Shown here one piece after another: positions 1 through 59,079 of a DNA stretch of 59,079 bases. The stretch spans positions 1 to 59,079 of the forward strand of contig JALVTF010000004.1 of the NCBI GenBank assembly GCA_027024145.1, in the 5' to 3' direction. The position numbers and the translations under genes are program-made. Source of the stretch: Campylobacterales bacterium. Lineage in GTDB: Bacteria; Campylobacterota; Campylobacteria; Campylobacterales; Nitratiruptoraceae. How positions within the stretch are numbered: the first letter of the stretch is position 1; each line of letters starts with the position of its first letter. Below the pieces are notes generated by a model, which searched no databases, had not been told where the DNA came from, and saw only the letters and a list, made by a program, of their open reading frames with translations.

Positions 1-609
1 GCAAGCCCCAGTAAAGGGGTGATTTGTGAGGATTTCGATCCTATCGCCATAGCCAAAGCCTATCAAGAGGGTGGGGCGAATGCCGTCAGTGTCCTTACTG
101 AACCACACTTTTTCCAAGGGAACATCGCATACCTCACGCAAATACGACGCTACGTACCGATGCCGCTTTTGCGCAAAGATTTCATCATTGACAAGTATCA
201 GCTGGTAGAAGCACTCGTCTATGGGGCGGATTTCGTGCTGCTCATCGCCAAAGCTCTCAGTCGCAAAGAGCTCAAGGAGCTTTTGGAGTATACATGGCAT
301 TTAGGGATGGAAGCGCTCGTGGAGATCCACGATAAAAAGGATCTTGTAAAAGCTATCTTCGCAGGGGCGAACATCATCGGTATCAATCACCGTAATCTCG
401 AAACCTTCGAGGTGGACGTGACGCTCAGCGAAAGGCTTGTACCGCTCATTCCAAAAGGGAAAATCATCGTAGCAGAGAGTGGCATACACTCATTTGAGCA
501 GGTCAAGAACCTGCACGAAGTAGGAGTGGATGCATTTTTGATCGGTGAACATTTTATGCGCCAAAGCGACATAGCCGGCGCCGTGCGCCGACTCAAAGGA
601 CGAGCTTAG
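1..609 (+). CDS. trpC: Indole-3-glycerol phosphate synthase, 5' truncated by window edge
   Basis: Catalyses ring closure of 1-(2-carboxyphenylamino)-1-deoxyribulose 5-phosphate to indole-3-glycerol phosphate in cytosolic tryptophan synthesis. The frame is open from base 1 and begins with the family motif ASPSKG, so the first methionine-like codon (GTG at 19) is internal. Also visible are the FFQG segment, LLRKDFIID with its catalytic lysine, GINHRNL, and the phosphate-binding SGI and FLIGEHFM near the end. The 202 residues present are about 55 short of the usual 255-260, all missing at the N-terminus. The stop overlaps the stop of the convergent yqeY gene by 4 bases. Identification is secure. 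Confidence 0.95.
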
Positions 610-1052
610 CCAAGGAGCTTTTTGACTGTCTCGTTGATACGTTTGCCGTCAGCTACACCGGCAAGCTTCTTGGTGGCTACGCCCATGATTTTTCCCATAT
701 CCTTGAGGCTCGTCGCACCCACTTCGGCGATGATCTCCTTGAGTGCGGCTTCGAGCTCTTCGTCGCTGAGCTGTTTGGGAAGATACTCTTGTAAAATAGC
801 GGCCTCTTGCATCTCTTTTTCATACAGATCTTCTCTGCCGCCCTCTTTATACTGCGCAGCGGCGTCTTGACGCTGTTTGACGTTTTTTTGGATGATTTTG
901 ATGATATCGGCATCTGTGAGTTCTTTGCGCGTATCTACTTCCACCTGTTTGATGGCGCTCATCAAGAAGCGCACCGTATCGCGCTTGAAAGTATCCTTCT
1001 CCTTCATCGCTTTTTTGAGATCCTCTTGGAGTCTCTTTTTGAGTTCACTCAT
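606..1052 (-). CDS. yqeY: GatB/YqeY domain protein
   Basis: A 148-residue stand-alone YqeY protein, the helical tail domain related to GatB of the tRNA-dependent amidotransferase. Its cellular role is not settled. Family landmarks are the N-terminal [14 protein letters not shown] helix, the [15 protein letters not shown] segment, [14 protein letters not shown], the [10 protein letters not shown] linker and the C-terminal KDMGKIMGV and ADGKRINE segments. Length is typical of the family. Translation starts at ATG 1052 behind a strong AGGAGGA ribosome site. It converges on trpC and diverges from the DksA-type gene across an AT-rich gap of about 125 bases that holds no other gene. Confidence 0.9.
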
Positions 1053-1177
1053 ACTTCCTCCTATAATCTATTTTTATTCATTATATCGAAATTAAGTTTT
1101 ATTTATAATTAAATTAATAAACAAACAAGGTTTTTATGATAGAATTTCGCAAAATTTATCTATTTGGAGTAGGGTTT

Positions 1178-1522
1178 ATGGATATTCACTATTTTAAAAA
1201 TCTTTTGATTGAAAGAAAAGAGCAAATTCTCCGTAATCTTTCTCAAACAGGCGCCGAGATGGAAGATCTCAAAAACAGTGAGATCAACGACGAAGGAGAC
1301 TACGCTTCACTTTGTACCGATAATCTCATCGATGAAGCAATCCAGCAGCAGCAACTCCAAGAGCTCAAAGAGATAGACTACGCTTTGCAAAAGATAGAAG
1401 AGGGTGAATACGGCATTTGTGAAATGTGTGGAGAGCCCATCAAACCACTTCGCCTGAAAATCAAGCCTTTTGCACGCTACTGTATCGTCTGCAGAGAAAT
1501 CGTGGAAAAAGAACCGCACTGA
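1178..1522 (+). CDS. dksA: DksA/TraR-type C4 zinc-finger protein
   Basis: Members of this family bind RNA polymerase through the secondary channel and modulate transcription with ppGpp. The 114-residue protein has an N-terminal coiled coil (about residues 5-70) followed by a zinc finger CEMC-x17-CIVC, the exact canonical spacing. The acidic pair at the coiled-coil tip typical of DksA may lie in the INDEGD stretch. I chose ATG 1178 over the upstream ATG 1136 because GGAG at 1166-1169 sits 8 bases ahead of it and homologues start near MDxxYFK. Gene symbol by family; a shorter DksA-like paralogue is possible. It lies upstream of motA but is separated by its own gap and promoter. Confidence 0.85.
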   Translation: MDIHYFKNLLIERKEQILRNLSQTGAEMEDLKNSEINDEGDYASLCTDNLIDEAIQQQQLQELKEIDYALQKIEEGEYGICEMCGEPIKPLRLKIKPFARYCIVCREIVEKEPH

Positions 1523-1571
1523 TTCTTTTTCCTGACTCCTTCCTCTCTATCTAAAACTCCTCTCATTTTCT

Positions 1572-1597
1572 TAAAAAATAGCCTCCACAGCCGATAA
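1572..1597 (+). promoter_or_regulatory. Sigma-28 (FliA)-type promoter for motA
   Basis: The -10 element GCCGATAA at 1590-1597 is a perfect match to the FliA consensus. TAAA at 1572-1575 lies 14 bases upstream, where the consensus gap is about 15. It sits about 30 bases before motA, which encodes a class of flagellar protein often under FliA. Confidence 0.7.
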
Positions 1598-1627
1598 TCG
1601 CCATAGATACCTTCTGTAAGGATAGCC

Positions 1628-2386
1628 ATGGATTTAGGAACGCTCATAGGTCTTGGGGGTGCCTGGCTTCTCATCATCATCTCCATCGTTATCGGCGGAA
1701 GTCCCGGAGCTTTCATCAACGGTCCTTCGATACTCATCGTCGTGGGTGGCGGATTCGCCGCGGCTCTTGCAGCATTTCCGCTCAAAGACTTCCTCGCAGG
1801 CGTCAAAGCTATCGGCAAGGTTTTCAAACCTTCTCTTCCCGATCCTCTCGAACTTATCGAATTTTTGACCGAGATCACCAAAAAAGCGAGAAAAGAGGGG
1901 ATACTGGCTCTCGAATCCGATATCGACAAGTTTTATGAACGTGACAAGATACTGGGCAACATGATGCGTATGCTCATCGACGGCCAGAGTGTCGATGAGA
2001 TCGAGAGCAACTTCGAAAACGCGATCTCCCAGGAGGATCAAAAACTCGATACCGAAGTAAAAGTGTGGGATGCGTTAGGTGAGCTTTTCCCTGCTCTTGG
2101 GATGATCGGGACACTCATCGGTCTTATCCAGATGCTCCAAAACCTCTCCGATCCGGCCGCTTTGGGTCCCGGGATGGCCGTGGCGATGATCACCACACTC
2201 TACGGTGCGGTACTCTCAAACGTTTTGTGTATTCCAGTTGCTAAAAAGCTCAAATATTACAAAGATCTTCTGCTCTTGTACAAAGAGTCCTATATCATTA
2301 CAGTCAAAAGCATAGAAAAAGGGGTCAACCCCAACTCCTTGCAGCAACAACTCTCCGCACTCTTTGGAGTAGAAGTGGCAGGCTGA
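1628..2386 (+). CDS. motA: Flagellar motor stator protein MotA
   Basis: Inner-membrane stator subunit that couples ion flow to flagellar rotation together with MotB. The 252 residues show the expected four membrane segments: two near the N-terminus (about 3-24 and 30-48) and two near the C-terminus (LFPALGMIGTLIGLI and MAVAMITTLYGAVLSNVL). A long cytoplasmic loop between them carries the charged residues that meet FliG. Length is normal. The start is ATG 1628 behind AAGGA. motB begins one base after the stop, so the three stator genes form one operon. The upstream sigma-28-like promoter fits late flagellar expression. Confidence 0.95.
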   Translation: MDLGTLIGLGGAWLLIIISIVIGGSPGAFINGPSILIVVGGGFAAALAAFPLKDFLAGVKAIGKVFKPSLPDPLELIEFLTEITKKARKEGILALESDIDKFYERDKILGNMMRMLIDGQSVDEIESNFENAISQEDQKLDTEVKVWDALGELFPALGMIGTLIGLIQMLQNLSDPAALGPGMAVAMITTLYGAVLSNVLCIPVAKKLKYYKDLLLLYKESYIITVKSIEKGVNPNSLQQQLSALFGVEVAG

Positions 2387-2387
2387 T

Positions 2388-3095
2388 ATGGCACGAAAAA
2401 AGAAGCAGGAGTGTGCGAGTATCCCCGGTTGGCTGGTAAGCTTCGGGGATTTGATGTCGCTGCTTCTTACCTTTTTTATCTTACTTTACTCCATGAGCAC
2501 AGTCTCGGTGGAAAAATTCTATCAATCTGTCCGGGGCCTGACGGAGGCGTTTGGCGGGCGCAAGCTCACCCAAGAAGCACGCTCGCTTATCAAAAACAAC
2601 GTAGATTTGCAATTTAAAAAGATGTATCCAAAAATCAAGAAGAAAAAAGAGCTCCTCAAGCAACTCGACGAATTGACACAAACACTACGCAAAGAGGGGA
2701 TTGCCGCAGAGGTTGTAGATCATGGCTCTCGCGTGATTTTGCGCGTCGCGAGCGACAAAATCTTTTTGGCCGGCAGCGCACAACCCACTGATAGGGCGCG
2801 AGCCTATTTTCTGACACTGTGCAACAGACTCAAGGAGAGCGGCTTCAAGCTCGACATCATCGGCTACACCGACAGTTCGCCCATCCATAGCCAAGCTTTT
2901 GCCAACAACTGGGAGCTCTCTGCGTATCGGGCATTGAACATCCTTCGCCTTTTCGTGCAATGCGGCTACGATAAACGGCTGCTCAGCGCCGAGGGAAGAG
3001 GAGAGTATGATCCAATCGCTCCCAACGATACACCCCAAAACAGAGCGAAAAATAGGCGTGTCGAATTTGTCATAGACTTAGAAGGAATCAGCTGA
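2388..3095 (+). CDS. motB: Flagellar motor protein MotB (first copy)
   Basis: Peptidoglycan-anchored stator partner of MotA. The 235 residues begin with a short cytoplasmic tail and a single membrane helix containing the ion-binding aspartate (Asp21 in SFGDLMSLLLTFF). A periplasmic linker and a C-terminal OmpA-like domain follow, with GYTDSSP, LSAYRA and NRRVEF, which binds peptidoglycan. The stop overlaps the start of a second MotB gene (TGATG). The first 80 bases of coding sequence around the helix are nearly identical to the second copy, while the remainder is strongly diverged. Confidence 0.93.
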   Translation: MARKKKQECASIPGWLVSFGDLMSLLLTFFILLYSMSTVSVEKFYQSVRGLTEAFGGRKLTQEARSLIKNNVDLQFKKMYPKIKKKKELLKQLDELTQTLRKEGIAAEVVDHGSRVILRVASDKIFLAGSAQPTDRARAYFLTLCNRLKESGFKLDIIGYTDSSPIHSQAFANNWELSAYRALNILRLFVQCGYDKRLLSAEGRGEYDPIAPNDTPQNRAKNRRVEFVIDLEGIS

Positions 3096-3802
3096 TGGCT
3101 AGAGAAAAACAAGAAGAGTGTCCGAGTATCCCCGGATGGCTGGTAAGCTTCGGGGATTTGATGTCGCTGCTTCTTACTTTTTTTATCCTTTTGTATGCCA
3201 TGAGTACCGTCGATATCACCAAGGCACTCAAGTTTCTTTCATATTTTCAGGGAGAGCCGCAATATAAACCATTGCGCATCAGTGTCATCCAGCCTATCGT
3301 CCCTTTTTCGACAGACGTAGTGGCAAAGATAAAAAAACGTATCAAGAGGGTGCTTCCGGTTTCGGCTTTTCAAATAGCCCTGACGAGTAAATACGTGATG
3401 CTCAGGCTTTTCAACGACGTTTTGTTCGAAAACAACGGCTATACGCTTACTCCCAAGGCGAAAGCGGCTCTCGATGGCATCGCCAAACAGCTAGTGGCTT
3501 TGCAAAAACATGATAAATTCCATATCAAGGTGGCGGGACACGCTTTTATCATCGACGACGAGGCTCTGCCAAAAGGTGTGCACGATGCATGGGATCTCTC
3601 TATAAAAAGAGCGGAAGCTGTGGCAATGTATTTGATGCAAAAAGGGGTCGATCCCTCACGCTTCTTCATCACCGGTTATGGAGACACAAAACCGCTATAT
3701 ACCTGGAACAATCCTATGCTTAAACGAAGAAACAACAGGGTAGAGATATTCTTAGAAGTAGACAAGAAATTCCAGGAGCCGCAAACCAAAAAGGCTCAGT
3801 AG
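3095..3802 (+). CDS. MotB-like stator protein (second copy)
   Basis: A second MotB of exactly the same length (235 residues) as its upstream neighbour. It keeps Asp21 in SFGDLMSLLLTFF and an OmpA-like domain with AGHAFI, LSIKRAEAVAMYL, GYGDTKP and RRNNRVEIF, so it could conduct ions and bind peptidoglycan. The linker is shorter and less charged than in the first copy, and periplasmic identity is low. A single MotA precedes both genes. The copies could give mixed stators, alternatives for different conditions, or a non-motor role. The stop overlaps the convergent chorismate mutase gene by 7 bases. Confidence 0.88.
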   Translation: MAREKQEECPSIPGWLVSFGDLMSLLLTFFILLYAMSTVDITKALKFLSYFQGEPQYKPLRISVIQPIVPFSTDVVAKIKKRIKRVLPVSAFQIALTSKYVMLRLFNDVLFENNGYTLTPKAKAALDGIAKQLVALQKHDKFHIKVAGHAFIIDDEALPKGVHDAWDLSIKRAEAVAMYLMQKGVDPSRFFITGYGDTKPLYTWNNPMLKRRNNRVEIFLEVDKKFQEPQTKKAQ

Positions 3803-4095
3803 GCTCCACCGTTTTTAAACTCCTCTATCTCCATCTCCACCATTTTGTCTATAAGAATTCCAAAGACATCAGCTACGAGGTTTGGTGAAATACCCATACT
3901 ACCGGCGAGATGGCGCACATGGTTGAGCACGTCGTTGATGCGCTCGTCACTCTTTATCTCTTCGACGCTCTCTTTGAATTTCGCCGCCTGCTTGACGTAT
4001 TTGCTGCGTTTTGCGATGAGTTTGACGATCTCTTCGTCGATCTTGTCTATTTCGCTGCGTACCTCTTCAAGGCTTTGACACTCTTTTACCTGCAT
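3796..4095 (-). CDS. AroQ-type chorismate mutase
   Basis: Converts chorismate to prephenate at the head of phenylalanine and tyrosine synthesis. The 99-residue all-helical protein shows the AroQ pattern: LEEVRSEIDKIDEEIVKLIAKR with its substrate-binding arginine, the Lys of the AAKFK segment, and a C-terminal DKMVEMEIEEF helix. ATG 4095 is preferred over GTG 4101 because GGAG lies 5 bases ahead of the ATG and almost touches the GTG. It follows xerH closely, likely in one transcript. A monofunctional domain of this size is normal; the isochorismate-pyruvate lyase type is a less likely alternative. Confidence 0.82.
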   Translation of the reverse strand: MQVKECQSLEEVRSEIDKIDEEIVKLIAKRSKYVKQAAKFKESVEEIKSDERINDVLNHVRHLAGSMGISPNLVADVFGILIDKMVEMEIEEFKNGGAY

Positions 4096-4097
4096 TC

Positions 4098-5153
4098 TCA
4101 CTCCTTCAAATCGTCCATTATGCTCGCTGCTTGCATGAGCCTATCTTTATCAAAATGCGTATAGATACGCGACGTATCGAGACTCGCATGGCCCAAGGCC
4201 TCTTGTACGAGCACCAGATCCTTACTCTTATTATACAGTAATGTGGCGAATGTGTGGCGCAGCATGTGCGCACCGTTTTTTTCTTTGCGTATGCCGCAGC
4301 TAAGGAGTATCTTTTCGACCATGCGGCTGATGTAGGCCTGGGTGAGGGGAGTGCCCTTTTTATTACAAAAGAGATACCCATCTTCGCATCTTCGATAGTG
4401 CATCCACTCATCGAGATCTTTTTGGATCTTGTCGGCCTTGATCATCACCACGCGGCTTTTGTTGCCTTTGCCGATGATTTTGACGAGATAGACGCCATCT
4501 TGGTAGATCATGTCTTTGGTTTTGAGGTTGATGGCTTCAGAAACGCGAATGCCTGTGTAGATGATAAGCTTGATAATGGCACGGTTGCGTGCTGCGATCT
4601 CTGTCTGGAAAGGGTAGGAATCGATCGCCTCGAGAAATCGCGCGATCTCTTCCTCTTCCAAAAAGACCGGCAGCTTCTGCCCGGCTTTACCTTTGAGCCC
4701 GCCCCAGTTTTTGAGCTCGATATCGTAGATATGCTTATCTTCGTTGTTTTTGTCTATATAGGAAAAGAAGTTAATCATAGCGATACGGTAGTTTTTTTTC
4801 GTCGCATCACTCAGACCTGCGGTAGAGGAGGTGAGAAAGTCGATTATCATCTCTTCATCTATCTCTTTCATGCTCGCTAGTCCCATATCACACATGAACG
4901 TATAGAGCTTCTCGAGGGGCTTAAAATAGGTATTAACACCTATGAGTCCTACATTGCGTGCAGCTTTTGCCAGCTGCGAGAGTTCATTCATATTGGCTGT
5001 ACCGAGTGTTAACTGCTTGATGATCTCCTGGAGTTTTTTGGGATCTTTGACCTGTCTGTTGGAAAGCGACGTGAGCTTGAAACGCACGTAGCGCTCGACC
5101 CAAAAGCGCAACGTATCGCAAAAGTTATTTTTGAAATCGAGTGCGTACTTCAT
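4098..5153 (-). CDS. xerH: Tyrosine recombinase XerH
   Basis: Site-specific recombinase that resolves chromosome dimers at dif; Campylobacterota use this single enzyme in place of XerC/XerD. The 351 residues hold an N-terminal SAM-like DNA-binding domain with LTLGTANMNELSQLAKAAR and a catalytic domain with Arg in TGIRVSEAIN, Lys in GKGNKSRVV, HxxR in HMLRHTFAT, His in LGHASLD and Tyr in TSRIYTH. ATG 5153 is chosen because GGAG sits 7 bases upstream; the in-frame extension to 5213 is hydrophobic and runs up to the dif-like site. A dif-like sequence lies about 60 bases upstream, the arrangement known for this family. Confidence 0.9.
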   Translation of the reverse strand: MKYALDFKNNFCDTLRFWVERYVRFKLTSLSNRQVKDPKKLQEIIKQLTLGTANMNELSQLAKAARNVGLIGVNTYFKPLEKLYTFMCDMGLASMKEIDEEMIIDFLTSSTAGLSDATKKNYRIAMINFFSYIDKNNEDKHIYDIELKNWGGLKGKAGQKLPVFLEEEEIARFLEAIDSYPFQTEIAARNRAIIKLIIYTGIRVSEAINLKTKDMIYQDGVYLVKIIGKGNKSRVVMIKADKIQKDLDEWMHYRRCEDGYLFCNKKGTPLTQAYISRMVEKILLSCGIRKEKNGAHMLRHTFATLLYNKSKDLVLVQEALGHASLDTSRIYTHFDKDRLMQAASIMDDLKE

Positions 5154-5214
5154 TGTTTGACTCCAAATCAATAAAGATAGTATAGCAAAACCCCAAAAGA
5201 GGCTATATTGCAAA

Positions 5215-5242
5215 AAGTTTGAAAATTATAGTTTTCAATACT
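5215..5242. other. Candidate difH recombination site
   Basis: Two imperfect inverted 11-base arms, AAGTTTGAAAA (5215-5225) and TTTTCAATACT (5232-5242), flank a 6-base core TTATAG. Beyond the arms the symmetry continues as AAAAAGT against ACTTTTT, with a one-base offset. The 11-6-11 layout and position next to xerH match how Campylobacterota dif sites are arranged. The site would mark the replication terminus region. Being purely AT-rich in its stem, it is unlikely to be a transcription terminator. Confidence 0.72.
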
Positions 5243-5304
5243 TTTTAACAATATCTCCCATTTTACCGATAAATATTGTCGATAGATTTTGAGAATTATT
5301 TAAG

Positions 5305-5382
5305 TGAACCTGCGTTAGTATAGAAATGAACAAACGTTAATCTAAAAAAGAACGGCCATTCACCGATAATGAACATACGTTA
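5305..5382 (+). promoter_or_regulatory. Four phased operator-like repeats upstream of tetR
   Basis: The element TGAACnnnCGTTA occurs at 5305-5317, 5327-5339 and 5370-5382. A diverged copy GAACGGCCATTC lies at 5350-5361. The GAAC cores start at 5306, 5328, 5350 and 5371, giving spacings of 22, 22 and 21 bases, about two helical turns. Each intact copy contains AAC-n4-GTT, a small inverted repeat. A possible -10 TATAGA (5319-5324) lies between copies one and two. Autoregulation by the adjacent TetR protein is the natural reading. Confidence 0.65.
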
Positions 5383-5404
5383 ATTACAATTGAAGGAAAG
5401 GCCC

Positions 5405-6043
5405 ATGGCTACGGCGGTAGCGGAAGAGATAAAACCTAACAGCACCAAAGAGAAGATATTAACGGCTGCTATAGAATTGATGGCCGAAGGTGGCTATACC
5501 GGCGCATCTATGCGCAAGATCGCGCGTAAAGTGGGTATCAGAGAGAGTGCGATCTATAACCATTTTCGCAACAAAGATGAGATTTTCCAAACGATTATGA
5601 AAAATCTCTTTTCCAATCCCTTCGAAGATTTTTTCATCAAACGCCCCATCGAACAGTACGCCATCAAAGGCAAAGCCTATTTGCTCGAATACGCAGCGAC
5701 TATCAAACTATTGACCTTCGATAGCAAAAACGAAAAGTTCTTTCGTATCATCCTCGCGGAACTGATGCATAATCAGCAGGTTCGTGAGCTTTTTATGCAG
5801 TATTTCTATCAAGAAAACATCAAAAAGCTCTCCAACGCCTTTTTTATCATGATGCAGCACAATCTCATCCGCTCCGCCGACCCGATTTTGATGGCGCAGG
5901 AGTTTTTCGCTCCCCTCTTTTACTACCGCTTGCAAGTGCTCTTGATGCATATCGACAACAAACCCACGACCGCCCTTTCGACGATTTTCGAAAAGCATGT
6001 GGATTTCTTTTGGGAGAGTGTGGCTACGCAGGAGTCTTTTTAG
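5405..6043 (+). CDS. TetR/AcrR-family transcriptional regulator
   Basis: A 212-residue one-component repressor. Residues about 14-60 form the TetR DNA-binding domain: KEKILTAAIELMAEGGY, then the helix-turn-helix SMRKIARKVGIRESAIYNHF, then RNKDEIF. The C-terminal ligand domain is all helical and not informative about the inducer. I chose ATG 5405 (after GAAGGAAAGG) over the upstream TTG at 5390. The gene stands alone, with convergent genes downstream, so no efflux or metabolic target is evident beside it. The phased repeats upstream suggest cooperative self-binding. The last 20 bases overlap the convergent methyltransferase gene. Confidence 0.88.
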   Translation: MATAVAEEIKPNSTKEKILTAAIELMAEGGYTGASMRKIARKVGIRESAIYNHFRNKDEIFQTIMKNLFSNPFEDFFIKRPIEQYAIKGKAYLLEYAATIKLLTFDSKNEKFFRIILAELMHNQQVRELFMQYFYQENIKKLSNAFFIMMQHNLIRSADPILMAQEFFAPLFYYRLQVLLMHIDNKPTTALSTIFEKHVDFFWESVATQESF

Positions 6044-6542
6044 CAATCAACAGCGCCCTCTTCCCCTCCTCTATCAATCTATAATACTCGATTTCCAGTG
6101 CGTCGAAAGCTTGCACAAGCTCGTTTTTACGCAGCACATACTTTCGATTCATAGAGGATTTATACGTAAAGGTCTTGAAAAAGAGATACCCACCAGGTGC
6201 GAGTGCATCGATAATATGAGAAAATATGGATCTATCGAGGAAGTTGACATTGAGGATGAGTTGGTAGCGCTCCTTTGACCAGGGAAAATCGTGTACATCC
6301 ATACAAAAAGTGTCTATTTTCGTCACATCCTGCAGCGTTGCGAGGGCTTTGTCGCTAATATCGAGAGCATCGACATGAAATCCCTTTTGGGCCAAAAATT
6401 TAGCGTTTTGTCCCATACCGCAAGCGATATCGAGAGCGAAGCCTTTTGGGAAAAGCTCTATATGCTTTGCAAGATCGTTATCCACATCAGGTGCAGCACC
6501 ATTTGCATAGCGACTATTCCACTTTGCGCGCAGCGAGTCCAT
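6024..6542 (-). CDS. Class I SAM-dependent methyltransferase (TehB-like)
   Basis: A small 172-residue methyltransferase. Motif I is DIACGMGQN at residues 38-46, the acidic end of beta-2 is ALDIS, and CMDVHDF and ILNVNFL follow as motifs II-III. The fold resembles the tellurite-resistance TehB/UbiE group, but the substrate cannot be read from sequence. The start ATG 6542 has AGGAG 8 bases upstream and overlaps the end of the upstream hypothetical gene by 29 bases, implying co-translation. The end overlaps tetR by 20 bases. Confidence 0.8.
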   Translation of the reverse strand: MDSLRAKWNSRYANGAAPDVDNDLAKHIELFPKGFALDIACGMGQNAKFLAQKGFHVDALDISDKALATLQDVTKIDTFCMDVHDFPWSKERYQLILNVNFLDRSIFSHIIDALAPGGYLFFKTFTYKSSMNRKYVLRKNELVQAFDALEIEYYRLIEEGKRALLIAKKTPA

Positions 6543-6927
6543 TCAAGAGCTCCTTGTAGTGTTCCACGTTCATATAGTTTTTTTCGAGCCTCCAGCGTAG
6601 GACGAATTCGCAAATATCGTGCAGAATGTTTTTGGGCAGATTTTCGGCTCTACCAAAATAGCGTAGGTTGATATTTTTCCCCTCACGAATACCGATAATC
6701 TGTGCGTAGCGATTGGGTTGGGTCTGGCACAGTTGCTCTTTTTGTAACGTCAGGCCTGTGACATTGATAGCTTTGAACTCGAACAGCTTAGAAAAATCTT
6801 CGACCTTTTGATCGATTTGAAGCGCACCATAGAGCTCTTTGAGGCGATCGAGGTTCTGTTTGCGCTTCTGTTCGGTGGTGGCCAACTGCTCCACTAAAGC
6901 GTTGAGTTTTTGGAGTTTCGTATCCAT
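6514..6927 (-). CDS. Hypothetical protein with N-terminal coiled coil
   Basis: I do not recognise this 137-residue protein. The first 50 residues are rich in Leu, Gln, Lys and Glu (LNALVEQLATTEQKRKQNLDR) and look like a coiled coil. The second half is a mixed globular stretch with IIGIREGKNINLRYFG and ends in helices. It has no signal peptide, membrane segment or metal-binding motif. The ribosome site is weak (AGGT). It overlaps the methyltransferase gene downstream by 29 bases, so the two are probably translated together, and it diverges from murA across 65 AT-rich bases. Confidence 0.6.
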   Translation of the reverse strand: MDTKLQKLNALVEQLATTEQKRKQNLDRLKELYGALQIDQKVEDFSKLFEFKAINVTGLTLQKEQLCQTQPNRYAQIIGIREGKNINLRYFGRAENLPKNILHDICEFVLRWRLEKNYMNVEHYKELLNGLAARKVE

Positions 6928-6965
6928 TTTTTTACCTATATTAACTAATATGATATGTATTGTAG

Positions 6966-6971
6966 TATAAT
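6966..6971 (+). promoter_or_regulatory. Candidate -10 element of murA
   Basis: TATAAT at 6966-6971 lies 21 bases ahead of the murA start, in the 65-base divergent gap. No convincing -35 was seen, as is usual for Campylobacterota sigma-70 promoters. Confidence 0.5.
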
Positions 6972-6992
6972 TTTCGTTAAAAAAGGGCTTAA

Positions 6993-8255
6993 ATGGATTT
7001 TTTGCGTATCGTAGGTGGGAAAAAACTGAGCGGTGATGTGCAGATTTCTGGAGCCAAAAACGCTGCCCTCCCCCTCATCGCATCGACAATTCTCGCTTCA
7101 CGACCCGTCACTATCGACAATCTCCCCAATGTACGCGACATCAAGACACTTCTCAAGCTTCTGGATAACCTGGGAGCATCTTTTACCCATGAAGGCTCTC
7201 AAGCCACCATCGACACCTCATCGATCGATTCAACCGTGGCCACCTACGATATCGTGCGCACGATGCGCGCTTCTATCCTGGTTTTGGGACCGTTGCTTGC
7301 GCGCTTCGGGCATTGCGAAGTGAGTCTGCCGGGAGGTTGCGCCATAGGCCAGCGCCCTATCGATTTACACCTCAAAGCCCTCGAGCAGATGGGTGCGGAT
7401 ATCACTATCAAAAGCGGCTACGTCATCGCCGAAGCGCCCAAAGGCCTCAAAGGGGCCACCATCATCTTCGACAAAATCACCGTCACGGGTACCGAAAACA
7501 TCCTCATGGCGGCAGCACTGGCCCATGGCAAAACCACCATCATCAACGCAGCCAAAGAGCCCGAGGTAGTGCAGCTGTGCGAAGTTTTGCAGCAAAGCGG
7601 AGTAGCGATCGAGGGAATCGGGAGTGACGAGCTCATAATAGAAGGGACGGGAGGTGAGACGATCGCGATGCCGGACTTCGCCGTCATCCCCGATCGTATC
7701 GAAGCGGGCACCTATCTGTGCGCGGGAGCCATCACCAACTCCCAGATACGCCTAAAAGGCGTTATCCCCGAACATATCGAAAGTATCCTCGTCAAGATGC
7801 GCCAGATGGGATTCGATTTTACCATCGATGGCAGTGATATCACCATCCATCCAGCCCAAACCATCCAACCGATAGAGATCGTCACCAGCGAATATCCAGG
7901 CTTCCCTACCGATATGCAGGCGCAGTTCATGGCTTTGGCACTCCTCGCTAACGGAACGTCCATCATTGAAGAGCGGCTTTTTGAAAACCGCTTCATGCAT
8001 GTTAGTGAGCTGAGAAGATTTGGTGCCAATATCCAGCTCAAGGGCAATATCGCCACGGTCATCGGCCCTACGAAGCTCTACGGCGCCGATGTGATGGCCA
8101 CGGATCTAAGAGCCAGTAGCGCCCTGGTTTTAGCGGCATTGGCAGCCGAAGGTGTGAGCAATGTCCACCGTATCTACCATCTCGATCGGGGCTACGAAAA
8201 GCTCGAAGACAAACTCAACGCCCTCGGTGCAGATGTGACGAGGCTTCAGGAGTGA
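6993..8255 (+). CDS. murA: UDP-N-acetylglucosamine 1-carboxyvinyltransferase
   Basis: Transfers enolpyruvate from PEP to UDP-GlcNAc, the first committed step of peptidoglycan synthesis, in the cytosol. The 420 residues show the N-terminal [15 protein letters not shown] with its catalytic lysine, the loop [11 protein letters not shown] with the fosfomycin-target Cys116, the GTENILMAA segment, and [10 protein letters not shown] with the catalytic aspartate. [15 protein letters not shown] and [15 protein letters not shown] follow. Length is normal (about 419). The stop codon abuts the stop of convergent hspR with no gap, inside a 16-base palindrome. Confidence 0.96.
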
Positions 8256-8263
8256 TCACTCCT
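8248..8263. repeat. Perfect palindrome spanning two abutting stop codons
   Basis: AGGAGTGA followed directly by its reverse complement TCACTCCT. The murA stop (8253-8255) and the hspR stop (8256-8258) form its centre. With no loop and no T-run it is not a standard terminator. Confidence 0.6.
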
Positions 8264-8639
8264 TGTCCTCTTCGAAGATGATGATCTCGGTGTTATAATC
8301 TTTTTTGACTACTGCCCTGCTCTTTGGCACACTCATGCCCTCTTCGTAGACGCGGATCCGCTCTTGGAGACGCTCGATCTCGCGCTCCATCTCCTCCATT
8401 TTTTCTTTCAGACGCAAGATGATATCCACGCCTGCCAGATTGACGCCCAGCTCACGCGTAAGGCGCAAAATCGTTTTGATACGGTCGATATCCTTTTGTG
8501 AATAGAGCCGCGTCTTACCCTGGGTGCGAGAGGGAGAGATGAGCCCTTCTCGTTCGTACTGGCGCAGAGTCTGTGGATGGATATTGAGCACTTTCGCTAC
8601 GACGCTTATCAGGTAGACTGGTTCATCATACGCGTGCAT
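8256..8639 (-). CDS. hspR: MerR-family heat-shock repressor HspR
   Basis: Repressor of chaperone genes in Campylobacterota and actinobacteria. The 127 residues begin with a MerR winged helix: [21 protein letters not shown], then GLISPSRT, then [12 protein letters not shown]. The dimerising helix [21 protein letters not shown] and a short acidic tail follow. ATG 8639 is preferred over GTG 8645 because GGAGG lies 5 bases upstream of the ATG. It overlaps the end of cbpA by 14 bases, the classic cbpA-hspR arrangement in which HspR controls its own operon. I did not find an unambiguous HAIR inverted repeat upstream of cbpA. Confidence 0.9.
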
Positions 8640-9534
8640 CTTCACCTCCCGGAAGCTTTTCTTGCATCATTTTGGCTAGCTCTGGATCGAGCTCTTCTAC
8701 TTTTGGCAAAACGATATTTGCTTGCAAGTACAGATCGCCTTTGGCTTTTGTCTTGCGGTCCACGGCACCCATCCCTTTGATGCGAAACTTCTGGCCGCAT
8801 TTGGTGTTTTTGGGAACCTTCAAGGTCACCTCTTTTTCGAGTGTCTGCACTTTAACCTTGCCACCGAACATCGCCGTTTTGAGAGGGATATCGATAGTTT
8901 TATACAGATCGTTGCCCACACGGCTATACTCGGGATCGGGCGCCACCTCCACCTTGAGCAGCAGATCGCCGCGCATATTTTTATAGGCTTTTCCTTTGCC
9001 ACGGATGCGCAGCGTATCGCCGTTTTTGACGCCGGCAGGAATACGTACGTCGAATGTCTCGCCGTTTATGCTGACTGAATGCGTTCCGCCCAAGATTGCC
9101 GTGCGAAACGGGATGGTGATCTTGGCGTGGATATCGAGATCGGGCGTGGCGAACTCTTCGAAACCGCCAAATCCACCGCTGCGAAATCCGCCGGAGCTAA
9201 AGCCTCCGCCTCCAAAACCACCAAAGCCCCCTCCCCCAAAAATCGAACGTAAGATCTCGTCGAGATCCACGCCGCCTTGGAAATTTTGCTGCGCGAAATC
9301 GTGGAAATTTTGCCCGCCGAACATCGCATCGCCGTATTGGTCGTACTGCTTGCGTTTTTCGGGGTCGCTGAGAATCTCATACGCGGCGTTGATCTCTTTG
9401 AATTTCTCTTCGCACTCGGGCTCTTTACAGATATCGGGATGGTATTTTCTCGCTAATTTTCTATAGGCCTTCTTTATCTCGTCAGCCGACGCATTGGGGC
9501 TGACACCTAAAGTTTCGTAGAGACTTTTGCTCAA
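8626..9534 (-). CDS. cbpA: CbpA-type DnaJ co-chaperone
   Basis: Co-chaperone that stimulates DnaK ATPase. The 302 residues comprise an N-terminal J domain (residues 1-70) with the HPD tripeptide in [11 protein letters not shown], a glycine/phenylalanine-rich linker (about 95-125) and two C-terminal beta-barrel substrate domains. No cysteine-rich zinc domain is present, which separates it from DnaJ proper. The start is a TTG at 9534 preceded by GGAGGAG 6 bases upstream; no ATG fits the J-domain start. It heads the cbpA-hspR operon and has a perfect consensus promoter just upstream. Confidence 0.92.
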
Positions 9535-9560
9535 GGCTCTCCTCCATACTTTTTTGCAAG

Positions 9561-9589
9561 ATTATACATAAAATTTTAGTCTATGTCAA
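9561..9589 (-). promoter_or_regulatory. Perfect consensus sigma-70 promoter of cbpA-hspR
   Basis: Reading the minus strand, TTGACA (9589-9584), a 17-base spacer and TATAAT (9566-9561) are all exactly consensus. Predicted transcription starts near 9554, about 20 bases before the TTG start. A promoter this strong implies tight repression, consistent with HspR control. Confidence 0.85.
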
Positions 9590-9618
9590 TCAACTTTACT
9601 GCAATGATTTTATACAAA

Positions 9619-9969
9619 TTACTTGTATTTTCTGATGCATTCCAGGAGGCAAACGAGAACATCAAGTCTCTTTGCTTCGGGGATCTGCGCGAAATAACGC
9701 AAAAGTATCTCCTCTTCGGCACTGTAGCTTTTGGAGCTGTTACGAGATTGCGTATTCATGACTTGAGAGTTTTGCGAGGCGATGAAATAAGCAGGATCGA
9801 CGCCGAAGATTGCAGCGATTTTTTGTTCTATAGCAGGATTGAAACGTTTCTGTTTCCCCCGCTCTACGTCGCTGACCATCTGTTTGTGGATACCAAGCTT
9901 AGCTGCGAATGCACTTTGGGAAAGACCCAAGCGCTTGCGCAGCTCTTTAATCTTTTCACCATACTCCAT
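9619..9969 (-). CDS. XRE-family helix-turn-helix regulator
   Basis: A 116-residue regulator. An N-terminal Cro/CI-type domain spans about residues 4-60 (KIKELRKRLGLSQSAFAAKLGI, then QMVSDVERGKQKRFNP, then IAAIFGVDPAYF). A short C-terminal helical part (EEEILLRYFAQIP and LLECIRKY) follows, likely for dimerisation. ATG 9969 is the only sensible start. It lies between htpG and cbpA on the same strand. A dense cluster of the heptamer TTCTTAC in both orientations covers its promoter, so it very likely represses itself. Whether it also acts on htpG or cbpA is unknown. Confidence 0.82.
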   Translation of the reverse strand: MEYGEKIKELRKRLGLSQSAFAAKLGIHKQMVSDVERGKQKRFNPAIEQKIAAIFGVDPAYFIASQNSQVMNTQSRNSSKSYSAEEEILLRYFAQIPEAKRLDVLVCLLECIRKYK

Positions 9970-9977
9970 CGTGTACC

Positions 9978-10059
9978 CCGTAAGAAGAGTTTCTTACGGA
10001 GTATTGTAGCACAAATTCTTACAAAATTTCTTATCTGTTGTAAGAATTTTATTTCTTAC
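9978..10059. promoter_or_regulatory. Operator cluster of TTCTTAC heptamers at the XRE gene promoter
   Basis: Six copies of one heptamer occur in about 80 bases. GTAAGAA lies at 9980-9986 and 10040-10046, TTCTTAC at 9991-9997, 10016-10022 and 10053-10059, and TTCTTAT at 10028-10034. The first pair forms a perfect inverted repeat with 9-base arms CCGTAAGAA and TTCTTACGG around 4 bases (9978-9999). Another pair at 10040-10059 has 7-base arms around 6 bases and reaches into the htpG stop. A likely -10 TACAAT for the XRE gene (minus strand, 10008-10003) sits between them. Confidence 0.75.
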
Positions 10060-11854
10060 TACCGGTTAACAAATCGTTAAGTGCCTTGGCGAACTCTGCT
10101 GGTTTGGCGACCTCCATCCCTTCCAAAATACGTGCTTCGTTGTAGAGTACGAGTGCCAGCGTTTTGATGTAACTGCTATCGTCGCTCAGCTGCGCTTTGG
10201 CAAAAATCGGATGGGATGGATTGATCTCTAAAATCGGTTTTGGCTCGGGAGCGTTCTGACCGAGCTGTCGCATCAGATTGTATGTCTGATACTCCGGATC
10301 GCTCTTATCATAGACGATGCAGGCGGGATAGTTTTGGAGCCTGCCAGTAAGCCGTACATCTTTGACATCTTCAGCCAGAGCTGCTTTGAGTTTGGCGACG
10401 AGATTGCCGTATTTCTTCTCATCGAGTTCGATATTTTCGAAATCTTCATCCACTTCGGTACTCTGGATAGATTTGAGTTTTTTATCTTTATAGCTTTCAA
10501 TTGCAGGCACCACCAGCGGATCGATCTCGTCTTCGAAAAAGATCACCGCAAAGCCCTCTTTGTCGAAGCGCTCCAGCAGTGGTGAGCCTCTTAGCTCTTT
10601 TCCTATTAAGTAATATATGGACTTTTGATGCTCGGGCATCTGCTCGATGTAGGTAGCGAAATCTATGAGTTCGTCGCTCATGGATGTTTTGAAAAGAATC
10701 AGATCTTTGATCAGATCACGATGCTCGAAATCGTTCATCAATCCCTCTTTGATCACTGCACCGAAAAGCTCCCAGATCTTGCGATACTTCTCGATATCCT
10801 TCTCTTTGAGTTTTTTGAGTTCTGTAAGAATTTTTCTTATAGATGCTTTCTTGATCTTTTCGAGTATGACGTTGTGCTGGAGTGTTTCGCGAGAGACGTT
10901 AAGAGGCAAGTCTTCCGAATCGATGATGCCGCGTACGAAGCGCAAATAGACAGGTAAGAGATCGCGATCTTGCATAATGAAAACGTTTTTGACATAGAGC
11001 TTCACGCCCGGCGTGTAGTCAGCGCGAAAAAGATCGAGAGGACGCACGGATGGGATATAAAAGAGCGTGGTGTATTCGAGCGTTCCTTCGGCTTTTGTGT
11101 GGATCCAGTGCAGCGGATCGTTGGCATCGTGGGAGAGCGTTTTATAAAACTCCTTATACTCCTCTTCGCTAATTTCGCTCTTGTTCATCTTCCAAAGCGC
11201 TCGCGCGCTGTTGATCTGCTCCTCTTTTTCTCCTTTTTTGAGGAATATCTTATAGGGAATATGGTCGCTATATTTTTTGACGATCTCCTTGATGCGCCAT
11301 TCATCGAGATACTCGGTGGCGTCGTCACGCAAATAGAGTATCACATCGCTGCCGTGGCTCTCGCGCACCGCTTCATCCACCTCGAACTCTCCACCGGCAT
11401 CGCTACTCCACACCCAGGCCTTCTCGTCACCTGCTTTTTTGCTCACCACCTCTACCCTCTTGGCCACCATGAAGGCACTGTAAAATCCTACGCCGAACTG
11501 CCCGATGAGATGCTCTTTGTTCTTCGTATCTTTCTCCAGCTCCTCCAAAAACTGCTTCGTGCCGCTTTTTGCGATGGTGCCGAGGTTTTCCACGAGATCC
11601 ACGTCATCCATACCGATACCGTTGTCACTCACCACCAGGCGTTTCTCCACTTCATCGAGAGTGATGGTAATCTTGGGCTCGGCAGTAAACTCTTTGTATT
11701 TTTCATCCGTAAGGGAGAGAAGATGGAGTTTGTCGATAGCATCGGATGCGTTCGCGATGAGTTCGCGCAAGAATATATCTCTATTGGTATAGAGCGAATG
11801 GATCACCAATTGCAAAAGCTTGCTCACTTCCGCTTCGAAGTGGTGCTTCGCCAT
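10049..11854 (-). CDS. htpG: Hsp90-family chaperone HtpG
   Basis: Cytosolic ATP-dependent chaperone. The 601 residues show the GHKL ATPase domain: ELIANASDAIDKL with the catalytic Glu and nucleotide Asn, SDNGIGMD, GTIAKSGTKQF and GQFGVGFYSAFMV. The middle domain with its catalytic-loop arginine in LPLNVSRETLQ and a C-terminal dimerisation domain follow. Length is normal (about 620). The start at ATG 11854 has GGAGG 7 bases upstream, and a TATAAT with extended -10 lies at 11883-11891. Its stop codon is embedded in the operator cluster of the downstream XRE gene. Confidence 0.95.
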   Translation of the reverse strand: MAKHHFEAEVSKLLQLVIHSLYTNRDIFLRELIANASDAIDKLHLLSLTDEKYKEFTAEPKITITLDEVEKRLVVSDNGIGMDDVDLVENLGTIAKSGTKQFLEELEKDTKNKEHLIGQFGVGFYSAFMVAKRVEVVSKKAGDEKAWVWSSDAGGEFEVDEAVRESHGSDVILYLRDDATEYLDEWRIKEIVKKYSDHIPYKIFLKKGEKEEQINSARALWKMNKSEISEEEYKEFYKTLSHDANDPLHWIHTKAEGTLEYTTLFYIPSVRPLDLFRADYTPGVKLYVKNVFIMQDRDLLPVYLRFVRGIIDSEDLPLNVSRETLQHNVILEKIKKASIRKILTELKKLKEKDIEKYRKIWELFGAVIKEGLMNDFEHRDLIKDLILFKTSMSDELIDFATYIEQMPEHQKSIYYLIGKELRGSPLLERFDKEGFAVIFFEDEIDPLVVPAIESYKDKKLKSIQSTEVDEDFENIELDEKKYGNLVAKLKAALAEDVKDVRLTGRLQNYPACIVYDKSDPEYQTYNLMRQLGQNAPEPKPILEINPSHPIFAKAQLSDDSSYIKTLALVLYNEARILEGMEVAKPAEFAKALNDLLTGSKK

Positions 11855-11882
11855 TGCGCCTCCTTCTATAAAATTTTATGCA

Positions 11883-11891
11883 ATTATAACA
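11883..11891 (-). promoter_or_regulatory. Extended -10 promoter element of htpG
   Basis: On the minus strand TGTTATAAT is an exact TGn-TATAAT extended -10, about 29 bases ahead of the htpG start. The -35 region is weak, as extended -10 promoters allow. Confidence 0.65.
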
Positions 11892-11934
11892 TATTAGTTA
11901 GTTTGTATCATATTTTCTAACTCTATTTATTTAA

Positions 11935-11963
11935 TTGTATCGCCTGGTGGCTTGTGCTATACT
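11935..11963 (+). promoter_or_regulatory. Sigma-70-type promoter of dynamin-like GTPase gene
   Basis: TTGTAT (11935-11940), a 17-base spacer and TATACT (11958-11963) lie 21 bases ahead of the chosen start, in the divergent gap from htpG. Confidence 0.6.
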
Positions 11964-11984
11964 AAAAATAAAAAGGAAACGCCT

Positions 11985-13337
11985 ATGACGCCCAAAGAGC
12001 GGTATAAGAAGCTCAAAGAGCATCTGCTCGAAGAAAACCCTATCCTCGTAGAGGTCATCGACGAATATAGAGAGCTCGATAGCATCGCGAGACACGTAGG
12101 CGTGCTTACACCACAGCAGACCTACACCGAATCGATCTCATGGTGGCCGCTCATCTCGATTCTCGGCACCTTCAGTGCGGGCAAATCGAGCTTCATCAAC
12201 GAATTTTTAGGCCAGAAAGTGCAAGAGACGGGCAACCAGGCGGTGGACGACAAATTTACCGTGATCTGCTACTCCAAAAACGATACCGTCACCACTCTCC
12301 CCGGCGTGGCGCTCGATGCGGATCCTCGCTTTCCTTTTTACAACATCTCCAAAGAGATAGAAAAGATAGACCCAAGTGCTAACAATATCAACAAATTCCT
12401 CCAGCTCAAAACCGTCCATAGCGACCGCATCAAAGGCAAAATCCTCATCGACTCTCCCGGATTCGATGCAGACGTGCAGCGCGATGCGGTGCTCAAAATA
12501 ACGCGCCATATCATCGATCTATCGGACCTTATACTCATCTTTTTCGATGCGCGCCACCCGGAACCTGGTGCGATGCGCGACACGCTCAATCATCTGGTAG
12601 AAATCGCCATCAACCACACCGATGCCGACAAGGTGCTTTTTGTCCTCAACCAGATAGATACCTGCGCAAAAGAGGACAACCTCGAAGAGATCATTGGCGC
12701 TTGGCAAAGAGCGCTCAGCCAAAAAGGGATCGTCAGCGGCAAGTTCTACGCCATCTACAACGAAAGCCTCGCAAACATCGAAAACCCCTCCACCCAAGAG
12801 CGGCTCAAAAAGAAAAAAGATGCCGACCTCGCAGCGATCTATGCGAAGATGGATAGCGTCACCATCGATCGCGCCTATCGCATCGTAAAAAACATCGAAA
12901 CCCGCGCCAAAGAGATCCTCCAAAGTCTGCCGCTTTTACAAGAAAAACTGCGCTCCTTCGCAACGACGCTCGCCATAGCCGACATTCTCCTCGCACTCCT
13001 CTTGGCTGCATTCGCCTGGTACGGTGCCACCGCTTTGCCGTTTCCCAATGCCGGCTACATTTTGATGGGTGCGGCTATCGTGCTCTTTTTGGTGCTCCAC
13101 TTTAAACTCCGCTCCTTCATGCGTGGACAAATCGCAAAAAAAATCGAAGAGCAGCCTCTCAAGCAAGCCTTTCTCAAGCACACCTCCTGGCTGCGTCCCT
13201 ATCTGCTGGCTCCCAAAGCAATTGCGAGTAAAAAAATAGAAGCCGCTTTGGAAGAGCTCATACAAAGAAGCAAATCCTACATCCAAAAGCTTAACGACCA
13301 GTTCATCCACACCAAAAGCGACACGCCGCAAGAGTGA
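11985..13337 (+). CDS. Dynamin-like GTPase with C-terminal membrane hairpin
   Basis: A 450-residue membrane-associated GTPase. The G domain has a P-loop GTFSAGKSS at residues 61-69, a switch-I stretch DDKFTVIC, the G3 motif DSPGFD and G4 NQID. Helical stalk-like sequence follows. Two close hydrophobic segments (about residues 325-345 and 355-375: IADILLALLLAAFAWYG and AGYILMGAAIVLFLVLHF) form a membrane hairpin, and a charged helical tail ends the protein. Bacterial dynamin-like proteins remodel or protect membranes; no partner gene is adjacent. ATG 11985 has AGGA upstream and fits better than the TTG at 11952. It stands alone between htpG and the pga locus. Confidence 0.8.
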   Translation: MTPKERYKKLKEHLLEENPILVEVIDEYRELDSIARHVGVLTPQQTYTESISWWPLISILGTFSAGKSSFINEFLGQKVQETGNQAVDDKFTVICYSKNDTVTTLPGVALDADPRFPFYNISKEIEKIDPSANNINKFLQLKTVHSDRIKGKILIDSPGFDADVQRDAVLKITRHIIDLSDLILIFFDARHPEPGAMRDTLNHLVEIAINHTDADKVLFVLNQIDTCAKEDNLEEIIGAWQRALSQKGIVSGKFYAIYNESLANIENPSTQERLKKKKDADLAAIYAKMDSVTIDRAYRIVKNIETRAKEILQSLPLLQEKLRSFATTLAIADILLALLLAAFAWYGATALPFPNAGYILMGAAIVLFLVLHFKLRSFMRGQIAKKIEEQPLKQAFLKHTSWLRPYLLAPKAIASKKIEAALEELIQRSKSYIQKLNDQFIHTKSDTPQE

Positions 13338-13401
13338 AAATCTTCTTGCGGTCACATACTAATATATCCCCATATCGAATCTTCTGTGCCAAAATAGAGA
13401 C

Positions 13402-13424
13402 TATCTGCCTAAAAAAGGCAGATA
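13402..13424 (+). other. Stem-loop in pga leader region
   Basis: TATCTGCCT and AGGCAGATA form a perfect 9-base stem around a loop AAAAA. No T-run follows, so it is not a typical intrinsic terminator. It lies 80 bases ahead of pgaA and just before a TATAAT at 13454-13459. It could be a weak terminator of the GTPase gene or an operator. Confidence 0.5.
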
Positions 13425-13453
13425 CACTTAAGAATAAATCAAGAATGTATGAT

Positions 13454-13459
13454 TATAAT
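13454..13459 (+). promoter_or_regulatory. Candidate -10 element of pgaABCD
   Basis: TATAAT 44 bases ahead of the pgaA start codon. No clear -35. The ribosome site of pgaA itself is weak. Confidence 0.4.
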
Positions 13460-13503
13460 GTAAATAGATCGTAAAAAAACCTAATTAGATAAATAAGTTA
13501 AGA

Positions 13504-15855
13504 ATGCGTTACCTCATATTGTTGCTTTGCTTAGTGATACCGATCGTCGCTTCAGACTATCAGGATGCCGTAGCATTGGCAAAAAAAGGAGAGTTGCGCA
13601 AGTCGCTCGAGATATTCGAGAGCCTCTATCCTCGCTACCGCTCATCCACTCCTTTTATATACGATTACGTCGCGGTTTTGAGCTGGAGCGGAGAAGATGC
13701 GAAAGCCCTCAACCTCTATGAGCGCTACAGCACTCTCGAGTGGCCCCGATACACACTCTAAGCCCTCGCCAAATCTGCGCGCAATGCAAAAAGATTCGAC
13801 CTCGCACTCTCTTTATATGAAAAAATATTAACGAAATCACCGAACGACGAAGAAGTTCGTTTCGCCTATATCCTCGCACTCATCGACGCGAAAAGATATG
13901 CATGCGCTAAGCGTGAGCTCGCTAAGATTCGAAGCCCTTGGCGGCACCACTACCTTATGGGGTATCTCTACGAGCAAAAACGAGACTATTTCAAAGCCTT
14001 CGTCCACTACCAAAAGTCAGACGACGCCAAACCCAACCGCGACGCTTTATGTTCGAAAGTGCGGATGCTTACAATTCTCGGTATGCCATTTGGCGCTGAA
14101 GCGATCATGCAAAAACGCAAAGTGCGCTGTGGAGGAGAAGCGTTTGCACAACGACTCAAAAAAGATGAAATGGCTTTTTGGATTCGTTGGAAATCTATTG
14201 ACCCTACGATAGATGAAAAAGAGCGTATGCACGCTATCGAAAAGCGTATCACAGATATGGACAGATTCGTTCAAACATATCCCGACTCGCTATTTATCAC
14301 ACAAGTGCTCTTCGATAAGATCGTGGCCCTTCGCGACGTATACAGGATGGAAGAAGCTATCGGACTCTATAGTGAGCTTCAAGCTAGCGGTAACAAAATG
14401 CCTCCTTACGTGACGCTAGCAGCCGCAGATGCGTATCTCTATGTCCGCAATCCTCGCAAAGCACTCGATCTGTATGAAAAAGTGCTCATCGACGATCCAC
14501 ACTCTTTCGAAGCGAAAATCGGCAAATTCTATGCGCTCGTGGAATCCAATCAACTGACAAAAGCTATCCAATGGATAGACGATGTGGACACAAAAGAGCC
14601 TGTCTGGAAAGGTAGGGAGCCAAACTACGACAAAGTGGAAACGGCCCTCGATACCGCCCGCGCCAGATACTATGCCGATTTGCTGGCGCAAGCGCATGAA
14701 AAACTGGAGTTTTTGGTCAAGAAAGCCCCTGCGAATGTTGATCTACTCAGCGAACTATCCAATGTTTACCGCGATCGTGGTTGGCCACGAAAATCTGCAG
14801 AATTGGTGCGATTTGCAAAAGGGTACGATCCACATGACATCTCGCTCGATGTTTCACAAGCTTGGAACGATTATGTCTTATGGAGATATCGCAATTTTTC
14901 CAAATCGGTCAAAACCCTTATAGAACGTAATCCAAGAGATCTCTCTGTGCGCTATCTCAAGAAAATCTACGATATTTATAAAAATAGCTTTATCCTCCAA
15001 TCCAGGGGCGAATATGGAAAGAGTGAAAGTCCGGAACTGGGTGCACACTACATAGGAATTCACACAAGACTCTACTCTCCACCCATCGATTACAACTATC
15101 GCCTCTTTCTCCTTCACGATTTCGCATCTTCAAGGTTACTGGAAGGAAAACAGATCTGGAGAAGATACGGCTTGGGAGTGGAGTACAAAAAAGATTCGCT
15201 GCGTGCTGAGACCTATATCGCCAAAAACATAAGTGTAAACAAGAGCGGCGCTGACGTGGAACTCAGCTATGAATGGAGTGATATTGTCACTACCACACTT
15301 GGCTATCAATATTACAGCGACAAAACGCCGTTACGTGCTCTCAAGCACGACATCTATGCCAACAGAGTTTTTGGCTCCATTGATCTCAATTTCAATGAAT
15401 CACACTCTCTAAGCCTCTCGCTATCACGTATGGATTTCGAAGACGATAACGACCGCACGGAAATCGGTCTGCTCTATTATAGACGTCTCTATACCACACC
15501 TACCTACAAACTCAACAGCTATTGGAGTCTTTCCACATCCAAAAACAGTAAAGTAGATACTCCCTACTTCAATCCTGCTCGTGACAGCTATATAGGTGTG
15601 AGTCTCGAAAATATCCTACATACATGGCGATGGTACGAAAACTCTTTTACTCAAGCATTGACGCTCGATTTTGGTTACTACAAACAAAAATCGTTCGATA
15701 CAAAACCCACCCACGCTTTTACGTATGAACATAGATGGACCTATGACGATATTTTGGATTTGACCTACGGTGTACAAAGAGCCAGAAGGATCTACGACGG
15801 TAAAGGCGAATGGGACGATAAACTCTTTTTCAACCTGACCTGGAGAATACAATGA
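13504..15855 (+). pseudogene. pgaA: PNAG outer-membrane porin PgaA, interrupted by one in-frame TAA
   Basis: Homologue of PgaA, which exports poly-beta-1,6-N-acetylglucosamine across the outer membrane. The reading frame is continuous for 784 codons (E. coli PgaA has 807 residues) except for a TAA at 13759-13761, codon 86. It has a signal peptide (MRYLILLLCLVIPIVAS), TPR-like helical repeats on both sides of the stop (ALAKSARNAKRFDLALSLYEK directly follows it), and a C-terminal beta-barrel of alternating aromatic strands ending FFNLTWRIQ. No frameshift is seen. The next plausible start after the stop, ATG 13957, would lack a signal peptide. The stop may be a real mutation, a sequencing error or a read-through site. 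The end overlaps pgaB by 4 bases. Confidence 0.82.
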
Positions 15856-17765
15856 AAAAGCTGCTGTTAGCACTTATAACAACACTTTCTTTGCTGGCAA
15901 GCGATAAATTTCTCGTGCTTTGTTACCACGATGTTTCTAGTAAACCGGCTAGTCGTGATATTATGCATATAAATATCCATACCTTCATTCAACATCTCAA
16001 CTGGCTCCAGGCAAATGGATACCACTTTATCAGTGTCAACGATATATTAGCAGCAAAAAGAGGAGAGCACACCCTGCCTTCAAAAGCGGTACTACTCACA
16101 TTCGACGATGCCTATAGATCATTTTACACAGAAGTCTATCCGATTCTCAAAACGTACAAAATCCCGGCAGTATTAGCAGTAGTAGGCAGCTGGATAGAAA
16201 GCAAAGGAGAGTTCCTTTACGGCAACCGAAAAAAAGAGCGTTCTCTCCTTATGAACTGGAATGAGCTCAAAGCGATAGCCCGGGATGGACTAGTAGAAAT
16301 CGCCTCGCACAGTTTCGACCTCCACAAAGGCATCGTAGCCAATCCCCAAGGCAATCTCCAGCCTGCCGCCATCTATCGCAAATATGACAAAAAGGCCCAG
16401 AGATATGAAACGGACGAAGAGTATCGAAAAAGAATCGCTCACGATCTCAATCAGAGCATCCAGATTCTTCAAAAACGTATCGGTATCACGCCAAGAGTTT
16501 TGGTCTGGCCATATGGAGCGTACAACAAAGAGACACTTGCCATAGCCAAAAAGTTAGGATTTGTGATGACTTTCACACTCGATGACGGTTATGGGGATGT
16601 GCACGAAATCGAACGGATCAAAAGAGTGCTCGTGCGAGACTACCCCTCTTTTGCGGATTTCATTTCTGATGTGAAGCAACATAAAGAAAACGAAATCGAA
16701 CGCGTCGTGCATGTGGATCTGGACTACATCTACGATCCTGATCCTGTGCAGCAAGAAAAGAATCTGGGTATTCTCCTCGATCGTATCAAAGATATGCACA
16801 TCACCACGGTCTATCTGCAAGCGTTCGCCGATCCCGATGGAGATGGAGTGGCTCAGGAGCTCTATTTCCCAAATCGCCACTTGCCTGTGCGAGCGGATCT
16901 GTTCGACAGAGTCGCTTGGCAGCTCAAAACTCGCTGTGGAGTGCGGGTCTTTGCGTGGATGCCGGTAAGCGCTTTCGAGACCCCTGCATTCCCTGCAGCT
17001 TGGTATGTCCACACATACGATCCTGCGACCAATCGCGCCACTATCGACAAGAGAGCATATAAACGTCTGAGCATCTACAATAGCAATGCAAGAAGGGTGA
17101 TTTTCGACATATACGAAGATCTTGCCAAACACTGCTATTTCGAAGGAATCCTATTTCATGACGACGCATACCTGAGCGACTACGAAGATTGCAGTGCAAG
17201 CGCTCTTGAAGATTACAAAAAACACGGTCTACCGGCAGATATCGTAGCGCTTCGCAGCGATCCGGATACACTGCATCGTTGGGCAGACTTCAAAACAGAC
17301 ACTCTCATAGCGTTTACGAAAGAGATAGCCGAACATACAGAACGCTACCGCATGCCGATAGAGCTTGCACGCAATATCTATGCGAAAGTGATCGTAGAAC
17401 CTACAAGCAAAACTTGGTTCGCACAAGATTTTGCAAAATTTCTCCGTAACTATGACTATGTGGCTATCATGGCGATGCCCTATATGGAAAAAGCGCACGA
17501 TCCTGAAAGATGGCTCTACGATCTCGTCAAAAGAGTGCAGCAATATCCCGAAGGTTTACAAAAATCGATCTTCGAGCTGCAAAGTGTCGACTGGAACAAA
17601 AAAGAGAAAATAGCGAGCGAATCATTAGCGAAACAGATGCGACTTTTACAAGAAAACGGAGCGAGAAACTACGGATATTACCCCGACGATTTCTTGCATG
17701 ACCATCCCAGATTCGAGGTGGTCTATAGAAGTTTTTCGTTGCAGAGATTCCCATTTGGAAGATAA
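15852..17765 (+). CDS. pgaB: Poly-N-acetylglucosamine N-deacetylase PgaB
   Basis: Periplasmic enzyme that partly deacetylates PNAG before export. The 637 residues comprise a signal peptide (MKKLLLALITTLSLLAS), a polysaccharide deacetylase domain with TFDD (Asp85, Asp86) and SHSFDLH (His153, His158), and a C-terminal glycoside-hydrolase-like barrel from about residue 290 (VVHVDLDYIYDPD, VYLQAFADPDGDG and FHDDAYLSDYED). The E. coli protein is a lipoprotein; here no cysteine follows the signal peptide, so it should be soluble or held by another partner. The start overlaps the pgaA stop (ATGA), showing translational coupling. Operon order pgaA-B-C-D is complete. Confidence 0.93.
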   Translation: MKKLLLALITTLSLLASDKFLVLCYHDVSSKPASRDIMHINIHTFIQHLNWLQANGYHFISVNDILAAKRGEHTLPSKAVLLTFDDAYRSFYTEVYPILKTYKIPAVLAVVGSWIESKGEFLYGNRKKERSLLMNWNELKAIARDGLVEIASHSFDLHKGIVANPQGNLQPAAIYRKYDKKAQRYETDEEYRKRIAHDLNQSIQILQKRIGITPRVLVWPYGAYNKETLAIAKKLGFVMTFTLDDGYGDVHEIERIKRVLVRDYPSFADFISDVKQHKENEIERVVHVDLDYIYDPDPVQQEKNLGILLDRIKDMHITTVYLQAFADPDGDGVAQELYFPNRHLPVRADLFDRVAWQLKTRCGVRVFAWMPVSAFETPAFPAAWYVHTYDPATNRATIDKRAYKRLSIYNSNARRVIFDIYEDLAKHCYFEGILFHDDAYLSDYEDCSASALEDYKKHGLPADIVALRSDPDTLHRWADFKTDTLIAFTKEIAEHTERYRMPIELARNIYAKVIVEPTSKTWFAQDFAKFLRNYDYVAIMAMPYMEKAHDPERWLYDLVKRVQQYPEGLQKSIFELQSVDWNKKEKIASESLAKQMRLLQENGARNYGYYPDDFLHDHPRFEVVYRSFSLQRFPFGR

Positions 17766-17774
17766 GGAAGAGGC

Positions 17775-19022
17775 ATGGAGTTACGATTTGTAGACTATCT
17801 TATCAACTACTCATACTACTACCCGCTCTATATGGCTTTTATCTGGATGATAGGAGCGGTCTACTACTACTTCCACTGGGAAACGGGTGAGCTGGAGCCT
17901 CCTAAACTCCCAGAGCATCCCCTTGTCTCCGTGCTCGTCCCTTGCCATAACGAAGAGAGACATATCGCCACGACGATAGAGTACCTGACAAAAAATCGCT
18001 ACCCTAACATCGAAATCATCGCGGTAGATGATGGCAGCACTGATAGGACGTGGGAAATTTTGGAAAGTTTAGCTCAAAAAATCCCCAATCTTCGCATAAT
18101 CCATTTCGAACAGAATCAGGGCAAAGCCATGGCGCTCAATGCTGCAGCGCTTGCGAGCAAAGGTGAATTCCTGGTTACTATCGACGCAGATGCGATACTG
18201 GATGAAGATGCCATCTTTTGGATAATGCACCACTTTCTCACTGGCCCTCGCGTTGGAGGCGTGACGGGTAATCCACGCGTACGCAACCGCTCGTCACTCC
18301 TTGGCAAGATCCAGGTGGGAGAATTTTCGGCTATTATCGGCCTTATCAAGCGCGCCCAAAGAATCTATGGCCGCATTTTCACGGTCTCCGGCGTCATAGC
18401 GGCATTTCGCAAAACGGCGCTCCATCGTGTAGGCTACTGGCACACCAACATGGTCACGGAAGATATCGATGTGAGCTGGAGACTGGAGCTCGATCACTGG
18501 CAGATACGTTTCGAGCCCCACGCGCTATGCTGGATGCTGGTGCCGGAGACTCTGGGAGGATTATGGAGACAGCGTCTGCGCTGGGCACAGGGCGGTTCGG
18601 AAGTGATACTCAAATATTTCAAAGATATATTTCATTGGAAATCTCGCCGTATGTGGGGTATCTATGCAGAATATGTCCTGAGTCTCATCTGGTCTTATAG
18701 CGTCATCTTGGTAGGTATCATCATTACCGTATCATTTTTGCATGGCGGCTCGATGGATGAGTTCGCCTTTACACCATCCATCTACGGGACGGTCCTTGGC
18801 ACCACGTTTTTGCTGCAGTTTTTTATAAGCCTCATAATCGACTCGCGCTATGAAAAGGGCTTGAGCAAGTTCTACTACTGGATAATATGGTATCCTTTTT
18901 TCTTTTGGATAGTGAGCGCATTGAGCACGAGTGTGGGATTTGTCAGGGCCCTCATGAAGAAAAAAACCACCCAAGCTCGCTGGCACAGTCCAGACAGGGG
19001 GATAGGAACGGACGATGTTTGA
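17775..19022 (+). CDS. pgaC: Poly-beta-1,6-N-acetylglucosamine synthase PgaC
   Basis: Inner-membrane family 2 glycosyltransferase that polymerises UDP-GlcNAc into PNAG. The 415 residues begin with a membrane helix (YYYPLYMAFIWMIGAVYYYF). The GT2 domain follows with VDDGSTDRT, TIDADAIL, TEDIDVSWRLE and the processive-synthase motif QRLRWAQGG. Several C-terminal membrane helices end the protein. Length matches E. coli PgaC (441) within the family range. A good ribosome site (AAGGAAGAGG) precedes ATG 17775. It overlaps pgaD by 8 bases. PgaC and PgaD normally form the synthase complex. Confidence 0.95.
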   Translation: MELRFVDYLINYSYYYPLYMAFIWMIGAVYYYFHWETGELEPPKLPEHPLVSVLVPCHNEERHIATTIEYLTKNRYPNIEIIAVDDGSTDRTWEILESLAQKIPNLRIIHFEQNQGKAMALNAAALASKGEFLVTIDADAILDEDAIFWIMHHFLTGPRVGGVTGNPRVRNRSSLLGKIQVGEFSAIIGLIKRAQRIYGRIFTVSGVIAAFRKTALHRVGYWHTNMVTEDIDVSWRLELDHWQIRFEPHALCWMLVPETLGGLWRQRLRWAQGGSEVILKYFKDIFHWKSRRMWGIYAEYVLSLIWSYSVILVGIIITVSFLHGGSMDEFAFTPSIYGTVLGTTFLLQFFISLIIDSRYEKGLSKFYYWIIWYPFFFWIVSALSTSVGFVRALMKKKTTQARWHSPDRGIGTDDV

Positions 19023-19491
19023 TCCCAAAGAACTCATCATCGAAGACAAAAGAGCACTCGACGAAAAGGTCAAACTGCGTGATAGCATCATCACTATGGT
19101 CTTCTGGATACTCTTTATCTATCTTTTTAGACCGATATTTACTTTGGCGTTATGGTTCGTTTTTGGGGAGTTCCTCTTTCACGAAAACGTATGGCACGAC
19201 CTATCGCAAGAAGGCACACAAGTCATAGCCCAAAATATAACCGCCTTCATGATATTTCTCGCCATTTTTCTCTTTTGGGCACTCTACAACAAGATAGTCT
19301 TCGGCAGACTTCATAGACGCCGCAAGGTCCCACAAGTCGTACTAGAAGAGATAGCCCAAGTCTTTGGCATCGATCCCAAGCAACTCAAAAAAATACAAAA
19401 TGCAAAAGAGATCAAAATAGCCTTCAAAGATTTCGCACATGTAGATAAAGATGCGCACGACTTCAACATCGCACGCATAGAAACTAACTAA
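19015..19491 (+). CDS. pgaD: PgaD-like accessory membrane protein
   Basis: Partner of PgaC in the PNAG synthase. In E. coli it mediates cyclic-di-GMP activation of the complex. The 158 residues contain two membrane helices (about 27-50, MVFWILFIYLFRPIFTLAL, and 75-95, ITAFMIFLAIFLFWALYN) followed by an arginine-rich cytoplasmic tail (LHRRRKVPQ), the general PgaD layout. The assignment rests on context, topology and length since PgaD sequences are poorly conserved. The 3' end overlaps the convergent siroheme reductase gene by 8 bases. Confidence 0.8.
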   Translation: MFDPKELIIEDKRALDEKVKLRDSIITMVFWILFIYLFRPIFTLALWFVFGEFLFHENVWHDLSQEGTQVIAQNITAFMIFLAIFLFWALYNKIVFGRLHRRRKVPQVVLEEIAQVFGIDPKQLKKIQNAKEIKIAFKDFAHVDKDAHDFNIARIETN

Positions 19492-21031
19492 AAGCCTGCT
19501 GTTCGAGTCTTTTGAGTGCTTCGTAGTCCTCGAAAGGCTCCAGCGTTACCGGCTGGCCGACGAGTTTGGCCATATAGTAGCGAGCAAGGGCCGCTTCGCC
19601 AAATCTCAGCATCGCTTGGGAGTAGGATTCGAAGTCTGCATGGCCGCTGGCTTCGAAATCGTAATAAATCACATCCAAAAGAGCAGCGAGTTTGCGAAGA
19701 GGCACGGCCCAAAAGATGAGCTTAGCGGCGCGATCGCCTCGGGTGTAGCCGCCGCCAAAATAGAGGCGCACGCCCCGCTCCACTTGGCCGAAGAGATTGG
19801 TGCGAATCCCAACAAAGCCAATATCGGCTAGAATATGGCGGCCGCACCCTTTGAGACAGCCACTCAGACCCAGGCGGATGGCCGGATCGATATCCAGATA
19901 CTCCCTGGCCACCTCTTTGGTATCGAAAAGCGAGTAGATGCAGTAGCGCTCCCCTGCACAGACCACATTTTCGTGCAAAGATCTTCGCGGCAGTGGCAGT
20001 GTACGAGGTTCGGGAAATCCTAAAATATAGAGATTTTGATTCACACCGATGCGTACTTCATACTCTTTGGCAAGCTCCACCACCTGTGCAAACTCTTCGA
20101 GGCTCATCTCGCCGTAGTCGCTTTGGTGGCGGTAGGCGAAACTGCCGTCACGCAGCTCTATCCAAGGCTCATCGCTATGGCGATATTTTTGGCGCACCAA
20201 CTCCCCTGCACTCTCGAAATTTTTGGGATAAAACTCGCGCATCCGCTCCTTGAAGCCTTCCATCCCTATCGCTTCGATGAGGTGGTAGAGCCTCGCTTTG
20301 GAGCGCGAGGCGCGCAGGCCATACTTTTTATAGGCTTGCACGATAGCTGCATAGAGTGGCACCACTTCCCCAGGCGCTACAAAAACATCGGCATCTTTGG
20401 CGAGCTCGGTATTCTTGCCACCGAGGAAAAGATTAAAACCATATTCGCCATTTTTTGTAGCGAGCGCGAAGTAGCAGTCGTTTGCGAAAAATGAAGAGAC
20501 GTTGGCAGGCATTGCGCTGATGGCGGTGTTGAACTTGCGAGGAATCATCCCAAGATAATCGCACTTTTTGAAAAAAACCGCCTGCATCTTTTCAATAAGA
20601 GGATAGACCGCAAAAATGCTCTCCTTGGCTACGCCGTCGAGGGGATCGGTGACGATATTGCGAAAGTTGTCCGTGAGCACTCCGAAGGTGCTTAGACCTC
20701 CCTCTTCCAGCTCTTTGTGACAAGCGAGGGCATCCCTAAAAGAGAGGCGATGCAGCTCCATCTGGGCACGGGCAGTGAGGAGCAGCCTGGCTTCATAGAG
20801 CTTGGCCAGAGTATGGATGAGACGTAGTCCAGGGTAGTCGATGCGGCCGGCCGGGATGCGGATGCGCACCATCCACTCTTCGGGACGCTGCTTGTTGTTG
20901 TAAATGCCGAAATTTTTGAGATAGAACCTGTCGGCCTCGGTGATGGATGAGGGATTGAGGCTTTCGATGGTAGCGTAGTAGTCGCAGGGGCTCTTTTGGA
21001 GCTTGAGCTTTTCGATTTTATTTAGCTTCAC
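19484..21031 (-). CDS. Siroheme/4Fe-4S nitrite or sulfite reductase
   Basis: A 515-residue enzyme of the siroheme reductase family, which carries out six-electron reduction of sulfite to sulfide or nitrite to ammonia. The cluster ligands are Cys358 and Cys364 (CAGERYC) and Cys392 and Cys396 (CLKGC), exact C-x5-C and C-x3-C spacing. The duplicated ferredoxin-like halves are visible (WMVRIRIPAGRI and VRIGVNQNLYIL). No flavin or extra ferredoxin domain is present, so electrons probably come from ferredoxin. Translation starts at GTG 21031 with GGAG 7 bases upstream. It follows DUF72 and purH on the same strand. Which substrate it uses cannot be decided from sequence alone. Confidence 0.85.
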   Translation of the reverse strand: MKLNKIEKLKLQKSPCDYYATIESLNPSSITEADRFYLKNFGIYNNKQRPEEWMVRIRIPAGRIDYPGLRLIHTLAKLYEARLLLTARAQMELHRLSFRDALACHKELEEGGLSTFGVLTDNFRNIVTDPLDGVAKESIFAVYPLIEKMQAVFFKKCDYLGMIPRKFNTAISAMPANVSSFFANDCYFALATKNGEYGFNLFLGGKNTELAKDADVFVAPGEVVPLYAAIVQAYKKYGLRASRSKARLYHLIEAIGMEGFKERMREFYPKNFESAGELVRQKYRHSDEPWIELRDGSFAYRHQSDYGEMSLEEFAQVVELAKEYEVRIGVNQNLYILGFPEPRTLPLPRRSLHENVVCAGERYCIYSLFDTKEVAREYLDIDPAIRLGLSGCLKGCGRHILADIGFVGIRTNLFGQVERGVRLYFGGGYTRGDRAAKLIFWAVPLRKLAALLDVIYYDFEASGHADFESYSQAMLRFGEAALARYYMAKLVGQPVTLEPFEDYEALKRLEQQAFS

Positions 21032-21034
21032 GTA

Positions 21035-21730
21035 TCAGCTCCATAAGTTTGAGCGCATTTTTGATAGCGCACCGCTTGCGGTGTTGTCGAAGATCATCAC
21101 CTTCTCTTTGGCCGGATGGGCTACGAGCTTTCGAGCAAGCGTGCGCAAAAACTCCTCGCTATATTCGCTGTAGTAGATTTTGGGTGCGCCGTGCAGGCGG
21201 TAGTATACAAACTCCTCATAGCCACCCGGCTCGCTGTCGGCATCGTAACGCGCTGGATCTGCCGCCACCCGCGCGATGCGGAGCTTTCCTAAAAGCGCTT
21301 CCGCTTCCATCCAGCTGGGGTGTCTGGGCTCGAGAGCCACGTAGCCGTCGTAGTAGCGGCGCAGCGCGCCGAAAAAGGTGCGAGCCGTAGTTTCATCGAA
21401 CTGCAGTGAAGGCGGCAGCTGCACCAAGAGTGCAAAGAGCTTCTCTTTGAGATTGGAAACGGTCTCGATGAACTCTTTCAAGCCTTGGGTAGAGGCGAGT
21501 TTATGAAAATGGGTGAAGCTGCGATGGAGCTTGAGAGTGAAGCGAAAATCGGGCGGAGTGCTAGAGCGCCACTTTTGGAGCGTCGATGGGCGTGGGAGTT
21601 TGTAGAAGGTTTGGTTGATCTCGGTGATCGGCAGGCGCTTGGCGTAGCGCTCTAAGTGCGTCCCTTCCCCTGGAAACTCCTGGGCGTACGCTTTGGGGAT
21701 GCTCCAGCCTGCCGTGCCGATGCGAATCAT
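21035..21730 (-). CDS. DUF72 family TIM-barrel protein
   Basis: A 231-residue member of the YecE/DUF72 family, with unknown biochemical function. The start IRIGTAGWSIP, then TEINQTFYKLP, FRFTLKLHRSFTH and LLVQLPPSL are the conserved barrel segments, and YYRLHGAP and FDNTASGAL close the domain. Length is slightly below the typical 240-280. Its start overlaps the purH stop (TGATG) and its stop is 4 bases before the siroheme reductase start, so all three genes appear to be one transcript. Confidence 0.88.
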   Translation of the reverse strand: MIRIGTAGWSIPKAYAQEFPGEGTHLERYAKRLPITEINQTFYKLPRPSTLQKWRSSTPPDFRFTLKLHRSFTHFHKLASTQGLKEFIETVSNLKEKLFALLVQLPPSLQFDETTARTFFGALRRYYDGYVALEPRHPSWMEAEALLGKLRIARVAADPARYDADSEPGGYEEFVYYRLHGAPKIYYSEYSEEFLRTLARKLVAHPAKEKVMIFDNTASGALSKMRSNLWS

Positions 21731-23250
21731 CAGTGCAAGAAGTGGCGAACGCCTGTGAAGTAGAGTGCGATGCCATGCTCGTCGGCCGCGGCGATCACTT
21801 CATCGTCGCGGATGCTGCCACCCGGCTCCACGATAGCCGTGATGCCGGCTTTCGCCGCTTCATCCACGCTGTCGCGGAATGGGAAGAATGCTTCGCTGGC
21901 CATCGCGGCACCTCGCACGTCGATGCCAAGCTCCGCCGCTTTTTTCAGCGCACACTTGGCTGCATCCACACGGCTCGTCATTCCCATCCCGATAGCCACA
22001 AGCGCACCGTCCTTGACGTATGCCACGCAGTTGGATTTGGTGAGTGCCGCGATCTTGTAGGCCATGAGGAGATCTTTTTTGTCCTCCACTCCCACTTTGC
22101 TCACCTGCTTGGCCTCGAGTACCTCCTCGTCTTTGACGAAATCGGCGCTTTGGTAGACGAAGCCTCCCTCGATATGCTTGAAGTCATACAAATCGCCGCT
22201 GATTTCTAACTCCCCTTGGCCGAGGTCGAAGAGCTTGATGCGTTTTTTACTTGCAAAGACCTCTTGGGCTTCCTCGGTGATCTTGCCGGCGATGAGGACT
22301 TCTACGAAGATCTTGTTGATCTCTTCGGCGAGCTCTCTCGTCACCACACCGTTGACGGCCACCACACCGCCAAAGGCGCTCACGGGATCGGCTGCGAGAG
22401 CCTTTTGCCAGCTGGTGACGAGATCTTCTTTGAGCGCAGCGCCGCAGGGGTTGCCGTGCTTGACGATCACCACACTACCCTTGCCGAGACTCACGGCGAT
22501 CTTGGCGGCGGCGTTGATGTCGGTGAGGTTGTTGAAGCTTGGTTCGCCTTTGAGGATATTGAGGTCGTTGTAGAAATCTTCGAATTCATACAAAGCACCC
22601 TTTTGGTGCGGATTTTCGCCGTAGCGCGTATCGAAGACCTTTTTACCTACGATAAACTGCTTGGCACCGAAACCTTCGTGGAATCTCTCATTCATGTAGT
22701 TGGCTATCGTAGCGTCGTACTGTGCGGTATGTTCGAAGGCTTTGATCATCAGTTCGCGGCGAAATTCCAAGGTATTCTGATCGTTTTTCAGCGCCTCGAT
22801 GACGCGGTCGTAGTCGTTGGGATCGGTGACGATGATGACACTTTCGAAGTTCTTGGCCGCACTTCTCACCATCGTCGGCCCGCCGATATCGATATTTTCG
22901 ATGATCTCTTCGAAATCGTCGGTGCGCTCTATCGTCTCTTTAAAAGGATACAAATTCACGCACACCAGATCGATAGGCTCGATGCCGAGCTTCTTGGCCT
23001 CCTCCACATGATCGGGTTTGCTTCGGCGATAGAGGATACCGCCGTGGACATAGGGATTGAGAGTCTTGACGCGTCCTTCGAAACATTCGGGGAAGTTGGT
23101 GATCTCGCTAATCTCCGTCACTTCCAGCCCCGCATCTTTGAGGGTGCGCCAGGTTCCACCTGTGCTCACTATCTCGAAACCCAGATCGATGAGACTTTTC
23201 GCAAAATCGACGATACCTGTTTTGTCGCTGACACTCAGAAGCGCTCGCAT
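21730..23250 (-). CDS. purH: Bifunctional AICAR transformylase / IMP cyclohydrolase
   Basis: Catalyses the last two steps of de novo purine synthesis. The 506 residues hold the N-terminal IMP cyclohydrolase domain ([46 protein letters not shown]) and the C-terminal transformylase with [14 protein letters not shown], the catalytic KHGNPCGAA and [15 protein letters not shown] near the end. Length is typical (about 510-530). A TATAAT (minus strand, 23280-23275) is its likely -10. It is transcribed away from the AhpD-pyruvate dehydrogenase operon. Confidence 0.96.
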
Positions 23251-23333
23251 TGCTATCCTTCAAATTTTTTGCAAATTATACCCTATTTACCATAGATTTA
23301 CTCTTCATTTACATTCCTTAAAGGCAAAAGTTC

Positions 23334-23339
23334 TATAAT
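23334..23339 (+). promoter_or_regulatory. Candidate -10 of the AhpD-like/pyruvate dehydrogenase operon
   Basis: TATAAT about 35 bases ahead of the first start codon in the 123-base divergent gap from purH. A TTTACA lies 20 bases further up, too far for a good -35. It is the only strong candidate I see for the 20-kb run that follows. Confidence 0.5.
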
Positions 23340-23373
23340 TGTTTTAGATCATCATGTTGCAAAGGAGGCCACC

Positions 23374-23715
23374 ATGGGAAAAATGACCACGAAACTCGAG
23401 GAGATCAAACGCCTCATCGGTAAACTGCAGCAGCAGCAACCCGAAAACATCAAAGCATTCCTCGGTTTCATGACCAGTGTGGAAAAAGCCGGGGCACTCG
23501 ATACCAAACAAAAAGAGCTGGTCAACGTGGGCTTGGCAGTAGCTGCGCAGTGTGAGTGGTGCATCGCCTTGCATGTCAAAGGAGCACTCGATGCAGGGGC
23601 CAGCAAAGATGAGATCCTCGAAGCGGCCATGCAAGCGGTGCTGATGCACGGAGGTCCTGCGCTCATGTATATGACACCGGTAGAAGAAGCGCTCGAGGAG
23701 TTTGGCCATGCATAG
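23374..23715 (+). CDS. AhpD-like carboxymuconolactone decarboxylase-family protein
   Basis: A 113-residue single-domain protein of the CMD/AhpD family. It has the redox centre C60-E-W-C63 with His67 four residues on and Glu48 twelve before. In M. tuberculosis AhpD the proton relay is Glu118, Cys130, Cys133 and His137, with exactly the same spacings. AhpD passes electrons from the lipoyl group of a dehydrogenase E2 (recharged by E3) to the peroxidase AhpC. Here the gene heads an operon with E1, E2 and E3, overlapping pdhA by 8 bases. Start ATG 23374 has AAGGAGG upstream. A role as a PDH-fed reductase is inference; no ahpC lies in this window. Confidence 0.85.
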   Translation: MGKMTTKLEEIKRLIGKLQQQQPENIKAFLGFMTSVEKAGALDTKQKELVNVGLAVAAQCEWCIALHVKGALDAGASKDEILEAAMQAVLMHGGPALMYMTPVEEALEEFGHA

Positions 23716-24679
23716 TGGAAGGATAGAGAAGTTCTACTACCTCATGAAGCTTGGCCGCGAGTTCGAGCTCGCGGCCAAAGAGCAGTACATGCAGGGCAAC
23801 ATTGCGGGATTTTTGCATCTTGATATCGGGCAGGAAGCCTGCAGTGTCGGAGCGATGCAAGCCTTCGACAAGGGCGATGTCTTCACCCACTATCGTGAGC
23901 ATGTGCTGGCCATAGCCAGAGGGATGGATCCCAAGATCGTGATGGCGGAGCTCTTTGGCAAGGTCACGGGTGTGAGCAAAGGCAAAGGGGGCTCCATGCA
24001 CCTTTTCGATCCAGACCTCGACTTCTACGGCGGTGACGCTATCGTGGCCGGGCATCTGCCTATCGCCGTGGGGTGTGCGTATGCCAGAAAGATCCAGGGT
24101 GAAAAGGCTGGCGTCTTCGCGATTTTCGGCGATGGAGCCAGCAACGCGGGAGCATTTTTTGAGAGCATCAACATCGCAGCAGCTTGGAAGCTGCCACTGA
24201 TATTCTTTTGTGAAAACAACTACTATGCTATTGGCACGCGCATCGGCTGGGTGAGTCCTTTCGAAGAGCTCTACCATAAAGCGCGCAACTACATGCCTGC
24301 CAAGCGCATCGACGGGATGGATGTGTGCGCAGTCTACAAAGCCGTCACGGAGGCCAAAGAGTACATCGAAAACGGCCTGGGACCCTACTTTATCGAAGCC
24401 GAAACCTATCGCTACGAAGGGCACTCCATGAGTGACAACGGCAAGTATCGCAGCGAAGAGGAGATGGAGATCTTCAAATCGCGCGACCCAATAGAAAATC
24501 TCAAAAAACACGCCATCGCCGAGGGGCTCGTGGCTCCTGAGTATTTCGACGAAGCGGATAAAAAAGTGCAAAAAGTGATCGAAGAGGCCATCGCTTTCGC
24601 CGCCGATTCGCCTGAGCCGCCGCTATCTGAGCTCTATGAAGATGTCTACTGCAAGGAGTGCACCAATGTTATACCGTGA
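23708..24679 (+). CDS. pdhA: Pyruvate dehydrogenase E1 component, alpha subunit
   Basis: Thiamine-diphosphate-dependent decarboxylase subunit of the two-chain (alpha2beta2) pyruvate dehydrogenase. The 323 residues show GFLHLDIGQEA at the N-terminus, GKGGSMHLF, and the ThDP/Mg motif GDGASNAGAF ending in CENN. The phosphorylation-loop region YRYEGHSMSDNG and RDPIENLK follow. ATG 23708 is preferred over TTG 23702 because GAGGAG lies 7 bases upstream. The beta-subunit start is 14 bases inside this gene. Acetoin or branched-chain keto acid specificity is possible from sequence alone; linkage to lipB, lipA and glycolytic genes favours pyruvate. Confidence 0.9.
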   Translation: MHSGRIEKFYYLMKLGREFELAAKEQYMQGNIAGFLHLDIGQEACSVGAMQAFDKGDVFTHYREHVLAIARGMDPKIVMAELFGKVTGVSKGKGGSMHLFDPDLDFYGGDAIVAGHLPIAVGCAYARKIQGEKAGVFAIFGDGASNAGAFFESINIAAAWKLPLIFFCENNYYAIGTRIGWVSPFEELYHKARNYMPAKRIDGMDVCAVYKAVTEAKEYIENGLGPYFIEAETYRYEGHSMSDNGKYRSEEEMEIFKSRDPIENLKKHAIAEGLVAPEYFDEADKKVQKVIEEAIAFAADSPEPPLSELYEDVYCKECTNVIP

Positions 24680-25643
24680 AGCCTTGAATCGTGCCATCGA
24701 CGAGATGATGGCCTCAGACGAAAGTATAGTGATCCTCGGCGAAGATGTGGGACGCTATGGCGGCAGTTATCGCGTCAGCGAAGGACTTTTTGCGAAGTAC
24801 GGTCCCAAACGCGTCATCGACACGCCGATAGCAGAACTCAGCATCGTAGGCAACGCCATCGGCATGGCGATAGCGGGTCTAAGACCCATCGCAGAGATCA
24901 TGACGGTGAACTTCAGTCTCCTTGCCATGGATCAGATCGTCAATCACGCCGCCAAGTTTCGCTACATGAGCGGTGGCAAGATGACAATACCTCTGACTAT
25001 CCGTATGCCGGGCGGCGTTTCGAGACAGCTGGCCGCGCAGCATAGCGAAAGCTACGAAACCCTCTACGCCGCCATCCCGGGTCTCATCGTGTTAGCTGCC
25101 AGCAACGCCACCTACGCCTACTACGGCCTCAAAACCGCCATCGCTCTCAACGACCCGGTCATCTTTTTGGAGCACGAACTGCTCTACCCTATGGAGATGG
25201 ATTTTAAAGAGGTAAAAAACTTTGATCCCTTCAAGGCCGAGATCGTCAAAGAGGGCAAGGATCTTACCATCATCACCTACCTCAAGATGCGCTACGATGT
25301 CCTCGAAGCCGTGCCGAAAATCGAAGAAGAACTTGGCATCAGCGTGGAAATGATCGATCTCAACTCCCTCCGGCCTCTCGATATGCAAACGATAGCCGCG
25401 TCGGTGCAAAAGACCAAGCGCGTGGTGCTCGTAGAAGAGGATCACAAAACGGGCGGCTACGGCGCGGAGGTGATAGCGAAAATCAGCGAAGAGCTCTTCT
25501 ACTCCCTCGACGCTCCGCCGCTACGCATTGCCGGCGAAGATGTGCCGATCCCCTATAACCGCTCTTTGGAGCTGGCATCCATCCCCACACCAGACAAGAT
25601 AGGACAAAGAATCATCCAATGGGGGCGCAAAAATGGACTATAA
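24666..25643 (+). CDS. pdhB: Pyruvate dehydrogenase E1 component, beta subunit
   Basis: Second half of the E1 decarboxylase. The 325 residues contain the standard beta-subunit segments ILGEDVGRYGGSY, RVIDTPIAELSIVG, ghosted AQHSESYETLYAAIPGL, VIFLEHELLYP, DLNSLRPLDMQTI and EEDHKTGGYGAEV. The pyrimidine-binding glutamate region and the C-terminal transketolase-like domain are intact. Start ATG 24666 follows AAGGAG and lies within pdhA. The stop overlaps the E2 start by 11 bases, so E1-alpha, E1-beta and E2 are translationally coupled. Confidence 0.92.
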   Translation: MLYREALNRAIDEMMASDESIVILGEDVGRYGGSYRVSEGLFAKYGPKRVIDTPIAELSIVGNAIGMAIAGLRPIAEIMTVNFSLLAMDQIVNHAAKFRYMSGGKMTIPLTIRMPGGVSRQLAAQHSESYETLYAAIPGLIVLAASNATYAYYGLKTAIALNDPVIFLEHELLYPMEMDFKEVKNFDPFKAEIVKEGKDLTIITYLKMRYDVLEAVPKIEEELGISVEMIDLNSLRPLDMQTIAASVQKTKRVVLVEEDHKTGGYGAEVIAKISEELFYSLDAPPLRIAGEDVPIPYNRSLELASIPTPDKIGQRIIQWGRKNGL

Positions 25644-26862
25644 GATCATCATGCCGGTGCTCTCGGACACGATGGATAAGGGTAAGCTCGTGCGCTGGAG
25701 AGTACACGAAGGAGATGTGGTGCACAAAGGCGACGTGATTGCAGAAGTGGAGAGCGACAAGGCTATCATGGAGGTGCAGAGCTTCAAGGACGGCGTGGTG
25801 AAAAAGCTTCTCGTCAAAGAGGGTGAGGAAGTCCCCGTCAAGGCTCCCATCGCCATCATCGACACCGAAGCTAAAACGGCGCAAACAGAGACTAAAATCA
25901 CACAGCAGCCAAAAGAGCAAAGCGCATCTACCGAAAAACCAAAAACTGCTCCCAAAGAGTCGACACCTGCCGCTGCCGTCCCTCCCGTAATCGAAGAACT
26001 TCTAAAAACTCCCGCTCCCAAACTGGCCGAAGGCGATGCCACACCGGCAGCCAAGAAACGAGCGGCCGAGCTCGGCATCGACATCAAAAGCTTGCAGGCC
26101 GAGGGCAAACTGCCAAAACCTGCGCATCTACGCGACATCGAAACCGAGGCACTGCGACGCTACTTCACACCAAAAGCTCTCGAACTACTACAAGAATATC
26201 GTATCGATCCAAAAGAGTTCAATCTCGATCACAAAATCGGTGTCGAGGAGGTAGAAAACTACATCAAAGAGCACGATATCCCAAAAATCGTAGCGCTTTC
26301 TGCAAACCGCATAGCAGTGATGAAAAACGTGCAAAACGCGGCTACCAAGCCGGTCTATTTCATCTTCGAAGAGTTTGATATTAAAGAGTATGAAGGCATC
26401 AAGCTCACTTCCGTTCTCATCAAAAAGCTAGCAACGGCGATGCAAAAGCACCCACTTATGCGCGCCAAGCTCGAAGGCACCACCCTCAAAATCTCCCCCC
26501 ACTCCAACATCAGCGTGGCGGTAGCCAAAGGGGACGAACTCTATATGGTGGTGTGCAAGAGAGCCGAGGAAAAGAGCCTCCAAGAGATCGATACCTGGGT
26601 GCGCGGCCTGAAAGAGCGCACATTCACGGCCGATGAGCTCACAGGCTCCACCTTTGGTATCAGCAATCTGGGGATGTTCGGTGTGCAGCGCTTTAGCGCC
26701 ATGATCAACCAAAGCGACGTGGGCATAGCGGCCTTCGGTGCCTTGAATGAAGGCAAAATTTCCGTCACTTTCACTTTCGACCATCGTATCTTAAACGGTG
26801 TGGATGCCGCACTCTTCGTGCGGGACGCAAAAGAGATCTTCAAGGGGGATGAGGATGTATGA
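25633..26862 (+). CDS. pdhC: Pyruvate dehydrogenase E2 (dihydrolipoyl acyltransferase)
   Basis: Lipoylated core of the complex that moves the acetyl group to CoA. The 409 residues comprise one lipoyl domain (1-80) with the target lysine in VESDKAIMEVQ, then a Pro/Thr/Ala linker (85-130). Two consecutive segments resembling E3/E1-binding domains follow (about 137-170, TPAAKKRAAELGIDIKSL; 178-213, FTPKALELLQEYRIDP). The catalytic domain (about 220-409) has DHRILNG with His384. The family motif is DHRxxDG; Asn388 replaces the aspartate. Overlaps E3 by 8 bases. lipB and lipA, needed to lipoylate it, lie further down the same run. Confidence 0.9.
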   Translation: MDYKIIMPVLSDTMDKGKLVRWRVHEGDVVHKGDVIAEVESDKAIMEVQSFKDGVVKKLLVKEGEEVPVKAPIAIIDTEAKTAQTETKITQQPKEQSASTEKPKTAPKESTPAAAVPPVIEELLKTPAPKLAEGDATPAAKKRAAELGIDIKSLQAEGKLPKPAHLRDIETEALRRYFTPKALELLQEYRIDPKEFNLDHKIGVEEVENYIKEHDIPKIVALSANRIAVMKNVQNAATKPVYFIFEEFDIKEYEGIKLTSVLIKKLATAMQKHPLMRAKLEGTTLKISPHSNISVAVAKGDELYMVVCKRAEEKSLQEIDTWVRGLKERTFTADELTGSTFGISNLGMFGVQRFSAMINQSDVGIAAFGALNEGKISVTFTFDHRILNGVDAALFVRDAKEIFKGDEDV

Positions 26863-28162
26863 CATTATCTTCGTAGGCGGTGGACTCAACTACGCAGGAG
26901 CCGTGGTAGCTGCAAAAAGAGGCCTCAAAGTGGCTCTTGTAGAGCGTGATATGGAGCATATCGGAGGGACATGCCTCAACAACGGCTGCATCCCCTCCAA
27001 GCACTTCTTGCATCTAGCGCAGGCCGAGCTGAAACTGCGCAATCCCGCCTTTTCGCGCCATAAAGATCGCATCAAGATGGATGTGGCCGTCAAGGAAAAG
27101 GATACGCTCATCAAAAAGGCGCACAAGTCCATCGAGATGCAGTGCACCAATGCCGGGGTGAAGCTGATAGAGGGCACAGGCTACGTGACGGGACCGAACA
27201 GCGTAGAAGTAGGCGACAAAAAGCTTGCGGCCAAACATATCGTCATCGGCACGGGATCACACCCCTTCATCCCAGAGGGCATCGCATACGACAAAGAGAC
27301 CATCATCACCAGCGATGAAATGCTAAACCTCACCGCACTCCCCTCCTCCATCGCCATCTACGGCAGTGGAGCCATAGGCTTAGAGATGGCAAGCTTTTTC
27401 GCAGCGAATGGAGTAGAGACCACACTCATCTTTCGCCATGAACACATCTCCAATAAAATCCACCCCACTATCGTAGAGAGTATGGAGAAGATGCTCACGG
27501 ATCTTGGCGTCCGCCTCATGCCAAACACCTCCATCGTGGAGGCCAAAGAGCATGAAAGGCGTGCAAAAGTTACCACAAATAGTGGCATCTACGAATTTGA
27601 CAAGCTCCTCGTAGCTACAGGGCGCAGACCCAATCTCGACGTAGTGAAAACCGATGCCATAGAACTTGGCAAAGGAATCGTGACGGATGAGTACTTCACC
27701 ACCACCCTCCCCAACGTCTACGCCATAGGGGACTGCAACGCCAAGCTGATGCTGGCACACGCAGCACGCGCACAGGTGCTCAATGTGGTGGATACCATCT
27801 TGGGGCATAAGCGCCGGCTGAATCTTGCCAATATCCCCAAATTTATCTATACGTTACCGAGCCAATACGCCGCCGTAGGGCTTACGAAAAAAGATAGTCC
27901 CGCTAAAGAGGCTATCTTCCCCCTCTCTGCGCTGGCGCTCTCGCACCTCGCAGGCGGCAGCGAGGGCTACGTGGTGCTCTATGCAGACAAGCAGGATTTC
28001 TTGGTAGGCGCAGAGATCCTCGCACCCCATGCAGAAGAGATCATAAGTTCTGTGACTGTGAGTTTAGTAGCAGAAATGGATATCAAAACTGCGCTACAAT
28101 CGGTCTATCCGCATCCTACCTATTCTGAAGCAATAGATCGAGCACTGAGGAGATTTGGATGA
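26855..28162 (+). CDS. lpd: Dihydrolipoyl dehydrogenase (E3)
   Basis: FAD-dependent disulfide oxidoreductase that reoxidises the E2 lipoyl group with NAD+. The 435 residues show FVGGGLNYAGAVVAAKRG (FAD Rossmann), the redox disulfide GGTCLNNGCIPSK, GSGAIGLEMASFFAANG (NAD site), the FAD-binding YAIGDCN, and the C-terminal HPTYSEA with the catalytic histidine. It is somewhat shorter than the usual 460-475. ATG 26855 has a G-rich ribosome site 7 bases before it; ATG 26849 is the alternative. Its stop overlaps the proton-ATPase start by 4 bases. Within the operon it could serve both PDH and the AhpD-like protein. Confidence 0.92.
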   Translation: MYDIIFVGGGLNYAGAVVAAKRGLKVALVERDMEHIGGTCLNNGCIPSKHFLHLAQAELKLRNPAFSRHKDRIKMDVAVKEKDTLIKKAHKSIEMQCTNAGVKLIEGTGYVTGPNSVEVGDKKLAAKHIVIGTGSHPFIPEGIAYDKETIITSDEMLNLTALPSSIAIYGSGAIGLEMASFFAANGVETTLIFRHEHISNKIHPTIVESMEKMLTDLGVRLMPNTSIVEAKEHERRAKVTTNSGIYEFDKLLVATGRRPNLDVVKTDAIELGKGIVTDEYFTTTLPNVYAIGDCNAKLMLAHAARAQVLNVVDTILGHKRRLNLANIPKFIYTLPSQYAAVGLTKKDSPAKEAIFPLSALALSHLAGGSEGYVVLYADKQDFLVGAEILAPHAEEIISSVTVSLVAEMDIKTALQSVYPHPTYSEAIDRALRRFG

Positions 28163-30846
28163 AAGAGACCAAGTACTACGAAAAACTCCCCTCCGTCCAG
28201 GTAGCTGCCGAGCTTTCGACAGATATAGACAAGGGGCTGAGCAGCGAAGAAGCCAAGAAGCGCCTCGCAAAGTATGGACCCAACGAAATCCCGGAAAAAG
28301 AGGAGCCGCTGTGGCACCGTATTTTCAGGCGCTTTTGGGGGCCAATACCGTGGATGATCGAGATCGCTGCCATATTGGCGGCACTGGTAAAGCACTGGGA
28401 GGAGTTCTACATCATCCTCGTGATGCTTTTTGTCAACGCATTTTTAGATTTTTACCAAGAGTCCAAGGCTCTGAGTGCCATCAAAGTCCTCAAGCAAAAG
28501 CTCGCTAAAAAGGCGACGGTACTGCGTGACGGCAAATGGATGGAGGTCCCTGCCAAAGAGCTGGTACCAGGCGATATCATCAAAGTCAAAATCGGTGACA
28601 TCATCCCAGCTGATATCAAAATCGCGCAAGTTTCAGACTATGCACTTGTAGATCAGTCGGCACTCACAGGCGAATCGCTCCCGGTGCACAAAAAGGATGA
28701 CGATGTCGCCTTCTCTAACACCATCGTCAAACAGGGCGAGATGATCGGCATCGTAGTCAATACGGGACTGAACACCTATTTCGGCAAGACCGTAGGCCTC
28801 GTGGCCAAGGCCGAGCGCGAACAGCGCAGCCACTTCCAGAAGATGGTGATCCGTGTGGGGGACTTTCTCATCCTCATCACCATCGTCATGATCGCTATCA
28901 TCATCTTCTACGGCCTCAAACGCCACGAAAACCCCTACGAGCTGCTGGTCTTCTCCCTGGTACTCACCATCTCGGCTATCCCCGTGGCGCTGCCGACGGT
29001 GCTGACCGTCACGATGGCTGTGGGTGCGCTCAACCTCGCACGCCGTCAGGCGATCGTCAGCCGTCTCGCAGCCATCGAAGAGCTGGCCGGGATGGATATT
29101 CTGTGCTCTGATAAAACGGGGACTCTTACCAAAAATCAGATGACCATCGCAGAGCCTTATGTCTTGGAAAACCACAAGAACGTGGAGCTCTTTTTATATG
29201 CGATTTTGGCCAGTCGGCGTGAAAACAACGACCCGATAGAAAAGCCGATTTTCGAGTATGCAGACGAGCATGAAATCAACAAACTGGCAAAAAGCTTCAA
29301 AGTCACCAAATTCGTCCCCTTCGATCCCGTGCGCAAACGCACCGAAGCGGTGGTGGAACGTGCAAACGGCGAGTGCCTCGTGGTTACCAAAGGTGCTCCG
29401 CAAGTGATCATAGGGCTTAGCGATGCCAGTGAGTTCGACGAAGAGGCTGTGAATGCCAAGGTAGAAGAGTTTGCAGAAAACGGCTTTCGCACACTTGGTG
29501 TAGCCTTCAAACGCTGCGAAGAGGAGAAATTTCACTTCGTAGGGCTCATTCCGCTCTACGATCCACCACGCGAAGACTCCAAAGAGGCCGTGGCAGAAGC
29601 GCGAGCCAAAGGCGTGGATGTGAAGATGGTCACAGGCGACAACATCGCCGTGGCACGCTACATAGCCAAGATCCTCGGCATCGGAGAAAACATCCTCGAT
29701 ATCAAGGAGCTCAAGGGTCAAAGCACGCGCGAATACGAAATCCTCGCCGAAGTGGTCTCAAAAGCTCTGCTCAAAGTCACCCAACCAGATATTTCTGCTG
29801 AAAAGCTCAAACTCCTTACTAACCAAATCGTCAAAGAGGTGCGCCGCGAACTGAACGAAAAACAGCTCGTTACTGGTACAGTCAAAAAGCACGAAAGCGA
29901 AATCATCGCTCTGATCGAACAGGCCAACGGCTTCGCGCAAGTCTTTCCCGAAGATAAGTACTTCATCGTGGATGAGCTCCAAAAAGCGGATCACATTGTA
30001 GGAATGACGGGCGATGGTGTCAACGATGCGCCTGCGCTTCGTAAGGCCGACACGGGAATTGCCGTCAGTGGAGCCACGGATGCGGCGCGTGCAGCGGCAG
30101 ATATCATCCTGCTTGCGCCGGGTCTTCGCGTCATCATCGATGCTATCAAAGAGGCGCGTATCACCTTCGAAAGAATGAAAAGCTACACCATTTTTCGTAT
30201 CGCCGAGACGATCCGTATCATCATCTTTATGACGCTGGCTATCGTGGTCTTTAACTTCTATCCTCTCACAGCCATCATGATCATCGTCTTAGCACTCCTC
30301 AACGACATCCCCATCCTCGCCATCGCCTACGACAACACCAAGATACGCAAGATGCCGGTGCGATGGGATATGCACGAGATGCTGGTACTCTCCAGTTGGC
30401 TGGGTGTGGCAGGGGTGGCCAGCTCTTTCTTGATCTTTTATATCGTCATGGTTTATCTGAGGACCCATCCCGAATCGGCATTTTTCCTCCCAGATGTGCC
30501 ACTCTGGGTCGATATGAAAAAACCAGACCAGTGGATGGGGTTCGTGCAGTCGATATTTTTCGCCAAAATGGTGGTCGCAGGACACGGCACTATCTACAAC
30601 ACCCGTATCGACGACTGGTTTTTCAAGCGACCCTGGCCTTCGTGGATACTCTTTGGGGCCACTTTTTCTACCCGCGTCATCGGTACCATCATCGCAGTCT
30701 ATGGCTTCGGCCTCATGACGCCTATTGGTTGGGATTGGGCACTTTTCATGTGGGCCTACGCGCTTACCTGGTTCGCTTTTAACGACGTGGTCAAAATGGC
30801 TGTGCTCAAGTACTATCGTAAAGTCAAAGGAATCGACGTCATATGA
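28159..30846 (+). CDS. P-type (IIIA) plasma-membrane proton-exporting ATPase
   Basis: An 895-residue P-type ATPase of the H+-translocating type IIIA known from fungi, plants and some prokaryotes. It has an N-terminal cation-ATPase domain, the actuator motif TGES, the phosphorylation site CSDKTGTLT (Asp318), the nucleotide domain KGAP, the hinge VGMTGDGVNDAPALRKAD and about ten membrane helices. M6 carries LLNDIPILAIAYDN. No heavy-metal domain is present. It would use ATP to expel protons and build membrane potential. It is coupled by 4-base overlaps to lpd before and to the DUF4010 gene after. Calcium or magnesium transport is less likely on motif grounds. Confidence 0.88.
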   Translation: MKETKYYEKLPSVQVAAELSTDIDKGLSSEEAKKRLAKYGPNEIPEKEEPLWHRIFRRFWGPIPWMIEIAAILAALVKHWEEFYIILVMLFVNAFLDFYQESKALSAIKVLKQKLAKKATVLRDGKWMEVPAKELVPGDIIKVKIGDIIPADIKIAQVSDYALVDQSALTGESLPVHKKDDDVAFSNTIVKQGEMIGIVVNTGLNTYFGKTVGLVAKAEREQRSHFQKMVIRVGDFLILITIVMIAIIIFYGLKRHENPYELLVFSLVLTISAIPVALPTVLTVTMAVGALNLARRQAIVSRLAAIEELAGMDILCSDKTGTLTKNQMTIAEPYVLENHKNVELFLYAILASRRENNDPIEKPIFEYADEHEINKLAKSFKVTKFVPFDPVRKRTEAVVERANGECLVVTKGAPQVIIGLSDASEFDEEAVNAKVEEFAENGFRTLGVAFKRCEEEKFHFVGLIPLYDPPREDSKEAVAEARAKGVDVKMVTGDNIAVARYIAKILGIGENILDIKELKGQSTREYEILAEVVSKALLKVTQPDISAEKLKLLTNQIVKEVRRELNEKQLVTGTVKKHESEIIALIEQANGFAQVFPEDKYFIVDELQKADHIVGMTGDGVNDAPALRKADTGIAVSGATDAARAAADIILLAPGLRVIIDAIKEARITFERMKSYTIFRIAETIRIIIFMTLAIVVFNFYPLTAIMIIVLALLNDIPILAIAYDNTKIRKMPVRWDMHEMLVLSSWLGVAGVASSFLIFYIVMVYLRTHPESAFFLPDVPLWVDMKKPDQWMGFVQSIFFAKMVVAGHGTIYNTRIDDWFFKRPWPSWILFGATFSTRVIGTIIAVYGFGLMTPIGWDWALFMWAYALTWFAFNDVVKMAVLKYYRKVKGIDVI

Positions 30847-32093
30847 TAGCTATCCCTACGGAGCTGTGGCACATACTTTATGTAGTCGCTCTATCGTTTT
30901 TGGTAGGTCTGGAGCTCAAGACCTACCGCCTTTTGAAACTCAAAAAGCGTGATGTACCGCATATCGGCTCCACGAGGACGTTTACTTTCATCGGACTTCT
31001 GGGCTATATCTTCTATGTCATCAATATCTACCTTTTTATCGTAGGCTACATCGCGCTCGTGGCGGTGTATCTGAGCTATTATCTGTATAAACTCCATCAA
31101 GACCGCACCTCTATCATCTCCTTTTTACTCATCTCCTTGGTCTATAGCTTCGGCGCGCTTATCGAAAATTTCGATATCTGGATGCCGACACTGGTTTTCG
31201 TGCTCATTGTCTTTGTCCTGAACGCCAATCGCTCCTTGCGCTATCTTCTTAGCTCCATCAATATCGAAGAGTTCGAAACTCTTGGGAAGTTCTTGCTACT
31301 GAGCGCCGTCATTTTACCACTGCTGCCACGCCAAGAGCTTCCCTATCTGCACATCTCCGCATTCAAAATCTGGCTGGTGGTGGTGGTGATTTCGGCCATC
31401 AGCTACGGTAGCTACATCGCGCAAAAGTATATCTTCAAATCTCGCGGCTACCTGCTGGCAGGCATCCTCGGAGGTCTGTACTCCTCCACAGCCACTACGG
31501 TGGTGCTGGCCAAAAAAGCAGCAAATATAGGCACTATGCGCATCATCGATGCAGCTATCATCGTAGCTACGGCGATGATGTACATACGACTCCTGTTGAT
31601 TGCAGCCATTTTCAATATGCACGTAGCCACCAAACTGGCTCTGCCGATGCTGCTTTTTGCACTCATCGGGATTATCATAGCCTTTATGTACTACCGCAAA
31701 GAGCAAAACACCAAAGACGCTCCCATCGATGATCGTAACCCTCTAGAACTGGGTACTGCGCTGCTTTTTGCTACGCTTTTTGTTGTGATGATGCTTATCA
31801 CGAACTTCGTCACCGCGCATTACGGCAATTTGGGGCTTAAAATCCTTTCCTTTCTCATCGGTTTTACCGATATCGATCCTTTCGTGCTTTCACTGCTCAC
31901 AGGTAAGTACACAATCACCGTCACGCAGATAGCCGCCGCTATCCTCATAGCCAGCGGCTCCAACAACATCCTCAAAGCTATTTATGCCCTCGCTTTTGGA
32001 AAAAACATTCCAAAAATAGCCGCTTTGTGGCTTTTTGTTTTAGGAATTATGACTATACTATCTCCAGCAATATTTTATAAAGGAATCCTATGA
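30843..32093 (+). CDS. DUF4010/MgtC-related multi-spanning membrane protein
   Basis: A 416-residue inner-membrane protein with an N-terminal MgtC-like part (LSFLVGLELKTYRLLK, then GSTRTFTFIGLLGYI) and a long C-terminal DUF4010-type part with GILGGLYSSTATTVVLAKKA. By hydropathy about 11-12 helices are present. The family has unknown function and is often linked with divalent cation or stress physiology. It is directly coupled to the proton ATPase (ATGA overlap) and to the desaturase-like gene (4-base overlap), which suggests the three act on membrane energetics together, although that is inference. Confidence 0.75.
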   Translation: MIAIPTELWHILYVVALSFLVGLELKTYRLLKLKKRDVPHIGSTRTFTFIGLLGYIFYVINIYLFIVGYIALVAVYLSYYLYKLHQDRTSIISFLLISLVYSFGALIENFDIWMPTLVFVLIVFVLNANRSLRYLLSSINIEEFETLGKFLLLSAVILPLLPRQELPYLHISAFKIWLVVVVISAISYGSYIAQKYIFKSRGYLLAGILGGLYSSTATTVVLAKKAANIGTMRIIDAAIIVATAMMYIRLLLIAAIFNMHVATKLALPMLLFALIGIIIAFMYYRKEQNTKDAPIDDRNPLELGTALLFATLFVVMMLITNFVTAHYGNLGLKILSFLIGFTDIDPFVLSLLTGKYTITVTQIAAAILIASGSNNILKAIYALAFGKNIPKIAALWLFVLGIMTILSPAIFYKGIL

Positions 32094-32896
32094 GATGGCA
32101 CTATGAAGATATCGACTATGCGAGCATCCATGCAGAGGCAATACGAAATATCGATTTTCTCTTTTACCTCATTACAAGTGCTTCCTTTATCGAAATTACT
32201 AGCAATGTATATGAAAAGAACCTCGCTATCTTCTACGCAGGTGACGATGAGGTGGTCTCGTGGCTCGAAAAGGTGTGGGAACCGGAAGAGCTCCAGCATG
32301 GCAAAGCGCTTAAAAAGTTCGTCCAGTCCGTCTGGCCGGAGTTTGATTGGCAAAGAGCGTATGATCGCTTCAAAGAGCTCTACCTTCCCCACTGTACCCT
32401 GGATGAATTCCAACCCACGAGAGTTAAAGAGATGCTGGCGCGTATGGTGGTCGAAACCGGTACCAGCACTTTTTATAAAGCGGTGGAGAACTATGCTAAA
32501 GACCTAAATACCCCGATCCTCGCACAAATAGCACACAACATCTCCAAAGACGAGGTCTACCACTACGATAATTTCGAAGAGGCTTTTAAAAAATACACCG
32601 AAACCGAAAAGCTCTCGCGCAGCGACATCATCAAAACCATCTATGATCGCCTCAAGATGGTGGATGCAGAGGATGGACGCTTGGCATATAGAGCTATTTA
32701 TGAAACGCTTACAGGCAAAACGTTTCGTGACGAGTATTACGAAGAGCATAAAGCAAAGGTACGAAAATTTGCCAAAAAGTACTACCCCTACAAGATGGCG
32801 ATCAAGATGCTCTTGCGACCATTGCAGCTACACCGCACCGTCGAGAGCGTCTCTGTACCTGTCATCCAAGGGGCACTCAAGGTTATAGGCATCTAA
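32090..32896 (+). CDS. Acyl-ACP desaturase-like diiron protein
   Basis: A 268-residue ferritin-like protein with a complete set of diiron ligands in acyl-ACP desaturase order: Glu35, Glu67 and His70 in EELQHGK, Glu122 in VVETGTS, and Glu155 with His158 in DEVYHYD. This E...ExxH...E...ExxH pattern matches soluble stearoyl-ACP desaturases, with other residues diverged. Such enzymes use oxygen to insert double bases bonds in acyl chains; whether this protein does so is unproven. It follows a membrane transporter pair and may adjust membrane lipids. The start overlaps the DUF4010 stop by 4 bases. Confidence 0.72.
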   Translation: MRWHYEDIDYASIHAEAIRNIDFLFYLITSASFIEITSNVYEKNLAIFYAGDDEVVSWLEKVWEPEELQHGKALKKFVQSVWPEFDWQRAYDRFKELYLPHCTLDEFQPTRVKEMLARMVVETGTSTFYKAVENYAKDLNTPILAQIAHNISKDEVYHYDNFEEAFKKYTETEKLSRSDIIKTIYDRLKMVDAEDGRLAYRAIYETLTGKTFRDEYYEEHKAKVRKFAKKYYPYKMAIKMLLRPLQLHRTVESVSVPVIQGALKVIGI

Positions 32897-32905
32897 GGAG
32901 TAATC

Positions 32906-33826
32906 ATGAAAAAGAGACATCCCCTTCCCTGGCAACATCCAAAACCTAAAGAGGAAGAGCCAAAAATCGATGAATTGATGGAGCGCATTTTCAAGAGTCC
33001 CTCCTATAAACTGGCTATCGAAGATGTGGATTTTCTCAAAAGCGACGAGACACGGGGTATCCGCCTGGAGCTTGATTACCTCAAGCCAGAGCTCATGATG
33101 AAAAAGTATGGCATCAAACATACTATCGTGGTCTTTGGGAGTGCACGCATCAAAGAGCCAAAGAGCGCGATGAGGGAACTCGAAAAGATCAAAGAGCTGG
33201 TCAAAAAATCCCCCGACTCTAAAACGCTGCTGCGAGAACTGCGCACGGCAGAAAAGATGGTAGAAAAGAGCATCTACTACGAAGAAGCGAGAAAATTTGG
33301 CCAGCTGGTAGGCAAGGCGGGCAAAGGTCCTAAAGACAACACCCTCACCCTCATGACGGGCGGGGGTCCGGGCATCATGGAAGCAGCCAACAGGGGTGCG
33401 TATGATGTGGGAGCCAAAAGCATCGGGCTCAATATCCAGCTGCCTCATGAGCAGTTTCCCAATCCCTACATCGATCCCGATCTTTGCTTTCAGTTTCACT
33501 ACTTCGCCATCAGGAAGCTCCATTTCCTACACCGTGCCGTGGCGCTCGTGGTCTTTCCGGGAGGGTTCGGCACGCTCGATGAGCTCTTCGAGACCCTTAC
33601 CCTTATCCAAACCCACAAAAACAGGCCCATCCCCGTGGTACTCGTGGGCAAGGAGTACTGGCATAGACTCATCAACTTCACATTCCTCGTGGAAGAAGGC
33701 ACCATCGACCCGGAAGATTTGCATATCTTCACTTTCAAAGAGAGCGCCCAGGAAGCGTGGGAGTATATCCTGCAATGGTACGAAAAACGGGGTATCGATA
33801 TCTTCGATCATTTTGAAAGGAACTAA
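32906..33826 (+). CDS. LOG-family Rossmann-fold protein
   Basis: A 306-residue protein of the LOG/TIGR00730 family (often mislabelled lysine decarboxylase). The signature motifs are GGGPGIMEAANRGA and PGGFGTLDELFE. Characterised members are nucleotide 5'-monophosphate phosphoribohydrolases that release the base. An N-terminal extension of about 70 charged residues precedes the domain, with FGSARIKEP at its start; this longer form is common in proteobacteria. AAGGAG precedes ATG 32906. The next gene starts one base after its stop. Its part in a carbon-metabolism operon is unclear. Confidence 0.87.
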   Translation: MKKRHPLPWQHPKPKEEEPKIDELMERIFKSPSYKLAIEDVDFLKSDETRGIRLELDYLKPELMMKKYGIKHTIVVFGSARIKEPKSAMRELEKIKELVKKSPDSKTLLRELRTAEKMVEKSIYYEEARKFGQLVGKAGKGPKDNTLTLMTGGGPGIMEAANRGAYDVGAKSIGLNIQLPHEQFPNPYIDPDLCFQFHYFAIRKLHFLHRAVALVVFPGGFGTLDELFETLTLIQTHKNRPIPVVLVGKEYWHRLINFTFLVEEGTIDPEDLHIFTFKESAQEAWEYILQWYEKRGIDIFDHFERN

Positions 33827-33827
33827 C

Positions 33828-34730
33828 ATGAAAAGCATCATCCCAGCTGACGTCCCACCCCAAAAACGCGCAGAGTTCCATGCGATTTTCGAAGATGCCA
33901 CAAACGGCAGCGGCCGTCTGATGCTCTTTGCAGGCGACCAAAAGGTGGAGCATCTCAACAACGACTTCTACGGTCCCGACATTCCAGCCGAAGACAACGA
34001 TCCGGAGCATCTTTTCAAAATCGCTTCACGAGCCAAAATCAGCGTCTTTGCCACGCAGTTTGGACTCATAAGCCGCTATGGCGGCGACTACAAAGAGATT
34101 CCCTACCTCGTCAAACTCAACTCCAAAACCAACATCATCCCGTACTCGGCACACGACCCCTACTCACAGCAGTGGATAGAGGTGGAGGATGTCTTGGAGT
34201 TTGCGCACTATAGCGGCATCAAACTCATGGGTTTTGGCTACACAGTCTATCTGGGCAGCCGCTACGAGCATGCGATGCTGCGTGAAGCGGCAAACATCGT
34301 CCACCAGGCACATCGTGCCGGTAAACTTGCCGTGCTTTGGATGTATCCCAAAGGCAATTTCATAAAAGATGAGCATGATCCCCATCTCATCGCCGGTGCT
34401 GCCGGTGTGGCGGCCTGCTTGGGAGCCGACTTTGCCAAGGTCAAGGTCCCCTACAAAGATGGCAAATTCGACCCATCTTTATTACAAGAAGCCACTCAGG
34501 CAGCAGGCAATTGTGGGGTGCTTTGCGAAGGGGGCAAAAAGATCGACGAGAGAGCCTTTTTGCAAGAGCTCTACGAGCAGATCCATATAGGAAAAACCCG
34601 CGGCAACGGCACCGGGCGCAATATCCACCAAAGGCCTCTACGTGAGGCCATAAAGATGGCGAACGCCATCTACGCCATCACCTGTGAAGATAAAAGCCTC
34701 GAAGAGGCGATAAAGATATTGGAAGGCTAA
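33828..34730 (+). CDS. Class I fructose-bisphosphate aldolase, DeoC/LacD (archaeal) type
   Basis: A 300-residue Schiff-base aldolase expected to split or form fructose 1,6-bisphosphate. Visible are LFAGDQKVEHLN near the N-terminus, the lysine-bearing strand ADFAKVKVPY, GNCGVLCEGGKK and a phosphate-binding GTGRNIHQRPL. The group is related to archaeal FBP aldolase and not to the zinc class II enzyme. ATG 33828 follows AAAGGA; upstream in-frame extension into the LOG gene is an open-frame coincidence. lipB begins immediately after the stop. It connects gapA, gpmA and pfkA of this window into one pathway. Confidence 0.85.
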   Translation: MKSIIPADVPPQKRAEFHAIFEDATNGSGRLMLFAGDQKVEHLNNDFYGPDIPAEDNDPEHLFKIASRAKISVFATQFGLISRYGGDYKEIPYLVKLNSKTNIIPYSAHDPYSQQWIEVEDVLEFAHYSGIKLMGFGYTVYLGSRYEHAMLREAANIVHQAHRAGKLAVLWMYPKGNFIKDEHDPHLIAGAAGVAACLGADFAKVKVPYKDGKFDPSLLQEATQAAGNCGVLCEGGKKIDERAFLQELYEQIHIGKTRGNGTGRNIHQRPLREAIKMANAIYAITCEDKSLEEAIKILEG

Positions 34731-35297
34731 ATGATCATCAAAGATTTGGGACTCGTGCCGTACCAAGAGACAGATGCGCTTTTGGAGAGCTACATCCCAA
34801 AAACGAAGATAGACAACTTCTTGCTGCTATGCACCCATCCACCCGTTTATACCGTAGGCAGCGAGGAGTATGCTTACAATATGGAAGTGGTGAAGACGGA
34901 TCGAGGCGGCTCGATCACCTATTTCGACGAAGGCACGCTCATGCTCTACTTCGCTTTCGCAGTCCCAAATCCTGCCAATTTTTACGCCAAAGTGCTCAAA
35001 GCCGTGGAGAGCTTTTTTGCGCATTTCAGCGCACCCATCACCTACGACAAAGCGCGTCCTGGTTTCTACATCGAAAACCGCAAGATCGCATCTCTTGGCT
35101 TTCGCTACAAAAATGGTGCCAGTAAGCATGGTGTGGCTTTGCATATTAACCCAAATCTCGTACACTTTAACAAAATAGCTCCCTGTGGCCTAACCGGCGT
35201 GCAAGCCACCTCGCTGTGGGCCGAAGGGTATCCCATAGCGATGGATGAAGCCAAAATCTTGGCCACGAAGGCGGTAATCGATGCATTTAAAGCCTAA
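34731..35297 (+). CDS. lipB: Octanoyltransferase LipB
   Basis: Transfers octanoate from acyl carrier protein to lipoyl domains, the first step of lipoate assembly. The 188 residues show HPPVYTVGS, RGGSITY, the catalytic lysine in RKIASLGFR and the catalytic cysteine in APCGLTG followed by ATSL. The usual HGPGQ loop reads YFDEGTL here, which is unusual, and the protein is shorter than the typical 210. Start ATG 34731 immediately follows the aldolase stop. lipA overlaps its end by 17 bases. The E2 lipoyl domain in this operon is the obvious substrate. Confidence 0.88.
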   Translation: MIIKDLGLVPYQETDALLESYIPKTKIDNFLLLCTHPPVYTVGSEEYAYNMEVVKTDRGGSITYFDEGTLMLYFAFAVPNPANFYAKVLKAVESFFAHFSAPITYDKARPGFYIENRKIASLGFRYKNGASKHGVALHINPNLVHFNKIAPCGLTGVQATSLWAEGYPIAMDEAKILATKAVIDAFKA

Positions 35298-36102
35298 AGT
35301 CAAAGCTCCTTCTCCCGAACTTCTGGGGCGCACCCAAGAGGTACTGCAACGCCATGCGCTCAATACCGTCTGTATCGCTTCGCGCTGTCCTAACATCAGC
35401 GAATGCTTCTTTCGCGGTACCGCCACCTTTATGATCTTGGGCGATCGCTGCACGAGAAACTGCAAGTTTTGCAGCGTCACGCACGCTAAGCCAAAGCCTC
35501 CCGATGCAAGCGAACCAGAGCGTATCGCACGGGCTGTGGAAGAGCTGGGGCTTCGCTACGTGGTGATCACCTCCGTAGATCGCGACGATTTAGAAGACTT
35601 CGGCGCTTCGCACTTCGTACGTGTCACCGAGGCTATCCGCAAGCGCACCGATGCACGCATCGAGCTACTGACACCCGATTTCAAAGGTGATAGCGCAGCA
35701 CTCGTAGCCATCATCGCCGCCAAGCCACACAAACTGGCGCACAACATCGAGACCGTCAGGCGTCTGCATCGCTTCATCAAACCGGGCAGTAGCTATGAGC
35801 GCAGCCTCGCGGTACTGCGCACCTATGCCGACAGTGGCATTATCACCAAATCCTCTCTCATCGTGGGCCTTGGCGAAAACTTCGAAGAGATCGAAGAAAC
35901 GCTGCAGGAGCTCTACGACGTGGGCGTGCGCCAGCTCACCATAGGCCAGTATCTCCGGCCATCCAAAGAGCAGCTGCCGGTGCAAAAGTACTACACTCCC
36001 GAGGAGTTCGCCGCGCTCGAAGCCGTGGCCAAGGATATAGGATTCGAAGCCGTGGCCTCGGGGGCTCTGGTGCGCAGCAGCTACTACGCAGAAAGGCTAT
36101 GA
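35281..36102 (+). CDS. lipA: Lipoyl synthase LipA
   Basis: Radical SAM enzyme that inserts two sulfurs into the octanoyl group. The 273 residues have the auxiliary cluster C-x4-C-x5-C (CIASRCPNISEC), the radical SAM cluster CTRNCKFC, GSSYERSL and the C-terminal VRSSYYAE with the serine cluster ligand. Length is slightly shorter than the usual 300-320 due to a trimmed N-terminus. It overlaps lipB by 17 bases, and the acyl-CoA synthetase starts directly after its stop. Together they supply lipoate to PDH E2. Confidence 0.95.
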   Translation: MHLKPKVKAPSPELLGRTQEVLQRHALNTVCIASRCPNISECFFRGTATFMILGDRCTRNCKFCSVTHAKPKPPDASEPERIARAVEELGLRYVVITSVDRDDLEDFGASHFVRVTEAIRKRTDARIELLTPDFKGDSAALVAIIAAKPHKLAHNIETVRRLHRFIKPGSSYERSLAVLRTYADSGIITKSSLIVGLGENFEEIEETLQELYDVGVRQLTIGQYLRPSKEQLPVQKYYTPEEFAALEAVAKDIGFEAVASGALVRSSYYAERL

Positions 36103-38013
36103 ATGAAAGAGTACGAAGTATACGAACTACTCAAAAAGTATGGCATCCAAACCCCCGAATATGCGATATTCGAGATCAATCAGCCGCTCTATTTTCACAC
36201 TTTTCCGGCGGTGCTCAAAATCGCTTCGGACAAGGTGGTGCACAAAAGCGACGTGGGCGGCGTGCGTGTGGGGATCGACTCACCCGAGGAGCTGGAAGCC
36301 GCGCGCAGCGAAGTGATGGATAATCTCCAAAGACACGGCATCTTTCTCGATATGCATGATCGTTTCATCGTCGAAGAGCAGCTCAGCGGCGAGGAGTTCT
36401 ACATCGGCGGCATTTATGATCCCATCTTTGCCGAGGTGCTGCTTTTTGGCAAAGGGGGTACACTCATCGAGATAGAAAAAGATGTCTGCTACATCGACAC
36501 CGAAGCGAACGAGGAGGAAATCCTCCGCAGTTTCAAAACCACGAAAATCTCTCGTATCTTCCCCTCTTTTCGCGGCCGCCAATATCGCATCGAAGATGTG
36601 GTGGATGTGGTGCAAAAATTTCAAAAACTCTTTGTAAACGAGGATATCGCCGAGTTCGACGTCAATCCCCTGCTCTACACCGAGCGGGGGTTCGTGGCCG
36701 TGGATGCCAGACTCAAACGGGGCAAAAAATCCGCACCCAAGCGCCGCGCGCGCAACCACGATCTTTTCGCAAACGAAGCCGTCGCAATTTTCGGCGCTAC
36801 GGACAAAAAAGAGAAAGTGGGCTACGCCATCGCAAAGAACGCTTTGCAAAGCGACGCGCACGTCTATTTCGTCAATCCACACGTAGAGAGCCTCTTTGGA
36901 CAAAAGGTCTACAAAGACATCGACGAGCTCCCTCCCATCGATACCGCCGTCATCGCCATCCCGGCACGCTTCGTGATAGAGCTGGTAGAAAAGTTGGCGC
37001 TACGTGGCGTCAAAAACATCGTCATCATCTCCGCGGGCTTCAAAGAGAGCGGCAACAAAGAGGCCGAGGAGCAGCTAAGCGCATTGGCCAAAAAATATGA
37101 TCTCAACATTGTAGGACCCAACTGTCTGGGCATTTACAACAGTGACAAAGATCTCAATCTCACCTTCGCCAAAAGTGCCATAAGACCCGGCGACATAGGC
37201 CTCGTATCGCAGTCTGGCGCGGTGCTCGCCGCACTCATCGACAAAGCGGCAGCACACGGCATCGGGTTTTCTCACATCCTCTCAATGGGCAATATGGCCG
37301 ATTTCGACTTTGCCGACGCCATCGAAACACTCGCAAAAAAAGAGAGTTGCCGCTTCATCAACATCTACGCCGAAGGGCTAAGAGATGGCAAAAGTTTTTT
37401 GCAAGCAATCCGAAAAGCCGACAAGCCAGTCGCCGTCTACAAAGCCGGCAAGACCCAAGAGGCCAAAAAGGCCGCCTTTAGCCATACGGGCAACATCAGC
37501 GGGGATTATGAGATGCTCATAGGGCTCGCACACGCTGCGGGCGCGGTAATCAAAAGGGATATCGACGAGCTGATATTCGCCGCCAAGTTCGCAAACTTCG
37601 ACAAAGTGCTCATCATCACCAATGCGGGAGGTCCGGGTACCATTCTTACCGATATCGTGGTGGAGCACGGCAAGAAGATGTACGAGCTCAGTGATGAAGA
37701 GATGGCGCGCCTCGATGCGGTCCTGCCACCTACCTGGTCGCACAACAATCCCGTGGACATCATCGGCGACGCTACGGCCGAACGCTACCATGCGGCGCTG
37801 CAAATCCTGCATCGACCAAATCTCCTTACATTCGTGTTAGTGACGCCGCAGTTCATGACCGATAGCCTCGCTATCGCCAAAGTGGTGGCCCAGTATGAAA
37901 ACACGGTACCCATCTTTTTCGGTGAGGAGTCTTTCGCGCAAGCTTTTGCCTTCTGCAAAGAAAAGAACATCCTCTGTTTTAACGATTTAGAAAATGTCGC
38001 AAACATCTTATAA
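36103..38013 (+). CDS. ADP-forming acetyl/acyl-CoA synthetase, fused beta-alpha
   Basis: NDP-forming acyl-CoA synthetase that interconverts acetyl-CoA, ADP and phosphate with acetate, CoA and ATP. The 636 residues start with an ATP-grasp (beta) domain (HKSDVGGVRVG, FGKGGTLIE, FDVNPLL). A CoA-binding Rossmann domain (VAIFGATDKKEKVGY) and ligase domains with the phosphohistidine loop FSHTGNISGD follow. The domain order is beta then alpha, the reverse of the common alpha-beta fusion. It lies directly after lipA. In this operon it can gain ATP from PDH-derived acetyl-CoA, or activate acetate in reverse. Substrate range is not readable. Confidence 0.85.
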   Translation: MKEYEVYELLKKYGIQTPEYAIFEINQPLYFHTFPAVLKIASDKVVHKSDVGGVRVGIDSPEELEAARSEVMDNLQRHGIFLDMHDRFIVEEQLSGEEFYIGGIYDPIFAEVLLFGKGGTLIEIEKDVCYIDTEANEEEILRSFKTTKISRIFPSFRGRQYRIEDVVDVVQKFQKLFVNEDIAEFDVNPLLYTERGFVAVDARLKRGKKSAPKRRARNHDLFANEAVAIFGATDKKEKVGYAIAKNALQSDAHVYFVNPHVESLFGQKVYKDIDELPPIDTAVIAIPARFVIELVEKLALRGVKNIVIISAGFKESGNKEAEEQLSALAKKYDLNIVGPNCLGIYNSDKDLNLTFAKSAIRPGDIGLVSQSGAVLAALIDKAAAHGIGFSHILSMGNMADFDFADAIETLAKKESCRFINIYAEGLRDGKSFLQAIRKADKPVAVYKAGKTQEAKKAAFSHTGNISGDYEMLIGLAHAAGAVIKRDIDELIFAAKFANFDKVLIITNAGGPGTILTDIVVEHGKKMYELSDEEMARLDAVLPPTWSHNNPVDIIGDATAERYHAALQILHRPNLLTFVLVTPQFMTDSLAIAKVVAQYENTVPIFFGEESFAQAFAFCKEKNILCFNDLENVANIL

Positions 38014-38023
38014 AGGGGGAATT

Positions 38024-40417
38024 ATGAGTGCATATATCAAATGGTTCGAAGAGATCGGCATCAAAGATGTAGCCGAAGTGGGCGGTAAAAACGCAAGCCT
38101 TGGGGAGATGTATGGCCACTTGGCGCCTCTTGGGATTAATGTTCCAAACGGCTTTGCCGTCACAGCCACCGCCTATCGCCACTACCTGGATGCAAACAAC
38201 TTATGGGAGCCGCTTGGCAAACTTTTTGAGAATTTCAATCCAGACGATATCGACAAACTCCAAGAAGTGGGCAAAAAAGCGCGCCAGATGATCATGGATG
38301 GCGATGTGCCTGAGGATCTTAAAAAGGAGATACTCGATAACTACCACAAACTCCAAGAGCAGTATGGCGAGGATGTGAGCTTAGCCGTGCGCAGCTCCGC
38401 CACTGCCGAAGACTCCCCCACCGCATCTTTTGCCGGCCAAAACGAAACTTATCTCAATATCAAGGGTGACGAAAATCTGCTCTGGGCATACAAGATGTGC
38501 CTCGCCTCCAACTTCACCGATCGCTCCATCAACTATAAGTACGTCCACCATTTCGATCCTATGAAGGTCTACCTCTCTGTAGTGATCATGAAGATGGTGC
38601 GCAGCGACCTGGGCAGTAGCGGCGTGATGTTTAGCATCGACACCGAGACCGGCTTTCGCGACGTGGTCTTTATCAACGCCGCCTGGGGACTCGGCGAAAA
38701 CGTAGTCCAAGGGACCATCGACCCCGATGCTTTTTTTGTCCACAAACCCACCTTCAAAAAAGGCTTTCGCACTGTGCTCAAACGCAAGCGCGGTGATAAA
38801 GAGCAGATGATGGTCTTTAGCGAAACGCTCGAAAAGGCCAACCTTGCCGAGCAGTGGACCAAAAACGTCAAAACTCCCATCGAAAAGCGCATGAAGTTCG
38901 CCATCAGCGACGAAGAGGTGCTCCAGCTCGCCGATTGGGCGATAAAGATAGAGGAGCACTACAGCGAAGTCAACGGCCGCTACACGCCGATGGATATGGA
39001 ATGGGCCAAAGACGGCGTCGACGGCAAGCTCTACATGGTCCAGGCACGTCCAGAGACGGTGCACAGCCAAGAAAAGCTCACGGAGTTTGAAATCTACCGC
39101 CTCCTCGAAAAGGGCAAGGTACTCCTCACCGGCAATGCCGTAGGCGAAAAGATAGGTGCCGGCAAGGTCAAAATCATGTTTAGCATGGCTGAGGCCGACA
39201 AGTTCCAAGAAGGCGACGTCCTGGTAGCGCCTACCACATCTCCCGACTGGGAACCCGTGATGAAGAAGGCCAGCGCCATTATCACCGAAACGGGCGGACG
39301 CACCTGCCATGCGGCGATCGTGAGCCGTGAGCTTGGCAAGCCGGCAGTGGTGGGAGCCAAGAACGCTACGAAAATCTTGCACGACAATCAGCCTGTAACC
39401 GTCAGCTGCGCCGAAGGAGAGATAGGCAAAATCTACGATGGTATCCTCAAATTCGAAGTCCAAAAAGTGGACATCTCCAAACTCCCCCGTCCCAAAACCA
39501 AAATCATGATGAACTTAGGCAATCCGGAGCTCGCCTTTAGCCTGGCCAAACTTCCCGTCGACGGTATAGGACTGGCCAGGATGGAGTTTATCATCAACAA
39601 CTACATCAAAGCACACCCCATGGCCATCCGCCATCCCGAGATGCTCAGCGAAACGGAAAAAGCGCTCATCGACGAGCTGGCCTTCCCTTTCGATGGGGAC
39701 GCCGTCGATTTTTTCGTCAAGACCCTCAGCGAAGGTGTGGCCACGATCGCCAGCAGCGTCTATCCCAAAAAGTGCATCGTACGCATGAGTGATTTTAAAT
39801 CCAACGAGTATGCTAACCTCTTGGGCGGTCGCCACTTCGAGCCGATCGAAGACAATCCGATGTTGGGCTTTCGGGGCGCCGCTCGCTATACGCACCCAAG
39901 CTACGCGGACGGTTTTGCGCTGGAGTGCAAGGCGATGAAGCGAGCGATTTTTGAGATGGGATTTGACAATATCGTGCTAATGATCCCCTTTTGCCGCCGC
40001 ATTGATGAAGCCAAACGGGTCAAAAAAGCGATGGAAGAAAATGGCTTAAGAGGCGTGCCTATCTATATGATGTGTGAAATTCCAAACAACGTGATCTTGA
40101 TCGACGAATTCTTGCAAATCTATGACGGCATCAGTATTGGTACCAACGACCTGACCCAGTTGACTCTCGGAGTCGATCGCGACAGCGAGATCGTGGCGTT
40201 TGACTATGACGAGCGTGACGAAGGGGTCAAGAAGATGGTGCAAATGGCCGTGGAAGGAGCAAAAAGAGCCGGCAAGTATTCGGGGCTGTGCGGCCAAGCA
40301 CCCAGCGACTATCCAGAATTTGCCGAATTTTTGGTCAATATCGGCATAGAGTCCATGAGTCTCAACCCCGATAGCGTGCTCAAAATCATCAAAGATGTAG
40401 CGGAGATGGAGCGATGA
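38024..40417 (+). CDS. ppsA: Phosphoenolpyruvate synthase (pyruvate, water dikinase)
   Basis: Converts pyruvate and ATP to PEP, AMP and phosphate, feeding gluconeogenesis. The 797 residues show the nucleotide-binding GGKNASLGEM and AVRSSATAEDSPTASFAGQ, the swivelling phosphohistidine domain GGRTCHAAIVSREL, and the PEP-binding barrel with PVDGIGLARMEF, IPFCRRIDEA and the C-terminal GLCGQAPSD. Length is typical (about 790). ATG 38024 follows AAAGGGGG; the TTG-like start at 37994 lies inside the previous gene. The stop overlaps the nuclease gene start by 4 bases. No pyruvate kinase is present in this window. Confidence 0.95.
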   Translation: MSAYIKWFEEIGIKDVAEVGGKNASLGEMYGHLAPLGINVPNGFAVTATAYRHYLDANNLWEPLGKLFENFNPDDIDKLQEVGKKARQMIMDGDVPEDLKKEILDNYHKLQEQYGEDVSLAVRSSATAEDSPTASFAGQNETYLNIKGDENLLWAYKMCLASNFTDRSINYKYVHHFDPMKVYLSVVIMKMVRSDLGSSGVMFSIDTETGFRDVVFINAAWGLGENVVQGTIDPDAFFVHKPTFKKGFRTVLKRKRGDKEQMMVFSETLEKANLAEQWTKNVKTPIEKRMKFAISDEEVLQLADWAIKIEEHYSEVNGRYTPMDMEWAKDGVDGKLYMVQARPETVHSQEKLTEFEIYRLLEKGKVLLTGNAVGEKIGAGKVKIMFSMAEADKFQEGDVLVAPTTSPDWEPVMKKASAIITETGGRTCHAAIVSRELGKPAVVGAKNATKILHDNQPVTVSCAEGEIGKIYDGILKFEVQKVDISKLPRPKTKIMMNLGNPELAFSLAKLPVDGIGLARMEFIINNYIKAHPMAIRHPEMLSETEKALIDELAFPFDGDAVDFFVKTLSEGVATIASSVYPKKCIVRMSDFKSNEYANLLGGRHFEPIEDNPMLGFRGAARYTHPSYADGFALECKAMKRAIFEMGFDNIVLMIPFCRRIDEAKRVKKAMEENGLRGVPIYMMCEIPNNVILIDEFLQIYDGISIGTNDLTQLTLGVDRDSEIVAFDYDERDEGVKKMVQMAVEGAKRAGKYSGLCGQAPSDYPEFAEFLVNIGIESMSLNPDSVLKIIKDVAEMER

Positions 40418-41802
40418 CGGTAGAGACAAGTTACGGCGCAGCGGAGGTGGTGACGGGCTCGTGCCACCTCGTTAGATTCGATGACGGGACGAAAGTTTTA
40501 GTCGACTGTGGAATGTTCCAGGGTTTGGATGAGTATAAAAACTACGAACCATTGGGATTCGACCCAAGCGATATCGATTACCTGCTGGTCACACATGGCC
40601 ACCTCGATCATGTGGGACGCATTCCATTGCTCTACAAAGAAGGTTTTCGCGGCACTATCGTAGCCACCGCCCCTACTTTTGATGTGATGAAGGTGGTCTT
40701 GCTCGATACCGCCCACCTGATGCAAGAGGATTTCGACACGGCCTTCAAAAAAGCGCAGCGCCGCGGCGAAGAGGAGGAAGTCAAACGCCCCCTCTACACC
40801 AAAGCCGACGTCAAGGATGCACTGCGCCTGCCTCGAAGAGTGGTCAAGTATGGCCAGACCATCAAGCTCTCCCCTCGCATCAAGGTGCGCTACAAAGATG
40901 CCGGCCACATCATCGGTGCAGCCTTTTTGGAGATCGAGTACAAAGAGGATGGCATCACCAAGCATGTGATCTTTAGCGGCGATTTGGGCAACCGCCAGGT
41001 CCATCTCAATCCACCACCCACCGATCCGGCCACGGCACGCGCGGTCTTTGTGGAGAGTACCTACGGCGATAGGCTCCACAAAGATTACGCTTCCAGTGTG
41101 GCGGAGTTCAAAGAAGCAGTGCTCAAAACCCTCAAACACGACGGCAATGTCTTGATCCCCTCTTTCGCCATCGAGCGCACCCAACAGCTGCTCTGTATCC
41201 TCAACGAAATGTACGAAAACGGCGAACTGCCGCGCTCCGTGAACGTCTTTCTCGATTCACCCATGGCGATACGCACCACGCGTATCTATGAAAAGTATCG
41301 CCATATGCTCTCAGACTATTGCCAAGAGCGCGACCACCCCTTCGCCTTTGCTAATCTTCGCTTCACCTCCACCACCAATGCCTCAAAGCGCATCAACTCC
41401 ATCAAGCGAGGCAACATCATCATCGCCGGTAGCGGCATGTGCAACGGCGGACGGATACTCCACCACTTCAAGCACCGCATCTGGGATGCCAGAAACAGCG
41501 TGATCTTCGTGGGTTACCAGGCCGAGGGCACTTTGGGGCGCGAGATCATCGAAGGAGCCAAGTTCATCGATATCTACGGCGAAAAGATCAAAGTCAATGC
41601 CAAAATCTACACCATCAACGGCTTTTCGGCCCATGGCGACCAGCGAGAGCTCACCGAATGGATAGGCAAAATCAACGGCCTGGAAAATATCTTTCTCATC
41701 CATGGCGAAGCCGACAAGCAGCGGATTTTCAAAAAGCATCTTTTGCAGACGCTGCACAAGAAGGTCCATATAGTTAAGCAGGGTGAAATAATTCATCTTT
41801 AA
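40414..41802 (+). CDS. Beta-CASP metallo-beta-lactamase-fold ribonuclease
   Basis: A 462-residue CPSF-like nuclease. It has the zinc motif THGHLDHVG, DAGHIIGAA, FSGDLG, the beta-CASP insert with VESTYGDR and IPSFAIERTQ, GSGMCNGGRI(x)HH, and the C-terminal RMMBL region with FSAHGDQ and IHGEADKQ. Bacterial relatives such as Thermus TTHA0252 act on RNA 5' ends or internally. It is sandwiched between ppsA (4-base overlap) and gapA, an odd setting for an RNA enzyme. It may act broadly and simply be co-transcribed. A 42-base gap with a possible TACAAT -10 separates it from gapA. Confidence 0.88.
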   Translation: MTVETSYGAAEVVTGSCHLVRFDDGTKVLVDCGMFQGLDEYKNYEPLGFDPSDIDYLLVTHGHLDHVGRIPLLYKEGFRGTIVATAPTFDVMKVVLLDTAHLMQEDFDTAFKKAQRRGEEEEVKRPLYTKADVKDALRLPRRVVKYGQTIKLSPRIKVRYKDAGHIIGAAFLEIEYKEDGITKHVIFSGDLGNRQVHLNPPPTDPATARAVFVESTYGDRLHKDYASSVAEFKEAVLKTLKHDGNVLIPSFAIERTQQLLCILNEMYENGELPRSVNVFLDSPMAIRTTRIYEKYRHMLSDYCQERDHPFAFANLRFTSTTNASKRINSIKRGNIIIAGSGMCNGGRILHHFKHRIWDARNSVIFVGYQAEGTLGREIIEGAKFIDIYGEKIKVNAKIYTINGFSAHGDQRELTEWIGKINGLENIFLIHGEADKQRIFKKHLLQTLHKKVHIVKQGEIIHL

Positions 41803-41844
41803 TACAAAAATGGATACAATTGAGCAAAATCTAAAGGAGCGTCC

Positions 41845-42858
41845 ATGAAAAAGGTAGCCATCAACGGCCTTGGCCGCATCGGGAAGATGGTGCTGTGGCA
41901 CTATGTAACACAAAAACCAAAAAACATCGAAATCGTTATCGCCAACGGCGGTAGCGGGACTCCGGAAGATCTGGCTTACATGCTCAAATATGACTCTGTG
42001 CATGGGAGATTTCCGGCACCTGTGGAGTATGACGAAAACAGCCTCACGGTAGGCGGCCAAAAAATCGAGATCGTCAGCGAGCGCGATCCTGCCAAGCTTC
42101 CTTGGCAAGAAAAAGGTGTCGACATCGTGCTCGAATGTACGGGAAAATTCACCAAACGAGCAGACGCAGCCAAACACCTCGAAGCGGGCGCGAAGAAAGT
42201 GATCATCTCCGCACCCAGTAAAGATGCCGAACTCACCGTGGTACTCGGTGTCAACCAAGACTGGTACAAACCGGATATCCACCAAGTGATCTCCAACGCT
42301 TCGTGCACCACCAACTCCTTGGCTCCCGCCATGAAAGTGCTCGAAGAGCGATTCGGCGTGGAAAATGCGATGGTGACCACGGTGCATGCCTATACCTCCT
42401 CACAGGCGATCATCGACAAGAAGAAGCCGGGGAAACATCGCCGCGGTCGTGCCGCAGCAGAGAACATCATCCCCACCACCACGGGAGCTGCCATCGCCAC
42501 AACCAAAGTCATCCCGAGCCTCGAAGGCAAAATGAGCGCCATGGCGCTGCGCGTGCCTGTGCCTGACGGCGCTATCACAGAAATCGTCGCCACACTCAAA
42601 AAGGAGGTAACCAAAGAGGAGGTCAACAAAGCTTTCGAAGAGGCGATGCAAGGAGAGCTCAAAGGCATCCTCGAAATCACCTACGAGGAGCTGGTCTCTC
42701 GCGATATCATCGGTAACCCGCACTCCTCTATCATCGACGGCGTCTCCACCGATGTGATCGGCGGCAAAACCGTCAAGGTCCTCGCATGGTATGACAATGA
42801 ATTTGGCTACGCAGGCAGACTCCTCGAGCTTGCGGATTTCGTCGCAGAAAGGATGTAG
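41845..42858 (+). CDS. gapA: Glyceraldehyde-3-phosphate dehydrogenase, type I
   Basis: Oxidises glyceraldehyde 3-phosphate to 1,3-bisphosphoglycerate in glycolysis, or the reverse. The 337 residues show INGLGRIGKM, the catalytic SNASCTTNSL (Cys154), the HAYTSSQ histidine, PTTTGAA and WYDNEFGY near the end. At the end of beta-2, where NAD-specific enzymes have an aspartate, this protein has NGGSG (Gly35), the pattern of NADP-accepting enzymes. AAGGAG precedes ATG 41845. gpmA starts right after the stop. The cofactor switch is inference from a single region. Confidence 0.95.
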   Translation: MKKVAINGLGRIGKMVLWHYVTQKPKNIEIVIANGGSGTPEDLAYMLKYDSVHGRFPAPVEYDENSLTVGGQKIEIVSERDPAKLPWQEKGVDIVLECTGKFTKRADAAKHLEAGAKKVIISAPSKDAELTVVLGVNQDWYKPDIHQVISNASCTTNSLAPAMKVLEERFGVENAMVTTVHAYTSSQAIIDKKKPGKHRRGRAAAENIIPTTTGAAIATTKVIPSLEGKMSAMALRVPVPDGAITEIVATLKKEVTKEEVNKAFEEAMQGELKGILEITYEELVSRDIIGNPHSSIIDGVSTDVIGGKTVKVLAWYDNEFGYAGRLLELADFVAERM

Positions 42859-43551
42859 ATGAAACTCATTCTCATACGCCACGGACAAAGCGAATGGAAC
42901 GCCAAAAACCTCTTTACCGGCTGGATCGATGTGAATCTGAGCGAAAAAGGTAAAGAGGAGGCCAAAAAAGCCGGCAAACTCCTCAAAGAGGCCGGCATCT
43001 ACCCCGCCATCTGCTACACCTCTTACCTCAAGCGCGCCATCCACACGGCACAAATCGCACTGAATGAGCTTGGCTGGGAACATATCGATGTGCTAAGAAG
43101 CTGGAAGCTCAACGAGCGCCACTACGGCGACTGGCAAGGCAAAAACAAAGATGAGGTCAAAGCCAAGTACGGCGAAGAGCTCTTCATGGCGGTGCGCCGC
43201 GGCTACGACACGCCACCTCCACCCATCGAAGAGAGCGAGCCCGATTACGCCGAGCGCTATCCAGTCGATCCCAAATATGAAAACATCGGCTACCATCCCA
43301 AAAGCGAATCGCTCAAAGATACGCGTGAGCGTGTGATCGAATACTTCTATGAAGAGATCGTCCCATCACTCTTAGTTTATGGCGATGTGATGATCGCTGC
43401 ACACGGCAATTCGCTGCGCGCGCTTATCATGTTTTTGGAAAATATCGCACCCGAAGATATCCATAAGATCGAAATCCCCACAGGCACCCCGATCGTTTAC
43501 GAGCTTACAAAAGAGCTCAAAATCGTAGAAAAAACTATCTACAACCATTAA
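42859..43551 (+). CDS. gpmA: 2,3-bisphosphoglycerate-dependent phosphoglycerate mutase
   Basis: Interconverts 3- and 2-phosphoglycerate. The 230 residues show the phosphohistidine motif LIRHGQSEWN, FTGWIDVNLSEKG, TSYLKRAIHTA, WKLNERHYGDWQGKNK and a second histidine in AAHGNSLRA, all as in dPGM of E. coli (250 residues). Start ATG 42859 follows the gapA stop, with AAAGG upstream. It is the last gene of the long plus-strand run. A stem-loop of 8 paired bases follows the stop and separates it from convergent pfkA. Confidence 0.95.
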   Translation: MKLILIRHGQSEWNAKNLFTGWIDVNLSEKGKEEAKKAGKLLKEAGIYPAICYTSYLKRAIHTAQIALNELGWEHIDVLRSWKLNERHYGDWQGKNKDEVKAKYGEELFMAVRRGYDTPPPPIEESEPDYAERYPVDPKYENIGYHPKSESLKDTRERVIEYFYEEIVPSLLVYGDVMIAAHGNSLRALIMFLENIAPEDIHKIEIPTGTPIVYELTKELKIVEKTIYNH

Positions 43552-43554
43552 ACT

Positions 43555-43575
43555 TCGAAGCCTTTGCGGCTTCGA
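43555..43575. terminator. Stem-loop between convergent gpmA and pfkA
   Basis: TCGAAGCC (43555-43562) pairs with GGCTTCGA (43568-43575) around the loop TTTGC, filling the 27-base gap. No T-run follows on either strand, so it is at best a bidirectional, weak or Rho-assisted terminator. Confidence 0.5.
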
Positions 43576-43578
43576 GTC

Positions 43579-44535
43579 TCAGTCCAAGAAGTTCAGCATC
43601 GAGAGAATCTCTTGAGGGATCTGGTAGCGTTTGCCCACCACCTCGTCGAAAGCAAGAGTAGAGAACGTGTCGTTGTTGTAGACCACCACGCGGCGCTCCT
43701 CGCCACGGTGCAGCGCTTCTATCGCTTCCACCGCAAAACCGAAACCCAATAGTCTATCTTTCACGCTCGGATTGCCGCCACGCTGGATGTGCCCCAGCAC
43801 CGTTACGCGCGTCTCCATCCCGAGCGTCTCTTCGCACCACTTGGCTATTTCGGCGGTGCGTTTGGTGCCTTCTGCCACGATGGCCAAAAGGTAGCTGCGT
43901 CCCTTCGCGAGCTCGGCTTGCAACATCTTCGTAGCCGTTTCTTTATCAAACTCCACTTCGGGTATCACACACACCTCCGCCCCGCTCACCAACGCACTCA
44001 CTGCTGCCAGGTAGCCACACTCCCTGCCCATCGTTTCGATCACGAAAGCGCGGCTGAAAGTCGATGCAGTATCGCGGATGCGATCGATCGCATCGCGGAT
44101 GGTGTTGAGAGCCGTATCGACACCGAGGCAGAGCGAGGTGCCGTAGATGTCGTTGTCGATGGTAGTGGGGATGCCTATGAAGTTGACATTATGTTCGCTC
44201 TTAAAAACATCGAGGGCTCGAAAACTCCCGTCACCTCCCAAAACCACGATCGCTTCGATATCACTTTTTTGCAAGTTTTCGTATGCCTGGTCGCGGTAGC
44301 GCTTTTCGTACCATCTTTTAGAGCGCGACGAGCCAATGATAGCGCCGCCTCTGTGAATGATGCCTGCCACATCCTCATAGGATGCTTTTTGTATTTTCCC
44401 ATCGATGAGACCTTCGAGACCCCCATAGATAAAGTACGGCTCGTCCCCCACTTCGAGGCAAAACTCCACGAAGCGTTTGATGGCGGGGTTCATCCCGGGG
44501 GCATCGCCCCCACTCCCCATGATGGCTATCTTCAT
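43579..44535 (-). CDS. pfkA: 6-phosphofructokinase, group A
   Basis: Phosphorylates fructose 6-phosphate in glycolysis. The 318 residues show [20 protein letters not shown], the nucleotide loop GGDGS (Gly103, the ATP-type residue), the active-site TIDND (Asp127), MGRECGYLA and [12 protein letters not shown]. Position 124 is Thr in GIPTTIDND where ATP enzymes have Gly and PPi enzymes have Lys, so phosphoryl-donor choice is not quite certain. Start ATG 44535 overlaps the purL stop (ATGA). Several host-associated Campylobacterota lack this enzyme, so its presence indicates a functional glycolytic direction here. Confidence 0.92.
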
Positions 44536-46739
44536 AGGTCGCGCTCGATCGCTCTTTTGAAGGTGTTGAAGTAGATATCTTGGAGTCTTTCCATATCCAT
44601 CTCTATCTCACATAGGCAAAACTTCGGCCCACCGATAGTCCCCAGAGGCAGCGCGTGGATGCCGATCTCCTCGGCCAACTCTTCGAGTGCGTGCATATCC
44701 TTGGGATCGATCTCCACAAGAGCGCGGCTGAAAGTCTCGCTGAAGATATCTCTGCTATCGTCGAAGCAGAAGTTCCCCACAAATCCTATGCCGCTCTTGG
44801 CCGCCATCTTGGCTAAGCTAATAGCGAGCCCTCCAACTCCGATATCCTTGGCGGCTTTGAGCAGTCCACGTTTGTTGGCTTCGATCACGAAATCCCAGAG
44901 CTTGCGCTCCTTTTCGTAGTCGATTTTGGGTAACGCGCCTTCTACTTTGCCAAAAAGCTCTTTGAGGTACAAACTGCCGCCAAACTCTTTTTCGGTATCA
45001 CCAATGATGTAGACGACATCGTTTTCCTTTTGAAAGATAGAGGGAAGCACCTTTTCGGCGTCGTCGTTGAGTCCCACCATCGCGATGGTAGGTGTAGGAT
45101 AGACGCTCACGCCGTTAGTTTCGTTGTAGAGCGAGACATTCCCGCTCACTACAGGCGTGTTGAGAGCTTTGCAAGCCTCCTTGATTCCCTCCGTACCTTG
45201 GGCGAACTGCCACATCACTTCGGGGTTTTCTGGGTTACCATAGTTGAGACAGTCGGTGATAGCTAAAGGCCGCGCTCCGCTCATGGCCACGTTGCGTCCC
45301 GCCGCCATCACGGTTGCCGCCGCCCCGCCTTTGGGATCGATGTAGCAGTAGCGAGGATTACACTTGCTGCTCATGGCTATCGCTTTGCCGTTTTCCTTGA
45401 CACGGATCACGCTGGCATCGAGGCTGCCGGGATGTTTGACGGTATTTGTCTGCACCATCGAGTCGTACTGCTCGTAGACCCACGCCTTGTCCACCACTTC
45501 TAGCGAACTCCAGAGCTTCTCGAAGGCCTTTTGGTTATCCACGTGCGGCACGGTATCGATGCTGGTCTCTTTGATATACTCGAGATATTCGGGCTTTTTG
45601 GTGGGGCGATCGAGCACGGGCGCTTCCTCGCTCACGGGATCGACAGGCACTTCCGCCACCTTCTCGCCATACCAGAAGAGTTCCATCACGCCCGTGTCGG
45701 TCACCTCGCCGATGACCGCCGCATCGAGATCCCACTTTTTGAAAATTTCGATCACTTTATCCTCGGTGCCTTTCTTGGCGCAAATAAGCATACGCTCTTG
45801 CGATTCGGAGAGCATCAGCTCATAGGGAGTCATTCCTTCTTCTCGCATCGGCACGCGATCAAGATACATCCGCATACCACTCCCCGCGCGTCCCGCCATC
45901 TCGAAGCTGCTAGATGTCAGACCTGCCGCACCCATATCCTGGATGCCCACTACGTAGTCGGTCTTGAAGAGCTCGAGGCATGCTTCGAGCAGCAGCTTTT
46001 CGGTAAAGGGGTCACCCACTTGCACGGTAGGACGCAAGCTCTTGGACTCCTCGGTAAAACTGTCGCTACTCATCACGGCTCCCCCAAGCCCATCGCGTCC
46101 TGTTTTGCTGCCTACATAGATGACGGGGTTGCCCACACCTTCGGCACGGCCGTAGAAGATCTCATCTTTTTTGCAAATACCTAATGTAAAGGCGTTGACG
46201 AGGATGTTGCCGTTGTAGCAGGATTCGAAACTCACCTCACCGCCAATAGTGGGCACACCCACGCAGTTGCCGTATCCTCCGATACCGGCCACCACACCGC
46301 GCACCAGATAGCGCTGATGGGCCCCTACCTCGTCGTCACGATGCACATCCCCAAAGCGCAAGGCGTTGAGATTGGCCACGGGGCGCGCACCCATCGTAAA
46401 GACGTCGCGCAAGATCCCCCCGACACCCGTCGCGGCACCTTGATAGGGCTCGATGAAGCTTGGGTGGTTGTGACTCTCCATCTTGAAAACCGCCGCCATC
46501 CCGTCGCCGATATCGATGACGCCGGCGTTTTCTCCGGGTCCTTGGATCACCCATGGCGCTTCGGTGGGGAAACCGCGCAGATACTTCTTGCTCGATTTAT
46601 ACGAGCAGTGCTCGCTCCACATGGCGCTAAAGATACCGATTTCTACCAGATTGGGCTCGCGTCCGAGGATTTTTTTGATATGTTCGTAGTCTTCTTGGGT
46701 GAGTTTGTGGGCTCTCAGAACTTCTTGGAGGTTGTCCAT
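44532..46739 (-). CDS. purL: Phosphoribosylformylglycinamidine synthase subunit PurL (small type)
   Basis: Catalyses the ATP-dependent amidation step of purine synthesis together with PurQ and PurS. The 735 residues show the N-terminal [17 protein letters not shown], the [14 protein letters not shown] nucleotide strand, [27 protein letters not shown], the [21 protein letters not shown] segment, [12 protein letters not shown] and [12 protein letters not shown]. Length is typical of the three-subunit form (about 730). No purS or purQ in this window. Start ATG 46739 has an AAGGATAGG ribosome site. It overlaps pfkA by 4 bases, a surprising pairing. Confidence 0.96.
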
Positions 46740-46808
46740 ACCTATCCTTGTGCAGTGGTAGTTTTGAAGATATTTTACTCAAAAAAAGATTGCGATTTGA
46801 TTAAGCGG

Positions 46809-47204
46809 CTACTTTGCGTTCCACTTCTTGCGCAGCTCCTCTTGGCGCTTGAGGAATTCCTGCAAAAGGCTCTCTTTGTCAAAACCAAGCCTTTTCAATA
46901 GCTCCTCCTCATCGATCCCCGTGGCTGCTGCCGCTTCATGCACCACCTGCTCGCTCTCGAGGATCAAAGAGGGCTCGATATCGCGCTTGCGCAGGTAGCG
47001 AAAGAGTTTTTTGAGCTGCCATTCGGGGATGTCGCGACCCGAGAGCAAAAATTTGAAGCGGTGATACTCCTCTTTGATTTTTGCGTAGCGGTAGTAGATG
47101 GCGGCACCCAGCGCCACCAAGAAAAAAGCACCGAGCGCCATGAGTGAAAGTGTCAAAGAATTCGTATCGTTTGTAAATTTGAATCGTGCAAGAATCTCTT
47201 CCAT
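46809..47204 (-). CDS. Hypothetical single-pass membrane protein
   Basis: I do not recognise this 131-residue protein. It has a short N-terminal tail, one membrane helix (about residues 18-38, LTLSLMALGAFFLVALGAAIYYRY) and a charged helical cytoplasmic part with LKKLFRYLRKRDIEPSLIL and EEELLKRLGFDKESLLQEFLK. No catalytic or metal-binding motif is visible. It starts 15 bases after the htpX stop without a clear ribosome site, so it likely depends on coupling with htpX. A role alongside membrane-protein quality control is a guess from position only. Confidence 0.6.
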   Translation of the reverse strand: MEEILARFKFTNDTNSLTLSLMALGAFFLVALGAAIYYRYAKIKEEYHRFKFLLSGRDIPEWQLKKLFRYLRKRDIEPSLILESEQVVHEAAAATGIDEEELLKRLGFDKESLLQEFLKRQEELRKKWNAK

Positions 47205-47219
47205 ACTGTTTGAAGGATA

Positions 47220-48098
47220 TCAGATACTATATCCTAACTCCTTTGCTACTTTTTTGATGTTTTCCAAGCGTTTTTCGATAGGCGGGTGGGATGCGAAAAG
47301 ATCCAAAAATCCCACGATCCCAAAAGCCTTCATGTCGCTTGGCAGCGCCACCTGTTCCTTGGGGATTTGGCCGAGTTTGGCAAGCGCGTAGTAGATGCCC
47401 TGCGGTCCATCGAGGCGCACCGCACCTGCATCCGCTTTATATTCGCGATAGCGGCTAAACCACATCGCTAACATACTGGCAAAAATCGTCAGTGCTATCT
47501 CAAGGGCGAAACTGATAGCCATATAGGCCATGGGGGACGGATTTCCCTCTTCATCTTTTGGTGCGATGATGTTGGCGATGAGGCGCGAAAAGAAGAAGAC
47601 AAAGGTATTGAGTACCCCTTGCAAGAGTGTCATCGTAATCATATCGCCATGCTTGATGTGGCTGATTTCGTGGGCCAGCACCCCTTCGATCTCATCGGCA
47701 TTCATGAGATCGAACATACTGCTCGAGATGGCCACCAGTGCGTCGTTGCGGTTCCATCCGGTGGCGAAGGCATTGGGAGGACCATCGAAAACTCCCACTT
47801 CCGGCATCCCGATACCGGCCTCTTTGGCGAGTTTCGCCACAGTTTCGACGAGCCACTTTTCTGTAGGATGGGTCGGATTTTCTATCACGCGCACACCCAT
47901 GTGCATCTTGGCCATCCATTTGGACAAAAAGAGGCTGATGAGTGCACCGCTAAAACCCACGATGAAAGAGAGTATCAAAAGGCCGCTGACAGTCTGCGAG
48001 TCGATACGTACACCGAAGAAGGCTTCGAGCACAAATATGGTCAGATAGATCGAAGCCATCACGGCCAAGTTCATCAAGATAAAGAGCACGATGCCCAT
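47220..48098 (-). CDS. htpX: Membrane zinc metalloprotease HtpX
   Basis: Inner-membrane M48 protease that degrades misfolded membrane proteins. The 292 residues show two N-terminal membrane helices (LFILMNLAVMASIYLTIFVL and VSGLLILSFIVGFSGALISLF), the zinc motif HEISHIKHGD, two further hydrophobic segments and the third-ligand EYKADAGA. Length and layout match E. coli HtpX (293). GGAGGGG precedes ATG 48098. It is followed at 15 bases by the hypothetical membrane protein and preceded by the aspartoacylase-like gene. Confidence 0.95.
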   Translation of the reverse strand: MGIVLFILMNLAVMASIYLTIFVLEAFFGVRIDSQTVSGLLILSFIVGFSGALISLFLSKWMAKMHMGVRVIENPTHPTEKWLVETVAKLAKEAGIGMPEVGVFDGPPNAFATGWNRNDALVAISSSMFDLMNADEIEGVLAHEISHIKHGDMITMTLLQGVLNTFVFFFSRLIANIIAPKDEEGNPSPMAYMAISFALEIALTIFASMLAMWFSRYREYKADAGAVRLDGPQGIYYALAKLGQIPKEQVALPSDMKAFGIVGFLDLFASHPPIEKRLENIKKVAKELGYSI

Positions 48099-48160
48099 GA
48101 AGCTTCCCCTCCTTTGGAAGTTTTTTTAATTGTAACGAAAAAAAGCAGCAATTTTTAGTA

Positions 48161-48976
48161 TCACAATGTGGATTTTTTTGTCAAGTAGAAAGCCGCCCCT
48201 TTTTCGTAATAGGCCGCTTCGTTGATAAAGACGGGATAGCAAGGCTCTCCTTCATAAAAGTGTTCCTTGCCGTCAAACTCGATGAAGACAGGATCGCCCG
48301 GATGCAACAGCTCATAGTCGCGTCCAGAAAGTTCTGGATGGATCATACCAACAAGTTCTCCATCCTCTCTTGGAAAATCACGCGCATCCACTATGTCGTA
48401 GCACTCCACTTTTTCGTCGCACCGCTCTTCTTTATTGAGAATGTCGAGAGCTCTAAGCAGCACCTTTTTGGTGGCAAAGAAGAGCTTCGCATCCAAAACT
48501 CCCTGGCACACGGGCCCCACCTCGATAGTGATGGAGTGCGGCACGATGCTGTTGATAAAAGCGCCTTCGTCGTTGCTCAGCCAACGAAGGATGCGAACGT
48601 TCTCATATTCTAACGCCAAAATCTTCGCTACGCTTGCACTGAGTGCATCATCGCCGCTCAGCACTACGGTGATGCCCATATTGGCCGTGGTGGTGTGCAG
48701 GTCCACTAAAAAATCGCATTTTTCGAGCCTCTTGGCCAAGACTTTGGCACGCTCATACTCGTATATCGCCGCATCGCTCGCTAACGCCTCTTTGCTAAAG
48801 GATCGGTTAAGATCACGATCGATATAGCGTCTACACTGGGCTATCGCCTTGGGATTGGCCAAGAGGTACTCCAGGGCTATATTTTCAAAATGGTGCACTT
48901 CGCGCTGCAAGAGCTTCACGAGATAGATGCCCAAAAATTCGTTGCCGTGTACCCCTCCGCTTACAACTACTTGCAT
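48161..48976 (-). CDS. Aspartoacylase-like zinc amidohydrolase
   Basis: A 271-residue M14-superfamily member of the aspartoacylase/ACY3 branch, which removes acyl groups from N-acyl amino acids. Visible are the zinc ligands in GGVHGNE (His10, Glu13), the substrate-binding DLNRSF, DLHTTTANMG and the catalytic glutamate in ITIEVGP. Length is near that of mammalian aspartoacylase (about 310). Start ATG 48976 follows GGAAAGG. The bacterial substrate is not known. It diverges from the glucan operon across 107 bases. Succinylglutamate desuccinylase is a related alternative but lacks the DLHTTTANMG form. Confidence 0.8.
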   Translation of the reverse strand: MQVVVSGGVHGNEFLGIYLVKLLQREVHHFENIALEYLLANPKAIAQCRRYIDRDLNRSFSKEALASDAAIYEYERAKVLAKRLEKCDFLVDLHTTTANMGITVVLSGDDALSASVAKILALEYENVRILRWLSNDEGAFINSIVPHSITIEVGPVCQGVLDAKLFFATKKVLLRALDILNKEERCDEKVECYDIVDARDFPREDGELVGMIHPELSGRDYELLHPGDPVFIEFDGKEHFYEGEPCYPVFINEAAYYEKGAAFYLTKKSTL

Positions 48977-49054
48977 ATCCTTTCCTTATAGCGATTTTTT
49001 ATTCCATTGTATCGCTTCTACCATAAAATTAAACTTTTATTAATTTTTGCTGGT

Positions 49055-49060
49055 TATAAT
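49055..49060 (+). promoter_or_regulatory. Candidate -10 of the alpha-glucan operon
   Basis: TATAAT 23 bases ahead of the selected glgP start (49084). The expected transcription start near 49067 leaves a leader of about 17 bases with GGAG in it. No good -35 seen in the AT-rich gap. Confidence 0.6.
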
Positions 49061-49083
49061 GTAAAAAAAACATGGAGCATGCC

Positions 49084-51174
49084 ATGAGGGACCCTACGGC
49101 TTCACTCTCCATTCCCAACCTTCCCGAAGAGCTTACGGGGCTGCAAGAAATAGCACTCAATCTCTGGTGGACCTGGCATCCCAGAGCCCAAGAGCTCTTC
49201 GCATCCATAAACCCCTATCTATGGAAAGAATGTATCCACAATCCCATCAAAATGCTGCGCATGCTCAGCAAGGAAGAGTTCGCCAAACTTCTCAATAACA
49301 GCGATTTCATGCATGAATACAACTATGTCTATACTCTCTTTCGCCACTATATCGAAGATGCTGAGTGCACTCACTCTCCCACCATCGCCTATTTTTGCGC
49401 AGAATACGGTTTACACAGATCCTTGCCTATCTATTCGGGGGGACTGGGGTTTTTGGCCGGAGATATCCTCAAAGAGGCCAGCGATATGCACCTATCTATG
49501 GTGGGGATCGGCTTCATGTATCCGGGCGGCTACGTGCATCAGGTCATCACGAGCGACGGGCTCCAAAAAGGAGAGAACGAAACTATCAAAAAGGACGAAG
49601 CTCCCATCGAACGTGTGATAGATAAAGATGGTAACCATCTCATCCTCCAGGTCCCTCTCATCGATCCACCGGTTTTTGTGAGCGTGTGGCGCGTCAACGT
49701 AGGACGCATCAAGCTCTATCTCCTCGATACCGATATCGAACAAAACGATCCATGGGATAGAATGATCAGCTACAGACTCTACACCTCCGACATGCACCAG
49801 CGCCTGCGCCAACAGATAGTCTTGGGCATCGGTGGATCGGCCCTGCTTGAACATCTCGGCATCGACTATGCGCTGCTTCATCTCAACGAAGGCCACCCCG
49901 CTTTCGCGCTTTTCGAGCGCCTACGCCACTTCATGCAGCACGGAAAGCTCTCCTATGAAGATGCGCTGCAAAAAGTGCAAGAGACTTCCATCTTCACCAC
50001 CCATACACCGCTACTGGCCGCGACGGATGTCTATGGATTCGATATGGTAGGCCACTATTTCACCGATTTTGCCAAAAATCTCGGCATCGATATGCATAGA
50101 CTCCTCTCTCTCGGTGTCGATCCCCAAAACCCGGCAGCGGGATTCAATATGACTGCTCTTGCCATGCGCATGTGCAACTACAAAAACGCCGTGAGCCAAA
50201 AGCACCAAAAGACCGCCACGCAGATGTGGCGTCCCATCTTGCAAGAGACCCATTCCCGTATCGAAGCTATCACCAATGGCGTGCACTTAGGCACCTGGAT
50301 TGACGGGACATTGCAAAAAGAGCTCGACAAGACCTTAGGAGGGGATTGGGAGATATACGAAGATGACGAGAAGATGTGGTATAAATGCGAGACTATCGAT
50401 GCCAGGCTCTTGTGGCAGCTGCACCAAAAGAACAAATATGATCTCTTCAACTTCATCCTCGAAAAACTGCGTCATAAATGGACCAGCGGCCATGCCGATC
50501 CAGCAGTGATGCTTGCCGAAGGCGCCCTGCTCGATCCCGAAGTGCTCACCATCGGTTTTGCCAGGCGTATGACCGAATACAAGCGTCCCGATTTGATCCT
50601 CCATGACCTGGTGCGCCTCGAAAAGATCCTCACCAATCCCTACTACCCGGTCCAGATCATCTTTGCAGGCAAGGCACATCCGGCAGACCTGCCCGGCCAA
50701 CGAATCATCCAGCACATCTTCGGCGTGGCCAAAAATCCACGGTTTCAGGGACGCATAGCCTTCGTGGAAGACTATGGCGAAGAGCTGGCCAAATATATGG
50801 TGCGCGGCTGCGACGTATGGCTCAATAACCCCAAAATTCCTCTCGAAGCCTGCGGCACCAGCGGGATGAAGGCCTCCGTAAACGGCGTACTCCACTGCTC
50901 CACGATGGATGGGTGGTGGCCCGAAGGCTACAACGGCAAAAACGGCTGGAGATTCGGCGGCGATGTGAGTGATGACGCCAAGGATGCAGCCGAACTGTAC
51001 GATCTTTTGGAGCAGCAGATTATCCCACTCTACTACACACGTGATGAAGACGGCATCCCGCACGGGTGGGTGGAGATGATGCGCCAAGCCATCAAAAGCG
51101 TGGCACCGAAGTTCAGCGCGCGGCGCATGATGAAAGAGTACAAAGAGAAATTTTACGATCACATAAAGGAGTGA
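49084..51174 (+). CDS. glgP: Alpha-glucan phosphorylase (GT35, short type)
   Basis: Releases glucose 1-phosphate from storage glucan using phosphate and pyridoxal phosphate (PLP). The 696 residues show an N-terminal DUF3417-like part (LQEIALNLWWTWHP), [44 protein letters not shown], the phosphate-binding RRMTEYKRP, and the PLP site GTSGMKASVNG with Lys596. It belongs to the TIGR02094-like group and not to the classical E. coli type. ATG 49084 fits the GGAG at 49075-49078; the upstream ATG 49072 would be nearly leaderless. pgm begins 1 base after the stop. Confidence 0.93.
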   Translation: MRDPTASLSIPNLPEELTGLQEIALNLWWTWHPRAQELFASINPYLWKECIHNPIKMLRMLSKEEFAKLLNNSDFMHEYNYVYTLFRHYIEDAECTHSPTIAYFCAEYGLHRSLPIYSGGLGFLAGDILKEASDMHLSMVGIGFMYPGGYVHQVITSDGLQKGENETIKKDEAPIERVIDKDGNHLILQVPLIDPPVFVSVWRVNVGRIKLYLLDTDIEQNDPWDRMISYRLYTSDMHQRLRQQIVLGIGGSALLEHLGIDYALLHLNEGHPAFALFERLRHFMQHGKLSYEDALQKVQETSIFTTHTPLLAATDVYGFDMVGHYFTDFAKNLGIDMHRLLSLGVDPQNPAAGFNMTALAMRMCNYKNAVSQKHQKTATQMWRPILQETHSRIEAITNGVHLGTWIDGTLQKELDKTLGGDWEIYEDDEKMWYKCETIDARLLWQLHQKNKYDLFNFILEKLRHKWTSGHADPAVMLAEGALLDPEVLTIGFARRMTEYKRPDLILHDLVRLEKILTNPYYPVQIIFAGKAHPADLPGQRIIQHIFGVAKNPRFQGRIAFVEDYGEELAKYMVRGCDVWLNNPKIPLEACGTSGMKASVNGVLHCSTMDGWWPEGYNGKNGWRFGGDVSDDAKDAAELYDLLEQQIIPLYYTRDEDGIPHGWVEMMRQAIKSVAPKFSARRMMKEYKEKFYDHIKE

Positions 51175-51175
51175 G

Positions 51176-52771
51176 ATGGCAGAGCTACAACCCGGAACAT
51201 TGGCACCAAAAGAGATGCTCATCGATGTGGCCAAGCTCGTGGGAGAGTATTTTTATTTCACCAGCGATCTCGCTCCTATCAAGTTTGGCACCAGTGGCCA
51301 TCGCGGCAGTGCCGCAAAACGCAGCTTCAATGGAAAGCACATTTTTGCTATCAGCCAAGCGATCTGTGCATACAAAAAAGAGCACGCTATTACAGGTCCA
51401 CTCTATATCGGCATCGACACGCATGCACTGAGTCTGCCAGCGAAGATGAGTGCTCTACGCATCTTCGCAGCCAACGAGATCCCCATATATCATACAAAAG
51501 AGCGCACCCCCACGCCGCTGGTCTCTTTCGCGATCCTCGAGCACAACAAAAAAAGCACGCAGACAGCCGACGGCATCGTGCTCACCCCTTCGCACAATCC
51601 TCCAGAAGACGGAGGCTACAAGTACAATCCTCCCAATGGCGGCCCGGCCGAAACCTCGGTCACCAAAGAGATAGAGCAAAAGGCGAACGAACTGCTAAGA
51701 AACGACTCCTTCACGACAGTTTCCTACGATGAAGCGCTGCGAAGCGAGCATGTGCATGAACACGATTTCATCACGCCTTATGTGGAAGCTTTGGAGAGCA
51801 TCGTGGATATGGAGTCTATCAAAAAAAGCGGCCTGAAACTCGCCGCCGATCCTTTAGGAGGTTCCGCCATCGGCGTCTATAAAAAGATCAAAGAGATCTA
51901 CGGTCTGGATATCGCCATACTGCACGACTATGTGGACTACACATTCTCTTTCATGCCCCTCGATCATGACGGCAAGATCCGCATGGACTGCTCGAGCCCC
52001 TATGCGATGGCATCTTTGGTGGAAAATGCCAAAACCTACGACTTAGCCTGGGCCAACGACACGGATAGCGATCGCCACGGCATCGTCACCCCGTATGGGG
52101 GACTCATGAATCCCAACCACTTCTTAGCCGTAGCAGTCTGGTACCTCTTTCGCCATCGCCAATGGCCAAAAGAGCTCAAAATCGGCAAGACCTTTGTCAC
52201 CAGCTCCATGATCGATCGCATTGCCCAGGCTCTGGGCATAGAGGTCTATGAAACGCCCGTGGGTTTCAAATGGTTCGCCGAAGGGCTCTACGAAGGATGG
52301 CTCGCATTTGCTGGCGAAGAGAGCGCTGGAGCCAGCTTTTTGCGCAAAGACGCGAGCGTCTGGACTACGGACAAGGACGGCATAGTGATGGGACTTTTGG
52401 CTGCTGAGATCGCCGCCAAGGAGGAAGACCCGGCCAAAATCTACGAAAAATTAGAAGAGCGTTTTGGCAAGAGCTACTACCGGCGCCTCGATATCCCGGC
52501 AAATGAGGAGATACGCACGAAACTGCGCACCATCACGCCAGAGAAAATCGCGACCACCACGCTGGCAGGAGAGAAGATCGAGCGCATCTTCACCCACATC
52601 GGCGACACACCTCTTGGGGGCATCAAAATCGTCACCGCCAACGGATGGGTGGCTATGCGCCCTTCCGGTACGGAAGATATCTATAAAATCTATGCGGAGA
52701 GTTTTCTCTCTTTCAAGCACTTAGCACAGCTCCAACAAGAAGCACAAAATATCGTAAAGGCTTTGATATGA
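51176..52771 (+). CDS. pgm: Phosphoglucomutase (alpha-D-glucose phosphate-specific)
   Basis: Interconverts glucose 1-phosphate and glucose 6-phosphate. The 531 residues show FGTSGHRGSAAKRSF, the phosphoserine loop LTPSHNPPEDGGYKYN (Ser139), the metal loop NDTDSDRHG, the sugar-binding loop GEESAGASF and the C-terminal phosphate site MRPSGTEDIYK. Length and motifs match E. coli Pgm (546). It takes the glucose 1-phosphate made by GlgP to glucose 6-phosphate for Pgi, the next gene. The stop overlaps the pgi start by 4 bases. Confidence 0.95.
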   Translation: MAELQPGTLAPKEMLIDVAKLVGEYFYFTSDLAPIKFGTSGHRGSAAKRSFNGKHIFAISQAICAYKKEHAITGPLYIGIDTHALSLPAKMSALRIFAANEIPIYHTKERTPTPLVSFAILEHNKKSTQTADGIVLTPSHNPPEDGGYKYNPPNGGPAETSVTKEIEQKANELLRNDSFTTVSYDEALRSEHVHEHDFITPYVEALESIVDMESIKKSGLKLAADPLGGSAIGVYKKIKEIYGLDIAILHDYVDYTFSFMPLDHDGKIRMDCSSPYAMASLVENAKTYDLAWANDTDSDRHGIVTPYGGLMNPNHFLAVAVWYLFRHRQWPKELKIGKTFVTSSMIDRIAQALGIEVYETPVGFKWFAEGLYEGWLAFAGEESAGASFLRKDASVWTTDKDGIVMGLLAAEIAAKEEDPAKIYEKLEERFGKSYYRRLDIPANEEIRTKLRTITPEKIATTTLAGEKIERIFTHIGDTPLGGIKIVTANGWVAMRPSGTEDIYKIYAESFLSFKHLAQLQQEAQNIVKALI

Positions 52772-54009
52772 TAGAATATGAACTCCATCTCCCCCTCACA
52801 CTCGATAGCGATATACGCAATCTCATGGCCAATGCCTACGGAGCGCTGCTGCATGAAAAGGAGCGCGGCGTCACAGGTTACTACACCCTCCCCGAAGAGT
52901 CTATGCTCTTGGTGCAAGAGCTCATAAACGAACACACTTTCGCACCCTTTGATGCCATCGCACTCTATGGCATAGGAGGTTCCTCTCTGGGCACCAAAGC
53001 CATCGACGCGGCCTTGCGTCCTATCCGCCAGGCCAAAAATATCGTCTACTTCGAAAACCCCGATCCTCGCACGATAGAATCCAACTACCGCAAACTCGCC
53101 GGCAAAGAGGTGCTCCATGTCGTCATCTCCAAATCGGGACGCACCATCGAAACCCTCTCACAGTTCAAAGCCTCCTTGGCATATTTCGGACTCGATCCCA
53201 AAAAGGATGCCAAACGCCTCGCCGTCATCAGCGATGTGGATTCGCAGCTACACAGATTCGCCGAGGAGTTTGGTATCAAGAGTTTCGCCATCCCCCACAA
53301 CGTGGGCGGACGCTTCTCGGTGCTCAGCGCGGTGGGTATCGTCCCGCTCACCCTCGCTGGCTACGACACGGCAGCGATCCTCATGGCTGCACAGGAGATG
53401 ATGGAGCGTTTTTGGGCGATGCACGAAGAGCATATCTTGCAAAAGGCGGTCTTTATCGCGCGCAACTGGCATCGCTATCCCATGAACGTGCTCTTTTCCT
53501 ATGCGGATAGCCTGGAGAATTTCAACAAATGGTACGTCCAGCTCTGGGGAGAATCTCTGGGCAAGATCGATCGTACGGGCCAACGCGTAGGTCCCACGCC
53601 GATCGGTCATATCGGGGCTGTGGATCAGCACTCCTTTTTACAGCTTTTGATGCAAGGACCGAAGGACAAAACGGTCACCTTCATCAAAGTCGAAGATTTC
53701 GGTATGGATGCAAAGATCCCGGATCTGAAGCTTCCTTATCTTACAAGCAGCGATTTCGTCAACGACGTAAGCTTCGCCACACTCATCGACGCCGAGTGCG
53801 ACGCTACCAAAGATGCGCTCTTGCACGAAGGCGTGCCGGTGGACATCATCACGCTCCCGAGACTCGACGAAGCGGCATTGGGTGAGCTCGTCGTCTACTA
53901 CGAACTGCTCACCTCCGCCGTGGGAGCGCTCTTGGAGATCGACACCTACGACCAGCCGGGCGTGGAGCTTGGCAAAAAGATCTTGCGCGAAAGGTTTGCA
54001 GATGCGTAA
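52768..54009 (+). CDS. pgi: Glucose-6-phosphate isomerase
   Basis: Interconverts glucose 6-phosphate and fructose 6-phosphate. The 413 residues show the N-terminal SIS domain with YGIGGSSLGTKA, VISKSGRTIET, VGGRFSVLSAVG, WYVQLWGESLGK with catalytic Glu, and a conserved VGPTPIGHIGAVDQHSFLQLL segment. The protein is in the shorter bacterial/thermophile class (about 410-450) and not the 550-residue E. coli type. It overlaps pgm by 4 and the next gene by 8 bases. It completes GlgP-Pgm-Pgi-PfkA from glucan to fructose 1,6-bisphosphate within the window. Confidence 0.94.
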   Translation: MIEYELHLPLTLDSDIRNLMANAYGALLHEKERGVTGYYTLPEESMLLVQELINEHTFAPFDAIALYGIGGSSLGTKAIDAALRPIRQAKNIVYFENPDPRTIESNYRKLAGKEVLHVVISKSGRTIETLSQFKASLAYFGLDPKKDAKRLAVISDVDSQLHRFAEEFGIKSFAIPHNVGGRFSVLSAVGIVPLTLAGYDTAAILMAAQEMMERFWAMHEEHILQKAVFIARNWHRYPMNVLFSYADSLENFNKWYVQLWGESLGKIDRTGQRVGPTPIGHIGAVDQHSFLQLLMQGPKDKTVTFIKVEDFGMDAKIPDLKLPYLTSSDFVNDVSFATLIDAECDATKDALLHEGVPVDIITLPRLDEAALGELVVYYELLTSAVGALLEIDTYDQPGVELGKKILRERFADA

Positions 54010-55687
54010 ACTTTTCCACTACCCTATCGATCCGCGCTACTCCACCTACACTGCATACTTTTCCATGGAGTTCGCTATCGACCAGGCCCTCAAGACCTAT
54101 TCGGGCGGGCTCGGGTTCTTGGCGGGTTCGCACATGCGCAGTGCCTGCGATATGCGCCAAAAGACGATAGGTGTGGGGATTTTGTGGAGCTACGGCTACT
54201 ACGACCAGTCTCGCTATGAAGATAACAGACTCAAAGTGGAGTTTCGCAGGAAGTTCTACTACTTCATCGAAGATACGGGCATCGTCGTGGAAGTGACCAT
54301 CAACGGCAAACCGGTCAAGGTCAAGGCCTACTTGCTACCGGGCGAAGTCTTTGGCACAGCGCCTGTGCTGCTGCTTACTACCGATATCTTCGAAAACGAC
54401 TATCTGAGCCAAACCATCACGCACCGCCTCTACGACGCCAACGAAGAGACGCGCATCGCGCAAGAGATAGTGCTGGGCATCGGTGGGATGAAAGTTTTGC
54501 AAGTTTTAGACGAAAAGATGGATATCTTCCATCTCAACGAAGGGCATGCGCTGCCGCTGGCATTCGAACTGCTGCGTCACTACCGAGACGTAGAAGAGGT
54601 GCGCAAACGTGTGGTTTTTACCACCCATACACCGGAGATGGCTGGCAACGAAGAGCACGATATCCATCTGTTGGAGCGCATGGGATTTTTCGCGGGGCTC
54701 GATGCTGCCACCGTCCAAGAAAAGCTACATTACCATACCCAAAGCTTCTCCCTCACTGTAGGGGCGCTCAAACTCTCCAAACGTGCCAATGCCGTCTCGA
54801 AAATCCACGAAAAAGTCTCCAATGCAATGTGGGCAGAGGTGCCAGATCGCTGCGAAATCATCAGCATCACCAATGCACAAAACATGAACTACTGGGCAGA
54901 CAAGCAGCTGCTCAGCGCCATGCAAGAGCACGAGGACTATCGCCTCCAGGGACGCAAGAAACATCTCAAGCACAAACTCTTCGAAGAGGTGGCCGACCAA
55001 ACGGGCAAGCTCTTTGATCCCGAGGTGTGCACCCTCGTGTGGGCGCGACGCTTCGCCGAGTACAAACGTCCTAAGCTCTTAGTGCGCGATATGGAGCGCT
55101 TCCGCGAGCTCGTGGCGAACAGAGAGTATCCCATCCAGATCATCTGGGCCGGAAAACCCTACCCCCTCGATACCAATGCCGTGGAAATGTTCAACGATTT
55201 GGTGATGCTCAGCAAAGAGTTCAAAAATGTCGCTGTGCTCACAGGCTATGAGCTGCGACTCTCGAAACTGCTCAAACAAGGCAGCGACCTATGGCTCAAC
55301 ACCCCACGCTGGGGCAGAGAAGCCAGCGGCACCAGTGGCATGAGTGCGGGGATCAACGCCAGCATCAACTTCTCTATCGACGATGGCTGGATAGCGGAGT
55401 TTGCAAAAGACGGGATCAACGCCTTCGTGATCCCCCACGCTGATCCCCACCAATCCCACGAAGCGATCGATAGCCAAGACTACGCGACCATGATGGACAA
55501 ATTCCAAAAAGAGATCTTGCCTCTGTACTACACCGATCAAAAACGGTGGCTGCAGATCGCCAAGAACGGGATGAAAGACATCTTGCACTATTTCGATAGC
55601 TCCCGAATGGTAGATGAGTACTACCGAAAACTCTACGACTATCATCCTGTAAGAAGCCAAAAAACACACAAAAGGTGGATGAGATGA
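54002..55687 (+). CDS. Phosphorylase-like GT35 paralogue lacking the PLP lysine
   Basis: A 561-residue paralogue of the GlgP two genes upstream. It aligns through [63 protein letters not shown] and IIWAGKPYP, and lacks the first 90 residues of GlgP. At the PLP site it reads [13 protein letters not shown], where GlgP reads GTSGMKASVNG. The PLP lysine is therefore Ser448. Without PLP it cannot be a normal phosphorylase; it could be a nucleotide-sugar glucan synthase or a non-catalytic binding partner. ATG 54002 overlaps the pgi stop by 8 bases; extension further up is inside pgi. The 3' end overlaps the nucleotidyltransferase start by 4 bases. Confidence 0.85.
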
Positions 55688-58209
55688 AAAAGATAAAAGC
55701 GGTCATCATGGCGGGAGGTTTCGGCACCCGCATCCAACCTCTCACACACTCGCTACCCAAGCCGATGCTGCCAGTGGTCAATGTCCCGATGATGGAAAAC
55801 GTCCTCAAGCAGCTGGTGAAGGTGGGCATCGACGAGGTGGTGATACTGCTCTATTACAAGCCGCAGATCATCAAGAATCACTTCCAAGATGGATCCAAAT
55901 GGGGTGTCAAGATACACTATGTGCTCCCCGATGCAGACTACGGTACAGCAGGTGCCGTGGGGGTGGCCAGAGAGTAACTTGACACCACATTTATGATCGT
56001 CAGCGGTGATTTGGTGACCGATTTCGATTTTGCCAAAATTTTGGCTTACCATGAGCGCAAGAACTCCAAACTCACCATCACCCTCACCTCGGTGGAAAAT
56101 CCTTTGCAGTTTGGCGTGGTGATCGTAAATGATGAGGGCAAGATCGAGAAGTTTTTGGAAAAACCGAGCTGGGGCGAGGTCTTTAGCGACACCATCAATA
56201 CCGGCATCTACGTGATCGAACCGGAGATTTTGGATTTTATCCCCCCTGGTGAGCAGTTCGATTTTGCCAAAGATCTCTTCCCGCTTCTGATGGAAAAGGG
56301 GATAGATCTCATGGGCTACACGGCGCAAGGCTACTGGCGCGATGTGGGCAATCCGGAGAGCTATCGCGAGGTGCATCGCGATCTATTTATGCAAAAGGTG
56401 CGCTTCGACATCCCCGGTACTGTGATAGAGTATCCAGAAGGCGTGCTCTATCTCCAGGGCAATAGCACTATCCCTGAGAGTGTGGAGATCATCGATACCG
56501 TCGTCATCGGTGACAATGTCACCATAGGAGAAAACTGCAGACTTCACAACGTAAGCATCAAAGACAACGTCACTATAGGCGAGGAGTGCCGCCTGCGCAA
56601 CAGTGTGCTGTGGAGCGACATTCGCATAGGCAAAAAATGCTTCTTCGACAATGCCGTCATCTGCAACGACAACGAAATAGGCGACATGGTCACAGCCAAA
56701 GCGGGTGTGATTTTGGCTGAAGGGTGTCGGGTGGGAAAATTCGTCACCTTCGATCAAGACGTCACCGTGTGGCCAAACAAGGAGATCGAACCCGCTGCCA
56801 TCGTCACCAACAACGTGGTCTGGGGAACGAAGTACAAAAACGCCATCTTCGAAGAGGGGATCATTCGCGGCAAGGCCAATATCGAAATCGGCTGCGAAAT
56901 GTCGTGTAAAATCGCAGAGGCTTACGCTTCGCTGCTGCCTCCCGGAAGCACCATAACCATCGGGAGGGATTTCGAGGACTCTTCACGCATGCTCAAGCGC
57001 GCCTTCGACGGGGGTGTTTTGGCCACGGGTGTCAACATCATCGATCTCCAAGAGCTCCCGCCATCTGTGCTGCGCCAATACATCTACTCCCGCGACGATA
57101 TCCAAGGGGGTGCGTACTTTCGCAAAAGCCTCCACGATCCTTCGAGTGTGGAGATCATCCTCTACAACGACGAGGGACTGCGTCTGAGCACCGCAATGGC
57201 CAAAAACGTGGAGAAAAACTACTTCAAAGAGAGTTTTCGCAAAGTCGATTACAAGGACATGGGAAGCCTCAACGACAGTCAAGAGCTCCATCTCGATGCA
57301 TGCCGCACCTATAAACGGTCGATAGAAAAGATCATCGATCACAATATCATCCGCGGCAGCGAATTTCGCGTGGCTATTGACTTGATGTTTGGCATCACGA
57401 AGGATATCTTTCCCATAATTCTCTCCGAGATCCAGATAGAAAATATCTTGCTCAACGCCTACTACGACAAACTCAAGCTCGAAAACCTCCAGCACTATAT
57501 CAAGGTCTCAAAAGAGGAGCTTTCCAAAATCGTCACAGCCTTGGGTTTTAACCTCGGTGTCCTCATCTACCCTCACGGCCAGCGTCTCACACTGGTAGCC
57601 GATGACGGTAAAGTCCTCGACCGGGTCGATGTTCTCATCGTGGTGCTCAGGCTCATGGATATCGAAGCTGCATCCAACAACACCCGCTACAAAGTCTTCC
57701 TGCCTTCTTGGGCACCCGATATGATGGATGCAGATTTCAAACATCTCGACATCTCTCGCGGCAAGTACCAAAACTTCGCCAAAAACGAATTCAAAGAGTA
57801 CGATCTCATCGCCACCGTGGATGGCAATTTCGCCTTTACCGAGTTTTCCTACCATCGCGATGCCATCTACGCCACCCTCAAAATCATGGAGCTCCTCTCA
57901 CGCCATGGCTTGAGCCTCTCCGAGATCGAGCACGAAGTGAAGCACTTTTTTTACACCCGCTGCAAGATCGCCTGTGCCCAGCACAAAAAAGGCAAAATGA
58001 TGCGCAAATTCCTCGAATACGCCAAGGATAAACGCCACTCGAGCATCGATGGTGTCAAAATCTGGGAAAACGACACCGACTGGGTGCTCATGATACCCGA
58101 CCAATATTCCGAAAATCTCAATCTCTACATCCAGGCCAAAAACAAAGAGGAGGGGATGCAGATACACGATAAGTACAAAAATCTCATCAGCAGGTGGCTC
58201 GAAGAATGA
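55684..58209 (+). pseudogene. Sugar nucleotidyltransferase / left-handed helix / degenerate phosphomannomutase fusion, one in-frame TAA
   Basis: An 842-codon frame broken only by TAA at 55975-55977 (codon 98). Domains are: nucleotidyltransferase (1-230) with [12 protein letters not shown] and, after the stop, VSGDLVTDF and EKPSWGEV; hexapeptide left-handed helix (about 250-375, VVIGDNVTIGENC); and a phosphomannomutase-like region (about 375-841). In the last, the catalytic serine loop reads SLHDPSS and not TASHNP, and the metal loop DxDxDR reads PHGQR, so mutase activity looks lost. Cyanobacteria have similar fusions of nearly the same length. Without the stop it should make NDP-hexose. A restart at ATG 55993 would lack the nucleotide loop. 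It overlaps the GH57 start by 4 bases. Confidence 0.8.
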
Positions 58210-59079
58210 ACGTAGCGATTCTGTGGCATATGCATCAGCCTGATTACCGGGACAATGACGGCTACTTTCGCATGCCATGGACCTTTTTGCACGCTATCAA
58301 AGACTACTACGATATGCCGCATATCGCCTCACTCTTCGATGTCAAGGTCACCTTCAACATCACACCCATCCTCATGGAACAGCTCCAAGACTACATCCGC
58401 CACGGCTACCGCAAAGACATCTATCTCTCCCTTTTGGCAAAACCCGTTGCCGAGCTGCAACAAGAGCAAAAAGAGCGCCTCTTGCAGCTGTGCAAAACGG
58501 CACGCTTCGCGACGATGGTGGCTCCCTATCCCCGCTTTGTGGAGCTCTATCACAAAGGCAGTCTCGATGATCAGGAGTTTTTAGATGTAGAGGTGTGGTT
58601 TTTGCACTCGTGGAGCGGCAACTATCTCAAAAGCAGCGATCCGCTCATCAAGGAGCTCTTGCAAAAAACGAGTTTCACGCACGAAGAGAAGATCGCCCTG
58701 CTCGATCGTCTTGTGGCGTTTTTGCCTAAAATCTTGCCGCTCTATGCATCCTTGCAGCGTCAAGGTCGCATCGCTCTAAGCACCACACCCTACACCCATC
58801 CCATCTTGCCGCTGCTGCTCGATATCCATGTAGCCAAAGAGGCCAATCCCGCCACCACGCTTCCGCAAGACAGCGTTTCCTTGCAAGAAGATGCCAAGCT
58901 CCATATCCAAAAAGCCATCACCCTCTACCAAGAGCACTTTGGCAGCTCCCCGCGCGGGATGTGGCCGGCCGAAGGTGCCGTGGACGAAGCGAGCCTTGCC
59001 CTTTACAAAGAGGCCGGCATACGCTGGATAGCCACAGATGAGGCGATCTTGCGAAAAAGCGGCGAAACCGATCCCTACC
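58206..59079 (+). CDS. Glycoside hydrolase family 57 protein, 3' truncated by window end
   Basis: N-terminal 291 residues of a GH57 enzyme, a family of alpha-glucan hydrolases, branching enzymes and glucanotransferases. Visible are the first family motif HMHQPDY right after the start, TTPYTHPILPLL, and MWPAEGAVDE followed by RWIATDEAIL. The latter two contain the candidate nucleophile glutamate and acid/base aspartate. The frame stays open to the window edge. ATG 58206 overlaps the preceding stop (ATGA). No signal peptide, so it acts in the cytosol. In this operon it likely trims, branches or transfers storage glucan; the precise activity needs the missing part. Confidence 0.88.
   Translation, partial: MNVAILWHMHQPDYRDNDGYFRMPWTFLHAIKDYYDMPHIASLFDVKVTFNITPILMEQLQDYIRHGYRKDIYLSLLAKPVAELQQEQKERLLQLCKTARFATMVAPYPRFVELYHKGSLDDQEFLDVEVWFLHSWSGNYLKSSDPLIKELLQKTSFTHEEKIALLDRLVAFLPKILPLYASLQRQGRIALSTTPYTHPILPLLLDIHVAKEANPATTLPQDSVSLQEDAKLHIQKAITLYQEHFGSSPRGMWPAEGAVDEASLALYKEAGIRWIATDEAILRKSGETDPY

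Follow-up and report, generated by a model that had tools for sequence, protein, structure and literature searches.

In the alpha-glucan phosphorylases of family GT35, pyridoxal phosphate (PLP) is held by a lysine at the end of a GTSG[MQE]K motif. The Schiff base formed by this lysine does not itself carry out catalysis in phosphorylase, and the cofactor of these Lys-type enzymes is thought to occupy the place that the nucleotide takes in other GT-B enzymes; the GT5 glycogen synthase GlgA itself has the GT-B fold. The GT4 trehalose phosphorylases use no PLP. A passage of PMC8950772 describes these GT4 enzymes as retaining, with a front-face mechanism. The portion of a 2024 review that concerns GT35 (PMC11046441) places the PLP of MalP on lysine K646 and proposes that the family arose from an NDP-sugar-dependent proto-GT35 enzyme when PLP took over the site of its nucleoside monophosphate.

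Here we describe a GT35 protein that lacks this lysine, encoded in a 59,079-nucleotide stretch of DNA from a Campylobacterales bacterium (GCA_027024145.1, contig JALVTF010000004.1; hereafter the window). The Lys-type TIGR02094 phosphorylases, such as that of Segatella copri (PDB 9l6i, 20yr), share its fold, its EASGTSG frame, and its glucose- and phosphate-site residues but have Lys at the site, and they are ≈30 to 39% identical to the window protein over the longer pieces. Those compared are mostly ≈700 to 900 residues long; some, however, have 564 residues against the 561 of the window protein, so length does not define the Lys-free clade. The TIGR02093 phosphorylases (Escherichia coli MalP and GlgP) have the GT35 fold family and active-site residues in common with the Lys-less protein, at 15 to 18% identity in structural matches. 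GT5 GlgA shares ten residues with it and differs at the lysine position. The GT4 trehalose phosphorylases belong to another family and act on another substrate, the likeness drawn here being one of description.

A GT35 protein without the PLP lysine

The gene for the Lys-less protein (54002 to 55687; this and all features below are on the forward strand) is an open frame from ATG to TGA that encodes 561 residues (P0001). A longer frame from 53813 appears among the listed ORFs; homologs begin at the ATG at 54002. This start lies inside the 3′ end of pgi, which runs to 54009, and the ATG of the downstream gene at 55684 overlaps the stop codon at 55685 to 55687, so that the gene overlaps both of its neighbors in an operon-like arrangement.

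Ser448, encoded by AGT at 55343 to 55345, stands in the place of the PLP lysine, which is Lys596 in the neighboring GlgP. The original prediction had set GTSGMS in this protein against GTSGMK in GlgP, within an otherwise well-kept active-site frame; the codon and its translation bear this out, and the frame, including GTSGM, is present. The motif EASGTSGM-S spans residues 440 to 448 (55319 to 55345) and is invariant from E440 to M447 in 21 rows of one alignment and 43 rows of another. FHLNEGHA occupies residues 176 to 183 (HLNEGHA, 177 to 183; 54527 to 54550), and RRFAEYKRP, with Arg349, Arg350, Tyr354, and Lys355, is encoded at 55046 to 55072. Arg350 and Lys355 are common to Lys-type GT35 and GT5 proteins, and we take the motif to bind phosphate, as in glycogen phosphorylase. 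Gly415-Tyr416-Glu417 and the next helix, which carries Ser421 and Lys425, are encoded at 55244 to 55276 (the predicted structure has the helix at 418 to 427); in the alignments, Lys-type members have other residues at positions 415, 417, 421, and 425.

The TIGR02094 profile gives the protein 418 bits, above its cut-off of 191.7, and PF00343 gives it 49.9 bits, above a cut-off of 27; with the glgA profile TIGR02095 it reaches 35.7 bits, well under the cut-off of 328.45. With Ser448 in place of the final residue of GTSG[MQE]K, it is thus a GT35 paralog without the PLP lysine, as had been proposed. Its predicted structure, made from 43 aligned sequences, has a mean pLDDT of 90.5 and a pTM of 0.89, and the 50 best of 424 structural matches (E ≤ 0.001) are all phosphorylases. 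The best Foldseek match, at 28% identity, is the glycogen phosphorylase of S. copri (E 1e-43, with a TM of 0.89 on the query), with maltodextrin and glycogen phosphorylases next in rank. The PDB sequence most similar to the window protein has the lysine, reading GTSGEK where the two align, and no solved Lys-free GT35 structure was found among the PDB sequence matches and structural matches listed.

Genomic context of the Lys-less gene

Upstream in the window, a Lys-type GT35 protein with a DUF3417 domain, GlgP (49072 to 51174), keeps Lys596 within EACGTSGMKAS. It is followed by a phosphoglucomutase/phosphomannomutase family protein with four PGM_PMM domains (51176 to 52771) and by the phosphoglucose isomerase gene pgi (52768 to 54009; PGI E 9e-35). 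Downstream of the Lys-less gene is a fusion of an NTP_transferase domain, a left-handed helix, and a PGM domain, of the nucleotide-sugar pyrophosphorylase type (55684 to 58209), which is split here into two ORFs (to 55977, and 55993 to 58209) and forms a single 841-residue ORF in another locus (L151). The last gene, for a protein of family GH57 (58206 to 59079; PF03065 E 1e-35), is truncated where the window stops.

Across Campylobacterota, the Lys-less gene lies in or near a glycogen cluster with the order GlgP, PGM, PGI, Lys-less gene, NTP_transferase-PGM fusion, two GH57, GalT-like, ROK, GlgA, GlgB. Genomes G001 and G003 have the whole run, as does G012, although its fusion gene is split; other Campylobacterota have a partial or rearranged version, and in some, for example G026 and G041, the run is absent around the Lys-less gene. 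In Campylobacterota, the fusion directly follows the Lys-free gene in 9 of the 31 compared loci in which that gene is seen, and in 7 others it is among the five frames that come after it. Four genomes (G000 and the three just named for the whole run) have a Lys-type enzyme in the same gene run as the Lys-free one. Outside Campylobacterota, no conserved glycogen operon was found around the Lys-free gene, and the recurring neighbors resemble lineage synteny.

Absence of the lysine is a trait of a multi-phylum clade

Among 199 distinct GT35 sequences, the motif residue is Thr in 101, Ser in 29, Ala in 2, and Lys in 67. The residue is Thr, Ser, or Ala (T/S/A) in 132 of 132 clade sequences, and on the tree the two kinds separate cleanly. 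Lys is thus absent from every readable member of the clade, and the point mutation that a Lys in same-clade homologs would have indicated, a check named in the original prediction, is ruled out, as is a sequencing error. The genome collection holds at least 590 loci, and the 80 most similar to the query include 79 that are readable (Thr 69, Ser 10, Lys 0) and one, L047, that ends before the motif. Close relatives of the Lys-less protein occur in 26 of 60 genomes, the window's own included; the motif residue is Ser, Thr, or Ala in 25 of these 26 Campylobacterota carriers, the motif being cut off in the other (G022). The change had been presented as specific to serine, which does not hold for the clade. 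Because Thr is usual there and two members have Ala, the essential fact is the loss of Lys and not the gain of Ser; the two Ala members also indicate that the Thr or Ser hydroxyl is not essential.

The hosts of the Lys-free clade belong to Campylobacterota, Bacteroidota, Verrucomicrobia, and Halopseudomonas. One metagenome-assembled genome (MAG) labeled Beijerinckiaceae and two labeled Sphingomonadales were matched as well; these may be misassigned, since their sequences in the first tree group with Bacteroidota. Two plasmids, from Runella rosea and Pontibacter actiniarum, carry a Thr-type Lys-free gene.

With the motif residue masked, a tree of 110 GT35 sequences (67 of the 132 T/S/A sequences, with four Verrucomicrobia rows, 36 of 60 Lys-type TIGR02094, and 7 of 7 TIGR02093) places the T/S/A set on one side of a branch with an SH-aLRT of 100, and the window protein, with EASGTSGM followed by Ser, belongs to this clade. 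The first tree, of 99 rows, which kept the motif column and held no Verrucomicrobia, gives the same split, with a clade stem of 1.53 changes per site. When the window gene was paired with its counterparts from seven genomes of the genus, and these with one another, 9 of the 28 pairs gave dN/dS values, which are 0.02 to 0.08, the other pairs being saturated in dS; the gene is under strong purifying selection. A local mutation, decay, or an assembly error, for which the split of the next gene in the window's assembly could speak, is ruled out by these values together with the absence of Lys from all readable clade members, in agreement with the earlier view that the protein is not decaying. A literature search over titles and abstract openings, with incomplete coverage, found no description of a PLP-lysine-free GT35 protein.

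The active-site frame around the missing lysine

The clade keeps 40 of the 57 residues common to both Lys-type subfamilies, where common means present in at least 85% of each, and the 17 lost include gradual differences. The kept residues make up the glucose- and phosphate-binding frame, on our assumption that they have the same site roles here. Ten of them, E23, G35, G36, H209, N291, R350, K355, Y416, E440, and G443, are also found in GT5. Others, Y354 and T444 among them, are missing in GT5, and their retention speaks for a phosphorylase-like site. E440, H209, R350, and K355 are invariant in 43 clade sequences. The residues lost with the lysine include an alanine, now Ser421, that presumably lies near the cofactor in phosphorylase.

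Thirty-eight columns are fixed differently between 57 clade sequences and 35 Lys-type TIGR02094 sequences, including S43 (Asp in all 35 Lys-type), Q293, W347, P386, G415, E417, S421, K425, and R439. Gly415 and Glu417 are clade-specific; five of the six GT5 sequences compared have Gly-Tyr at 415 and 416, and the sixth has Gly-Phe or similar. Lys425 is invariant in 43 alignment rows and in the 57 clade rows, whereas the 35 Lys-type TIGR02094 rows have V, I, T, or Y. At the lysine position itself, which we take to lie by the nucleotide in other GT-B enzymes, 18 GT5 rows have Tyr or Ile.

With a GT5 profile built from 25 GlgA sequences, mostly from Campylobacterota, the median score of the clade is 24.0 bits (range 8.6 to 48.3, n = 57), against 8.7 bits (−2.2 to 22.1, n = 35) for Lys-type TIGR02094 and −1.7 bits for TIGR02093. 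The TIGR02095 match of the window protein has an E value of 4e-9, compared with 5e-4 for the neighboring GlgP. Some short Lys-type members reach up to 22 bits with the GT5 profile, and two of them score 29 and 26 bits with TIGR02095.

The Lys-free protein follows glycogen genes

Within Campylobacterota, GlgA scores over the cut-off in 25 of 26 carriers of the Lys-free protein and in 4 of 34 noncarriers, a comparison that, like the others here, ignores relatedness. A Lys-type GT35 protein is also present in 14 of the 26 carriers; G016 is counted among them, although its matches are short pieces spread over several frames. The other 12 have the Lys-free protein alone, counted in assemblies of which some are incomplete (83% for G022, 88% for G044) and among which the G009 gene stands at a contig start, so that an upstream GlgP could be missing.

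The 148 Bacteroidota genomes include 19 carriers, each read as Thr or Ser. A Lys-type GT35 protein occurs in none of these 19 and in 108 of the 129 others, the 108 being classed by score and not each by motif. GlgB scores over the cut-off in 16 of the 19 carriers, in 37 of the 108 genomes with a Lys-type enzyme, and in 12 of the 21 genomes with neither; the difference between carriers and genomes with neither is not significant (p 0.09). Since 12 of the 21 Bacteroidota genomes without a GT35 match have GlgB, glycogen genes without a phosphorylase are common.

Among 37 Halopseudomonas genomes, 14 are carriers (12 Thr, 1 Ser, 1 Ala), all within the 19 genomes that have GlgA (Fisher p 2e-6), and a Lys-type PF00343 protein was not found in any of the 37. 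The original prediction had offered a regulator of GlgP as one role; this does not fit as a general role, since the Lys-type enzyme goes undetected in 12 of 26 Campylobacterota, 19 of 19 Bacteroidota, and 14 of 14 Halopseudomonas carriers.

The Lys-free protein is the sole GT35 protein found by either profile in 15 of 15 sampled carrier genomes, and GlgB is over the cut-off in 26 of 33 carriers. GlgA is over the cut-off in 8 of the 15, and two more have matches of 256 and 282 bits, under 328; no full-length GlgA-like match near the cut-off was found in the other 5. Two of these 5 (G063 and G068) have frames of ≈1,110 residues with a GH13-type match, which, as a guess, could be TreS of the GlgE route. 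The presence of GlgA in so many carriers (25 of 26 in Campylobacterota, 8 of the 15 sampled, 14 of 14 in Halopseudomonas) rules out sole glycogen synthase as a general role.

Discussion

The Lys-free branch, whose members are labeled phosphorylases in databases, probably works in a different way. The reading we favor, at a probability of roughly 0.4, is that of a PLP-lysine-free GT-B enzyme of glucosyl transfer on glycogen, in which the vacated cofactor site would take a nucleotide for NDP-glucose chemistry; a "different glucosyltransferase," as the original prediction had it, remains the leading reading. In this proposal, the Lys-free branch would be active and would move glucosyl units at glycogen chain ends. 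The lysine anchor is gone, several nearby residues are altered alongside, the glucose- and phosphate-binding residues are retained, and a nucleotide diphosphate could enter the vacated site. The enzyme would act as a glycogen-directed NDP-glucose glucosyltransferase or, in reverse, with NDP. The proposal draws on the single clade recovered with the motif residue masked, on the 40 kept residues and the ten that GT5 shares, on clade-specific Gly415 and Glu417 at the place of the GT5 Gly-Tyr, on GT5 profile scores nearer than those of Lys-type TIGR02094, on the low dN/dS, and on the pyrophosphorylase-type fusion adjoining or near the gene in Campylobacterota. It also agrees with the idea, in the GT35 portion of the review, that a proto-GT35 enzyme exchanged its nucleoside monophosphate for PLP (PMC11046441). 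However, in absolute bits the resemblance to GT5 is weak, and some short Lys-type members score in the range of the clade; phosphorylase-type residues that GT5 lacks, such as T444 and Y354, are kept, and the two Ala members make the Thr or Ser hydroxyl dispensable. The nucleotide pocket is putative, in a structure predicted without ligand, and a second synthase would be partly redundant in the Campylobacterota and Halopseudomonas carriers that have GlgA.

The exclusion of the Lys-type enzyme from Bacteroidota carriers fits replacement of a phosphorylase better than it fits NDP-glucose chemistry, and together with the confinement of Halopseudomonas carriers to GlgA genomes, it points rather to breakdown. 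This pattern makes it nearly as likely that the protein is still an alpha-glucan phosphorylase, working with PLP that forms no Schiff base or, as the GT4 trehalose phosphorylases do, with phosphate alone, and replacing the classical enzyme in many genomes. The Schiff base is in any case not the catalytic group, the Lys-free protein is the only GT35 protein found in every sampled carrier, GlgB is frequent among carriers, and Halopseudomonas has no detected Lys-type enzyme. Retaining phosphorylases exist in GT4, as a passage of PMC8950772 describes. Yet 14 of the 26 Campylobacterota carriers own a Lys-type enzyme too, four in the same gene run, residues near the motif are altered along with the lysine, and Bacteroidota with GlgB and no GT35 match are common enough that glycogen genes need not imply a phosphorylase. 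What separates NDP-glucose transfer from lysine-independent phosphorolysis is the occupant of the pocket. It is rather improbable that the protein is an ordinary phosphorylase whose anchor has moved, with PLP on another lysine such as the clade-invariant Lys425, a possibility that the original prediction had also named in general terms: Lys425 lies one turn past Ser421, itself at the place of the alanine that presumably lies near the cofactor in phosphorylase, but a residue four positions past a pocket residue may face away, and the geometry is hypothetical. Still less probable is an inactive glucan-binding or regulatory partner of the glycogen enzymes; the loss of the cofactor-holding residue and the co-location with glycogen genes would suit such a partner, whereas the invariance of E440, H209, R350, and K355 and the presence of the protein in genomes without a detected Lys-type enzyme argue against it.

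The Lys-free clade might be the surviving pre-PLP lineage, an NDP-sugar GT-B glucan transferase from which phosphorylases came when PLP replaced the nucleotide, although we consider this descent doubtful. With a GT5 outgroup and the motif column removed, the rooting with the clade outside all Lys-type GT35 is not rejected, although it is 3.0 log-likelihood units worse (AU p 0.37 vs 0.63) than the rooting that implies later loss of PLP in the Lys-free clade. These sets held 22 of the 57 T/S/A rows of the first tree, 35 TIGR02094, 7 TIGR02093, and 18 of 25 GT5 sequences, and two of the three possible rootings were computed. In an earlier test under another model, the clade-outside tree, overlooked by a quick unconstrained search, stood 16.3 units above the tree which that search had produced. 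The tree program also issued a warning about long branches meeting in the rooting. These values are compatible with branching before the entry of PLP as well as with its later loss.

The sequence evidence for the Lys-free clade is strong, and the biochemistry proposed for it is tentative. A multi-phylum branch that lacks the lysine but keeps the rest of the site implies one of two things: a GT35 enzyme that uses another donor, or phosphorolysis that needs no PLP-lysine bond. Public records name proteins of this branch glgP, alpha-glucan family phosphorylase; that activity may be wrong for them, and the assignment of glycogen breakdown to many genomes may be mistaken as a result. With the Lys-free clade, the hypothesis that GT35 descends from an NDP-sugar enzyme can also be put to a direct test.

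Genes of the Campylobacterota glycogen cluster and partial glgA matches in carrier genomes

Downstream of the Lys-free gene, the window encodes an NTP_transferase/PGM fusion (55684-58209, + strand) that is split into two ORFs, one extending to 55977 and the other spanning 55993-58209. The corresponding fusion in G001 (locus L151) is a single ORF of 841 aa, in contrast to the two in the window, whereas that of G012 (L156, a complete genome) is likewise split, with the break at a different position from the window's.

The nucleotidyltransferase fusion adjoins the gene for a small AMPK1_CBM glycogen-binding protein (about 92-99 aa; cluster 10, for example L169:1633-1929), which is present in the glycogen cluster of Campylobacterota at six loci. 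One of these six, L161, has the AMPK1_CBM protein without the Lys-free gene, and none was found within the displayed part of the window. Another cluster member, the GalT-like protein of L151 (14482-15498), scores slightly below the galT_1 cut-off (97.7 versus 102.1 bits). Several Campylobacterota clusters (L152, L155, and L160) carry two GlgA-type genes, one on each side of the ROK gene. In several genomes that carry the Lys-free gene, frames of ~266-300 aa align with the glgA profile over its N-terminal half alone, as exemplified by G063:C3:1188623-1189315.

Plasmid-borne GT35 genes

GT35 genes also occur on plasmids (loci L033, L034, L236, and L237), and those of Runella rosea and Pontibacter actiniarum carry the Lys-free gene. 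The Simkania negevensis plasmid (L236) encodes a short GT35 protein of the Lys type, neighbored by metal-efflux and mercury reductase genes. A short Lys-type GT35 gene on a Methylophaga plasmid (L237) adjoins a DUF1622 gene, a neighbor common to this plasmid and Pontibacter.
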